DNA from: Phaeodactylum tricornutum CCAP 1055/1
Taxonomy: Eukaryota; Bacillariophyta; Bacillariophyceae; Surirellales; Neidiaceae
Reading direction: 5' to 3'
DNA: 64,000 bases
NCBI RefSeq assembly: GCF_000150955.2
Contig: NC_011684.1
Coordinates: 434,001-498,000 of the forward strand
Position numbers and translations under genes: made by a program. Positions 1 through 64,000 of this stretch are shown here, piece by piece. Under the pieces are notes generated by a model. The model saw nothing but the letters and a program-made list of their open reading frames with translations, was not told the DNA's origin and did not search any database. The stretch's first letter is position 1. Each line of letters begins with the position of its first letter.

Positions 1-990
1 CAACTATGGATACATGTCCCTACTAGCTTGTGACAATCGTCTATTCGGACGTAATCTGGGCAAACACAGCGAATTTAATGCGTAATGTCAAATCACTTCG
101 CCGGGGGAAGATTTGCGGCATCGCGACATTAAAGGCACCATCTGAGCCAAAATCCGTGATAAAAGAGCATCGAGAAGCGGCTTATAGCATTAGTACAAGC
201 TCTTTTGTTTCCTCTTTCTGCCGTTTCTTGCTAGTCTATCAGATGACAATATTTCTGGTGTCGCGCCGTTCCCCTTGACTCATAGTCAATCATGTAATGT
301 TTCTCCTTGTACTATCATAGCGCAAAAAAATAGGCTAGGCCAAAGCACGAGCAGCCTGTGCCGGCCCCACGACAGTCAGACGACGATCCTGGACTAGCTT
401 GTTGAACTGTTTAGCCATATGCGTAGCGTACGGTGGGGTGCACACCAAGCAACCGTGCGCTTCCAGAATGTCAGTGGCTTCTTAGTCCAATAGTGGACCT
501 GTCGCAGCGCAAGAAAGTTGTACTCCAGTGCACTTCGTTTTGTGAGGAATACGCCTCGACAAGCCCGACTAAAATTCGCATTCATCCGCCAAAAAAGCCA
601 ACACTGTATCCACGAAGGCGAAAACCAACTGCCGTCTACTCTGAAACCTTTTCGACCCAATTCTTACGGAATGCAGCTATTGGGTTTTTGCTCAGACTAT
701 GGCATGAGTTTACTAGGACCCGAAGTGACTTCCACGACGAAAAGTATGACTTTGGCAGTTGGTAACAAGGGAAATATATCTTTGGCCATCGCTCTAGATT
801 AGGGCAACTTGTGTAGATAGGGTGGGGTTGAACTAGATTACCCACAATTGAGTGTAAAAGTGATTGACGGTGTGAAGGCAGTAATGGAGGGACCCGGCGT
901 GAGCTCCAACAAGAATGCACAAGACCAAAGCAGCGTCGGGCCAAACAGGACCACGGCCCTCGTATTTCAAGACAGCGAGTGAATAGAACA
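1..990. other. No gene recognised
   Basis: Short open frames occur on both strands, but none has an ATG start combined with a recognisable domain, signal peptide or credible splice structure. The last part holds the 5' flank of the sulfotransferase-like gene. I see no tRNA-like fold and no repeat here. Confidence 0.5.
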
Positions 991-1917
991 ATGAGCGGTT
1001 TTAAAGTGCGCTTTGAGCCCTGTGCTGTTTTGAAGGTAGCCCTGGCCTTTGCAGCTCTCATGTCTGTGATGTTTTCTGTCATTCGCTCGAACGATTCCAC
1101 TAGAACGGCAGAACATCCAAAGCAGTCAATTTCTCTCGCAAAGCTCGGTAAAAAAACGCCTGTTCTCGTGATGGGCTTGCCTCGTTCCGGAAGTGCGTCG
1201 TTGCACGAATTTTTTCGGTGCAACAACGTCAAATCCAGTCACTTTTGTTGTGGCACAAGCCAAAAGACTTCCTTTGCTTGCGAGCCAGATCAACCGACAT
1301 GCGGCCGCTGTGTCCACCAAAATTTGAACCAAAGTCTTCCGGCATTTCAGGGCTGCGGCAACTTTTCCGTCTACAGCCAGTTCGACGTGGAAAGCGGCCA
1401 ACCCTTTTCGTGGTTTCTGCCACAGCATTTCGCTTTGCCACTCCTACACGAAAGTTTTCCAGAGGCGGTATGGATACTCAATCGCAGGGCGGATGCGCGC
1501 GTATGGGCGAGGGGAGTCCTCCACTGGTATTCCGTAAGTCGGCGTGTGATGAATGCGTTTGGGCTACAGTATCATCATCCCACTCTGATTGCGGCAAAAA
1601 TCTACGATGCTCCAGTTCGTCCCTTGACGGAGGACGGTTTAATTGCGGATATCTCGCTAAGTTTAGCACGAGCTGAAAATGTAACTGAGCATAAACGCCG
1701 TCTGGACGAGCTCACCAGTGTGTACGAAGCGCACTTACACCGGGTGCGCGCATTTGTCACTGCAAACCCTTCGCACTCAATGCTTGAAATTGATGTGGAC
1801 GATCCTGCCTCCGGAGAAACCCTCTCTGCATTTTTTGGTGGTGCTCGCGCCTCCTGCTGGGTATTCGATGCACAGTCCCTAGACAATGACTGGAAGAAAT
1901 TTTCACTTCAAATTTAA
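991..1917 (+). CDS. Sulfotransferase-like type II membrane protein
   Basis: A 308-residue protein starting at the ATG at 991; the open frame reaches back to a GTG at 979, which I do not use. Residues about 13-33 form one hydrophobic signal anchor, so the protein is probably a Golgi type II membrane protein with a lumenal C-terminal domain. The segment VLVMGLPRSGSASLHEFF at about residues 57-74 matches the 5'-phosphosulfate-binding P-loop of PAPS-dependent sulfotransferases, and VWILNRRADARVWARG lies where the family has its 3'-phosphate-binding Arg/Ser region. Several cysteines after the P-loop suggest disulfides. Known: families of such proteins are large in diatoms and their substrates are mostly unassigned. 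Inference: a glycan or protein sulfotransferase. A P-loop protein without sulfotransferase activity is possible. Confidence 0.7.
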   Translation: MSGFKVRFEPCAVLKVALAFAALMSVMFSVIRSNDSTRTAEHPKQSISLAKLGKKTPVLVMGLPRSGSASLHEFFRCNNVKSSHFCCGTSQKTSFACEPDQPTCGRCVHQNLNQSLPAFQGCGNFSVYSQFDVESGQPFSWFLPQHFALPLLHESFPEAVWILNRRADARVWARGVLHWYSVSRRVMNAFGLQYHHPTLIAAKIYDAPVRPLTEDGLIADISLSLARAENVTEHKRRLDELTSVYEAHLHRVRAFVTANPSHSMLEIDVDDPASGETLSAFFGGARASCWVFDAQSLDNDWKKFSLQI

Positions 1918-2813
1918 TGCGTCAAACGGATGGTATGGGGTGTTGAATCTACAACATCAACCTAGTAGCAGATTTTACGAATCCGTACATTATTGCACGG
2001 CACGAGAAAGGAAAGCTGTGCTCAGTTTTGTTGGGTGAAAACACAGAGCAGACGATAGCGGAAGCTAAGAAGACAACAAGAAAGCTAGCAGGAATTACAA
2101 ACAACAGGCTCTTGGGTCAGCCGCATGATCAAGGCTGACAAATTCTGACGGTCAATACGCGGGGAGATCGATGTCAGCGAGATGCGAGTGTTGAGCGCTC
2201 CTGCTATGTGAAAGAACCAAAGGTCGCGGAATTGTGGTACACATCCACGACAGTGGAAAGCGAGAATTATCATGTTGCACGACCTTTCCTTGCTTGAGAA
2301 GGCGATGCCAAGTCAAGCGATCCCTGTTTACGAATGTCTATTATGAAGGTGGCTTACAAAGGACCATATGCGTAGTTAAAGGCTTTCGTGATATCCTGGG
2401 ATAATACTTTAATCCGATGCAAAGCAAAGCTTGCGGCCTGAAAACTGCATACGTAGACGACACGAGTCGTTAAAAATGCAGTAAAGGTAGCAGGAAGGCT
2501 TCTCGGTAGTTTCATTGGTGCTAAGATGATCATTTTGAATTCCATTCTGTCAACAAAACGGTCGTGTTTGAATTTTCTTGGCCGCCCAATTTGCCATTTG
2601 TAGTTAAAGGGAGCAGTCCAGTGCAGCACTCGTCGACCACCAGTGTTGAAGGCGGAAGTGAAGAGACCCCCGCCACAGTAGCTTTCTACCTTTTTTTGTG
2701 TGGCGATTGAGACTGTCCGAGGAACCTTGATGTCTGTTGAGCTGCTGTCTGCCGGGGTAAACACCAATATAAGGTAGGTAATACGATAAATCTGGACATT
2801 AGGCTTCTACAAA
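1918..2813. other. Intergenic, no supported gene
   Basis: A minus-strand open frame of 137 codons (2354-2767) begins with TTG, has its first Met more than half way along, and shows no recognisable domain, so I do not call it. Nothing else was recognised. Confidence 0.5.
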
Positions 2814-3578
2814 TTAAGCAGCGGCAGCCGCTACAGTATTGCTCTGCGTAATTTCCGGTGAGTCAATCTGTTTTACAAGAGCGCCGAGCTGGTGCAGCTT
2901 TGCGGAACATCGTTCGGCTTCTCCCAAGCTGCCCAAAGCAATTAACATTTGAACAAGACTGTTGAGGACGGCAATAGCCACAACGAAAACATTTGTGTCC
3001 CGAAGAATCAGTTCATACAGGAGATTTTTCCCTCCGCTCATCATTTTCGAAAGAATGCCATACGACACTGATGCCAGCCGAAGTCCACCTTCAACAAGCC
3101 TCGCTCGTACCTCGTCGTTGACGGGCGTCTTGGACATGCAAAAATGAGCGATGGAAAAATTATGCATGATAATTGCCGTTTTCAAGCTATTTTCAATGTC
3201 TTCGTGGTCGTCTAGCTGCTCGATACGGACGGGGAATAGCGATTCGGACAAGATTGGGTCTTGTTTTGTTACAAGCGACTGAAGTGTTGCAAATCCACCA
3301 TCGTGCCTCAGTCCTTCAATCAATGTTGGATCAGCTTCTAGCCTTTGAGTCGAAAGCCTTTGACATGCCCTGTCTAGCTTTTCTTCCACCAAAATACTTG
3401 TATCTCTGAAATTCGTACAGCTTTCCTGTTGAAAGGCTACCTTCATGACAATGACGGAATCTTTCAGAGTCTCCATAGCCTCTAAGTATGCTTTTTGTTC
3501 CAGCAATGAAACGCCCATGTTATTGAGAGCAATAGCTCCTCTGTAGTCATGGTTACGGAAACCGTCGGAGCTATCCAT
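2814..3578 (-). CDS. TPR-like helical protein, unknown function
   Basis: A 254-residue protein when started at the ATG at 3578 (MDSSDGF). The frame also contains an ATG at 3788, but the 70 residues it would add look like a translated leader. Residues about 12-40 (ALNNMGVSLLEQKAYLEAME and following) have the small/large pattern of a tetratricopeptide helix pair: paired Ala-Leu-Asn, a central Gly, then Ala-Tyr-Glu-Ala. Further helices follow, among them a conserved-looking NFSIAHF segment and a final Leu/Ala-rich helix pair. Only the first TPR is clear. Such repeats usually bind partner proteins. This arrangement, one N-terminal TPR followed by a less recognisable helical body, is one I associate with diatom-specific proteins (from memory, not checked). 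No catalytic motif is visible. Confidence 0.65.
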   Translation of the reverse strand: MDSSDGFRNHDYRGAIALNNMGVSLLEQKAYLEAMETLKDSVIVMKVAFQQESCTNFRDTSILVEEKLDRACQRLSTQRLEADPTLIEGLRHDGGFATLQSLVTKQDPILSESLFPVRIEQLDDHEDIENSLKTAIIMHNFSIAHFCMSKTPVNDEVRARLVEGGLRLASVSYGILSKMMSGGKNLLYELILRDTNVFVVAIAVLNSLVQMLIALGSLGEAERCSAKLHQLGALVKQIDSPEITQSNTVAAAAA

Positions 3579-6110
3579 TGTTCGGCTGTGGCTGAGATTA
3601 ATTCGGTTGTATGTCTCGATTGTCTTACAGTGAAGCAACAAACTCCGGGCGAAGGAAACGAATATGAGAGGGAAAATCTGCACACATCGCTCGCACACAT
3701 AACTGTTTACTGTTAGTTTTACGACAACCTCACTGTCAGTGCAAGCAGTCATATCGAAGTTTTGGACTTCGGAGAAACTGTTGTTCAACGGCTTTTCTTT
3801 TAGGCTTTTGATGTTAACTTTCCCTAACCACAGAATCAGAAACAGATTTTCTTAATTAATTGACCAGATACTAATCGTAGACATCTTTTATGAAGAGGGC
3901 GAGTTGGACGTCAATCCAAAAGAGTGCGGCTTTTCTTGATCAACAATATAGAGATTCATCTTAAGTGGAAGTGGGTAGAGTTGACTATGAGCATTTCTGG
4001 CTTCTCTGCGACCTACACAATTGTGAACAATCCGATTTCTCTGTGATGCCAGACTCTATATATTTTTGCGGACAATTATAGAACATAAGGAACTTGTAGG
4101 CAGTTGTCGGGAATCAGAAGCCCTTGATTCGGCACCCAGATCCCGAGAAACGGGTTTGCGATGGTTGTGAAGGGGCTCTAGAGACAGGACATGATTTCAT
4201 GACTAGGATACTCCGAAGGTCCAAGTACGTCGTAAATATACGAATACATAAGGATGGATAGAAGCAACAACTTTTGGTCGTCGTTCCGATGACCCATTAA
4301 TGCTTTGTGTGACTGTGAATCGGTTCTATTATACTATTTCCTGGAAACGCGCTTTTTCGGAAGACAACAGCATAATTTTCTTCTGTGTATGTAAACATTC
4401 CGGCTCCGTAACTAGTCGTACATTTTGGCTGGCATGGGGCACGCCATTTTAGTACATCAGATTTCAGATTTCACGGGACCGTTATAGCTCAATTGTTCTT
4501 TGCGCTAGCTAGACGCAGAAAATTACAGTTGGCCTCGCTCGCAACCCGAATACATGCAGCCGTTGGTGGCTACACGTTACTTTGTGCTTTGTTGAAATGT
4601 CTTCATACTTTCCTGCTACTGGGAGGCAATGAACCAACCAGTGAAGTACTCACTTCAATCGTGATATATCTGCTGTCCCTGCATCCACAGAAGTCTTTTC
4701 CCGGCTTCGAAGTAATCCAAATTCTTTCCTCCTTTCTACCTCTGGAGGTTACGGTATTCCACCCTCAGCGAATACGCCAAGTAGGCCAATGTGGCGGGTT
4801 GCCAAATCGGGTTCGTAACATGAATCGTTGGCCTCTCTCGCAAATTGAAACAGCCAGCGGAATCGCAGTTGAATGATACTATAATCCGCGCTACTAAATT
4901 ATTGGGTCGAGAAAGCTCAAAGTCAACTATCGGATCTCACACACAAAACCGCACCTTTTCTCTGCGTAATTTGCGCTGGCTTCAGATTTGCAAAACAACG
5001 AATCACGTCAAAGGTTATCTGCTGCCGATAGTAGCCAGGCAAATATAATTGAAGCGGTCACAATACTCGACTAGAGCAACACGCGGCTGGAAGAAATTTC
5101 TACATTATTGGCGCTCACGGCCATAATGTAACGCGGAAACACGGCGAGCAATTATACCATGAGTGAGGCAAAATGGTTGGGCAAACTCAAATGATAATCG
5201 TCAAAATGATTTGAGCACCACTTTGTTTCTAAGACAAAGAGAAGAATGTCCTTGGAGAAAGCAACATCCTGACGTCCACTCCACTTGATCATCAAACGTT
5301 ACCCACGAGCTGCGGCCTACATTAAGGATAAGATTGAGCTACAGATCGCGGAACGATGACTACTCGCCAGGCGTTTCGTCGGAAGTTAGTTTTTGATCAA
5401 GATGACAATCAACGTCTCGGTACATCCAGTACTCTGGTCTTCTGTGCTTCTGCTGTCTCTGGCTGATTCACACTGTTGTTCTCTCAAGTTCTTTTCCTTG
5501 GCGCGAACGACCAGAAAGAAGTAATTTGACTTAATCTAGGACAACCATTGAGGTACCCATAAGCCGCGTCATTAGGTTCTAACTCAGTCTTTGACTGTTT
5601 GTCAAGTGGGAAAAGCAATCGCAAAGCTGGTGACTAGCTCTGGTTCATAATATTACATTGCTAAAAATGACATGGGAATAATGTAAGTGAAAGAACCTTG
5701 GACGTCAATTGCTTTTGGCTAAAGAGATTTGCTACATACCCTTTGTAACATTTTTTCCTCTTGGGTCGTTACATACGTAGAAAGCCTTTGGGACCCTAAC
5801 ATGAGTTTGATTACCATTGCTCTTTGACCAGGGATTCCCTGACTTTCGGGGTACGCTGACATGTACATTTGTTAAAACGATATCTTTCGTGAATCCCCTG
5901 CGGAAAAGGGCGTTGGCCGAGTGCTCTCTTCCTTTTTTTGGACATTCTGCCTATCTGTAAGCGCCTTGAAGGGAGGCATTTCTAATTTTGGCATCCTCCT
6001 GACTTTTATACTCGTTTATGTTATACGTCAACTTCCCACGTACTGTAACTGTGGCAACCCTGTGTTCGACATGCGTCCTGTATAGAAACTATCTTTCAAA
6101 ATTCTCAAAT
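3579..6110. other. Long intergenic stretch, no gene recognised
   Basis: About 2.5 kb with only short accidental frames. The longest on the plus strand (4493-4876) begins at TTG, has no nearby ATG and shows no domain. I found no tRNA box pair, tandem repeat or terminal inverted repeat. Base composition is more AT-rich and irregular than in the flanking genes, as expected for non-coding sequence. Confidence 0.5.
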
Positions 6111-6802
6111 TTATTTTTTTGGACCTTCGTCGACTTTGTCTACACCAGCTTGGTAGCTGTTGGGATCAGCGTAATTCTTCAATCCAAAATGAAAGTCACC
6201 GGTGAGCTTCCTGGGAACGGCCGGCAGCGGTGCCACTGTTGACGGAAGCTGCGCCGTATGGGGGTGTGAACTACCGGCATATATTTTTAGCCGCGGTTCA
6301 ATGAAGCCGTGAATGAGCTTCTTCTGTCTACCCATCAGCATTCCAAGAATCGCTTTGCGAAGGATCATGGTGGGGTTGCGTTCCAGCATGGCTTGGGCCG
6401 GACGTTCCTTCAGCCCTCCAGGATAACCTGTGTGCCATCGGTACAATTTATCTTTCCATTTCTTTCCTGTGAAGTTCACCTATTCACGGAAGATTCAGAA
6501 GCAAAGAGTTGTTGAGAAAGGAGATGGTGCTAGTTATCCAGTTGTAAAGCAACGTCGCAGCAATATAACGGAAAAGGATGATCATCACATCGTCAACATA
6601 GCCAGTACATCGCCAGTGAGTATCTTACCTTATCAGCATTCACAATGACAACTGTGTCACCCATGTCCTTGTTGAGCTTGAAGGTGGGTTTGTGCTTTCC
6701 TCGTAGGATTGCGGCGACTTGGGATGCAAGACGTCCTACTATTTGATCCTTCGCGTCTACGAGATGCCAGCAACGTTGCAAATTTCGTCCCGGAAAAGAC
6801 AT
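6111..6802 (-). CDS. MRPL13: Ribosomal protein L13 (mitochondrial type)
   Basis: Two exons: 6802-6629 and 6479-6111. The intron 6628-6480 (149 bp) begins GTAAGA and ends TAG. Spliced length is 180 residues, against 142 for bacterial uL13. Exon 1 carries [16 protein letters not shown] and the RGKHKPTF motif, then [11 protein letters not shown]. Exon 2 resumes with V-N-F-T-G-K-K and continues with the [14 protein letters not shown] and [15 protein letters not shown] blocks typical of bacterial and organellar L13. L13 is a primary rRNA-binding protein of the large subunit. The bacterial-type sequence excludes the cytosolic L13a family. There is no clear plastid-type signal peptide and the protein starts MSFPGRNLQ, so mitochondrial location is inferred. 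The C-terminus is about 20 residues longer than in bacteria. Confidence 0.93.
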
Positions 6803-7796
6803 TATATTCTGAATTTTACAAAGAGATCCTTTGAATCAATATGCGTTGTTTGAGGATGATTGACCACAACCGATTGTTGTCTACCATGGTGAACAACGAT
6901 GCGACAGCCGTTCGTTGGTAGTTGTGAAGAGCACAACCAGCGAAGGCTAAAAGCAGAGAATTGTTATCGAATCGTGCGGAACATTTGGGAGCAACGGGCA
7001 GACGCGATCTTTTTCCGTAATAATTAGAATTTTTTACCAACACGAAGCATTGCCATCTTTTCTCGCGTTTCCGAGGACAAGTTATTGGCACAAGGATCAA
7101 CGGAGAGTAGATCGAAAATGCCGAGTTTCGGTAGCCATAATTACATTGGTGCCCTGTACTGTTCACACTAGAGTAGCGCGGAAGCTTTGTCCACGTTTAC
7201 TATGGTAGCAACGATAAGAAGACTACAGCAAGTGGGCAATATGGAAGACAGCATGTGCCCACACAGAAGTTATTTTACTGGCCTCAGGCTTTTGGTTTCT
7301 TTCTTCAGCCAGAAAGAAATTTTGCAACAAGGACTATCCGGACCAACAATTCTTTAACCGTACGTTATAAGTCTATCTGTCTGCTTCGTTGGGAAGCTGA
7401 TCTTATGCTTCTGATTTCCCGGAATTTCGAATGATTGTCGGCTTGAGTACTTCTGGCCGTTGTTTGCGAGGAAATACTTGATGTGGCTTTCAGTGTCTCA
7501 CGATTGATTGCGCGTGCCCGTTGTCGCTCATCCATCCGATGATGGATTGTTTTTACCTGGTTTGATCCGGAGCAAAGATAAGGCAGCTTCAACGCTCTTT
7601 GAGTATTGCTTCGATTCTCCAAGGTGAATGCTGACTCTTTTAAGCATTTGCGCAGGCACTTCCACCGGTTGTTGGGCAAAAGAATGAATACCAGGTTCGA
7701 CCCAATTATACACGAGCGGGGAAGAGTGATTCATGATGGTACAGTTCGTCGAAAGACATCCTGTATTTGCGAAAGGAAATACAATAATGTAAAAGG
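6803..7796. other. Intergenic; one doubtful small minus-strand ORF
   Basis: The right part contains a minus-strand ATG frame (7734-7528, 68 codons) followed in another frame by a Ser/Arg-rich reading (7365-7679). They could be joined by an intron starting at a CCAG/GTAAAA donor near 7560, but I cannot find a convincing acceptor or any family similarity, so no gene is called. The left part is the L13 upstream region. Confidence 0.35.
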
Positions 7797-8651
7797 CTAG
7801 GAAATCAGTTGATCAAGCCAATCCTCCAACCCATCTTCATCAATAGCACTTGGAGGCACTGCCGATTCAGTGCTGTTCTCTCCTGTCGATTTGAACGTAT
7901 CCGTACGAAGATTGGGTCCTAGCCAAACTCCCGTGTCTTCGGCTTTGCTAGAAGAAACTGTGGGCAGGATGCCAACTTTCTTATCTATCGTGGCTGTTCC
8001 AGTGCCGACCAGGCCGATGCTCGAATGTACTTGTTGTGCAAAAGGATCGTAGGATCCGCTCGACTTTTGTGTTGCTTCTTTAAGTTGGCTAGAGGAGGCC
8101 ACCAGCAAGGATTCTTGCGGATTCTTTCCCTCATTCGGCATCTCGGATTCGTGTTCCAATTCGTCTAGCGCAACATCCCCTTCTTCGTCACGTTCTTCTG
8201 CTTCTTCCGAAATGCGACGATCTTCCGAAAGCAACCGCTTTTGCTCTATCGATCCGTCCACAAAAAGAGTAGCGAGCAAATGTTTAGGCATTCTCCAGGT
8301 CTCGTGCAAGGGCATCTGCTGCAAACACACGGATAGCGACTTCACATCCAGGGTACTCGAATCACGCCAATTTAGCAGCTCGTTGTCCCCTTTTTCCTCG
8401 ACAGGAATTCGCGAAATAGCCAGTGAAGTCGCGTTGTCGTGCATTTGCAGTATAATGTCGGCCGCATCTTCTCGTCGCGTTTGGGAGTCGTGCGGTGAGG
8501 TCGAGGCGGAATTCTTCGCGGACGGCGCTGCGGTGAAAGAAGCGGCATCCGCCTGGCGCTGGCGCTGCCCTCTTCCTCGACCTCCCGCGCCGCCGCCCCG
8601 TCCACGACCACGGCCTTTGGTGCGATTGAATAACACCTGTGAGCGACCCAT
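7797..8651 (-). CDS. AVEN: Aven-like RGG-box protein (cell-death/DNA-damage regulator family)
   Basis: A 284-residue, single-exon protein starting at the ATG at 8651. Seen: residues about 12-36 form an Arg/Gly box (GRGRGRGGGAGG and on), the middle contains a Leu-rich segment (SLSVCLQQMPL, then PKHLLATLF), an acidic stretch follows (residues about 145-170), and the last ten residues are LEDWLDQLIS. Known: animal Aven starts with a long RGG box, has a Leu-rich middle reading roughly LVRALQELPL, and ends LEDWLDSMIS; it binds Bcl-xL and Apaf-1 in mammals, activates ATM/ATR, and its RGG box supports translation of G-quadruplex mRNAs. Inference: this is a diatom Aven homologue, probably acting in RNA binding or checkpoint control, since diatoms lack canonical Bcl-2 and Apaf-1. 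It lies head to head with the PP2A gene. The RGG box alone would be weak evidence; the C-terminal motif and the order of parts make the case. Confidence 0.68.
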   Translation of the reverse strand: MGRSQVLFNRTKGRGRGRGGGAGGRGRGQRQRQADAASFTAAPSAKNSASTSPHDSQTRREDAADIILQMHDNATSLAISRIPVEEKGDNELLNWRDSSTLDVKSLSVCLQQMPLHETWRMPKHLLATLFVDGSIEQKRLLSEDRRISEEAEERDEEGDVALDELEHESEMPNEGKNPQESLLVASSSQLKEATQKSSGSYDPFAQQVHSSIGLVGTGTATIDKKVGILPTVSSSKAEDTGVWLGPNLRTDTFKSTGENSTESAVPPSAIDEDGLEDWLDQLIS

Positions 8652-9117
8652 TGCGCCAAATTAGAATACCATGGAAGGTCAAGTAGAAAGGGTTGTGCCA
8701 CTGCCTGCCGAAATACGATAGAATCGAAAACTCGTGTTGTCCTCGCGTGTGCTTACACAGTTCATTCGTTTCTAGCTAGTATATGTCGCAAGTCGACTCT
8801 TTTTCATGGTTAAAAACTAGTTCCGATAATTCCAAAAGAGTGGACATTCTGATGTGTCGCACCCCTTTGGTGTCATATCTGTCGGCAGTGTCGGGCCACG
8901 CGAGCGGGAACCGCAGCTCTCGGTAACTTTTCTCGTGTGTGTACGAGAGAATCTCGTGCCGCCAACGCCGTACAAACGCTTTGCAGCAGATCCGGTTGCA
9001 GCTTCTTCCCATTTCCAATTCTTCGTTTGTATCCTTGCTGTGTCTTGCTACTGTTGGAATCAACGCTGTTCTGATCCAATCTGACGTTGCTGTATCTAGG
9101 TGTCAAACTGATTGACA
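8652..9117. promoter_or_regulatory. Shared divergent promoter region (Aven-like / PP2Ac)
   Basis: These 466 bases separate two genes transcribed away from each other, so both promoters and 5' leaders must lie here. I see no clear TATA box or other named element. Open frames here are short and carry no family signal. Confidence 0.4.
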
Positions 9118-10209
9118 ATGGAGGACACTGCCGACGCTCAAAGCACGTCGGTCTCTTCGGTAGACAGTGGGAATATCGAAACGGCTTCGACTGCTTCCTC
9201 CTCTTCGCCGACTCCGCCCGAGCGGCAACAACAGATGCCTCCTCCGCCTCCGCCTTCTAATACTTCCACGCTCGACCCGGAAAAGACATATCAAGATCTG
9301 GAAGCTTGGTTGGCAAAGCTGACAGTCGGAACTCCCTTGACTGAGCAAGAAGTTAAAAATCTTACCTCTCTGGCGCGCGAGCGGTTACTGCAAGAGTCTA
9401 ACGTGCAGCCCGTGCCAGCACCGGTGACCATTTGTGGCGACATTCATGGACAGTGGCACGACCTGATGGAGCTATTTCGTATTGGTGGGTCTGCACCCGA
9501 TACAAATTACCTATTCATGGGCGATTACGTCGATCGTGGCTATTACTCTGTGGAAACGGTGTCCTTGCTTGTCTGTCTCAAAGTGCGATATCCCGATCGG
9601 GTCTTTATTCTCCGCGGCAACCACGAAAGTCGTCAAATTACGCAAGTGTACGGATTTTATGATGAGTGTGTGAGAAAATATGGATCGGCAAATGTTTGGA
9701 AACTTTTCACGGACCTCTTTGATTACTTTCCTCTCACGGCGGTGGTAGAAAATGCCATTTTTTGTCTACACGGTGGTTTGTCCCCTTCGATTGATACATT
9801 GGATCATGTGCGCCAGCTAGACCGCGTGCAAGAAGTACCCCACGAAGGACCCATGTGCGATTTGCTCTGGTCGGATCCGGACGATCGATCTGGTTGGGGC
9901 ATCAGTCCTCGGGGAGCCGGTTTTACGTTTGGTGCCGACGTTTCCGCAGCGTTCAACGCTCGCAATGGCCTACAAACGGTAGCTCGGGCCCATCAACTCG
10001 TCATGGAGGGATACAATTGGAGTCACGAGGGGTCTGTGGTGACCATTTTCAGTGCACCGAACTATTGTTACCGCTGCGGTAATCAAGCCGCGATTCTGGA
10101 AGTCGACGAAATGCTCTCCAACAAGCAGTTTCTCCAGTTTGATCCGGCACCCCGAAGAGGTGAGCCACATTCTGCAAACGCCCGCAAAACACCTGAGTAC
10201 TTTTTGTAA
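9118..10209 (+). CDS. PP2AC: Serine/threonine phosphatase PP2A catalytic subunit
   Basis: A 363-residue protein starting at the ATG at 9118. Residues about 1-55 are a Ser/Thr/Pro-rich extension, including PPPPPP, that is absent from animal PP2Ac (309 residues). The rest aligns along its whole length with PP2Ac: the metal and catalytic motifs GDIHGQ, GDYVDRG and RGNHESR; the PP2A-type segment [34 protein letters not shown]; and the C-terminus [18 protein letters not shown]. The tail TPEYFL differs from the usual TPDYFL by one conservative change; its terminal Leu and Tyr are the carboxymethylation and regulatory sites that control B-subunit choice. [11 protein letters not shown] and the YFL end separate PP2A from PP1. 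Role: general dephosphorylation of cytosolic and nuclear proteins as the holoenzyme core. Confidence 0.95.
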
Positions 10210-10455
10210 ACGAACAGAAACGTAATTTAAAACAGTATCGACCCCTACTACGGCTATTCAGTCCCTTGGGCCGGCCTCTTGTCTGATTTACTCCAATTTA
10301 TTTCATTTCGCACAAACGTTTTTCCCCAAATCCCGTGTTGCCCTGCAAGAGGTCAAACCTCGACTCCCCAATGCCTCGGTCCATTTCGATGCCATAGTGG
10401 TAAATCATGTGATTGCTTGCCTTCCACGATTCAAGCATGTTTCGGTAGCCACCGT

Positions 10456-11381
10456 CTACGTCATAGCGTGCCCGTCTTCATCGCCACCAGGCATGACAAA
10501 GTGGCCCTCATCCATAACTTCGCCTGCACAGGACGGTGTCCGGGCGTTGCCAAATACTCGTTCCCGATGGCGTCGACGTCGTTGCAAAAACACTGCGATG
10601 CCGAAAGCCAGGGCCAAAAACGAAGCAACAAAAAAGACGGAAATTGACGTTCTCTTGGTCACGATAGGCTCCGCGCGGAGGTTTTCAATGGGGCCGTCTT
10701 GCGAGTGCTCCGGACCGTACCGCAGGAATTCGCAGTGGGGGCCATAAAAAGCGTCGTTACAAGTACATCCCAGGTGCTGATAGGCCGTGTTGGTAGAAAC
10801 ATTTTCTGGGCCTACTTGCGCCCCCATCAGAGTACTGTATACAGCATCAAATTAGTACGGTAAAGTGAGTTGGTTGCACTGCCTCAGCCACAAAACAAAA
10901 TATAGGACCCGGCTTACCTTTTGCACTTTCCTCCGTTTGTGCAGAACGTCAACGACGAGTCTGGGTCAAACCTACCGCTGCAATATTCGGTATAGGGATC
11001 CCGGCACATTTTCCCAGCAAATGCGCTCACGCGGTCGGCAATGGTACAGTCGCACATCCAAGTGCCAGAGATTTTTGATTGTGCACAGGGAACACCATTG
11101 TGGCAGACGCGGTCGGGAAGCGAACACTGCTGAACCCTGTAATCACAAGCAAGCCCGCCATATCCAGACGGGCAAATGCATTCTTCAACGAGACTCCCGG
11201 ATTGAACATGACGAGCGAGCTCGCCATTGTCTTCTAAAATATACGTGCAGTAGCCGTTGTTAAGGCAATCGAGGTCGCAGTTTTCTGCTCCGTTAATACT
11301 ACCGTTGATAACAACGGATTGCGACAGGAACAAGAAGATGCACTGCAGCGCAATCGGCCACCCATTAAATCTCATATTCAT
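10456..11381 (-). CDS. EGF-domain type I membrane protein
   Basis: Two exons: 11381-10918 and 10834-10456. The intron 10917-10835 (83 bp) starts GTAAGC, contains a TACTAAT branch-point-like heptamer and ends CAG; the join falls inside an EGF module, giving CKSTLMGAQ, and spliced length is 280 residues. Residues about 1-28 are a signal peptide. Three Cys-rich EGF-like modules follow: CDLDCLNNGYC to ECICPSGYGGLAC, CSLPDRVCHNGVPC to MCDCT, and FCTNGGKC to CTCNDAFYGPHC. A membrane helix (SVFFVASFLALAFGIAVFL) near residue 225 is followed by an RRRRHRER stop-transfer and a cytoplasmic tail of about 40 residues. Likely a cell-surface or endomembrane adhesion or receptor protein of diatom-specific type; ligand unknown. 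Confidence 0.8.
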
Positions 11382-11997
11382 GAGTGTTGGCGTTGTCGAA
11401 GTTGCTGTACTCGGGTTCGATGAGTGCTCGCGCTGTGCTTGGCAAAGCCCGAGGTAGACACGAATGTGCTCGAGCGATGCGGTATCAGGCGCGGCCTGGT
11501 CTATTTTGGATCAAAAACGTGTGATTTCATCTTCCTACCGGTATTCACACGACCTGTGACAACCTAATTAACTGTAGATTGCTTTCTTACCATAAGTGCG
11601 AGAGTCATTTTTGTTGCTCCAGCAAAAATGGCAAGGGAAATTTTTGTATTTGGTCACTTTCAGTAGCACAATAAAAGATACCAGGATAGATTTTTTGGCG
11701 GCATTACTGCTACATTTATTGCTCTCAAAGTCGATGTAGAAGTGTTGACAAAAAATATTTGTTGAGCGAAAATTGCTTCGCAACTTGGGGGACGGCTCCC
11801 GTGTTGTCGTGATTGGGTCGTGAGTGCGTTGCTACGTTGGGTTGGCAAAGATATCAACCCTACTTCACAGAGTCAGTCGAGTGGTACATTTCGAGGAGGA
11901 CAACCATTGTTGGCATTGTGAGATCCGTAATAAAAACACAAAACGAAAGAGTAGTAGCTAGCGCCAAGCAAGCGTGCTGTTGTGCTGTTTGGCAATT
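11382..11997. other. Divergent intergenic region, no gene
   Basis: It separates the EGF protein gene (minus) from the FIST gene (plus) and so contains both 5' flanks. Only accidental short frames are present. Confidence 0.45.
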
Positions 11998-14976
11998 ATG
12001 AAGTCCATTGTGTTGCTATCTGCCACTGCCCTGATGGGCTGTGACGCCTTCCAGGCTTGGAGCATTACCGCTGCACAGAATTATCTTGCTCGCTCTTTCT
12101 TCGATGCGCATCGGATCGATACTGAGTTTCGAACAAGATATCCAAGACACAACGTTTTGTCCCGCTTATCCGGGTCCACTTCTGGCATTGACCCTGCTCC
12201 CCAGGTCTTTGCTTCTGGCTTTTCCACGAAAACCGATCTCGTCGAAGCTTTACAGGAGGCAGTGGAAATGGCTGTTAGAGCTTTGCCTCCGGCAGCAGCA
12301 GAAAACCCGATCATCGATTTGTGTACAGTATCGGTGTCGTCTTTATATGACGGAGGTTCAAGCCCACCGACAACGGTGGTAATCCCGACAATTGTAGAAA
12401 CTGCCCGGTCAAAGTACGGGATCATTCAACACTTGATTGGTAGTTCAGTGGCGGGGTGCATTGCGAGCGTCGCAACGACTGAAGTTGATAATGCTTTGAC
12501 TGCTTGTCAACCTGTGGAGCTCGATGGAACTCCAGCTGTTTCAATTTCTCTGGCGATCCTTCCAGATGTACAGCTACGCACCTTTTTTTGCCAATCGGCT
12601 TATGTTCCTGACGATATTGGACGCATCAGTCCTGCAGAATGGAAGCGGGCCGTTGGACTCAGTGGCTTTTTGGAATCAAACAAGAAAGATGGTTCTGATA
12701 CAGAACTTAGTCAGCAGGACTCGGTTGTCATGCTTTTACCGAGTCCGGCCTTCTCGACAGAGCTCGATGACTTCTTGCTCGGTCTCTCCCTCTACTTACC
12801 CCGAGCCCAAACTTTCGGCGGCATAGCAAGTACGGTCTCATCTCTCTCGCGCGCCAAGCTATACCGATATTCAGCTGCCAGTCACTTATCCGAGTGTTTG
12901 TCCGATGGTTGCGTTGGTGTTGCAATGACAGGGGATATCCAGATTCAAAGCATGGCTGCGCACGGCGCCAAACCTGTCGGTGGTATTTATCAAATACTCA
13001 AAGGCCAAGATTCAACAATCGGCGTTATTGTCCTGGACGAGACTGCAACTCAGGCCCTGAAGGACGAAGAAGACAACGTCGATAACGATAGCGACAATGA
13101 TTCAGAAGAGTCAGAGCCATTGGACAAGAAAGCTGCTTTAGCACAAGCGTACGCCAAGGCCCAGATTCCGAAACCTGTTTTAGCCGAAGCCAATTTTTTG
13201 ATGAGAACACTGTCAGATGAAGATCAAGCTTTTATGCGTCGACAGCTTTTAATTGGGATAGATAAGGGTGGTAGTATCGGTAGGTCTGCGAGCGAACTTG
13301 CGAGACTATCGGAAGGCGAAGGACACAGGTTCACCGTGCATAAAGTAGCCACTGCGGGCATGAAGGATGGAAGTGTCACGTTCTCGTTGGGAAGTATTGA
13401 TGTTAAGACTGGTACGCGTATGAGATTCTTTGTGCGCGATTCGGAATTTGCCAAGAAGGAAGTCGAAGCTTTATGGTTCGGATACAAGAAGCGATTGTTA
13501 AACCAGCAGTTTGGGAAAGGCGAGCATACGACAGATTCCACTTTCACACGGTCGGGATGCTTTGTAATTCCAACTCTTGATCGAGGGAACAAGTTCTTTC
13601 AAGGCAAACCTGGGTATGAAAGTGGAACCGTTGCTCGCATTCTACCTACCCTTCCTACAATAAGTGGATTTTTTTCGAACGGCATCATTGGAATTACGGA
13701 GGGCGACGGTGATACTAGCACGGGTGTGCAGGGCAGCGCGACAGGTTACACATTGATTGGCAGTAAAACGGATCGACCAATATTTTCACCAGCAGCTGCA
13801 GCCGCTGCTCATACTGCAGCACAAGAAGAGAAGGAGGCCCAGGAAGCGGAAGCTGAAGCTCAGGCTCTTGTTGCGGAAGCTAACAGTAAGGTCGGGGAAA
13901 GTTATACCCAAGGAAGCAATGGCGTCGTGAAGACAGCACCTCGTTCCGAAGATGGAGAACTCATAATCAAACGCCGAGAGGTTCACTCCGGGCGAGCCAT
14001 GACAGTTTCAGCCGTCGAATGGAGTGTAGCGGAAAAGGCGGCAATTCCAACGAGCACACTGGAAGGATTTATGTGGGACAAAGAAACAGAAGTTGACCGC
14101 TTCCGAGAGCGGGTACCTCTGGTCAATCTGGTATCTCAGTGCAGATTATCACAAATGGATCCAAAAGCTCCTAAACCTCGAGGCTTCGTTGTACCAATCC
14201 AGCAAATGGTTTCGGAAGGAAAATTTGTTGTTATTCCAGAATGCAAGCGAATGGAACCCACGATCGGGAGTTTGCGACGTCGCTATGATTTGAGTAAGCT
14301 TGCTCGCGATTTCACTTTTGACGGCGCTGTAGCCATTAGTGTGAATTGCGATGCAGTCCTCTTTGGCGGGTCTCTGGGCGACGTCACTGCAGCACGTGAA
14401 GCTGCTGGTAGCGCCGTGATTGATAGCATATCAGAGGAGGGAGTCGTCGTCCCCCCAATTCTCGCATCCGACTTGATCCTTTATCCGTATCAGCTTTATA
14501 AGCTGCGTTTGGCTGGCGCCGATGCAATTAACCTCTTGGTTGGAGCTCTAGAGAAGAAAGATCTGTCATACCTTACCAAGATAGCGTCTAGTCTTCAGCT
14601 TCAGTCATTTGCCACCGTAACTTCCGAAGTGCAATTACTGGAAGTGGCAAGTCTGCAGGAAGGGACCATTGACGGAATAATCGTATCCAATCGTGAGCTT
14701 GAAGACTTTTCCTTCGATATGACTGGGGAGCAAGCATTGTACCTGTTGAAAAGCAATGCTCTGGCGAAAGTCCGCGCAAAACATGGTGAAGACCTTCTTA
14801 TCTTGGCTGAAGGAAGAGTCGGTATAATCGATCGTCCTCAGGCAGACAGCACAAGAAGTGCTAAGCTTTATATTACCGAATTAAGGGAAGCTGGCGCAGT
14901 GGGTGCGATAATGGGTGGTGCATTGGCAGTGGACGGAGGGGGGTATCAGCAGGTAGCGAAAATGGCGCAACTGTAG
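11998..14976 (+). CDS. Plastid-type FIST-domain protein fused to a degenerate IGPS (TrpC-like) domain
   Basis: A 992-residue single-exon protein. I use the ATG at 11998 (MKSIVLLSATALMGCDAF) and not the GTG at 11974: it opens a signal peptide ending in D-A-F, close to the diatom A-x-A-F plastid motif. Residues about 60-270 resemble FIST_N (IGSSVAGCIAS; AQTFGGIAS; CVGVAMTGDI). Residues about 300-560 resemble FIST_C (LLIGIDKGG; GSVTFSLGSID; SGFFSNGIIGI). An acidic stretch lies near 365 and an Ala/Glu-rich helix near 600-640. Residues about 681-985 match indole-3-glycerol-phosphate synthase, including the plant-type lead-in STLEGFMWDKETEV and YPYQLYKLRLAGADAINLL. By eye, catalytic Glu748, Lys750 and Glu938 are kept, but the other catalytic Lys is Ser824, a Glu is Thr873 and the Asn is Ser897. 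FIST domains are thought to sense small ligands. Inference: a plastid sensor with an inactive IGPS fold, not a tryptophan enzyme. Confidence 0.75.
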   Translation: MKSIVLLSATALMGCDAFQAWSITAAQNYLARSFFDAHRIDTEFRTRYPRHNVLSRLSGSTSGIDPAPQVFASGFSTKTDLVEALQEAVEMAVRALPPAAAENPIIDLCTVSVSSLYDGGSSPPTTVVIPTIVETARSKYGIIQHLIGSSVAGCIASVATTEVDNALTACQPVELDGTPAVSISLAILPDVQLRTFFCQSAYVPDDIGRISPAEWKRAVGLSGFLESNKKDGSDTELSQQDSVVMLLPSPAFSTELDDFLLGLSLYLPRAQTFGGIASTVSSLSRAKLYRYSAASHLSECLSDGCVGVAMTGDIQIQSMAAHGAKPVGGIYQILKGQDSTIGVIVLDETATQALKDEEDNVDNDSDNDSEESEPLDKKAALAQAYAKAQIPKPVLAEANFLMRTLSDEDQAFMRRQLLIGIDKGGSIGRSASELARLSEGEGHRFTVHKVATAGMKDGSVTFSLGSIDVKTGTRMRFFVRDSEFAKKEVEALWFGYKKRLLNQQFGKGEHTTDSTFTRSGCFVIPTLDRGNKFFQGKPGYESGTVARILPTLPTISGFFSNGIIGITEGDGDTSTGVQGSATGYTLIGSKTDRPIFSPAAAAAAHTAAQEEKEAQEAEAEAQALVAEANSKVGESYTQGSNGVVKTAPRSEDGELIIKRREVHSGRAMTVSAVEWSVAEKAAIPTSTLEGFMWDKETEVDRFRERVPLVNLVSQCRLSQMDPKAPKPRGFVVPIQQMVSEGKFVVIPECKRMEPTIGSLRRRYDLSKLARDFTFDGAVAISVNCDAVLFGGSLGDVTAAREAAGSAVIDSISEEGVVVPPILASDLILYPYQLYKLRLAGADAINLLVGALEKKDLSYLTKIASSLQLQSFATVTSEVQLLEVASLQEGTIDGIIVSNRELEDFSFDMTGEQALYLLKSNALAKVRAKHGEDLLILAEGRVGIIDRPQADSTRSAKLYITELREAGAVGAIMGGALAVDGGGYQQVAKMAQL

Positions 14977-15055
14977 TACTCCAGTATTCGATTTCTTGGT
15001 TCTAGCACTTGCTTACTGTAAACGAGTAACACGCAATTTACCGTACAAATCTAAT

Positions 15056-16062
15056 CTAGTCCGAAATCGGAGTCAACCGATCTGCCCAAAACGGCTCGTC
15101 GAGTTTGAGGAAACTAAATTCATAGCACTCTCGATTGTGCACGTTTACCTCCTTGTTGAACGTCACGAACGACTGCTCTGTCAAGGCGTCGAAGAAATCC
15201 GTAGCGTTCATGGGTAACCTATAGCTTTTTGTAGCTTTTACAGGAGACGGAATTCCATGAATCTCAATGAGTATCTGTCGTGCATCTACACCAACCCAAT
15301 CTTTGTAGTTCGCCCATTCGCATCGTTCGCAGTCAATCTTAAGCAAGTCGATCGTCCGACCCTTGTGCTTGAGTTTGTCTTGAATCTCGCTGAAAGAAAG
15401 GATCTCTTCGCCGTTAATGAACGCGTCGTTATACTGTCTGTCGTAGCTGCTTCCTAGTCCCCACTGGTGATAGTGAATATTTCTTTCAGAATTTTCGGTA
15501 CGATCAAAAGAACCAAAGTCGAAAACATGAATTTCGCAATGTTGGCCAACTATGTCAATCAATCCGTCTTCAAAATCGTACTGTCCTTTGCTTCCAAATG
15601 AATAAACAAGGCAGTCTTTCTTCATCAATCGGTGTGGATCGCACACCCACTTTGGTCCATCGCCGTGCCCCCCCCGACTCTAATGACGTGGGGGCAGGTA
15701 AATTCAGGTTGGAGGTTGTCGAGGTACCATCGCCATGGCTTTTCCCAACCTTGATTGGGATCTGCGGGATTTGCGTACTGTTCAAAGCTCAAGGCCTTTC
15801 GTCGCATACGCTCCCACGTAGAATCAGGAATATCGTCAAAGAAACCAAAAGAATGTTTCGACGCTGCCGCCGTCGACCACCGGGTGGTCTCGACTACAGT
15901 GGGCCCTTCCTGATCGAACGCGCAGCTGAGGTTGCCGATGGACGATCGATATTCTGAAATTGCGACGAACACGGCCAAGATACAAGCTCCTGCAAAGATT
16001 TTTGGCGAAGAGCGAGATGTTTTTCCGTCGCTTCTGTATGGTGTCGACGTTCGGTCTCCCAT
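15056..16062 (-). CDS. Membrane-anchored methyltransferase (METTL24/PF13383-like), frame broken at a G8 run
   Basis: The 5' part starts at the ATG at 16062 (MGDRTSTPYR), has a membrane helix (IFAGACILAVFVAIS) near residue 25, and runs to LQPEFTCPHVIRVGG. The 3' part, in another frame, continues GDGPKWVCDPHRLM, CLVYSFGSKGQYDFE, HVFDFGSFD, LLKIDCERCEW and ILIEIHGI, ending at 15056. Together these are the ordered blocks of the methyltransferase family that includes animal METTL24, where a Gly-rich R-G-GDG-KWVCDP segment precedes the SAM-binding strand. The two frames meet at a run of eight G on the coding strand (15668-15675), where one base fewer or two more than expected shifts the frame. The rest is intact and I see no intron signals, so sequencing error, length polymorphism or recent loss are all possible. 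The substrate is unknown; the family acts in the secretory system. Confidence 0.72.
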
Positions 16063-16699
16063 GGCTGCCAAAGAGAAAGGAAGAAAATGAGGTGAAAATT
16101 GCGAAACTCGTTGTCAAACACTGTCGGTCCAACCGGTAAACGCCGATGAAGGAATGTGACATTGGCTGTGAGTTGGGAGTGTTATGCTGCAGTTGAAGCT
16201 GTGACCCCGAGAGCGGGACGGCGATGCAGTCTCGGACGCAAAGTAAAAAATGATAACGGTAACTCAACGGACTGGCTTTTCGACAGATTTACTGTTCATA
16301 TTCCGATACAACTGCTCCCCTCGCATGAGGGCGGAAAAAGCCAGGGCTATAAGCTACGAGCACAATTTGGGATTACATTTTGGTTTACAATTAGGTGCGG
16401 GACCAAGCCTTGCTCTTAGCCCTGACCACTAGTGCTGCCGCTATTCGTCCCGTCCGTCTGGCTAGAGAGGTAGGTAATTGTGGATAAGCTACCGCATATT
16501 TAAATTGATTACAAAACAGGATCCACATACGTTTGTTGAATACCTCTGCTCCGACGCCATCTCGAATTTAACGCTATCTGTAATGAAAAAAGTTAAGTCA
16601 TTTACATTTGACAGAGGTGTAGTATAATTTTTGTTATTCAATCCGAGGCCAAGTGTCTGCGTTCTTTCGTAACGAGGACTGTACATGCCTCATGGATTT
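16063..16699. other. Intergenic, no gene
   Basis: It contains the methyltransferase 5' flank and the rhodanese 3' flank. Short frames on both strands have no domain and no credible start. Nothing else recognised. Confidence 0.45.
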
Positions 16700-17260
16700 T
16701 TAGAACCATTCCGCGGAACCACCAGGGTAGACCACGACATTTTTGTAGCCCGCTTTGGCTGCTATGTCTGCCGCCATACCGGCGCGCATACCTGATTTAC
16801 AGGAAAAGACCAGCCTCTCGTCGGGCAGAGGTTTAGCAATGCCGTACTTTTTCTGGAACTCTTTCTCGGGCATGGCAAATGCTCCTTCCTGAATCAGATT
16901 CAGCGGGAACGTAATGACGCTGGGAGACAAAGGACCGGTCTGCGATACTTCGGCCGGGCTCCGCACGTCCAAAGCAACTGTGCGAGTCTTTCCTCTTCCG
17001 TTCGTATCTAGATCGGCCAAAAGCGATTGCATTTCCTCCTTGTTCACTCGTTCTGCTCCTTTCCCTGTTTCTAGAAAACTGAAAAGCTGTTTCATGAATC
17101 CCATCGTTGACTTAGTGCGAGTAGCGTGTGTTGGAGAACCATCCCTTGTGGAAGGCCTCATGACATAAACAGACCGTGTACCACGAGCTAAGGGTGAGAA
17201 CCCTCGCGCAGACTGTGCCGCCAGGGCGGTAATTAAGAGAAATCCTCTGGTAAGCCTCAT
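16700..17260 (-). CDS. Rhodanese-domain protein, probably plastid-targeted
   Basis: A 186-residue protein from the ATG at 17260 (MRLTRGFLLITALAAQSARGF). The frame is open back to 17470, but those 70 residues would bury the targeting signal. The first 20 residues form a signal peptide ending S-A-R-G-F-S-P, similar to the diatom plastid motif with an essential Phe, so plastid import is likely. The body has a single rhodanese fold: VALDVRSPAEV, then the active-site loop CKSGMRAG with the persulfide-forming Cys, then AGYKNVVVYPGGSAEW. One-domain rhodaneses carry persulfide sulfur for cofactor or thiol metabolism or act as redox sensors. The substrate cannot be told. The C-terminus stops directly after the last helix, as in small plant thylakoid and stroma rhodaneses. 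Confidence 0.82.
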   Translation of the reverse strand: MRLTRGFLLITALAAQSARGFSPLARGTRSVYVMRPSTRDGSPTHATRTKSTMGFMKQLFSFLETGKGAERVNKEEMQSLLADLDTNGRGKTRTVALDVRSPAEVSQTGPLSPSVITFPLNLIQEGAFAMPEKEFQKKYGIAKPLPDERLVFSCKSGMRAGMAADIAAKAGYKNVVVYPGGSAEWF

Positions 17261-18552
17261 GATGAATTTAAATGGAACTTTTTCTCGTTGCAAATGCCTA
17301 GCTTGCGAAGTTGTGAGAGCCAATGGGTGGTTTGACTTGCCAGTGGAGATTGACACGCGGGTTCGCTTTCTCAGTAAAGGGCCTCTCACGGTCGTCACGT
17401 CCTCCTCGTTTGTCCGAGTATTCTGCATTGCTGTTGCAGATATCAGGATACAGTCACCGAGTCGACTCACCCTCAGGCCAATCGTTTGTGTATACTAAGA
17501 CGCAACATCTTCGCCAATCGCTTGCCCAGCCGTCACGACAGTCGACAAACACTCCTGTGGAGAGACTTCTCGGTGCCTATCTAAGGAAGCGTTGGACTGC
17601 TGCTGGCCCTCGTTACGGGGCCTTTCGAACCTGTTGCATTGGCGCCTCAAAATATATTATGAATCAAAGCCATAAATAATCGTAAGTAAACTATTATCTG
17701 AATAAGCTTTCAGCTGGAATATTTTTACAGTTAGACTTTTTAGATTTCCGATTGTTCCCTCAAAATATATTATGAATCAAAGCCATAAATAATCGTAAGT
17801 AAACTATTATCTGAATAAGCTTTCAGCTGGAATATTTTTACAGTTAGACTTTTTAGATTTCCGATTGTTATAAGCAGGCCGCTTTCATAGTCACTGTCGA
17901 TGCGATTTTTCTGGACCCAAATGTCGCAAATAACCACCAAAAAAATGTCTTAAACACCGCAGACGAACTGTTTTTCATGATGCTGGATCGGAACATACTG
18001 GGAAAAGGAGGAGCGAAATGGATTTAGTTAACAAAATCTAATTACTTGGGAAATCGCCTTTGATACTTAGCAAAATCTCTAGGTTTTGGCCGGATCAGTG
18101 AATATCCTCTTGAATTTATCGCTACTGGCAGGCTTGTCCAAAGTCCGATGAGAACGATGGACAAGTTGTAATTAACGTCAGAGCAAGGATTTCAATAATG
18201 ATCTAATGTTTGATTTCTTACAATACAAGCAGATTTTAAAATTATAGGGATGTTGAGCACGATTTCGACTTTGGTTTTGCGAGATTTTTATCCTGGCAGA
18301 TGGTCCGAAGTGTAGGAGCGAGGGTACCGAAGAGTTCGGCAATCCTGCATGAAAAAGTGGCGCAATGCGTAGTGTCGGCCTCCTATTCATCCTTCTCAAG
18401 GAAAACAACGTTTCGTCATTTACAGTTAATCGTGGCCCAGATGACTTACATTGAAATTCCGGATAATACAAAGTCTTGATTGCCTCAAAGACGCGAAGCA
18501 GTGGTTGGCCTGCAGAGAAGCATAATTTCAGAGGAGCCTGTGATAAAAAATC
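17261..18552. other. Intergenic region holding a tandem duplication
   Basis: Apart from the 113-bp tandem duplication listed separately, I see only AT-rich sequence and short frames. The left end is the rhodanese upstream region; the right end is the 5' flank of the sulfotransferase-like gene at 18553. Confidence 0.45.
17645..17869. repeat. Perfect 113-bp direct tandem duplication
   Basis: The unit beginning CCTCAAAATATATTATGAAT at 17645 is repeated base for base from 17758, giving a period of 113. The unit is AT-rich and has no long frame. Perfect identity suggests a recent duplication or a local assembly duplication. Confidence 0.9.
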
Positions 18553-19935
18553 ATGCGAGCATCGAATGCGGCTTTGTGTGTCCTTCTCATCTTGACAGGA
18601 TGCCAACTTGAAGGAAGCAGGAAATACACCAGCAAATTCAACCCGATAGTATGCGATGATGGTTGCGTTTCAAAGTCTAGGATTACACCACTCAACGGTC
18701 AGAAAGAATTCCATAGCCATCAACGCCCCAGCTACTATCCTGATTCGTCCGCTTTGCAAAGTCGACTTTCGTGGTCGTCGGTGCCAAGAGCGGATAAGAT
18801 GCACAACGAAACATTTGTACATCGACAGAAACGAACTCCTCTGAAAAGCAACCAGCCTATTGTCTTTTTGGACGTAGGTCCGCAGAAGACATCCACTTCG
18901 GGTATTCAGAGCTTTCTGGCGGACAACGAAGACGGATTGAAGCTGCATGATAATATCACTCTACCTGCGCCTTTCCCTATAAGAATTGGTAACTCCACAA
19001 AAATGCTGAGGTTTATAAACTCGAGACATTTAATCTTTTGCTTCTCCAGTAAAGAGACTAGGCCCAAGCAATGGAGACAATACCTGAGCTTATCCCCCCC
19101 TCTCTTTCATTGTGAGGAGGTTTTGAGCGCATTTCTCGACTTTGTCCGCACCGCACGAGCAAGTTCCAAAAACATTCTCATGTCGGTCGAGTGCTTGTCA
19201 TTTTTAAACGCTGCGCAGATCCAGCACTTTGTCAAAACCTGCTTTGTGGGATGGGAAATTCGAGTCATAGTCGTTTACCGCCGTTTTGATGAGTGGCTTC
19301 CAAGTTTTCACTTTCAAGATACACGAAGTGATCGGGCTCATTTACGCTCCACGCTGGTGGAATATCTGGACAGCCCGGAGAGTCTACATGCAGCCGAGTT
19401 TGCGTACAGCCATGCAGTGGCCCAGCGATACCGGAGTATCGATCCTAATCTCACGATGTTGAATTTTCACCACATAGACAGTAATCGCAGTCTGATAGAG
19501 GAATTCCTCTGTCGTGGGTTGCAGGGTCTGGCACCGCATACGTGCCGTATCGCGGAGAAATGTGTCGCTCCCAAGGAGAATTCTGGATATTCGTTGGACG
19601 CCGGATTCGTATTGGCCGTAGCCTTGAAAAAGAATTTGCTGTCACGAAACGACAGAGTCACCAACGGTACCATCTCACTCCAGTACGAAAAGCTGTTGTT
19701 CGAAAGTATCGACCAAAAGCTGCAAGAAAGTACGAATCTTCCGTTTTTTTGTGCGACAGAGCCTGTCCAGCAGTACATCAGGAACCGGACCATGGAATGG
19801 TTTCCATTCGATCTAGATTTTTTAGCCGCGAAACAAAGCACAGGATACAACAAAAATCGCCCGCCCTTTTGCTCCTTGGATGCATCAGCACTTTGTGAGC
19901 GTGACGATTGGCAATTGTTTCTTCGTGGACTTTAA
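18553..19935 (+). CDS. Sulfotransferase-like secretory-pathway protein
   Basis: A 460-residue protein from the ATG at 18553. Residues 1-20 are a signal peptide or anchor (ALCVLLILTG). At about residues 100-117 the segment FLDVGPQKTSTSGIQSFL is a P-loop variant like the phosphosulfate-binding loop of a large algal sulfotransferase-like family (G-P-x-K-T-x-T-S). VIVVYRRFDEWLPSF at about residue 240 sits where the family has its second PAPS-contacting Arg. The C-terminal half holds many Cys and three N-glycosylation sequons (N-L-T, N-R-S, N-R-T). Together these indicate a lumenal Golgi protein. The substrate is unknown. It is not closely similar to the sulfotransferase-like gene at 991, so this is not a local duplication. 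Confidence 0.7.
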   Translation: MRASNAALCVLLILTGCQLEGSRKYTSKFNPIVCDDGCVSKSRITPLNGQKEFHSHQRPSYYPDSSALQSRLSWSSVPRADKMHNETFVHRQKRTPLKSNQPIVFLDVGPQKTSTSGIQSFLADNEDGLKLHDNITLPAPFPIRIGNSTKMLRFINSRHLIFCFSSKETRPKQWRQYLSLSPPLFHCEEVLSAFLDFVRTARASSKNILMSVECLSFLNAAQIQHFVKTCFVGWEIRVIVVYRRFDEWLPSFHFQDTRSDRAHLRSTLVEYLDSPESLHAAEFAYSHAVAQRYRSIDPNLTMLNFHHIDSNRSLIEEFLCRGLQGLAPHTCRIAEKCVAPKENSGYSLDAGFVLAVALKKNLLSRNDRVTNGTISLQYEKLLFESIDQKLQESTNLPFFCATEPVQQYIRNRTMEWFPFDLDFLAAKQSTGYNKNRPPFCSLDASALCERDDWQLFLRGL

Positions 19936-20597
19936 GTAGTAGGCTTTTCAGCGTGATCTAACTCTCCTATCGTGTTTATGGTCGCCCTTGCTAGTTTTTT
20001 TTTTCACCTGCATCGTTTCGCGTTTTCCTGCAATAAAATCCGGGTAGAGAACCATCGTTCAACTACCCTTGTATGGGATGGCGCCGCGCAAAAGGTAGCA
20101 TGGTCAAGTCTTCCAAAGAGTTCGGCTATGAGTTTACATTTGCGGAAGCGGAATTGAGAGGGACGGAAGGATTCCAGTTTACTGTGACGTGTCTCACGAT
20201 CGATCCAGTTCCGATGTAGAGATCGTCCGGCGTGCCAAGAGTGTCTGACCAATGAATCATTTGAATTTCTATGTATATATATTATTTTAGTATATTATTT
20301 GTCCCATGTTTGACGAATTTAGACAGCACCCATCGTCGCCTTGACCGAGTTGTGTCTCTGGAAACGGGCCGACGCCCCAACGACAATGGTGCGCCACGGT
20401 GTTGCTGCAGCACCGCTCTCGACACACCCAATTGTCCATTCGGACGTTACGATTCCGTACCGTTCCGACAAGTTGCATCCACAGTCAGCGTAAACGGTAC
20501 CCACGGAAGTAAGGGAAGCTTTGGTGGGGATTGGTGTATTTGTAGACAGATTCATTTGAAAGCCGTGACACTCCCGGCATTGTCGTCCTCGTCGAGT
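19936..20597. other. Intergenic / 5' leader of the coiled-coil gene
   Basis: The frame of the coiled-coil gene is open back to an ATG at 20271, but the extra 109 residues are Cys-rich and without a domain, so I treat this as leader. It also holds the 3' flank of the preceding gene. No other signal seen. Confidence 0.4.
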
Positions 20598-31183: not shown

Positions 31184-31723
31184 ATGGCGTCGCCAATGCC
31201 TCCAGACGCTCAAACTGTTTTCGCTCCGCAGGAAGAGCTGAATGCTGTTCGCCGTCAAGCCAAACTACTTGCTGATGATATAAAGCAAGCACTGGAAGAA
31301 ACTCTCTCGCAACTAGCGCATATCTCGAACGAAACATCTCCTTGGAATGGTCGCGTCCCCCTTTTTCGTTCGCAGTCAGCTAAGTGTCAAAAACATCTTA
31401 ATTCGCAGCGAGGCATGGAAAATTACGAACGAGATCTCGATGACGATACGGGAACTCAGGTGGGCACACTATCAGACAGCGGGGGTGACGATTACTCGTC
31501 GCCCGATAGGGTCTTGAGTTTTAAGCAATATAGTGGTTTGGACTCGGGAAAGAAACGCAACCGCATTCGCTGCGGCATCCAAGTCCATGAGGATAAGATT
31601 CGCAGCATTTTATCTCGGATGAAGCAACTGACGCATGCAAATGTGGGCTCTACCAATGTTAAAACAGACCAGCGTGGCGATCACGGAGATAGTAGTAGCA
31701 TGAACAGTTCGAATAGTATTTAA
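31184..31723 (+). CDS. Small unknown protein with two helical segments
   Basis: A 179-residue protein from the ATG at 31184. Residues about 15-47 (EELNAVRRQAKLLADDIKQA and on) form an amphipathic helix. The middle is acidic and Ser-rich. Residues about 125-155 (RCGIQVHEDKIRSILSRMKQ) form a second helix, followed by a polar Ser/Asn tail. It starts about 200 bases after the M3 peptidase on the same strand. I recognise no family or catalytic motif. A spacer protein or adaptor is possible, but nothing supports it. Confidence 0.5.
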   Translation: MASPMPPDAQTVFAPQEELNAVRRQAKLLADDIKQALEETLSQLAHISNETSPWNGRVPLFRSQSAKCQKHLNSQRGMENYERDLDDDTGTQVGTLSDSGGDDYSSPDRVLSFKQYSGLDSGKKRNRIRCGIQVHEDKIRSILSRMKQLTHANVGSTNVKTDQRGDHGDSSSMNSSNSI

Positions 31724-32220
31724 GATAAGTAAAATTGACTTTCTCGGTTTCCGCACACAAAATGCATAGCACCCTGATCCAGACGATGCAAAGCCTTGAG
31801 CGTGGGATCCTGGATGGGTGCCAAAGCTGTGCCCACCGCGGCAGAAACCATATGGACAAACCGAGATTAGCTTCTGTTTACCTAGGAAGACTCGTTTGAC
31901 TGGGTACCGTATGGGATCGCAATCAGCCACAGACTCAACTGCTCACGCAGATAGCACAGGTTATGAGAAACAGACCAAACTGAGCCAGACCTATCCGACG
32001 ATATTTTACAATTGCACAAAGAAAAACGACGGCACATGTAGGTGCAGTATGGGTTGAACGACTTCGCCAACAACCGCACCAACCTAAACGGCAAGGACGA
32101 ACTGCTGAGGAAAATGAAGTTCGAATAATCCCAGACCTTTCACCATTGGACAACCTTCTCACCAACAGGATGGCTTCATTACAAGGGGTAGCTGCCCATT
32201 TACTAGAAGTATTTCATCGC
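31724..32220. other. Convergent 3' intergenic region
   Basis: This lies between the ends of two convergent genes. Short frames on both strands are without domains. Nothing recognised. Confidence 0.45.
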
Positions 32221-33723
32221 TCAATCCAACCGAATCTTTGATTTTCCAAATGACCAAGTTTTTGTATCTGCCACCCCTCTCGCTTGGCCACCTGCTGCTT
32301 GACTGAGCGAATCCGTTAGAGATGTCTCGGCGCTTGATGTCAAATGGCTCACTTGGTGGTAAGCAGAAGAATGCGACGTAACCAGCCATGCCAACAAACC
32401 CAATGCAACAGATTGCAGCAATGCCGAGCCCGTTACAATAGCCGGATGTCTAACGTAGTATGGTACGAACGTATTGCAAATCACGACCAGCACTGGCAGG
32501 GATTGGAACCAGGCAAATCCAGCAATAGCAAGATTTAGATAAAATTGTTCAAGTTGCTTTGCTCGACACTTCCATCGTGTTTGCATGGTCGCAGCCAAAC
32601 ACAGTAGGCCTAGCACGAAACGAACGGCCATAAGGATCTTCCCAGGCAAGTGTTCCAAATCGTGGTACGATTCAAAGTCGTCGTTGTATGTCCGTCCCCA
32701 CTGTGCCAATACAACGTGAAGGGCTAGAACGGCGAGTCCCAGAGCGGTCCCGGCGTTCCAGTGTTGTATCGCTCCCATGGGTTTCGAGAGGTCGGATAAA
32801 AGCAATTGAACAACAGATTGGTTTGGATTCATTGAAAGCATGTCGGACGGCAGCGTCCAACCCGCAGCAATACTCAACAATAAAAGCATTACCAGTGCAT
32901 CGCAAACAGCTTCGGCATGCGCTGACAAGGCGTCAAAGAGATAGCTTCCTACTCCGTTCCCTTGGTATACTTTGATATGTATCAGCTCGCAAAGCGAACT
33001 AGCCGCGTCCAAGGCGGCGGCGGCCGCAACCCACAAAAGCGCCACGTGTACCGTATGTTTGCTTACTAGCTGCGATCCGATCAGCATGCATATCAGTAAA
33101 GTAATTAAACTCGAGAGCAGCAGTGAAACGGAATGGACACGGGTCAACGGTAATTCGTCGGCCGACAAGTGTGTGAGCACCATCTCGGGGCGACCGCCAT
33201 CTGTGTTTTTCTGTGGTATGTGATTTTGTATGCGCAATTCATAATGTATGGGCGGGATTTTTAAATCCTGCATGACTTGTTCTAGTGAACAGTCGTCGAC
33301 AACGATATACCAGTAGTGCGGTCGACGGCTTGTACCCTTATCTGAATTGAAAATGAGAGCGGTCTTTTCTTCAGATTTCCACTGTTTGTTTTTATAGTCG
33401 AACGAGAGCTGCTGAGTTTGCGATGCGTGTCGAATCATTTCCGTACAGGTTTTGGCCTTGATAACTTTGGACCATTCGACATCGCGGTACATGCGAAGCT
33501 GGAGAAAGCGCTCGTTCTCGTACATAGAACTAGCCGTAAGATTTACACTGACTCGCGCACCATCGGGAACGACAGCAAAGGAAACCAAAACGCGGTGCGA
33601 TTGCAGCCCTGAGAGTCGAAAGTCTCCCGAAACCGTCTTGGCGTATATCGGCGAGCAGCTTCCGGCGGTCACGATCAAAACAGTAAAGAGTCTTCCCCAG
33701 AACAACGGTGCTAAATGGAGCAT
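32221..33723 (-). CDS. GPR180/TMEM145-like seven-helix membrane protein
   Basis: A 500-residue protein from the ATG at 33723. Residues 1-28 are a signal peptide (VLIVTAGSCSPIYA). A lumenal beta-rich domain of about 180 residues follows, then seven hydrophobic helices from about residue 200 (LLLSSLITLLICMLIG, VALLWVAAAAALDAAS, ALVMLLLLSIAAGW, GLAVLALHVVLAQWG, ILMAVRFVLGLLCLA, LNLAIAGFAWFQSLPVLVV, ALLQSVALGLLAWLV). The loop FESYHDLEHLPGKIL matches the conserved HE/HD-x-LPG segment before helix 5 in GPR180 and TMEM145 (Pfam GpcrRhopsn4). This family belongs to the GOST group, which acts in secretory-pathway trafficking or sensing and is not a classical G-protein-coupled receptor. A soluble Ser-rich tail follows. 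Confidence 0.75.
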   Translation of the reverse strand: MLHLAPLFWGRLFTVLIVTAGSCSPIYAKTVSGDFRLSGLQSHRVLVSFAVVPDGARVSVNLTASSMYENERFLQLRMYRDVEWSKVIKAKTCTEMIRHASQTQQLSFDYKNKQWKSEEKTALIFNSDKGTSRRPHYWYIVVDDCSLEQVMQDLKIPPIHYELRIQNHIPQKNTDGGRPEMVLTHLSADELPLTRVHSVSLLLSSLITLLICMLIGSQLVSKHTVHVALLWVAAAAALDAASSLCELIHIKVYQGNGVGSYLFDALSAHAEAVCDALVMLLLLSIAAGWTLPSDMLSMNPNQSVVQLLLSDLSKPMGAIQHWNAGTALGLAVLALHVVLAQWGRTYNDDFESYHDLEHLPGKILMAVRFVLGLLCLAATMQTRWKCRAKQLEQFYLNLAIAGFAWFQSLPVLVVICNTFVPYYVRHPAIVTGSALLQSVALGLLAWLVTSHSSAYHQVSHLTSSAETSLTDSLSQAAGGQARGVADTKTWSFGKSKIRLD

Positions 33724-34144
33724 TGTCTAGAACGCGTGCGATGGTAAAAAAGACGTGCCGCTAACACAGGTCTCTTTGAAGTCCAGTTCCTAAGGCGAAC
33801 ACCTTTTAGGTCTACTAGATTGTCGTAACTAACAGCAAATGCCGATTTCAGCGGTATTCTAGGTCACGACAAAGTATGCTGACTGACTGTGACTGTGGGA
33901 CAATTACGCAAATTCTACGGGTGTTTACTGTTGGAGCGCCCGTCTGTCGGAATTTTCTTTGCCGCTGCAATATCGCTTTAGAGTCAGTGTCTCGTGTTTT
34001 TCAGCTCCCCACACTGACGGAGATTTGTCGCATGGCAAAACGAAGCAATTGACAAGGATCAATTGCACTGACAATTCAGCCCAACATAGCAACCAAAATC
34101 TATTGTGAACTACTAAAACGACTTGAAAATCTATTAATTCTATT
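33724..34144. other. Intergenic, no gene
   Basis: This lies between two minus-strand genes and contains the 5' flank of the GPR180-like gene and the 3' flank of the cyclophilin. Nothing recognised. Confidence 0.45.
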
Positions 34145-35011
34145 TCATCTCATGCCCTTTGGCTGCTCCACGATTTCTCGTATTGATACGATGTAGGATA
34201 GCCTCGGAAAGTCTTCAGCCAGATACTCGTTGCCTTTGCGAACGATCTTCCCTTGAACCGGTTTTTCGCCGTATTCCTTATTGATCTGGTCCACGAATTC
34301 CATACCCTCTAAGACCTGGGCAAACGGAGCAAACCCTTGTTTGTCAAGAAACTTATTTCCCTCTGCTTTTTTATTCGTATTGATGAACAGTTGGGTCGTT
34401 CGCGTATTCTTCCCTGATGTGGCGTAAGTCATGGTTCCTCGTCGATTCGTCTCCAGTACCGGGTCGTCATTCAAAATTTCATGCTTCCAGGTTTGCTGCA
34501 CGGACGGATCCGCGGCAATGCCAAATTGCACCATAAAATTGTCCAGGACGCGGAAAAAGCGACACTGGTCGTAAAATTTTGCGGCCACGAGCTTATGAAA
34601 GTGCTCTGTTCCAATGGGTGCCCAGTCGGGTCGTGTTTCGAATAAGACTCTTCCAATGCTTTTGTCCGGACTCGCAGTGGACAGTTCCATCTCAAACTGT
34701 TTGCCGCTATGCGAGGCCGGTTTGTCTGCCAAAGCGTCATCGTCATCTTTGCTAACTTCTTCTTCATTTGCCAATGCCTGAGACAATTTCTCGATTGCAT
34801 CGGGTTTGCGAAAATAGGTCTTCGTTTCTGCCAATCTGTCCGGAGTCATGGCCCCCAAACTCGGTGCTTTCGGTTCCCGTCGTTTTTGCTTCGGAAACGC
34901 ATCCAATTGAAACAAAAAGATGGTGAAACCGCCAATTCCAATCAATCCCACGAACAGTCGGATGAGTGTGGTACGCTGTTGTTGCTTGACAGGACGTTTG
35001 ACTCGGGTCAT
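34145..35011 (-). CDS. Membrane-anchored cyclophilin-type peptidyl-prolyl isomerase
   Basis: A 288-residue protein from the ATG at 35011. A basic N-terminus (RVKRPVKQQQR) is followed by a signal anchor at about residues 17-37 (LIRLFVGLIGIGGFTIFLF), then a charged stem, then the cyclophilin domain from about residue 108. Family blocks are visible: FHKLVAAKFYDQCRFFRVLDNFMVQFG, GTMTYATSGKNTRTTQLFINT, and FAPFAQVLEGMEFVDQI. The catalytic region F-F-R-V is present (canonical F-H-R-V/I; here Phe replaces His before the key Arg), and Gln in the M-V-Q-F-G strand is kept. The Trp that confers cyclosporin binding is not obvious. It is likely a Golgi/ER lumenal folding factor of the membrane cyclophilin type. 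Its ATG overlaps the stop codon of a possible small gene upstream. Confidence 0.9.
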   Translation of the reverse strand: MTRVKRPVKQQQRTTLIRLFVGLIGIGGFTIFLFQLDAFPKQKRREPKAPSLGAMTPDRLAETKTYFRKPDAIEKLSQALANEEEVSKDDDDALADKPASHSGKQFEMELSTASPDKSIGRVLFETRPDWAPIGTEHFHKLVAAKFYDQCRFFRVLDNFMVQFGIAADPSVQQTWKHEILNDDPVLETNRRGTMTYATSGKNTRTTQLFINTNKKAEGNKFLDKQGFAPFAQVLEGMEFVDQINKEYGEKPVQGKIVRKGNEYLAEDFPRLSYIVSIREIVEQPKGMR

Positions 35012-35342
35012 GCTGAATAGTTGCGTATACCTATTCTAGTGTGCACCAATATGGAATCGACTCCGGCTTCTTTGACTGTGAGTTCTCTGTCCATGAACAC
35101 GAACTGTTTGGTTTGACGACAGAGGTTTCTTGCGTCTTTTAAGGCAGTCTCTCTCAAATTGTGCCAACTTGTTCCCTTTCGGTCTGTCTGCTGGTAGTGT
35201 AAGACATTTGCTTCAGAGAAGTACCTGCACATTCAGCAGAAGGCGCGTGTCCTACCTGACAGTGAAACGAAAGTTCCCACTTTCTCATTCCGTTTACACG
35301 CTGCAATAAAAACCAATGCTTGTTGACTCGGTAGGTCGACAT
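35008..35342 (-). CDS. Possible small spliced gene upstream of the cyclophilin
   Basis: ATG at 35342 opens MSTYRVNKHWFLLQRVNGM to a CAG/GTAGG donor. A 65-bp intron 35255-35191 ending CCAG would join exon 35342-35256 (29 codons) to exon 35190-35008 in phase, giving 89 residues ending VHTRIGIRNYSA. The C-terminal half (WHNLRETALKDARNLCRQTK) looks like a plausible helical protein, but I recognise no family. Its TGA overlaps the cyclophilin ATG by the four bases ATGA. The alternative is that this is untranslated leader. Confidence 0.33.
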
Positions 35343-35365
35343 GACCCAGACTGTACTATGCTTTA

Positions 35366-36484
35366 CTATTTTCTAAGTTGGCATTCAAATATCTCTGGAT
35401 ACTGTAAGAGGAAGGAATAAATCGCAGACAATGGAATGTCGAATAAAAAGTACCGATCATTCCTCCGCAAAGTTCCACCTAGCTGCGACAACCTTGCCAG
35501 GCAATCTGGAAGCTCCAGTAAGGAGAAAGATCCATGTCTCCGGCGTCTCGATTGATTAATGTGCAATGCGACCTCTATGTCAGCGTCAATTTCAAAATAT
35601 TGCTCCAAAGTATCTGTGCGTAGTTGGGTGAAACAGGACGTCTGGCGGACCAGACCCAACAGAGACTTGCGACCTTCGAAACCAATAGAACGATTTTCAA
35701 TTAAGGAAAGAGCTTCCAGACGAGACCCATTGCATGGTGTTGCTAAAGCGATGCAGTGTTCGTCATTCAACCCACAATTGTCGAGAGTCAGTATCTTATA
35801 TCTTGGAGAAACGGCTGCCAAAACATCAGGGGTGACAGCTGGGGCTCTCAACAGCCGCATGCGATGAAAAATAACGCTGAGCTGTAGAATAGAAAGGTTG
35901 GGGAGCGCAACAATCGACTGAACCATACCGTCTAGAAAGCCAGCGCTCGGTTCGCTTGGGAAGGAGATCAATAGCTTGCCTATCGACAACTCAGCTAGAC
36001 AGGGCATCGCACGAATAGTATGAACGAAATTATCCAACTCTAATTGACTTCCGACCGCAATGCACCCCGATCCGTCGAACGATAGTTTTTGAAGCTGGGT
36101 GTTATAAACGAGACTTTCCGTAAGGGTTGCTAGAGAAAGTTCTACCCCGAAAGGATCTGCGGCCAGCCCAGATATTTCCAGATTTTCGAGCCTTTCGAGT
36201 TTTCCGATGCACTTCGTGAGCAGCTTCCGGTCTTCCTTAGACAAAATTCGAAAGAATCTCTAGTCAACAAGCACTTCGTTGACGGTATGGTTCGCTGGGA
36301 GTGCTTGGTCGACAAGCTGTCGGAAGAATGTGTCGAATTCTGCATCGGTGATTGTATCGAATCGCTGTTGGTAAAGATCGAAGGAAAAAGGGGCGTTCTT
36401 GACGGCCTCATAATGTAGCTGCAGAATAGTGTAGGAAGGATCGTTGTCTAGAAGGTCTTTGATTGTTTCATGCATTTCCTCCAT
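35366..36484 (-). pseudogene. LRR-type protein gene with one in-frame TAG
   Basis: ATG at 36484 opens 74 residues (MEEMHETIKDLLDNDPSY to NEVLVD), then TAG at 36262-36260, and the same frame continues without another stop for 297 codons to 35366. The part after the stop has leucine-rich-repeat character: LERLENLEISGLAADPFGVEL, LAELSIGKLLISF, LPNLSILQLSVIF, YKILTLDNCGLNDEHCIAL, SRLEALSLIENRSIGFEG. The whole (about 371 codons) resembles diatom LRR proteins built from an N-terminal helical region, degenerate ribonuclease-inhibitor-like LRRs and a C-terminal helix. No splice pair removing the TAG is evident. Options are a recent null allele, a sequencing error or stop read-through. Host gene; function unknown, probably protein binding. 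Confidence 0.6.
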
Positions 36485-38001
36485 TGTAAATAAACTCGTT
36501 TTGACGCGTCTCTCCTTTCTTTTTTGATTTGACTATGGCAGAGACGGCCAAGCCAGTTGACTAACAATTTTGCAGTTAGAAATAATGTATGTCTGCGCAA
36601 CGCGGCGGACATCCACCCTTATTTGTTTAGACGCTAGAACCCTGACTGCGGTTTTCGGTTCGCACAGCTTACATTTAACAGTAAACCGTCGGCAGAATTT
36701 TTATCTCGATGAGGAGACATGCCGACGTAGCTCATATGTAACAGTAAGAAAACAAAGATGGAGCTGAGGACTACCTACATCGTAAAGGCACAACAGTGAC
36801 ATCACTTCCATACTTTCGAGATTTATCGCCTACTCGGATGAGCACAATACTCGAAAAATCTAGAGACTTACGGGCTTTGTACGTAGCATACATCTTATTG
36901 GCTGTCTAGATACCGGACAACAATACACTGAAGTAAACAGAATCATTCTCAGACTATTTTGGAAGGGCAAAATGAATTTGCTAAGCAGGGCCTAAGAAAA
37001 TATTCCCCTGTGCTGAATCAGAATAGATGGTAATATCCTTCATTTTCTAGTAGGGACGCCTTACGGTAGCTGTCAAACATGCTATTCCGTATTTTTATCC
37101 GTATTTTCATCGCAAAGAAACAGGGATGCAGAAAACGCCTAAAAGTGGCAAACCAAAAGGATTTGATGCATCACTGGAAGGCCGTGAAAATTTTCTTTAC
37201 AGTTACTACCGGAAACTCTCTCGGAAAATCGCTCGGAAAGTCTCTCGGAGCTGTAGAAAAGCAAAACCTTCCGCGGTGTCTGACATTGATCCTGGTCGTT
37301 CGCAGTCAATGACATGAATCATTGACATGATGTCTTTTCATAAACTCCTTGCGGGCTTGGTCAAAACATTTTAGTACTATTCGAATTAACCCATTTTTAA
37401 GGTGACGTTGAAAAAAATTCAATTAATACAGATCCCGAATTCTTGAAATAATTGAAGAATAATATTTTATCTCGATCATAGTTGTGGGCAACGTCACCCC
37501 AAATGCAGCTTTTTCAGTAAGCAATTTCTGCTTGTCAGCTGCTCCTCCTGTAGACAATGTACTTGTGTCAGCAAACGTGGTGAAAGCTAAAAAATTACAA
37601 TGCAGTTGTGGAACAAGTGTGTCAAGCACTACCTATTTCGCTTTATATGTCTATTTCTGCAAACTATTCGACAAAACTATTGTTTTGTGATTCTCCCAAT
37701 TTCTATTTAACAAGTTTATGACACGTCATGCAATTCCGTCCACAGAAAATTACGAAGATGACATATCACAAAATCGTTCTCTTAAAGTCTCCGGATGGTC
37801 TTACGCAATGCTATCGGCCTTCTTAGACCCCTCCTCCGACAACACCAGTCCTTTGTGCGAGGGTTGCAAACTTGACATTCCTCCAACATTTCTTTCCTGT
37901 TCGTGCCTTTTGCGAGAAGTTGGCGTCTTACAACATCAAACACTACAGAATCCTTTGGATGCGAGATTCAGGTACAAAAACGACTTTAGTTGTTTTTGGC
38001 T
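36485..38001. other. Intergenic, no gene recognised
   Basis: About 1.5 kb of AT-rich sequence. A small local repeat around 37218-37250 repeats CTCGGAAA three times at about 12-base spacing. Frames are short and lack domains. The right end is the 5' flank of the bZIP-like gene. Confidence 0.45.
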
Positions 38002-39424
38002 ATGGATGGCGCACCACTGGACGATGGCAAAGCCGCTACGTCGGTAGAGGAGCGCAAGCTTACGGCAAAGATGGTTGTTTCTAGCAAAACGGTACCATCC
38101 TCCGATCAGCAGGTAAAGATATCGTCCGGAGACCCAACAGCTAACCAGCCGCGTGATTGCTTTTCAAAAGGGAATACCAATGCTTCCTCTAATCCCACAT
38201 TGTTCATTCTTCATGCAGGTACACCGACTCGCCGAGAAGCTGGAGCCATCTGGGAAGGGTGAGCGTAACATGGGCGTATCATGGAATGTGCAAGGAATAG
38301 TGGAGGCACAATACACAAAAAGTGAGGGACGGCAACAGCAAAGCTCAGGGGTTCCTGGGGAATACAGTGATTGCAGAAAGTCGGCAGCGCTAGCATCAGC
38401 TGAGGAAAGCGATGACAAGGTTTCATCTTTCAGAAAGAGAAATGCTCTCTACTCCAAGCGAAACTATTACAAGACGAAAACTCAATTTCAAGACCTCCGA
38501 GACTCAAGCTACGCGCTAAGAGCGGAAAACATTGAGCTGAAAGAAGAAAAAGATCGCCTCGAAGGCCTCTTGGCCGCTGCAAATGATGCCATAGCGTCTC
38601 TCAAGCCTGAAGACCTTCGACCAACACTTCGAGGGTCCACTTTTGCACCTTCTACGCCTCTGGAATCTCCTTCAGATTCATCAATACCTCGGGTGACAGA
38701 CGGAATAGTGCCACCAGGAATTGTTTCTGGTGAAGAGGACATGGAAGCATTGCTTGCTTTTTTTCGTTCTGATTCTATACGGCAAGATGGTGGGGGTCTT
38801 CACCAGTCAGTCAGCCCAGCACTATCGTATTTGGTCACTGACGTCAGGTCCAATCGCTTGTTATGGGATGCGCAAAGGTTACAGGAAGCACTCCAGGGTC
38901 GACAGGAAGACTCCCATCGACGAACGAGTTTTCCAGCATCATTCACTTCAATAAGAAGTCAAAATTTTGATGAGCAAGAAATCTTTGGTGAAAGCCAACC
39001 CCGACGTTCGTCTCTTCCTGCAGTAGCACAGAATGAGACATCAGTAATTCTACCAGCCGCTCATGACCAAGTGGGAAGATCAGAGTCTGGAGCAGCTTGG
39101 AATAGCCTAAGAAGAATATGGGCACCATCTCAGAATACGGTTCCTCTCTTTAGTCTCGGTGCATTAGCGCAAATAACGGACTTTAGCAGAAGTCGTCCCG
39201 TTGCAGACTTGGCGGGTGATTATCAGTCCGTCATCGGAGGTTCATTATCGCTTCCATCGACACAAAACCCTTCGATGCCACAACACATAAGACCTGCGGA
39301 AAGACTGCTACCATCATCACCTGCATCAGATCAGATCGTTGAGCCCGGAGCATCCGCCGAAGAACAGCTACGATATTTGCTGTTCATGGATGCGCTGATG
39401 AGGAGTACTAGCGGAGGGCGATAG
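38002..39424 (+). CDS. bZIP-like transcription factor, diatom type
   Basis: Two exons: 38002-38112 and 38219-39424. The intron 38113-38218 (106 bp) starts GTAAAG and ends CAG; the join is in phase (SDQQ then VHRLAEK), total 438 residues. At about residues 105-150, RKRNALYSKRNYYKTK is a basic region directly followed by a Leu/Ile heptad helix (LRDSSYALRAENIELKEEKD and on), which is the bZIP layout. Only one Asn-Ala pair fits the usual N-x7-R pattern, so DNA contact is plausible but unusual. The remainder is Ser/Pro/Gln-rich with a hydrophobic C-terminal patch (LRYLLFMDALMRS) that could be an activation or interaction motif. Inference: a nuclear regulator. Without the basic region it would only be a coiled-coil protein. 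Confidence 0.65.
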
Positions 39425-40443
39425 CTCATTTAGGATCGGCCTCCCCTCGACGATGTGGTATACAAAGCGAAACCTCAGTGACCGTTCGCATGTCCACAAG
39501 ATTTCACTTGATTAGGCTACAAAGAAAAGAATACATCAAAAACGGAGACACGCCTTCCAGACTGCCTTTGTTGTGTTGAGCGTTCAGAGCATGCTACACT
39601 ATGTCGTGTTTTAACTGCCTCAAAGAGGTCATATAGCAGATCCAAGCGCTTCTAAAGCTCAACCGTAAGTTGTGGTCACTTCTGGTCATCGTGCACGTCG
39701 CAGTCGATTTGCTGGGACCTGCGTCAATCCGATTAAAAGCTGACTAACCACGTCAAGGTTTCGCCACTGTTTGACCGGCAACTATTCAGGTGTGTCGAAA
39801 AGCAGGCAGCGCTTGGAACATTTTGGATGTACCAGCGTTGACGGGCAGCTCTAGCGCTCGAGGCCTTCACGATATTCTCTGATCAAACAAGGCCCCCGAT
39901 GGTCGGTTTTCCCGCACACATTGCATGTTACGGTCTATGGTCCTTGTTCAGCCAACCTATTTTGTGAAAGTGACGGCGGGCATTTACTCAGACGTAGCGA
40001 AAGCTGCAGATGTCCTTCAAGATGACATCACCTAAGGAGCTGCAGTATGTCCTACTAAACTAAGTATCTTTTAAAAGTATGCTATTCTTTCCATTGATAT
40101 GTCCTGTGAGTGCCCCGATTTTTTGAAGCGATAAGTACCCTCCTTTTTTTAAACATAGGGTGCCCAGAATTAATCTTTTTTTATCGAAATACTGGAAGGG
40201 ACTCGAATACGACAAGGTATACTTCTCTATTTAGACAAAGCCAGCTCACTATCAGTCAAAGGTCTTTTCAGCTCGGTTGAGAATTACGTAATCTGCCCAT
40301 CTTTGCTGAGGACGTCCGCCTCTTTGCTGTTAGGTAAAAAAGGCCTTGGATTCTCGTTCTTGCATGTTTGTGGAAGGTAGATAGATTTGCATGTCCGTGC
40401 TTGCCTCATACGCCTACAGCAAATTACTGAAGGCCGACAAAGC
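39425..40443. other. Intergenic, no gene recognised
   Basis: About 1 kb without a coding frame of note. It contains the 3' flank of the bZIP-like gene and the 5' flank of the EHD-like GTPase. No repeat or RNA gene recognised. Confidence 0.45.
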
Positions 40444-42034
40444 ATGTTACGATTTTGCATCACAAAACGAGGACGGATAGTACCATGTCGAAAGTTCTTT
40501 CCTTCCGTGGCTCTGAGGTCTTCGTCCTCAACGATAGATTCCGACGGGAAAAGCTTTTACTCTTCTAGTCAAGCAACTATAATGGATCGATGCGCCGAGC
40601 TTCACTCAAGTATCATGCCATTCAACGAAAAGGTACGCGCGCGAGTTGGTACCGGGCTTTACGGGATCTTTCTCTGACAGTTTTTCTTTTTAGATTCGAG
40701 GCCCTCTCGCCGCTCATTCTGACCGAGGTACGGCTTTACCTTTTGTCCTTTTAGTCGGAAATCATTCGTCAGGGAAGTCTAGCTTCATCAACTATGTTCT
40801 AGGTAGAAAGGTTCAAACGGCAGGGGTTGCCCCCACGGACGATTCCTTTACTATTATCGCACCGGGTCCAGCCGATCGCGATCAAGATGGGCCCGCCTTG
40901 GTAGGCGATCCGGACTTGGGATTCTCGCAGCTGCGTCAGTTTGGTCCCACGCTGATGCATCACACGGCGCTAAAGATTCGGTCTGATATCGACAGTAACT
41001 TTATTATGGTGGATTCGCCAGGTATGATTGATGCGCCTGCCAACTATTCTGGCATGCTCACTAAAGATGCTCGCGTCATGGACCGTGGGTATGACTTCAC
41101 GGGAGTGGTACGATGGTTCGCCGACCGTGCCGATATTGTATGCTTATTTTTTGATCCTGATAAGCCGGGAACAACGGGTGAAACTCTGAGTATTCTACTG
41201 CATGCACTGAGTGGCATGGACCACAAGCTGTTGATCGTACTCAATAAGGCGGACCAATTCCAGAAAATTCACGATTTTGCTCGAGCCTACGGATCCTTGT
41301 GTTGGAATCTAAGCAAAGTAATACCAAGGAAGGATTTGCCTCGCATTTTCACCATGTGTTTACCAGTCAAGGAGTCCAATGGCGAGAAACCTCCGCCTCC
41401 TGGACTGCAGGATTTGCACACAGCTCGAGACGAAGTAGTCGCTGAGGTTCGCAAGGCTCCAGAACGACGCATGGACAATGTCATTACGCATTTACACGAT
41501 TCGGTTGGTCAGCTTTTGATGCATGCCCGAATTTTACAAGATATCCGTAACCGATGGTCGCGTATGTATTGGCAGGCAAAATGGCAACAACTTGGAGTGG
41601 GTTGCACGGGAGCCGCTTTGACTGGATTAATGACAGTATATGGTAATGGTGTTGTTCCCGTGGAAGTTACAGGTGGTGTTGTTGCTGGCTCAATATTGTT
41701 AACCGGCGGCATGACATGGTACCACAGTACACAACTCCAAGAGTGGGAGCGACAATCTTGTACCCCGGAAGAATTGTCGGCGGCTTTCCAACGTACACAT
41801 TCCCGCGCCATCGGTGACGGTGACGAATACACGGCCGCAGTTTGGCAAAGAGTTCGGGATCCGTTGCGAGTGGCGTTGGAGCAGGTTGGAATAGCCCGTT
41901 TGGCAACTCCTAGTGCTACGGAACTTGGTTCATTGACGAGCATCATCGACGACGATATACCGGCCCTTCGACGGTTGATATCTCCCGAGCACTATGGTAA
42001 AAATGAAAAGGAGAAGTCCAATAATTCTTTGTAA
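40444..42034 (+). CDS. EHD/dynamin-family GTPase with organelle presequence, no EH domain
   Basis: Two exons: 40444-40632 and 40694-42034. The intron 40633-40693 (61 bp) starts GTACGC and ends TAG; total 509 residues. The N-terminus MLRFCITKRGRIVPCRKFF is basic and free of acids, like a mitochondrial presequence. The GTPase motifs are in order: P-loop GNHSSGKSS at residues 85-93, G3 as DSPGM, and G4 as NKADQ. The stretch ADIVCLFFDPDK to NKADQ, then ARAYGSLCWNLSKV, matches EHD proteins. A pair of Gly/Val-rich hydrophobic segments (LGVGCTGAALTGLMTVYG; GGVVAGSILLTGGMTWY) near residues 355-395 could insert in membrane. No C-terminal EH domain follows. EHD proteins reshape membranes with ATP or GTP; inference: this one acts on mitochondrial or plastid membranes. 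The upstream frame to 40387 starts at another ATG, less suited as a presequence. Confidence 0.8.
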
Positions 42035-42140
42035 TAAGCAACTGTCTTAAAGTACGCCTTAATTCTATTCTTGTTCCGTAATTCTCCAAAAGTGAGTAAG
42101 CCATCCCGGGCTATGAGAGTCTGCAAAGGATGAGCCTAGT

Positions 42141-42515
42141 TCAGCTCGATCCTCCTCGCAATTGTAGAACCATGTGAATAGTCGCACCTGCTGTAATGTT
42201 GTACGACTCGAGCGTCTTGTCGTCGGCCAATTGCTTGCCCGAGTGGATCAATTTGATCTGGTCCACCTGAATCCCTTCCTTTTCTTGTAAGGCTTGCTTG
42301 ACAGCCAGAACTTGATTCTCTGGCTCAAAATTTAGAGCCTGCTTTCGCCCTGTCAATGTTTTTATGAATATCTACAAATCGCAAGATCGTAAGGCGCTTG
42401 ACAGTGAGCAAGAAGACCGAAAGGTTAATACTTCACGAAAGCACTTGTTCAACCTCTGTCACAGCTCAATGCTTCCAGTCTTTTCGAGAAGACTGCCCTG
42501 CGTACATACCTGCAT
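42141..42515 (-). CDS. Ubiquitin-like modifier (NEDD8/Rub1-like) with micro-exon start
   Basis: Coding exon 1 is only ATGCAG (42515-42510). The intron 42509-42372 (138 bp) starts GTATGT and ends TAG, and exon 2 (42371-42141) begins ATA TTC ATA AAA. The product is 78 residues and aligns with ubiquitin without gaps: MQIFIKTLTG, EKEGI, LIHSGKQL, ESYNI, LRGG then a two-Ser tail removed on maturation. Residues I44, H68, V70, K48 and G75-G76 are kept. Position 72, read by the activating E1, is Gln (Arg in ubiquitin, Ala in NEDD8, Thr in yeast Rub1). K11, K29 and K63 are replaced. So it is not ubiquitin itself; NEDD8-like is the best guess, and a separate modifier is possible. Without the micro-exon the frame starts at an ACG-like internal position with no Met. 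Confidence 0.85.
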
Positions 42516-42926
42516 AGTGAAATTTCCGAGTGCACAATTTGAGAAACAGGGGAACACTTTCTTTTAAAACTCGTAGTGTAAGCTGCGTGTTTAAAAAACG
42601 AAGAGGGCAATGTATATAACAGACAAATTGTCATGGTGATCGACGTATTCCGCTTATACCGGTGGGCTGTTTCTCTCAGACTGGTGCGCACAACCCCGTG
42701 AGGATATTAGTATAAGGACCTACGATAAATACAACTTTCCGATTTTTAGCGCAAAGATGAATGTGAAGCGAGTCTCATCAAAAAATATACAGAGATTTAC
42801 GTCGTACCATGAAAGGGTGCTCCATCGACGGAATAAGAGCATTAGCTTACTGTTAATCGCAATCTTTCCTTGCAACGCAGAAGCGCCTTACTTCCAGTTT
42901 CTGCACTCCAGCGCGCTCGACTATCA
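42516..42926. other. Divergent intergenic region
   Basis: It separates the ubiquitin-like gene (minus) and the dioxygenase gene (plus), so both 5' flanks lie here. The dioxygenase frame is open back to 42870 but from a TTG. Nothing else recognised. Confidence 0.4.
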
Positions 42927-44051
42927 ATGGCAAGAAACATGTTGACAGAAAATGAAAAGACAACGATTCGGGCAAGGGCAACAGAAACACTGATAGCTTT
43001 AGAACTTGACGCCAGTCGAGACCCCCAAGCGTCTTCATGGCTGAACAAAGCTCTCCCCGCATCGCGATCTGAGCGATGCCAGTATTTTGATACTGAAGGA
43101 TTTTTGCACAATCCAGCATTTGCCACAGACTCGGAATGTGCTGCAATGAAAGAACAAATGAGAGACTTGGTGGAATCGTGGGATCCGTCGCAAGCCCTGG
43201 ACTCATTCGGGACCGACGATAAGCAGAATTCCAAAAGAGGCGACTATTTCCTAGATTCTGCAGACCAAGTGCATCATTTTGTTGAGCCCGACTCTCTAGA
43301 CGAAGATGGGTTGCGCCTGAAGCCGGAGAATCAATCGGACAAACTCACTGCTCTCAACAAATCAGGTCACGCCCTGCATTTGATGCCAGGGGCATTTCAC
43401 GACTACTGTACATCCGAAAAGGTTCGGTCGCTTGTTACCGAGATGGGATGGAAGGATCCGGTCGTGCCGCAGAGTATGTACATTTTCAAGCAAGCGCGAA
43501 CGGGGGGAGTGGTCAATTCACACCAGGACAGCACGTTTTTGTTCACGACTCCTCGACAGTCCTGTCTCGGTCTGTGGCTGGCTTTGGACGATGCAACACT
43601 AGACAATGGGTGTCTATGGGTTCGACCTAAATCGCATAACGAGGCCACTCGGAGACAGTATAAACGCAACACCAAATACTTTGGCTTGGAGTCAATCCAA
43701 GCCCGAAGCAACGAGTGCACGGGGGATTCTTCCGAGCAAAAATTTCTTATGGAGACACTGCATGACAACAGCACTGATTGGGAAGGTGCTGTTCCCGCAA
43801 ACGGCTGGCAAGGTTTGCTAGACGAAGGTTTTGTTCCAATTGAATGCAGGACTGGCGATTTGTTAGCCTTTTGTGGCGAACTCGACCATCTTTCACTTGC
43901 AAACCAAAGCAGTCGTCCACGACACACATTCCAACTTCATCTGGTCGAAGGTCCAGAGGCGGACGTAATATGGTCTCCTTTCAATTGGCTACAGTATCCA
44001 GATGGAAAGACATTCTTGCGATTGCTTGACCCCAGCGTCACTCGACTGTAG
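42927..44051 (+). CDS. Phytanoyl-CoA dioxygenase family protein (PHYHD1-like)
   Basis: A 374-residue protein from the ATG at 42927 (MARNMLTENEK). The opening Y-F-D-T-E-G-F-L-H-N is the family start. The iron site is seen as H199-x-D201 (NSHQDSTFLFT) with distal H321 (GELDHLSLANQ), and the 2-oxoglutarate Arg is R330 or R332 (SSRPRHTFQLHLVEG); this order and spacing match human PHYHD1. WLALDDATLDNGCLWV is the typical core strand pair. The enzyme should be an Fe(II)/2-oxoglutarate-dependent hydroxylase. PHYHD1-type proteins do not act on phytanoyl-CoA and their natural substrate is not settled. No plastid or secretory signal is visible; cytosolic or peroxisomal. It has no peroxisomal C-terminal tripeptide (it ends VTRL). 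Confidence 0.88.
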   Translation: MARNMLTENEKTTIRARATETLIALELDASRDPQASSWLNKALPASRSERCQYFDTEGFLHNPAFATDSECAAMKEQMRDLVESWDPSQALDSFGTDDKQNSKRGDYFLDSADQVHHFVEPDSLDEDGLRLKPENQSDKLTALNKSGHALHLMPGAFHDYCTSEKVRSLVTEMGWKDPVVPQSMYIFKQARTGGVVNSHQDSTFLFTTPRQSCLGLWLALDDATLDNGCLWVRPKSHNEATRRQYKRNTKYFGLESIQARSNECTGDSSEQKFLMETLHDNSTDWEGAVPANGWQGLLDEGFVPIECRTGDLLAFCGELDHLSLANQSSRPRHTFQLHLVEGPEADVIWSPFNWLQYPDGKTFLRLLDPSVTRL

Positions 44052-44209
44052 CATGTCATTTCAAGTCTTTTAGAAAGAAGACTAAATGATTGGCCTTGCC
44101 GACTGGTGATCACGTTTCAGAGCTGTCTCTATCGGTCTAGCATACATGTAAAATAGTTTCGCCAGATGCTTCTGCCTCTCGATTCGTTAAGAATACGATT
44201 GGTTTTCAT

Positions 44210-44388
44210 GTACAATATAGGACCCCCAGATATGGTTTGTGATAATCTCGATTTCCTCTCTACAATGAATAACCTCATTCGATTCGTGTATAAAAACTAT
44301 TCGTAATTTTCACGTATAAAGTCCGACCCCAGATGTAGTTTGTGACAATCAGGTATTGGCTGAGCTCCTCTCTATAATGATCACCTTG
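44210..44388 (+). repeat. Degenerate tandem pair, ~65-75 bp units
   Basis: Two similar segments share the order TATA(G/A)-GACCCC-AGAT-TAGTTTGTGA-AATC then CCTCTCTA-AATGA-ACCT, at about 44210-44273 and 44312-44388. They differ by substitutions and one insertion. No coding sense. Confidence 0.5.
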
Positions 44389-44548
44389 CAGACTCGCAAT
44401 ATGCATTTACTACAGTGAGATACAGGATGGGCGGGAAAATCATATTTCTATATTGGCCTTCACAGTCAATAATTTTCTTGTCTATCGGTCAACTAGTCCG
44501 CGAGGAAATTTTCGCGAATGTACAGGAGAGCAATGGCGAGAGCATATC

Positions 44549-44690
44549 AAAACTGCGTTTTCAAGTCCACTTTTATGGTCCGATGCTGACATGGATTTCT
44601 CAATCCCGTGTTGATTCCTAGAAAAATAGCTTCTTCGCTGGCGTCTAGAAAATATGAATCTCAATGACCTGCTGAAACGAGGGCTGAGAT
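44549..44690. repeat. Direct repeat, copy 1 (partner at 45009)
   Basis: This segment shares a core of about 140 bases with 45009-45152, including TTTTATGGTCCGATGCTGAC and GACCTGCTGAAACGAGGGCT, at roughly 90 percent identity by eye. On the minus strand both copies include the 3' end of a short frame with V-R-K-I-G, suggesting a duplicated gene tail. Confidence 0.75.
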
Positions 44691-45008
44691 ACACCGATCT
44701 TTCGTACTTTGTAACTCGCTCCTGCTCTTTCATCGCGCGGGTCGAGAAGTGGCATGCTCCACCGGGACGAAGCTAAGTCTTCGATTGGATCAAAGTGCAG
44801 AGTAAGAATCTTCCCAAGATTTGACTCAGTCCAGTTAGTAGAAGTCTTCATTGACTTAGGCATTGTCACACTGATTACAGTGCCGCCTTTGTTGGATCGT
44901 GAGTGAGAGGCCTCCGTCTTCACCTAAACATCTTACACCAGTCGGCATACCATTTTGGAGGCTCTCTTAGAAAATGCACCAGCATGGTGTAAGTATACTG
45001 TCCTGAGC

Positions 45009-45152
45009 ACAACAAAATTGTGTTTTCCGGTCCCCTTTTATGGTCCGATGCTGACATGGATTTCTCAATCCCGTGTTGATTTCTAGAAAAACAGCTTCTT
45101 CGCTGGCGTCAAGAATTAAGAACCTCGATGACCTGCTGAAACGAGGGCTGAT
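45009..45152. repeat. Direct repeat, copy 2 (partner at 44549)
   Basis: Second copy of the segment at 44549-44690, in the same orientation, 460 bases further on. Differences are scattered substitutions, so the duplication is not recent. Confidence 0.75.
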
Positions 45153-45970
45153 GCAAATCCAATTTTCCTCACTCTGACTTCGTTGAGAAATTTGGCGATG
45201 CATCGATTATTGTATTAGCCCATTTTGACGAGCTTCCTGTACTTACAGTTGGGTCGGCTGCTTGGCATGAAACACATGTGAAAGAACAGGAAGTCAACAA
45301 GCGCTGAAGCCAGGTGGCCAACAAGCTAAGTTGTCATGGAAGCCGCCAATACGAAGTGCAAATTTTTAATCGTAGTCAAAGTTGGTCAAACTCACATTTC
45401 AAACTGCAATGAATTTCGAGATTAGCTAGTGTAAATGACGTAACTATTACGTCAAGCCAGCGACGAAATCGAGATCTATGCGATCTCATTGGTCCACGTG
45501 TGTTGTTCTTCGTGGAAGCATGGAAAGTCGTTCCTCATTGCACTATAAATACCAATTTCAGCCATCCGTCTTTGACACAGGAAGACACCCGAATTTCGGC
45601 GACAGAAAAGGGGGGAAATCGAATGAGGGTGAAGAAGATCTATTCAGTAGATACTTTTCGTCAAATTCTACGTTACCTTATTCAGGAATGAGCGGTAATT
45701 CATCCAGGGGATTTATTTGATTGTAGCATCGATCTTCACTCAAATCAGTGTGTTCTTTCGTTATACATTTGTTCTTTTTGAGGATTTACTGTAGAATTTG
45801 CTTGAAATTGAGGTTTTTTGTTTTGCAAAAGATACCTCGGGAGTTGACATCTTCCGGTTTCATTTCAAGGTTACTTCTTCATAGGAGTTCCCTTGTCATA
45901 AAAGTGCTGGAGTTCCTTCTGTTTCCTCCTTTCCTCCAAACCAATAGTCCAATTACTTGACTTTCAAATC

Positions 45971-46729
45971 ATGGTGCTCGCAACCTCTGCCAACCCTCGC
46001 CAAGCAAGCAACGACGCTAACAGTAAGTTGATCGAGCTCTTTGTAGTTTTTGATTTGTTTCGATCAGTTGGGATGGACGCGTCCGATCGTTTTACAGCGC
46101 TCATGACCAGCGAGTTCAATCAGGGAGAGAATGGGATCCAGGTCAGATGAAAACGATTGAAGGGTTTATCACTATGAGGATTGTTCGGTCTCATGTTGCT
46201 ATTTGGAACTAGAAATCAGTTGTACTTCTTTCCCGCAATGCTCACGGACGCTCCTGTTCGCTAAAAGATACGGAAAGCTGGTCATTTTCAGATCCCATCT
46301 TCACTTATTAGACGGTCGATTTGAGTCTTTAAACGAGTTAGTTGGATCCATCCAATAATTTTGTCTGTGGCTTTTATCTCCGCTTTTTCTAACACACGCC
46401 GCACTCCCTCCTCTCTTTTCTTACTCTACCGCTCCCTCACAGACGATGGTCGCAGCAAAAATTCGGAAGCATACTGTGAACGTCTTGCACTTAACCTCAA
46501 CACCGTAAAGGAACTTCCGGTGTCGTGTCGTCAGTACGAAGGCATCGTACAAAAGCTTGAGACCAAGGAGAAGGAATCAGCAGATCCTTTTGCTGGCATG
46601 TGGGCAGGATCGGCCGCCAAGGCACGATCCTCCAGAGCGCAAGGACGAGAACATCATGCCAAGATTCAACGCCGCTTGACAACCGGAGCGACTTCGACAC
46701 GCCGGTTCAGTAAGTTGGAAGAAAAATAA
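45971..46729 (+). CDS. Small basic unknown protein, long intron
   Basis: Two exons: 45971-46022 (MVLATSANPRQASNDAN) and 46443-46729. The intron 46023-46442 (420 bp) starts GTAAGT and ends CAG; the join is in phase and gives 112 residues. Exon 2 reads NDGRSKNSEAYCERLALNLN, then SCRQYEGIVQKLETKEKE, then GMWAGSAAKARSSRAQG, ending RRFSKLEEK. The protein is basic with two likely helices and one Trp-Ala-Gly segment. I recognise no family. The intron is several times longer than the others here and could hide an alternative exon or a non-coding RNA. A second start in the intron cannot be excluded. Confidence 0.55.
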
Positions 46730-46976
46730 AATCGTCTTTTCTTTTCTGTGTATATTTACTCGGTAGAGTGGCTTTGCTGATGTCTTTTGCTGAACTGCGG
46801 GGAGACGTCTGGTATTATTGTTCGGGAGATGACACTGTGTGCGCCTCGCGTTCATATGATACGCACGCTTAAACCGAAAGGTATACCTCGTCTACTTTAC
46901 CAATAAGACATTTTACGTACAGAAAAAAGGATTTTATGGTCCAGTATTGGATATGTTACTTTGGTTAAAGCAACAG

Positions 46977-48218
46977 CTAGGATGCCGCGCTATCGGCTAG
47001 CAGCGGAAACGGCTGTACGGTCACTTCGAATCGTTGGTCTGATTGGAAGGCTTCCACGTGCTGCCCCACCACAGCCGACGGTGTTCCATCCTCAACCACG
47101 CAGCAATGAAAGCATCCCTTCATTTCGCCCACAGTCGTCGCCAGTTCGCAGCCACTCATGTACTCAAAGGCTTCACCAGGATGGAGTACCGGCAGCTTTC
47201 CAACAGCCCCTGTTTGTGGAGCGTGTACTCTAACTGGTTCACCGGTCGGTTGGTCGTTCAGCAATTCTTGAATGAGCCAGGTACGTCCCAAAACCTGAAT
47301 GGCGTGCGCCCCGTGATTCTCGATCCGGATACGGTAGGCAAAACGGGTGCGCCACGGAATAGTGGCCGTCGTTGGATTCCCTCGTCCCATACCAACAACT
47401 CCGCTCACGTCTGTCGCCGTGTTGAGTGACTTACCGACACATCGACTCGTGGCGACAATCCTGACATTCTTTTCGTTCGACACCGAGGTCGTTCGTTGCA
47501 TTTCGCGTAGGTCGTTGAGGTATTGGTAAGCTCGAATGGACCAGGCGGCGCGATACGGGACGTATGTCGGCGTGGCTTCAGTGACTCCATCTGTCGTCTG
47601 GGTGGGTGCGTGTCGGAAAACCTGTCGGATGGTCTGACGCAGGGCTTCCGGAGACGCCCACAAGGTTTTGCAACCGCCATCGCCGTATCGGGAGGAGAGA
47701 CTTAATTCCGGCTGCGTTTCGTTCCAAGTTGAATTCACCCCGTCCAGCCAGTCCGCCATGGCGTCGAATTCATCATCCTCCAGATCTTCATTCCAGTACC
47801 AGAAGAGGCGCAAAATGGCCGACGGCGATGCGTCGGTAATATTGGAAAGAATTTGCGAGCCACCGGCGTGGTGGGGGTCTATGGGCTGTTGTATCAGTAC
47901 GAAAGAGTCTTTTGCACTTTTAGTATCAGAATTTTCGTTTGTTGAAACCAATAACGAGCGATGCAGCTCTTTACATTGGCGTTGCAGAATGCGATAAAAA
48001 CGAAGCGTAGCAGCACTTTTATTGTAAGTTCCTTTTGCTTTGTCTGGAGCGATGTCAACGCCCCCCGAGGTCGAAAGCATTCGTTTCTGAGCATTTGATA
48101 TACGCCCAGAGACTACTGCTTCACGGAAAGCAGGGCATGTAGTGGTACCAGCAAAATTATAATAGGACAGCGCAGAAAGGCGAGCCGTACCTTTGACTGG
48201 AATCAACCGATGCCACAT
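46977..48218 (-). CDS. apaG: ApaG-domain protein, probably mitochondrial
   Basis: A 413-residue single-exon protein from the ATG at 48218. The first 50 residues (MWHRLIPVKGTARLSALSYY) are Arg/Ser-rich and suit a mitochondrial presequence. At about residues 70-90, ATLRFYRILQRQCKELHRSL resembles the start of an LYR-type helical domain. The C-terminal 120 residues are an ApaG/DUF525 domain: FAYRIRIENHGAHAIQVLGR, TWLIQ, VRVHAPQTGAVGKLPVLHPG, FEYMSGCELATTVGEMKGCF. ApaG is a small beta-sandwich also found in F-box protein 3 and in the mitochondrial/nuclear protein POLDIP2, where it binds partners. The middle (IRQVFRHAPT to PYRAAW) is unassigned. It shares no operon-like context; the neighbour at 45971 is convergent. 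Function unknown. Confidence 0.78.
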   Translation of the reverse strand: MWHRLIPVKGTARLSALSYYNFAGTTTCPAFREAVVSGRISNAQKRMLSTSGGVDIAPDKAKGTYNKSAATLRFYRILQRQCKELHRSLLVSTNENSDTKSAKDSFVLIQQPIDPHHAGGSQILSNITDASPSAILRLFWYWNEDLEDDEFDAMADWLDGVNSTWNETQPELSLSSRYGDGGCKTLWASPEALRQTIRQVFRHAPTQTTDGVTEATPTYVPYRAAWSIRAYQYLNDLREMQRTTSVSNEKNVRIVATSRCVGKSLNTATDVSGVVGMGRGNPTTATIPWRTRFAYRIRIENHGAHAIQVLGRTWLIQELLNDQPTGEPVRVHAPQTGAVGKLPVLHPGEAFEYMSGCELATTVGEMKGCFHCCVVEDGTPSAVVGQHVEAFQSDQRFEVTVQPFPLLADSAAS

Positions 48219-48875
48219 CTATCCAAGGTAACCTCTTTTTTTGTTGCCAAAGGGTCGAGCGTAATTGCTCCTTGATCTTATTCGGAACGGAACGAAAACT
48301 CTGTGCACAATGCAGAGAGTCTGTTTTTAGGCGGTACAGTCTTCACTCCGTTGGAAAGGCAGGCGTGTGTTCTCCCAATTCATCATCATCGTCGCGTCGA
48401 GAATCGAGAAACGCAGGTACCACCTATATTGGGCAAGGCGTCTGGGCGTTCTTCATGACTGTGAGGAACTCGATGGGGAATTTCCGGAGGTGAATTCGTT
48501 AGAGGTACTGTCGAGATCTGGAGTGCTGACATAATATGTTGCTTGTGCTTAGAAACGGCTCCGTAAAATCACCTTTAAAAATAGTTGGAATAGGGTTTCT
48601 GTGTCACAGAGGCACGCAGGCCGGAGACCTTTTATGGCTCTATAATCGGTTTCTTTTAATATCCACGTGGTGCTCTGTTCATTGGCACTACAATATTCGG
48701 ACTATGATTCCATTCATTGTTGTCCTGTCGCTTGACCGACAATTCCGCTGCGGCGGAAACCATCTAATGCATGGCCATGGCGAAGTCTAACAAAGCACAC
48801 AAGAGGACTAGTAGTACAGCTTGCAAAGTGCTTTAGAATAAAATAAAGTGAGCACATCATCTGATGTGCACAAGA
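48219..48875. other. Intergenic region before the ATPase tail
   Basis: It contains the ApaG gene's 5' flank and the 3' flank of the ATPase. Short frames only. The right end approaches the 50-base gap. Confidence 0.45.
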
Positions 48876-51800
48876 CTAGATGTGATGACCCNNNNNNNNN
48901 NNNNNNNNNNNNNNNNNNNNNNNNNNNNNNNNNNNNNNNNNGGTCGTGGCCTTTTCAGTGTCGCAGCATCCCTCCGCACAAGCCGCCTGACTCACGGCTG
49001 TGGTCGAGGCCTTTTCGGTGTCGCAGCACCTCTTCTGGCAAGCCGCCTGCCTTACGGCTGCGGCCTCCTCGGTGTTGCCGCATCCCTTCTGGCAAGCCGC
49101 CTGCCTTACGGCTGCGGCCTTTTCAGTGTCGCAGCATCCCTTCTGGCAAGCCGCCTGACTCACGGCTGCGGTCGTGGCCTTTTCAGTGTTGCCGCATCCC
49201 TTCTGGCAAGCCGCCTGACTCACGGCTGCGGTCGTGGCCTTTTCAGTGTTGCCGCATCCCTTCTGGCAAGCCTCCTGGCTTATGGCTGTGGTCGTGGCCT
49301 TTTCAGTGTCGCAGCATCCCTTCTGGCAAGCCGCCTGCCTTACGGCTGCGGTCGTGGCCTTTTCAGTGTCGCAGCATCCCTCCGCACAAGCCGCCTGACT
49401 CACGGCTGTGGTCGAGGCCTTTTCGGTGTCGCAGCATCCCTTCTGGCAAGCCGCCTGACTCACGGCTGCGGTCGTGGCCTTTTCAGTGTCGCAGCATCCC
49501 TTCTGGCAAGCCGCCTGGCTTATGGCTGTGGTCGTGGCCTTTTCAGTGTCGCAGCATCCCTTCTGGCAAGCCGCATGCCTTATGGCTGCGGTCGTGGCCT
49601 TTTCAGTGTCGCAGCATCCCTTCTGGCAAGCCGCCTGACTCACGGCTGTGGTCGCGGCCTTTTTTTCAGCTTTGCGGTATCCTTTCTGGAAAGCCACTTG
49701 GCTTGCTGCAGGAGCTGTCTTCTCAGTGTCGAAGCAATTCTTCTGGCAAGCCGTGTGGCTAACGGCTCGGGCCTTCGTCTCAGTCTCGCAGCATCCCTTC
49801 TCGCACGGGACTTTATACACCTTCACTTCACCGGGACCTTGAGCGGCATCGTCAGGGAGAGTGGAGTGAGAATCTTGCCGCTTAATTTTCGCACGCCCTT
49901 GCTCAATATCACCTTCCTTCCTTTTAAAAGCTTCCTCTCTCTGGCGTTTCGGCAAGAGCAACATTGCATTTAAGGTAACTAAAATCATGGCTCCGACGTC
50001 GCTTGCTATAGCTGCCCAAAGATGAGTCAGCCCGGCAAGTGCGAAGCCAAGAACCACAAATTTCACGGTTAAACTAAAAGCCACGTTTTCTTTGATTTTA
50101 CGCGTAACCCTTTGGCCCATCCTGATGCTATATTCGAGCTTCTCTAGATTTGAATCCAGTAGTGCGATGTCCGCAGTTTCCATTGCAAGCGCCGCCCCAG
50201 CACCCATTGCTACACCAATGTCCGCAGCTGCCAAAGCTGGCGCGTCGTTCACCCCGTCCCCACACATCATCACCAAGCGCCGCTGACCACATGGATTCGA
50301 CAAAATTGAACCTCCAGTACGGCCAGAGCTCAAAGATTCAACAAACGCCAGCTTCTCTTCGGGCAGTAGCTTGGACTGGATCTCCTGCTCAGACAAACCC
50401 ACTTGCGCTCCAACTGCCAACGCTGCGTCGCGATTGTCCCCGGTCAACATGGTCACTTCAATACCGCACTTCCTCAAACGACTCACAACACTAGCAGACT
50501 CGGCTCGGACACCATCGGCCGCGCAGTACGCACACACAATTCCCTCCCCTTCTATACTCATGTACCCAATCGTCCCTCCAAGACCCTTCCACGATTCTAC
50601 CTTGGCCCGTACCGTCTCGGGTACGTCCTTCAATAAACCGATACGACCAAACATCCTCTCGTTACCAACGTGCACCTCGCGCCCGTTGATAATGCCCAAA
50701 ACGCCCTCGCCAGCAATGATGGTGTGCCTCTCGAGTTCCGTATCTTTCGGTATACTAACTTTCTCGTTGCGGGCACCGGTCAAGATGGCTTGCGCCACAG
50801 GATGCGACGCGCGCTCTTCCATCAAGGCCAGGTGTTCAAATACCTCCTTACGCGACATATTCTTCGCAAAGTCTTCCAGGCTGAGCAACGCAAACTCCCC
50901 GTTCGTCAGCGTACCCGTCTTGTCAAAGCAAATATGCTTCACGAGGCTGAGCGCCTCCAAGTGTGCACCACCTTTGATAAGAATTCCATTTTGAGCCGTC
51001 GCGGCAAGACCAGCAACGTAAGACACGGGCGTCGAAATGATCATGGCACACGGACAGGCCACAACGATCAGAATCAGCCCGTTCTCAGTCCACGTTCTAC
51101 CGGTTTCCTGTCCAAAAGCCCACGGTACACTGCACATGAGAACGGCCGCGAGCACGACGAACGGTGTGTATATCTTGGCAAACTCGTCCACAAGCTTTTC
51201 CGTGTCCGATCGGTTGGCTTGAGCTTCCTCGACCAGCCGAATCAAACGAGACACGGCCGAGTTTTCCGAGGTCGATGTCGTTCGCACCATGATCTGGGCC
51301 ATTCCAGAGTTCACCGTGCCACCCGAAACAACGTCATGTAAACCTTTTCGAATGGGGCGGGCCTCTCCTGTCAAGGACGATTCGTCTACAGTCGTTGTGC
51401 CTTCCACGACAATACCATCGCACGGGATCTTGTCGCCGGTCTTCACCGACACTAGCGCCCCGACAGGAACCGCCGACGCCGGAATCACCACCAATTGTCG
51501 TGTCTGTGGATGCACCAGATTGGCCTTTTCGGGTCGTAAGTGTACAATTGCCGATAGGGCATGTCGGGCACGAGCCGTTGCGCGTACTTCCAGCCACTCT
51601 GAAATGGCGAACAAAAAGACGACCGCTGCCGCCTCGGTATACTCTTGTAACACCACAGCTCCCATGGCGGCTAAGAACATTAGACAGTTTGTGTCAAATT
51701 GCCAGCGTGAAAGCGTACGAAATGCTTTGCCCGAAATTGTGGGCAAACCAAAGGCAACGGCGGCAAGACCGACATATTTGAGGATATCTAGCTGACCACC

Positions 51801-52697
51801 TAGTAAACTCAACATGGATAAAAACCAGCAAATACCTGAAAGAGTAATTGCCGGTTTGGGATAGTTGACTGATTCTTCTTCGGCATTGTCGACGCTGACG
51901 TTGTCCAAAAAGTCTAAAGTCGACCAGTCGAATGAGGATGGTGCGGCTCCATCCTGCAGGACGGTAGCTCGAATACCAGTTTTTGCTTGCAAGGTCTCGG
52001 CAATCGAAGACGCCGAAACAGAAAATGGATTGTGAACGACCTTGATTTGCTGTTGCGGAACGTTCAAAACGAAACTTTCCATTTGAATCTGGGATGGATC
52101 GAAGTATTCCCTTAAGAAGGAAGTCAGGATGGTCGTGTAATCTTTCGGGCCGCTGTCGTCCATCTGGAAAGCGAGCGTGGACTCGCAAAAAAGCGAACCA
52201 ATGAAATTTTCTCCCCCGTCTGACTTGACTTCGGCACCAAACCCTTGTTCGTTCAAAACAGCACAAATTTGGGACGCAGCAATGCTAGTTGTATCGTGCG
52301 TGACGTACACCATTTTACTCGTGACGTTGATCGAGACGGCCAACACTCCCGAGAGCGGCTCCACTACTTGATTGATGGCGGGGATTTCGCTGGCACAACA
52401 AATGTGGGCAACATAAAAGGTGGATTTGACGCTTGCACCAGTGGTTTTTGGTTTCGACGTTGCAGCGGTAGTGAAAGTCCCATCCCGAAGTATGCTTGCA
52501 CCAAGGCCTTGCTTGTTCAAGGCACGCTCCATTGTAGCGGCAGGAACAATCTTTGCATCGTGATCGATCAATACTTGCTTGAGTGGAACATTAACGCGGA
52601 CCAGGGTCACACCCGCCATTGGTTCCAAAATGTTATTGATGATGGGAATTTCGGAAGCACAGCAAATTTGACTACACGCTATCACACTCCGTGCCAT
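48876..52697 (-). CDS. P1B-type Zn/Cd-transporting ATPase with Cys-Cys repeat tail (sequence gap inside)
   Basis: The frame is open from 53120 (a TTG) but the first suitable ATG is at 52697 (MARSVIACSQICCASE); an upstream His/Cys-rich part (EHPCHGCGGDDVHG) could belong to the protein through an unseen exon or a missed start. Two N-terminal HMA domains carry ICCASE instead of GMxCxxC, as in plant Zn/Cd pumps HMA2-4 (ICCTSE). A third HMA-like domain is degenerate. The ATPase core has VACPCAM (metal-binding CPC in helix 6), GEARPI in the actuator domain, DKTGTLTNG, SHPVAQ, TGDN and GDGVNDAPAL, and eight membrane helices are expected. The C-terminus is about 15 units of 20 residues with ACQKGCCDTEK; a 50-base gap lies in them, so repeat number and the end (GHHI, stop at 48876) are uncertain. 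Role: export or vacuolar storage of Zn and Cd. Confidence 0.9.
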   Translation of the reverse strand: MARSVIACSQICCASEIPIINNILEPMAGVTLVRVNVPLKQVLIDHDAKIVPAATMERALNKQGLGASILRDGTFTTAATSKPKTTGASVKSTFYVAHICCASEIPAINQVVEPLSGVLAVSINVTSKMVYVTHDTTSIAASQICAVLNEQGFGAEVKSDGGENFIGSLFCESTLAFQMDDSGPKDYTTILTSFLREYFDPSQIQMESFVLNVPQQQIKVVHNPFSVSASSIAETLQAKTGIRATVLQDGAAPSSFDWSTLDFLDNVSVDNAEEESVNYPKPAITLSGICWFLSMLSLLGGQLDILKYVGLAAVAFGLPTISGKAFRTLSRWQFDTNCLMFLAAMGAVVLQEYTEAAAVVFLFAISEWLEVRATARARHALSAIVHLRPEKANLVHPQTRQLVVIPASAVPVGALVSVKTGDKIPCDGIVVEGTTTVDESSLTGEARPIRKGLHDVVSGGTVNSGMAQIMVRTTSTSENSAVSRLIRLVEEAQANRSDTEKLVDEFAKIYTPFVVLAAVLMCSVPWAFGQETGRTWTENGLILIVVACPCAMIISTPVSYVAGLAATAQNGILIKGGAHLEALSLVKHICFDKTGTLTNGEFALLSLEDFAKNMSRKEVFEHLALMEERASHPVAQAILTGARNEKVSIPKDTELERHTIIAGEGVLGIINGREVHVGNERMFGRIGLLKDVPETVRAKVESWKGLGGTIGYMSIEGEGIVCAYCAADGVRAESASVVSRLRKCGIEVTMLTGDNRDAALAVGAQVGLSEQEIQSKLLPEEKLAFVESLSSGRTGGSILSNPCGQRRLVMMCGDGVNDAPALAAADIGVAMGAGAALAMETADIALLDSNLEKLEYSIRMGQRVTRKIKENVAFSLTVKFVVLGFALAGLTHLWAAIASDVGAMILVTLNAMLLLPKRQREEAFKRKEGDIEQGRAKIKRQDSHSTLPDDAAQGPGEVKVYKVPCEKGCCETETKARAVSHTACQKNCFDTEKTAPAASQVAFQKGYRKAEKKAATTAVSQAACQKGCCDTEKATTAAIRHAACQKGCCDTEKATTTAISQAACQKGCCDTEKATTAAVSQAACQKGCCDTEKASTTAVSQAACAEGCCDTEKATTAAVRQAACQKGCCDTEKATTTAISQEACQKGCGNTEKATTAAVSQAACQKGCGNTEKATTAAVSQAACQKGCCDTEKAAAVRQAACQKGCGNTEEAAAVRQAACQKRCCDTEKASTTAVSQAACAEGCCDTEKATTXXXXXXXXXXXXXXXXXGHHI
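48892..48941. other. Assembly gap (50 N)
   Basis: A run of exactly 50 N inside the 60-bp coding repeats of the ATPase tail. The length is probably a placeholder, so the true number of repeats is unknown. The frame downstream of it is uncertain. Confidence 0.99.
48942..49670 (-). repeat. 60-bp tandem repeats coding CC-rich 20-residue units
   Basis: About 12 well-conserved units of 60 bases (two shortened to 54) follow each other; on the minus strand each codes A-C-Q-K-G-C-C-D-T-E-K plus a 9-residue variable part. Three more decayed units reach about 49840. Variants C-A-E-G and C-G-N-T occur. The repeats are near-identical, so slippage or unequal exchange is likely. The tail would bind many metal ions through CC pairs. 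Confidence 0.93.
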
Positions 52698-53706
52698 CGC
52701 CAAAGAAGTTGCCTGGGGTAAGGTTGTCACAAAAAATGGCGAATTGCGTTGGTTTCTGGATGTCCCCGCGTCCATCAAGTTCTCGACCGCCTTGACCCGA
52801 TCAGACTCTACCGAAAAGATATTGCGGAAGTCTTGAATATTGAATTTAGCCGAGGCGACTTGAAAGAATTGCACCGTTACGTTTCGCCAGTGACGCTGTC
52901 CGACTCGTTCGAAACGTCCGTGCACGTCGTCCCCACCACAGCCGTGACAAGGATGTTCTAGATGCAAATCGCCCGACACAGTATCGTGGACTAGAAAATC
53001 GACGTGGTCTTCGTGTTGTACTGGATGGACACGTCGCCAGCGCCCGTGGGAGCTGTGCTGTGATTGGATCGCTTTTGGTTGGTTGCAAAAGTGTTTGACA
53101 CGATACACGGCGAGGTTCAACTGAACGAGCGACGAAAGTACGCGTTACGTCAATGGGGGCCGGAACCTACTACATACCTTATTTCGTTTGACTGGTAGTG
53201 AGTGATGTGATCGGAGTCGTCTTGTTATTTGAGGGGTCGCGGATGCCTTCTGTCGATTCAAACGTGATCGTGATGTATATATATTAACTTTTATCACTCT
53301 ATAATAGGAATTGATTTTTCAATTATCCCGATGGAATACTTATGGATTGGACAGCTGTGGAAATTTCCCGAGACAAAATACATGTCTCGATCAGATACGT
53401 TCGGACTGTTCTCGCTCTCAATTATGTGAAGTTTATATCTATGGCCCGAACCAGCCAGGCAAATACATTTATCTAAATCTATGTAATACAATACGCAAAC
53501 GCTTCGCCATAGGTATCTTTTTCATGCCGACGTACAGCCTTGTCCAACTGGCATCCCATTGCTGGTACTCGCCAAATTAGCCGATTGACAACTGTGTCTG
53601 TCAAGCCATCGTTCGGCCTACGTTGCCAAATACACCATCCGTCGTCGCACGGTCATATTGTGTGTGTCCTGTTCTCTGTCAATCACACAACAACAGCCAT
53701 GGCACC
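52698..53706. other. Upstream region of the ATPase and of the next gene
   Basis: Up to 53120 the ATPase frame remains open, including a His/Cys-rich stretch that may be coding. The rest is AT-rich and lies between divergently transcribed genes. A plus-strand frame upstream of 53707 starts at TTG and is not used. Confidence 0.4.
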
Positions 53707-55587
53707 ATGACAGAAAAAGAGTTGCCAAAGTCGAAACCGGAGTCTCGTGAGAGTTGTGACTCTGTAGTGGTCGCGCCGCCTCGATTGCAGCGGACGGAAA
53801 CTGGTTCGCTGGTACCACCGATGTTGTCCCGACGACGTTCCAGTGTCCATCGCCGGTCACCGACGCTGAGCAGGTACCAAACAACGTCTATTGACAAGCA
53901 CTACGAGATTAGCAATCAAATATTGGCTGCTTGTGATTCGAATTACAATCAGGGATGCTTGCGCACAGCGTACGCGCTCGGCGTGCAATATTTAGAAACG
54001 GCCTTGCTGGAAATCCCCAAACACGGCTACTTTAACAGTGTTCGTCACGAAAGGGAGCGGATGCAAACAGCACTGCACGCTGTACGGATCGGCAATCGGT
54101 TGGGAGAGATTCAGAACAACGATGTCCCTTGGTCGACATCCGATCGAGAACGGCTGGAAAAACTGCAAAAGCTGGCACTCGAACAAGTGGACAAGGCCTC
54201 ACAAGATCAGTATGAATCCCAACGTGCGGCAACGGAAACCGAAATTCGGAAACAAGAATCCTCGGCGGAATGGGTACTCTGTGAACCCTTCCTAGCTTGT
54301 TCGGAGTCATTAACTTTGATGCTGCGCCGGGAGGATCACGAGCCGCGGTATCACAGTACCTATTCGCAACGTCCGTTGTCGGGCCAGCAACCGAGACAAT
54401 TTGCTTCCGCCGATTGGGAGGAATCCGCTAGCGACGCCCATAAAACACCAACAATTACAACTAAGCTGTTGGCTTCCAAGGCACCCGTTCCGACCGATGA
54501 CTACGTTTTTGCACCCATCGATAAGGTCCAATGTTGCCGGACCGATAACGCTTATGCACTTGCCAAAACGGCACCGTACGACACGTCAAAGTCGACCTCC
54601 GAACGTCTGTCACGGAATTTTGTCGAAAAGTTATCTCTGGAAAAGGCTTTGTTTTTGTCCGGTTTAGAAGTCTTTGATGAATCTGTCCAAGGAGACGAAG
54701 CTAGGGTCACACCTTTTTCCGGAAGAGATACAGCGTCCACTTCTTCCACGTGCTTGTCGGCCACGCTACAACTGGCGACACTGTCGTCTATTTATCACGA
54801 AGATTTAGATCAGTTAAGACGAGCAGGTCTGATAAGGATTAGTTTTGCGGACACGTATCAAGGATGTGTTCCCGGTTCGACGAATGGCTGCACGGTTATT
54901 GCACCCCTCTTTTGTATTCACCATTTGGTGGAATCGCAAGAAATTCCAGATCCCGGCCTACCCGATGCCACCATCACCCATGTTATCGATCACGAAACAC
55001 CTGCCATTTTACGGCAACTACGAAGGCAACTTGGTTTGTCCGAGCAAGCATATTTGATTCCTTCGGACGTCCACGACTTTTTCATTGAAAACGGACAACT
55101 AGCACAGAGTCAATTCGTTAATGTTGTGGGTGGCAACATTCTGGACGACGTTCACTTGTCGGCGTTTGTCGACTCGTTGGAAGCAGAATCCGTGAATGGA
55201 CGGCAGGTAGCGGCTACTTTATTCTTCCACGAACATGTTGTTGCGATTCTCAAGCTACAACGCGGAAAGGGCAAGTGCTGGTACGACTTCATCGACAGCT
55301 TACCGCTGAGAAAAACCTTAAGCCGTCCCGGCGAAGACGATATCCATTTAGATCGTCGTCTCGGCGTCAATCTCGCGCAACCAGAAATATCAGACTCATG
55401 TCTACCGATGACGGCAAGGATTCGATGTTTGGATTCTTCGGCTTTGAAGGTATTCTTGCGCTGGTACGCGTGCAGCAAGTTCGGGGAAGAAAACGTGTGT
55501 TACATCAACGCATACGAATGGGATGATCTTCAGTCTGATTTTGATCCACGTGTTTTTCAGGCGTTCGTATGGGCAGACACTGCATAG
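53707..55587 (+). CDS. Unknown protein with MIT-like helices and a cysteine-peptidase-like C-terminal half
   Basis: A 626-residue single-exon protein from the ATG at 53707 (MTEKELPKSK). Residues about 55-130 are helical (YEISNQILAACDSNYNQGCL and on) and reminiscent of MIT or TPR-like bundles. The middle is polar. From about residue 360 to the end is a compact domain: TNGCTVIAPLF with Cys395, a central FFHEHVVAILKL with His508 and His510, and WYDFIDSLPL with Asp527 and Asp530, then FLRWYACSKFG and DPRVFQAFVWA. A Cys at the start of a helix after Asn-Gly, a His opening a beta strand and an Asp on the next strand is the arrangement of papain-fold peptidases, including deubiquitinases. No family assignment is certain. 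Catalysis is inference; a non-enzymatic fold is possible. Confidence 0.6.
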   Translation: MTEKELPKSKPESRESCDSVVVAPPRLQRTETGSLVPPMLSRRRSSVHRRSPTLSRYQTTSIDKHYEISNQILAACDSNYNQGCLRTAYALGVQYLETALLEIPKHGYFNSVRHERERMQTALHAVRIGNRLGEIQNNDVPWSTSDRERLEKLQKLALEQVDKASQDQYESQRAATETEIRKQESSAEWVLCEPFLACSESLTLMLRREDHEPRYHSTYSQRPLSGQQPRQFASADWEESASDAHKTPTITTKLLASKAPVPTDDYVFAPIDKVQCCRTDNAYALAKTAPYDTSKSTSERLSRNFVEKLSLEKALFLSGLEVFDESVQGDEARVTPFSGRDTASTSSTCLSATLQLATLSSIYHEDLDQLRRAGLIRISFADTYQGCVPGSTNGCTVIAPLFCIHHLVESQEIPDPGLPDATITHVIDHETPAILRQLRRQLGLSEQAYLIPSDVHDFFIENGQLAQSQFVNVVGGNILDDVHLSAFVDSLEAESVNGRQVAATLFFHEHVVAILKLQRGKGKCWYDFIDSLPLRKTLSRPGEDDIHLDRRLGVNLAQPEISDSCLPMTARIRCLDSSALKVFLRWYACSKFGEENVCYINAYEWDDLQSDFDPRVFQAFVWADTA

Positions 55588-56064
55588 ATTGTGTTAGTTG
55601 TGAACATGTGTTGTACGTGTGCCGTAATACCAAGGAAAAGTCACGCCATCGATGTTTTTAATGTCACAGTCAATAGCATAGTTTCGGGTACTTTCGAATA
55701 AAGCTAGCTTTGTATTACAGCTAGTCATATAGAGACGGACTTATATTAATGGATTCTTGGGAGTCGCCCTGTGGCCGTGAGAACGCGGGGTCACGGCACG
55801 TATAGTCTGTCCGCCAATCCATAGATCGAGGAGTCCGCCGCAGAATCGTACGAGAGACGCACCGGAGCAAACAGAGGGTCCTCGTCATCGCAGCATGGTA
55901 CAACTCCAAGGGCTTGTGCTTCCGATCTCTGAACCCACCACCGTCTCATCCGCACACCTTTGTTGCCTTATTGTTGATACTTCGATCAGCGGATAGACAA
56001 AGCTGCCGTAGTGTAGGAAACTAGTTCACTACAGATATCGCTCCCCGTATTTTGGTCCTTCATC
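55588..56064. other. Intergenic, no gene
   Basis: It contains the 3' flank of the preceding gene and the 5' flank of the next. Short minus-strand frames lack domains. Nothing recognised. Confidence 0.45.
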
Positions 56065-58110
56065 ATGTATCGTACTCGACCCAACTTGCGTCTGGCGTCC
56101 ACGAAACGCGGGATGCGCCGGATCCTCAAGTACCAGGGCCCGGTCAACGAATACATCCGCCAGGCGGTGCTCGCGGGAACTTACCGCACTACCGAAGAAC
56201 TTGAGCGTGTCAAGAAAGAACGTCGTGAATCCGCCGACGATTTGCAAACGATTATGCGTCGCTTTCGTCAAGATATTGTGCGTGGATCCGCCATAACGGA
56301 CTATCCCATCGAGTACCTCATCTTGCAATCGCACCCACCTGTACCAGACCCTCCGCGCTTGAACCGCAAACTCGAACGCCAAATGAAAGAACCCCCGAGT
56401 CCCCTTGCCAAACTCGTGCAAAAGCATTTGAAACAACACGGAGACGATGGAGGCAGCCGCACGGCCCCGGTTGGACACCGTTCGACCGAAGAATACTACC
56501 GTCATTTGCTGGGAGTCGCGGCTCCCTCGACCCAAACCGCACTAGGCAACAAAACGGCTCAAGTCCAAAAGGCGTACGCCAAAGCCGTCAAACAGTACGA
56601 ACTCATGCGTGTCGACGGCTTATCCGAAGCGGACGCCATGCTCCGCGTGGACGACCTCTTGGAGGAACAGGCCCGCAACGAAAAGACCATGTCAACTCAG
56701 CGAGTGAAAGCCGCACAGGCCTTTCGGGAACGGGTCGGACCAGAATTTAAGATCCACAATATGGCTTGGGAAGCGAAAGCCGAGATTGATCAGCAGGAGC
56801 AGCGTCGGGCCAGCAATACGGCCAACGACTCATCGGAAAATGCTGCTGAGGAACCCTTCTTGGGGGCGACGCAAAATTTCGAACTGCTCGCTTCCGTTTT
56901 CGCCAACGACGCTACAAAAATTCAAGGTCTCATGCGTTGGAGTGAGCGCCTCGCGGCCGTGCCCTACACTGAATGGACAATCGGGGCCTCGACAGCCTTG
57001 GATCACTGGATGGCACGACAACTGTTGGGTATGAGTGAAGAAACCTGGGCGACCTTGCTCGAAGGAGACTCGCCCGATTTGCTAGCACAAGGACGCGATT
57101 TAGTTCGCTTGCGGGAAACGCTCTTTCCGGAAACCATTCTTGAAGCCCCGGATAGCATTGTCGATGAGAGTGAGGAAGAAGCGCCAGCTGTCGAAGAGGA
57201 GGATCCAGCTGAAAAGAGTATCGAAGAACTACTCGCATCTCTAGGTGGCCTCAAAACTTCCGGTGAAACGGGTGGCAACAGAAAGAAACCGAGTAGCAGT
57301 TCGTGGAGCTGGCTGGAAGACCTCGGTAGCGCTGATTTAGATGTCCGTATCGATCGATTCGTCGAGCAACTCCAGGACTGGCGCTACCGAAATGTTCAGA
57401 CTCCCTACAACGAGTGGCCACAGCCGGACCAAAATGAGTTTAGTGAATGGCTCAAGGAATTTGTGGAATCTGTCTCGTCTGATGCTGAACGGGGAACCAT
57501 AGATTATGTCGCTACACGTAAGGCGCTTTTGTCTTCGCCCCCGGTGGATCGCGAACAAGCTGGTGCGTTCTGGAGCAACCTACAGCATGATACCCAAGCC
57601 ATTTCTTTATTGGATGCCATGCGGGCGGATGGACCTCCCCCCGGTGCCAGTATATTGCACGCTGCTTTCTGGGATCTGCCGTATGATACCCAGCTCGAAT
57701 GTCTTTTGAACCTGGGGGCTCTCCGACCAATCCTTGACGAATACACGAAGGAATCGGACCGTCTCGCCTTTTTGCATCGATTCGGGGACATAGTGCTGGC
57801 CGGTGTCGAGCTGGAGCATCTTGTTCCGGACCCGGATGGCCCCGTGACCACTGCCGATTTAAGTCCAGCCACGGTAGAAGAAATGAAAATTCATCCAAGC
57901 TCTCGGTTCCGTTTGGAAAAACGTCCTTATATGTCCGAGTCAAACATTGCGGCTGACGAAAAGTCACGGGCCTTGTTTCACGCCTGGAATCAACACAAGG
58001 CCGGACGTGCACGGTACGAAGAGAAGCTATTTCAAACGGGGCGACTGGGATTGCGCTACAGTGACAGAATCCCCAGACACGACGAGTTTCCAGAAGAAGA
58101 GAAAAAGTAA
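56065..58110 (+). CDS. Unknown large soluble protein, possibly mitochondrial
   Basis: A 681-residue single-exon protein from the ATG at 56065. The N-terminus MYRTRPNLRLASTKRGMRRI is rich in Arg and lacks acids until residue 30, as in mitochondrial or ribosome-associated proteins. Then come charged helices (EELERVKKERRESADDLQTI; AKAVKQYELMRVDGLSEADA), an acidic stretch near 370-390 (ESEEEAPAVEEEDPAEK) and two Trp-rich helical parts (WLEDLGSADLDVRID; AAFWDLPYDTQLECLLNL). The C-terminus NIAADEKSRALFHAWNQHKA is basic-polar. I recognise no domain. The layout would fit a lineage-specific mitoribosomal or assembly protein, but that is inference. Even codon use throughout, no odd region. Confidence 0.6.
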   Translation: MYRTRPNLRLASTKRGMRRILKYQGPVNEYIRQAVLAGTYRTTEELERVKKERRESADDLQTIMRRFRQDIVRGSAITDYPIEYLILQSHPPVPDPPRLNRKLERQMKEPPSPLAKLVQKHLKQHGDDGGSRTAPVGHRSTEEYYRHLLGVAAPSTQTALGNKTAQVQKAYAKAVKQYELMRVDGLSEADAMLRVDDLLEEQARNEKTMSTQRVKAAQAFRERVGPEFKIHNMAWEAKAEIDQQEQRRASNTANDSSENAAEEPFLGATQNFELLASVFANDATKIQGLMRWSERLAAVPYTEWTIGASTALDHWMARQLLGMSEETWATLLEGDSPDLLAQGRDLVRLRETLFPETILEAPDSIVDESEEEAPAVEEEDPAEKSIEELLASLGGLKTSGETGGNRKKPSSSSWSWLEDLGSADLDVRIDRFVEQLQDWRYRNVQTPYNEWPQPDQNEFSEWLKEFVESVSSDAERGTIDYVATRKALLSSPPVDREQAGAFWSNLQHDTQAISLLDAMRADGPPPGASILHAAFWDLPYDTQLECLLNLGALRPILDEYTKESDRLAFLHRFGDIVLAGVELEHLVPDPDGPVTTADLSPATVEEMKIHPSSRFRLEKRPYMSESNIAADEKSRALFHAWNQHKAGRARYEEKLFQTGRLGLRYSDRIPRHDEFPEEEKK

Positions 58111-58288
58111 CTCAAATGTGAATAACATAGAAATGATTTTTTTCATGCAATCAATGCTTATGAAAATAAATCAGATGTGAATATTTCGAGACAACATTTT
58201 TTTCAAGCAAAACATGCTTGTGGATAATCGTTTTTGTTTCTAAAAAGTGGATTGATGTCATATGTACTTTTTCGCAAAGTGAAAAGGT

Positions 58289-60584
58289 TTATCGAAGCCT
58301 GGCAGCCATCAAGGCTACGAGGAAGGCCAGAGCGACTCCTGGCTTCACCGTAGCAGACGATGACTCGGCTCCATCTGTCGGTGACGACCCTGGTGATCCA
58401 CTTCCGAAACCACCGGCGTACTGCACCGGTGCAGGGTTCGAGCCATCACCTCCAGAGCTCGAAGGATTATTCCACGTTGGAGCGGAAGGAACCCGAGGGG
58501 TGGGCGCGATCGGAGGTGCAGGTCCGATCGTCTCGGGCCTTTCTTTCAACATGATTTTATCAATCTCGTGTACAATACCGTTGCGGGCCAATATATCGCA
58601 CCTCGTGATGCAAGATCGAGTAGTGGCTGCGCCAAACGTTGTAATGGTATCGAAACAAGGGAAGTTGTCTTCATTTACAGTCACAAACCATGTTTGTCCG
58701 TTCAAGGACTCGACGACCTGATTTTGGAGTCCCCGAAGCTTGTCGCACCACATCAGATCCTCAAATAGGTGGTTTTCCAAAACAACTTCCGCAATATCGT
58801 CCACCTCAATAAGCTTTCCTTCCCATTCTTCATTTGGAGTGTAGAGCGCAGTTAGTGGTAGGAGTCGCCTCATATCTTGGCGTAAGAATACCGCATTGAT
58901 GAAAGAAATTTGGGTGGTGTAGTTCTCCATTTCGTTGGCAACATCATACACAGTATGAGTCATCGAAAGAGGTAATGGGACCTTTGTTGCAAAGTGTACG
59001 TATCTATCGGTATTCCAAGTTACATGTTAGCCCAAGTCAAGGATCAATCAAGAGCAATGACAGCGATGCGCAAACTTACCCATCGACTCCTTTAATATCC
59101 GTGAAAAAAAGGTCTCCACCTTGGTATTGGATCAAGTCTCGTGCCGCGTCGTATCCAAATGTAATGTTTTCACCTGCCAACGAAGTCAAATTATATTCTC
59201 CAGCGTTAACCTCGTACAGGTCCTTCAAATCCTGCTCAAGATAAATTCCCTGGAGCATTTGGTGACGAAGAAGATCCCTCTGGTGAGGTTTCCACTCGTC
59301 CGTAGTCAATCGGATAGTATCATCTGAATTCAAGACATTAAAGCCGTTATCAGAAGACGAAAACAATGTGATTGGACCACCGTCTCCCACCGAACTGGAT
59401 AAGTTGCGCAAGTTCCATTCTGAAGCGATTAAAAACTGAGATATATCACGCATGTTCCACGAAGTGAATTCAGCTGCGTAGTTTGTCAGCATGGCAACCC
59501 CTGGACAGACGACGCACTTATCAACAACGTATCCGTAGCTGAAAGAAGGGAATACCATTTAGTTGTAAATTGCGAAGAGCAAACCCATCAATACCTGTTC
59601 CCTTTCCACTTACCCATTTCTTGCATGGAACTGCCTCTTATCCGGTGTTGCCACCACACAGCCATCGTTGAAGCATAGGCGGTCGTCGCGTTTCGTTATC
59701 CACATATGTCCACAGTCGTTCAAAGGGAATGTTAATTCCTCGTACTGGTTCGGAAGGTCGTCGTTGTAAACAGCTTTAGGTAAAAGGCTGTACCTCAAGA
59801 GATCGTCAATGGTCTGTTGTTTCCGTGTTTCGTTTAAGAACTCACCGAGTATAACGTTGCCTGCCTCTGCGTTATTGATGGTTTCCGGTAAGTAGTCTAG
59901 GCCCATACGATTGAAAGCACGGATGCGGCATCCAATTTGGGTCAGTCCATTTTCGTGCTCTTGCTCCCATACATCGCGTCCCTCTACAAAATCGGTCACC
60001 GTTTGAAGCGAAACACGAGGTGGATTCTCTGTATCCGGCCCGTACTCCGATTGGCGCTCAAGATCAGCAAATGAATGTTGATAAAATTCTGGTTCAATCA
60101 CGCCGGTCATTATATGAAGGATACCGTTCGTTGCCACAAGGTTTGTCGTCTGAATCGACACTCCATTGATGTTTCCGAGAAACTGAGAGATTTTGATCTG
60201 ATCATTTAAGGTTTGCAAGCTTGTTGATTGCGAGTTGAAAATGTCCCCGTTGCTCAATGCAACCCCGCTGATGACATGATTGTTTACGGAAGCTTGAAGA
60301 TTGCCTTTCCAACGTACTGGAGTTTCGTCGATACCTTCCATGTACTTCAGAAACGTTTCACTTGTGTTGACTGCGTTATTAGCAGGAGCCAGGACCGTGA
60401 AGGACTGCGTTTCATCGTTTAGCAGGTCGAGGGTTCCAACTACCTCCATGGCCGTCTGAAAAACGGAAAGCTCTGGATTAGACGCAATCAACTCCTTCAG
60501 CGTTCCCGGTGTCGGTAGATTTGATTGATCCTGAGATGTTGCTAGCCCAAATAGGGTAGCATACGTCAGTATTGCATAAAACAT
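58289..60584 (-). CDS. Secreted four-domain fasciclin (FAS1) protein, probably GPI-anchored
   Basis: Three exons: 60584-59614, 59538-59080 and 59003-58289; introns 59613-59539 and 59079-59004 start GTAAGT and end CAG and TAG. Total 714 residues. The ATG at 60584 opens a signal peptide (MFYAILTYATLFGLATS). Four FAS1-type ends are seen: ATNGILHIMTGVIEP, ARNG-YGYVVDKCVV, GVDGYVHFATKVPLP, ARNGIVHEIDKIMLKE. The first repeat also has TVLAPANNAV, the classic H1 motif. The C-terminus is Pro/Ser/Gly-rich and ends in a hydrophobic helix (GVALAFLVALMAARLR), typical of a GPI signal. FAS1 domains mediate cell adhesion and matrix attachment; this fits diatom cell-cell or substratum adhesion. Both introns split the Gly codon of the N-G/D-G motif. 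Confidence 0.87.
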
Positions 60585-61215
60585 TCGTTGTTCCCGGTTA
60601 CCTTGTTGTAGAGTTGACCAACAGAAACGTTGATCATTAATTCTCCAAACAGAGATTGTTGTGACCACGATAAACTGTTTGGAAAAATGACTTACTGTTA
60701 TCCATGCCTGAGCATATGCCAAGGGAGTCTTGTCAATTTGTTTCCGCAGTAACTCTCGGTACACACGCCTGCTTCTTTTTTTCACTTCATGGGTCATTTT
60801 GTCAAAAGAAAACAAATAAATATTCCTAAAACGTATAGGGCCTTCAATTGAATGCCAAGATCCACGTACTGTCAAATTTTCGCGCCGGGAAAAACCATAA
60901 TAAACATAAAAGTTGCCTTTTTTCATACAAATTTGCAGTCCCTAGTTTTCTCGAGTCTTCGACATTCAAGTTTGTAAGTAGCCGATATAGAAGACAAAAG
61001 AAAATAGGAGAGGTTTTGCTTCACAGTCATATATATACACAAACACAAAGTCGAGCTAGCTGTAAAGTAATTCTCAAACTGATCCAAAGTTCGACTATTT
61101 AACGGTAAGCAGATCCTTGGTCGCCTGAAACGACATTACCCAGACATCAGTCGTCTTACTGGTAAGAAGATGCACGTCCCACTCCAGACGGGACCTTGGG
61201 TTCAACGGCTGCTCC
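60585..61215. other. Intergenic; open frame upstream of FAS1 start
   Basis: The FAS1 frame is open upstream to an ATG at 60926, but that would bury the signal peptide, so I treat this as leader. The rest is AT-rich with a short CA/TA-type simple run near 61030. No gene recognised. Confidence 0.45.
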
Positions 61216-62330
61216 TCAATGTTGAAAGGTAAACACCGACAGGTCCGCAACCGAAACCAAGCCTGCGTAGGAACGCAAGTCATTCGTATCAACCGAGTCC
61301 GCTAGCGACCGGTCGTCACCGAAACCTCCACGATTTATCGTACGTTGAGAGAGAGTACCTTCGATGGGGGGTGTTTCCGACCTCTCGAATGGATCAGCTT
61401 GCGGAGAACTGCGCTGGGACGACAATGTTCCCATTTCGTCAGCACAAAAGGTCCGAGGTGGAGTAAGCTGAGCATCTTGTTCGGGGCTTGCTTCTACGGT
61501 AGAAATCGTCTTCTCTCCCTTGTTAGCAGAACATTGTCGACTGCTCCGGGCAAGGAGAAACGCCAAAGCTAGACCAACAGCTGCCACTCCTGCCGCAGCA
61601 CCAGAAAGCATTCCGACGTTTCCGTTTCCGTCAGAGGAGCGTTCCCCGGTCTGAATGCCCATTACGGCTTGACCAGATATGTCCACATCAATCTCTGAGA
61701 TCGAAATATTCGAGTGTGCAAAATGAGCTTTCAGGTCGTCGGCGCCCCAAAAGCTGAAGTACGATATTAATGATAGTTCCAAGTCATCTTCGGTCGGAAA
61801 ATCTCGGCCTCGATATTTGGATTGTCCTGTAATGAGGGCACTGGCTCTGCCACTTATGCGATCATAGGTTGTTTCGATTTGCAATTGGACGATTTCGAAT
61901 GAATTTTGCGAGTTAGCATTGGAGGACAGTACCTGCGTGAAAAATGAATTGATTTCAGTCTCCAAACGTGCAACATCCAACTCGACTACCTCCAGCACGC
62001 TAAATCGCACCAGCGTAGAGGGCAACACTACAATGGCGTCAGTGGTGGGCTGTTTCGAAGGGTTACTGGACGTCGCCGGACTGATATATGGCTGGCGTGT
62101 CATCAATGATACAGGGGAAGGAGTGAGTCTCTCGGACGATGAGAAAGAGGGGTTCTCAGAGGTCGGAGAGAAAGCGGTGGGAATGGTAACCGTGGAAGTT
62201 GGTACGGAAGTCGGACCAGCCGACGGTCGAGCGATGGGTACTTTCACCAGGGACGTACTCGGCTCACTTGTGGGTTGCTTTGTCGGACTTTGGGTAGGCG
62301 TAGATGGCGTTACTTTGGGCTCTCGATCCT
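61216..62330 (-). CDS. P/T/S-rich single-pass membrane protein, first exon not resolved
   Basis: The frame is open from about 62330 (RIESPKVTPSTPTQSPTK) to 61216 with no ATG at the start; the only annotated-style start is a GTG at 62247. An acceptor such as CGCAAG just upstream suggests that a signal-peptide exon lies further 5', but I cannot place it. Seen parts: a Pro/Thr/Ser-rich extracellular stem (residues about 1-95), a compact domain of about 130 residues (LVRFSVLEVVELDVARLETE to ISEIDVDISGQA) with a SEA-like alternation of strands and helices, a membrane helix (SGAAAGVAAVGLALAFLLA), and an Arg-flanked cytoplasmic tail of about 110 residues. Such proteins are common in diatoms; function unknown. 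Confidence 0.6.
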
Positions 62331-62558
62331 TGCGAGCAAATAATTAGACAGCTACCTCCTTTCGGAATTTCGTGGGAACTGACAGTATACTGTGCGGATA
62401 TAAAAAGTTTGCAGGCTGGTTTTCCCGCGAAACCCACATAGGAAGGTCTCGTGTACAGCAACAACGAGAAGCTTTTTTCTGACAGCAGTTGGCCGTTTCC
62501 CCTCTCTTTAGCTACAGGCCGGTGAAAACACCAAATTCTCGGGTAGAGTATTCTGGAA

Positions 62559-63497
62559 CTATCCAATTGCTTCCCAGCATATTGTATTGGTTTCCCGTCC
62601 TTCGGCCCAGCCTTGGAGCTCGTATTGGCTGACGCATGGCAACCATTCCTGTCGAGGCGGACACGCCAAAAGTCTTGCAAAACACTCAGATTCCGCATTA
62701 ACTCGATCAACTACATCTTGTGCCCACTGAAAACATCTCTCATCGTCCGTTGCCAGAAACAATTTGCCATTTTGCTTCAGAGCACGCCGCATTTCTTTGA
62801 CAGTGCTGGTCTGGAAAATACGCCATCGCTGTTGATGTTCCTTGGGGAAGGGATCCGGAAACGTTACCAGAAACAAATCGACTGTTGCTTCGTCCAGGTA
62901 CGGAAGAATCTTGACGCCATCCCCGCACAAACGCAAATTGGAATAGGGGTGGTGTTCAAGTGGCTCGTTAGTGTCAATCCATTCATCTTTCTCATTCACG
63001 TTTTCCGGATGAGATCCACCAAAGGCAGGATCTAGTTCTTCGCGGTAGATAGTGTAGCCCGTCCACAAGGCCTTCCGACGAATCCCTTCCTTAATCTTTA
63101 GATATACCTTACCGAGACCCGGTTTGTGTATCTCGGATCCGATCCAGTAAATGTCGGGATACTTTTGTGCAAGGCAGAGCAAATTGTGTCCGCTGCCGAA
63201 ACCGATTTCCACACCAACTGTCGGATCTGCTCTGCCGAATATGTGGTCAAACTGAAAGAATTCTCTGTACGCCGGCGTCTTTAGTCGATGCGACTGCATT
63301 TCGGCCATGCAACGCCTCTGTCCTTTGGTAGCCTTTCCCGAGAGCTGTCGCCACCATTTTGGCTTCCGCGATTGGTAATTTCGCTGGATTCCATTGAGGA
63401 TAATGCTAGCTTCTCTTTCATTACTACTCGGATTAGATTGCTCTGTCGTGGGTATTTCGCTAGAGCTGGAATTCTCGGTGACATGCGCATCTGCCAT
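62559..63497 (-). CDS. trmB: tRNA (guanine-N7)-methyltransferase
   Basis: A 312-residue protein from the ATG at 63497 (MADAHVTENS); the frame is open to a TTG at 63542. After a polar N-terminal region of about 70 residues comes the TrmB fold: VGVEIGFGSGHNLLCLAQ (SAM-binding motif I), YWIGSEIHKPGLGK (the E-I-x-x-P/x loop), RLCGDGVKILP, and LFLVTFPDPFPKEHQQRWRIFQ, which corresponds to the catalytic FPDPWPK loop with Phe for Trp. It modifies G46 in the tRNA variable loop. The bacterial-type single-subunit sequence suggests an organellar or plastid enzyme, but no clear targeting signal is visible; cytosolic action is possible. Confidence 0.92.
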   Translation of the reverse strand: MADAHVTENSSSSEIPTTEQSNPSSNEREASIILNGIQRNYQSRKPKWWRQLSGKATKGQRRCMAEMQSHRLKTPAYREFFQFDHIFGRADPTVGVEIGFGSGHNLLCLAQKYPDIYWIGSEIHKPGLGKVYLKIKEGIRRKALWTGYTIYREELDPAFGGSHPENVNEKDEWIDTNEPLEHHPYSNLRLCGDGVKILPYLDEATVDLFLVTFPDPFPKEHQQRWRIFQTSTVKEMRRALKQNGKLFLATDDERCFQWAQDVVDRVNAESECFARLLACPPRQEWLPCVSQYELQGWAEGRETNTICWEAIG

Positions 63498-63849
63498 GGT
63501 CAATGGTCCACAGAGTTGTTTTTCCGTTTCCTCTGTTTGCAATGGTTTCGACAGACGCTGACCGTGATTGTGACGGTGACGCAGTTGGAACTAGCTTGCC
63601 CCTTATTTACAGTTCACAGTTTACATTTCCGTTAATTTTGTTAGTATATAAACATGTCACAGGATCGGTACTCACATGCACATCAAAATCAATGACCGTG
63701 ACCTTCACATTTTTTAACCAAAATCCGAACCGATACTAATGCGAATGTTACAACAAACGGCGAGAAAGTTGTTCGCGTCCAATTCTTCACAATATATCCG
63801 ATTGTACCTTCACGGTCCATCAACGCTTCCCTCAGTCAATTTTCCGAAA
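63498..63849. other. Divergent intergenic region
   Basis: It separates the TrmB gene from the start of the gene at the right edge and should hold both promoters. No element recognised. Confidence 0.4.
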
Positions 63850-64000
63850 TGAAATCTCTGTTTTTCCTGGCGTTGCCGCTTCTGGCCACATTCGGTAGTC
63901 TTTGTTTTGTCATTCTGCTGAACCACGTTCAAATCTTGAGAGCCCAAGAACCCGTCCTTTTCCAAGCACATCGCCTTGTCGAGCGTCGCGTTGACGCATT
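63850..64000 (+). CDS. 5' end of a membrane or secreted protein (runs off the window)
   Basis: ATG at 63850 opens 50 codons to the window edge: MKSLFFLALPLLATFGSLCF, then VILLNHVQILRAQEP. The hydrophobic start of about 25 residues is a signal peptide or signal anchor. The remainder (AHRLVERRVDA) is polar. Family cannot be told from this part. Confidence 0.6.

What the first reader, a model, noticed from the sequence alone, without database searches (positions are those of the whole stretch)
11998..14976. Plastid-type FIST sensor fused to an inactive-looking IGPS domain
Seen: an N-terminal signal with D-A-F end, a FIST_N/FIST_C-like region, then about 300 residues with the plant-type IGPS lead-in and order of blocks. 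Three positions that IGPS needs are altered by my alignment (Lys to Ser824, Glu to Thr873, Asn to Ser897), while Glu748, Lys750 and Glu938 remain. Known: FIST domains are proposed small-ligand sensors; IGPS binds a phosphorylated, aromatic substrate. Inference: the pseudo-IGPS barrel may have been kept as a ligand-binding module, for example for tryptophan-pathway intermediates. I know of no description of this fusion.
Basis: partly seen in the sequence, partly recalled or inferred. Interest (0 to 1): 0.82.

Follow-up and report, generated by a model that had tools for sequence, protein, structure and literature searches.

The report
Diatom FIST–pseudo-IGPS fusion protein
Diatoms carry a conserved, probably plastid-targeted protein that joins a FIST domain to a tryptophan-pathway enzyme barrel whose catalytic residues are replaced while its pocket stays conserved, so the databases' name for it (a tryptophan enzyme) is probably wrong and its real job is open to test.

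The parts
11998..12060 (+). N-terminal leader (residues 1-21): hydrophobic helix then D-A-F, like a diatom bipartite plastid signal
   Evidence: Sequence. [AS]F at residues 9-45 in 70 of 98 sequences (window protein included) that start with Met and have 900 aa or more, against 35.9 expected from shuffles. No signal-prediction tool was available; the plastid reading is inference.
12187..13788 (+). FIST domain (residues 64-597)
13789..13935 (+). Variable charged/alanine-rich linker (residues 598-646)
   Evidence: Mean column entropy 2.68 bits over 598-645; helix 598-628 predicted.
13936..14112 (+). IGPS lead-in (residues 647-705), on average the most conserved of the stretches compared although AF2 gives residues 658-703 pLDDT under 50
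   Evidence: Mean entropy 0.49 bits against 1.38 for the barrel; 692-706 is, tied with 828-842, the most conserved 15-residue island (0.21 bits); pLDDT; NF001372 match starts at 662.
14113..14973 (+). IGPS-like (beta/alpha)8 barrel (residues 706-992)
14239..14247 (+). Glu748 and Lys750 (IGPS Glu51, Lys53), kept
   Evidence: Of 120: Lys 120; Glu 107, Asp 10, Gln 3.
14344..14346 (+). Asn783 at the end of strand 2, Leu in 6 of 6 canonical IGPS compared; new conserved residue
   Evidence: Asn 118 of 120; table.
14467..14469 (+). Ser824 in place of catalytic Lys110
   Evidence: Ser 111 of 120, Lys 0 of 120; alignment.
14614..14616 (+). Thr873 in place of catalytic Glu159
   Evidence: Thr 74, Ser 33, Lys 6, other 7 of 120; Glu/Asp 0.
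14686..14694 (+). Ser897-Asn898-Arg899: Ser in place of Asn180, Arg182 equivalent kept
   Evidence: Ser 119 of 120, Asn898 and Arg899 120 of 120.
14809..14811 (+). Glu938 at the end of strand 7, taken as IGPS Glu210 by place, not by alignment
   Evidence: Glu 92 of the 105 with a residue there; strand 934-938; not aligned to the bacterial Glu.

Best explanation
A diatom-wide, nucleus-encoded and probably plastid-targeted two-module pseudo-enzyme. Shown here: FIST domain, variable linker, conserved lead-in and an IGPS barrel in one chain; loss of Lys110, Glu159 and Asn180 fixed across the sequences compared; retention of Lys53, Arg182 and the Gly233 position; strong constraint on the pocket rim and the lead-in. 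Inferred: the barrel no longer makes indole-3-glycerol phosphate but still binds a phosphorylated ligand (CdRP/IGP-like or another sugar phosphate). The lead-in, which precedes the barrel where IGPS helix alpha0 helps to enclose the substrate, folds or moves on binding. The FIST module, as a protein-docking or second ligand site, passes the state to a partner, plausibly a plastid enzyme such as TrpC-TrpF or tryptophan synthase. This would resemble TSB-like, the non-catalytic plant paralogue that activates tryptophan synthase alpha.
For: Of the 120 rows listed (query included) 120 carry PF00218 and 92 also PF08495; five rows of about 1000 aa carry transcript names marked complete (P0039, P0050, P0053, P0056, P0103; two of these, P0053 and P0056, without the Pfam FIST mark). 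None of 240 sequences (120 long, 120 shorter) has a canonical residue at the three lost positions. Essentiality of Lys53, Lys110, Glu159 and Asn180, Arg182 as conserved active-site residue, and helix alpha0 at the substrate: passages of PMC7681013. Pocket rim entropy 0.68 bits against 1.38 for the whole barrel and 1.20 for the opposite strand ends; 1 of 261 rotations and 0 of 20,000 random draws as low. Gly973, at the Gly233 place, 97 of 103. A canonical TrpC-TrpF is present in the genome. Precedent for pseudo-enzyme control in this pathway: TSB-like (abstract of PMC12727527).
Against: No ligand, partner, localisation or expression was measured. Conserved Lys750, Glu748, Asp785, Asp825, Cys784 and Glu938 could support a different reaction, so 'pseudo' may be wrong. 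The FIST of FBXO22 has no obvious ligand pocket (passages of PMC11185555). Nothing ties the ligand to tryptophan metabolism beyond homology. The lead-in is not resolved by AF2 (pLDDT under 50), so the lid idea is untested. The entropies are unweighted and the sequences related, so the rotation count is a description, not a strict probability.
Confidence: 0.45

Rival explanations
1. A new enzyme: the barrel kept its phosphate grip and gained new catalytic residues, so it catalyses another reaction on a phosphorylated ligand, with FIST as a regulatory or second catalytic domain.
Against: No enzyme known to me uses this residue set; phosphate sites and acids also serve pure binding. No activity data. 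The chorismatase match is shared by the FBXO22 FIST, which is no enzyme.
Confidence: 0.3
2. A plastid-biogenesis or scaffold factor of the PfAMR1 kind: an IGPS-like protein whose loss affects the complex plastid itself and not tryptophan.
For: PfAMR1 is an IGPS-like protein with altered active site, required for the apicoplast; Vitrella has two IGPS-like genes beside a canonical IGPS (section 13 of PMC6380595). The genome of the window likewise has a canonical TrpC-TrpF and IGPS-like genes besides.
Against: No AMR1 sequence could be fetched: the search with the L004 paralogue gave 24 hits, none with an organism name. Tree tests among the local paralogues were indecisive (fusion with L004 family p-AU 0.114). 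Three IGPS-like genes exist here, so AMR1 may match another one. The word FIST does not occur in the main text of PMC6380595.
Confidence: 0.15
3. Still an IGPS, using alternative residues.
For: Lys53 is kept in every long sequence and Glu51 in most, and one proposal gives these two the dehydration step (passages of PMC7681013). Databases name many relatives 'indole-3-glycerol phosphate synthase'.
Against: Lys110, Glu159 and Asn180 are described as essential in bacteria (PMC7681013) and are absent in all 240 sequences compared. Editing the diatom TrpC-TrpF gene gave 1 auxotrophic of 35 subclones (Table 1 of PMC7431573), though that gene also supplies PRAI, so this is weak.
Confidence: 0.04
4. 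Assembly or gene-model artefact joining two genes.
For: None found.
Against: Single ORF without intron; same fusion in 92 of 120 rows by Pfam, some from transcript sets.
Confidence: 0.01

Closest known systems
[quoted passage not shown]
   Different: Lys110, Glu159, Asn180 replaced in all 240 sequences compared; fused to FIST; 128 bits against an NCBIfam cut-off of 370
PfAMR1 and Vitrella IGPS-like proteins (PMC6380595; section 13 read)
   Same: IGPS-like barrel with altered active-site residues, in organisms with complex plastids, beside or without a canonical IGPS
   Different: No FIST mentioned there; sequence relation not tested here because no AMR1 sequence could be fetched
Leucomyxa TrpF-TrpC pseudo-enzyme (PMC11528492; passages read)
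   Same: Ochrophyte protein whose TrpC region lost an essential lysine, plastid-linked, function undefined
   Different: Fused to TrpF, not FIST; Lys to Ala; no other tryptophan enzymes found in that organism
FIST domain of FBXO22 (8ua3, 8ua6) and bacterial NosP
   Different: FBXO22 is an F-box protein that binds BACH1; NosP binds haem and senses NO (passages of PMC11185555 and PMC12570481). No IGPS barrel is described in either passage; NosP was not compared here
Plant TSB-like pseudo-enzyme (PMC12727527; abstract and outline seen)
   Same: Tryptophan-pathway paralogue that lost key residues; model for how this could work
   Different: From tryptophan synthase beta, a different fold, no FIST

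Membership tests
IGPS enzyme (EC 4.1.1.48) | (beta/alpha)8 barrel homologous to IGPS | tested here: met
IGPS enzyme (EC 4.1.1.48) | Essential Lys53 | tested here: met
   Lys750, 120 of 120 long sequences
IGPS enzyme (EC 4.1.1.48) | Essential Lys110, Glu159, Asn180 | tested here: not met
   Ser824, Thr873, Ser897; 0 of 240 sequences have Lys, Glu/Asp or Asn there; 6 of 6 canonical sequences compared have all three
IGPS enzyme (EC 4.1.1.48) | Conversion of CdRP to IGP | not testable with these tools
   Needs enzyme assay
FIST domain | FIST fold | tested here: met
FIST domain | Pfam FIST N/FIST_C profile match | tested here: inconclusive
   Window protein below cut-off (FIST_C 14.2 bits). FIST N above cut-off in 8 of 8 rescanned relatives, picked from rows already so marked, FIST_C above it in 0 of 8; FIST N precomputed in 92 of 120 rows
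IGPS-like plastid proteins (PfAMR1 kind) | IGPS barrel with non-conserved functional residues | tested here: met
IGPS-like plastid proteins (PfAMR1 kind) | Common descent with AMR1 | not tested
   No AMR1 sequence obtained; only local paralogues tested: fusion with L004 family p-AU 0.114, with L002 too p-AU 0.512
IGPS-like plastid proteins (PfAMR1 kind) | Plastid location | tested here: inconclusive
   Leader motif only: 70 of 98 against 35.9 shuffled
IGPS-like plastid proteins (PfAMR1 kind) | Needed for plastid biogenesis; no trpC complementation | not testable with these tools
   Needs knockout and complementation
NosP-type haem FIST | Haem binding | not tested
   His443 is conserved in 115 of 120, but the NosP haem ligand was not mapped

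The most novel reading that the evidence does not exclude
The fusion is a plastid-biogenesis regulator of the kind shared by red-derived complex plastids: a former tryptophan enzyme turned into a receptor (or new enzyme) for a phosphorylated signal metabolite, with the FIST module, whose fold is nearest to chorismatase after FBXO22, as a second metabolite or protein site. It would be the photosynthetic counterpart of PfAMR1.
Probability: 0.1. Interest if true: 0.87.

Novelty: new variant of a known kind. Interest (0 to 1): 0.6.

Why it matters
A protein kept across diatoms, with its most conserved parts in a changed active site and a lead-in, is being annotated as a tryptophan enzyme it most likely is not. 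P. tricornutum can be edited (passages of PMC7431573), so the function of IGPS-like proteins of complex plastids, for which I found one functional study, a malaria screen (PMC6380595), could be studied in a free-living photosynthetic model. It would also test whether a FIST domain works in a plastid.

Tried and rejected
Active IGPS: rejected as main reading because three essential residues are absent in all 240 sequences compared. Decaying pseudogene: rejected, because the pocket rim is more conserved than the rest. Gene-model artefact: rejected.

Prokaryotic origin of the fusion: the scan of genome contigs with the barrel alignment gave 103 pattern matches and one remote relative, 24% identity, in Winogradskyella (L006); I did not examine it, and it dropped out of my table because my motif filter found no frame in it. 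Plasmid tblastn with the barrel gave 48 records, all under 60% identity; the 40 listed have 24.8-34.9%, and where features are named they are trpC, trpCF or trpD. Plasmid tblastn with the FIST part gave none. Origin of the barrel is open: the fusion clade has 100/100 support and falls with the canonical enzymes apart from L004 and L002 (95/94, with a long-branch warning), but holding fusion and L004 together is not rejected (p-AU 0.114), nor fusion with TrpC-TrpF (0.251), nor all IGPS-like together (0.512). No cyanobacterial or plant IGPS could be fetched, so a cyanobacterial/plant-type origin of the lead-in is not shown.

Taxonomic limits: the best 120 of 210 and of 315 hits were listed, and about 8000 candidates scored each time, so non-diatom relatives could be hidden. 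A search for another PRAI gene in the genome did not complete, nor a FIST N search. The viral scan with part of TrpC-TrpF found nothing and adds nothing. The Pfam scan of alignment A1 was too large.

Papers: searches showed me no description of the fusion. 0 papers hold both 'FIST domain' and 'indole-3-glycerol'. In one search, 5 of 15 papers hold 'fist' with 'Phaeodactylum tricornutum' and 1 'fist' with 'indole-3-glycerol'; I judged these six irrelevant by title and did not open them. Of those 15 I saw passages of PMC9425035, PMC7431573, PMC11843938, PMC3901274 and PMC3942023. Jiroutova et al. 2007 and Borziak and Zhulin 2007 are not held and were not read. PMC9425035 reports an IGPS gene up under CHES-induced alkalisation without saying which.

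Full report
What is there. The window lies on contig C16 of a 27.45-Mb, 88-contig assembly. The ORF at 11998-14976 (+) is intact and needs no intron: 992 residues from the ATG at 11998.

The active site. Lys53, Lys110, Glu159 and Asn180 are described as essential for IGPS activity, and Arg182 as a conserved active-site residue (passages of PMC7681013). In five bacterial enzymes and the genome's own TrpC-TrpF these are K, K, E, N, R; in the window protein they are K, S, T, S, R (alignment to solved IGPS). In the 120 long sequences (709-1134 aa, the window protein included) Lys750 and Arg899 are 120 of 120, Ser824 is 111, Ser897 119, and position 873 is Thr 74, Ser 33, Lys 6 and others 7. None of these 120 and none of 120 shorter sequences has Lys at 824, Glu/Asp at 873 or Asn at 897. 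The shorter ones (two of them 99-100% identical to the window protein) look mostly like pieces of the same genes from metagenomes, so the two sets are not independent species counts. Glu938 is kept in 92 of 105, but its match to IGPS Glu210 rests on its place at the end of strand 7 and not on the alignment.

Constraint. I took four residues at the C-terminal end of each of the eight predicted strands, where the ligand of such barrels sits. Their mean column entropy is 0.68 bits; the barrel as a whole has 1.38 and the opposite strand ends 1.20. Of 261 rotations of the same position pattern along the barrel one is as low, of 20,000 random draws none. The lead-in before the barrel (647-705) is lower still, 0.49 bits, although AF2 does not resolve most of it. 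Leader and linker vary freely (2.89 and 2.68 bits). This is the mark of a used pocket with changed chemistry, not of decay. The FIST part has 42 polar positions conserved in 97% or more of the sequences with a residue there, which suggests that it too holds a specific site.

Genome context. The assembly has four IGPS-family loci: a TrpC-TrpF (L001), two other IGPS-like genes (L002, L004) and this one. L002 keeps K, E and N but has Tyr at Arg182; L004 has Asn, Ala, Leu at the three catalytic positions. Their N-termini look hydrophobic by eye. A tree of 28 rows puts the 11 fusion barrels together (100/100) and the L004 family together (100/99), with the fusion on the side of the canonical enzymes (95/94, long-branch warning). 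Whether the IGPS-like groups share one origin is not decided (p-AU 0.114 for fusion plus L004, 0.512 with L002 too). Neighbours in the window look unrelated: a Metallophos (PP2A-like by eye) gene at 9112-10209, a Methyltransf_22 gene at 15056-15646 and a rhodanese gene at 16700-17470. Gene order says little about function in a eukaryote.

Known relatives in print. PfAMR1 of Plasmodium is an IGPS-like protein that lost functional residues, did not replace E. coli trpC and is needed for the apicoplast; Vitrella has two such genes beside a canonical one (section 13 of PMC6380595; the authors could not detect the tagged protein in that assay). Leucomyxa has a TrpF-TrpC fusion read as a pseudo-enzyme (passages of PMC11528492). 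In P. tricornutum editing of the TrpC-TrpF gene gave 1 auxotrophic of 35 subclones (Table 1 of PMC7431573); since that gene carries two activities, this only weakly says that the other IGPS homologues cannot replace it. An earlier review counted two ORFs for this enzyme in P. tricornutum (passages of PMC3901274). No paper in the library holds both 'FIST domain' and 'indole-3-glycerol', and the other searches showed me no description of the fusion; protein databases do list it, often under the name IGPS.

How it most likely works. Residues on the phosphate side are kept and three essential catalytic residues are gone, so binding without IGPS turnover is the simplest reading, with the constrained lead-in as the moving part and FIST as the output or second input. 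New chemistry in the pocket is the main rival and cannot be told apart by sequence. The link to tryptophan metabolites is plausible only by descent.

Verdict. Real, conserved and probably misnamed in databases; a FIST-fused variant of the IGPS-like class of complex-plastid proteins. Interest 0.6: surprising and testable, but the inactive IGPS idea itself has a precedent and the function is unproven.

Noticed in passing
L002 931-2289 (+), G000:C1: 452-aa IGPS-like protein that keeps the Lys110, Glu159 and Asn180 equivalents but has Tyr at Arg182; may be a second diverged IGPS-like gene.
   Followed up: partly
L004 1360-2553 (-), G000:C6: 397-aa IGPS-like protein with an ASFAF-like leader and Asn, Ala, Leu at the catalytic positions; 24 hits, from 100% down to 31% identity.
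   Followed up: partly
L005 1878-3032 (-), G000:C19: 384-aa ORF whose start looks F-box-like by eye, with a sub-threshold FIST N match, ahead of an ORF over the FIST_C hit: looks like an FBXO22-type protein.
   Followed up: no
window 20271-26405 (+): 2044-aa ORF with strong AT skew (0.28-0.31 over 22-26 kb) and no Pfam match at E 0.001.
   Followed up: partly
window 13936-14112: The lead-in is highly conserved yet poorly resolved by AF2; Arg659, Arg660, Arg666 and Trp675 are invariant in 62 sequences.
   Followed up: partly
window 12910-12912, 13558-13560, 14347-14349: Cys305, Cys521 and Cys784 are conserved in 119, 115 and 110 of 120 sequences; a redox role in the plastid is conceivable.
   Followed up: no
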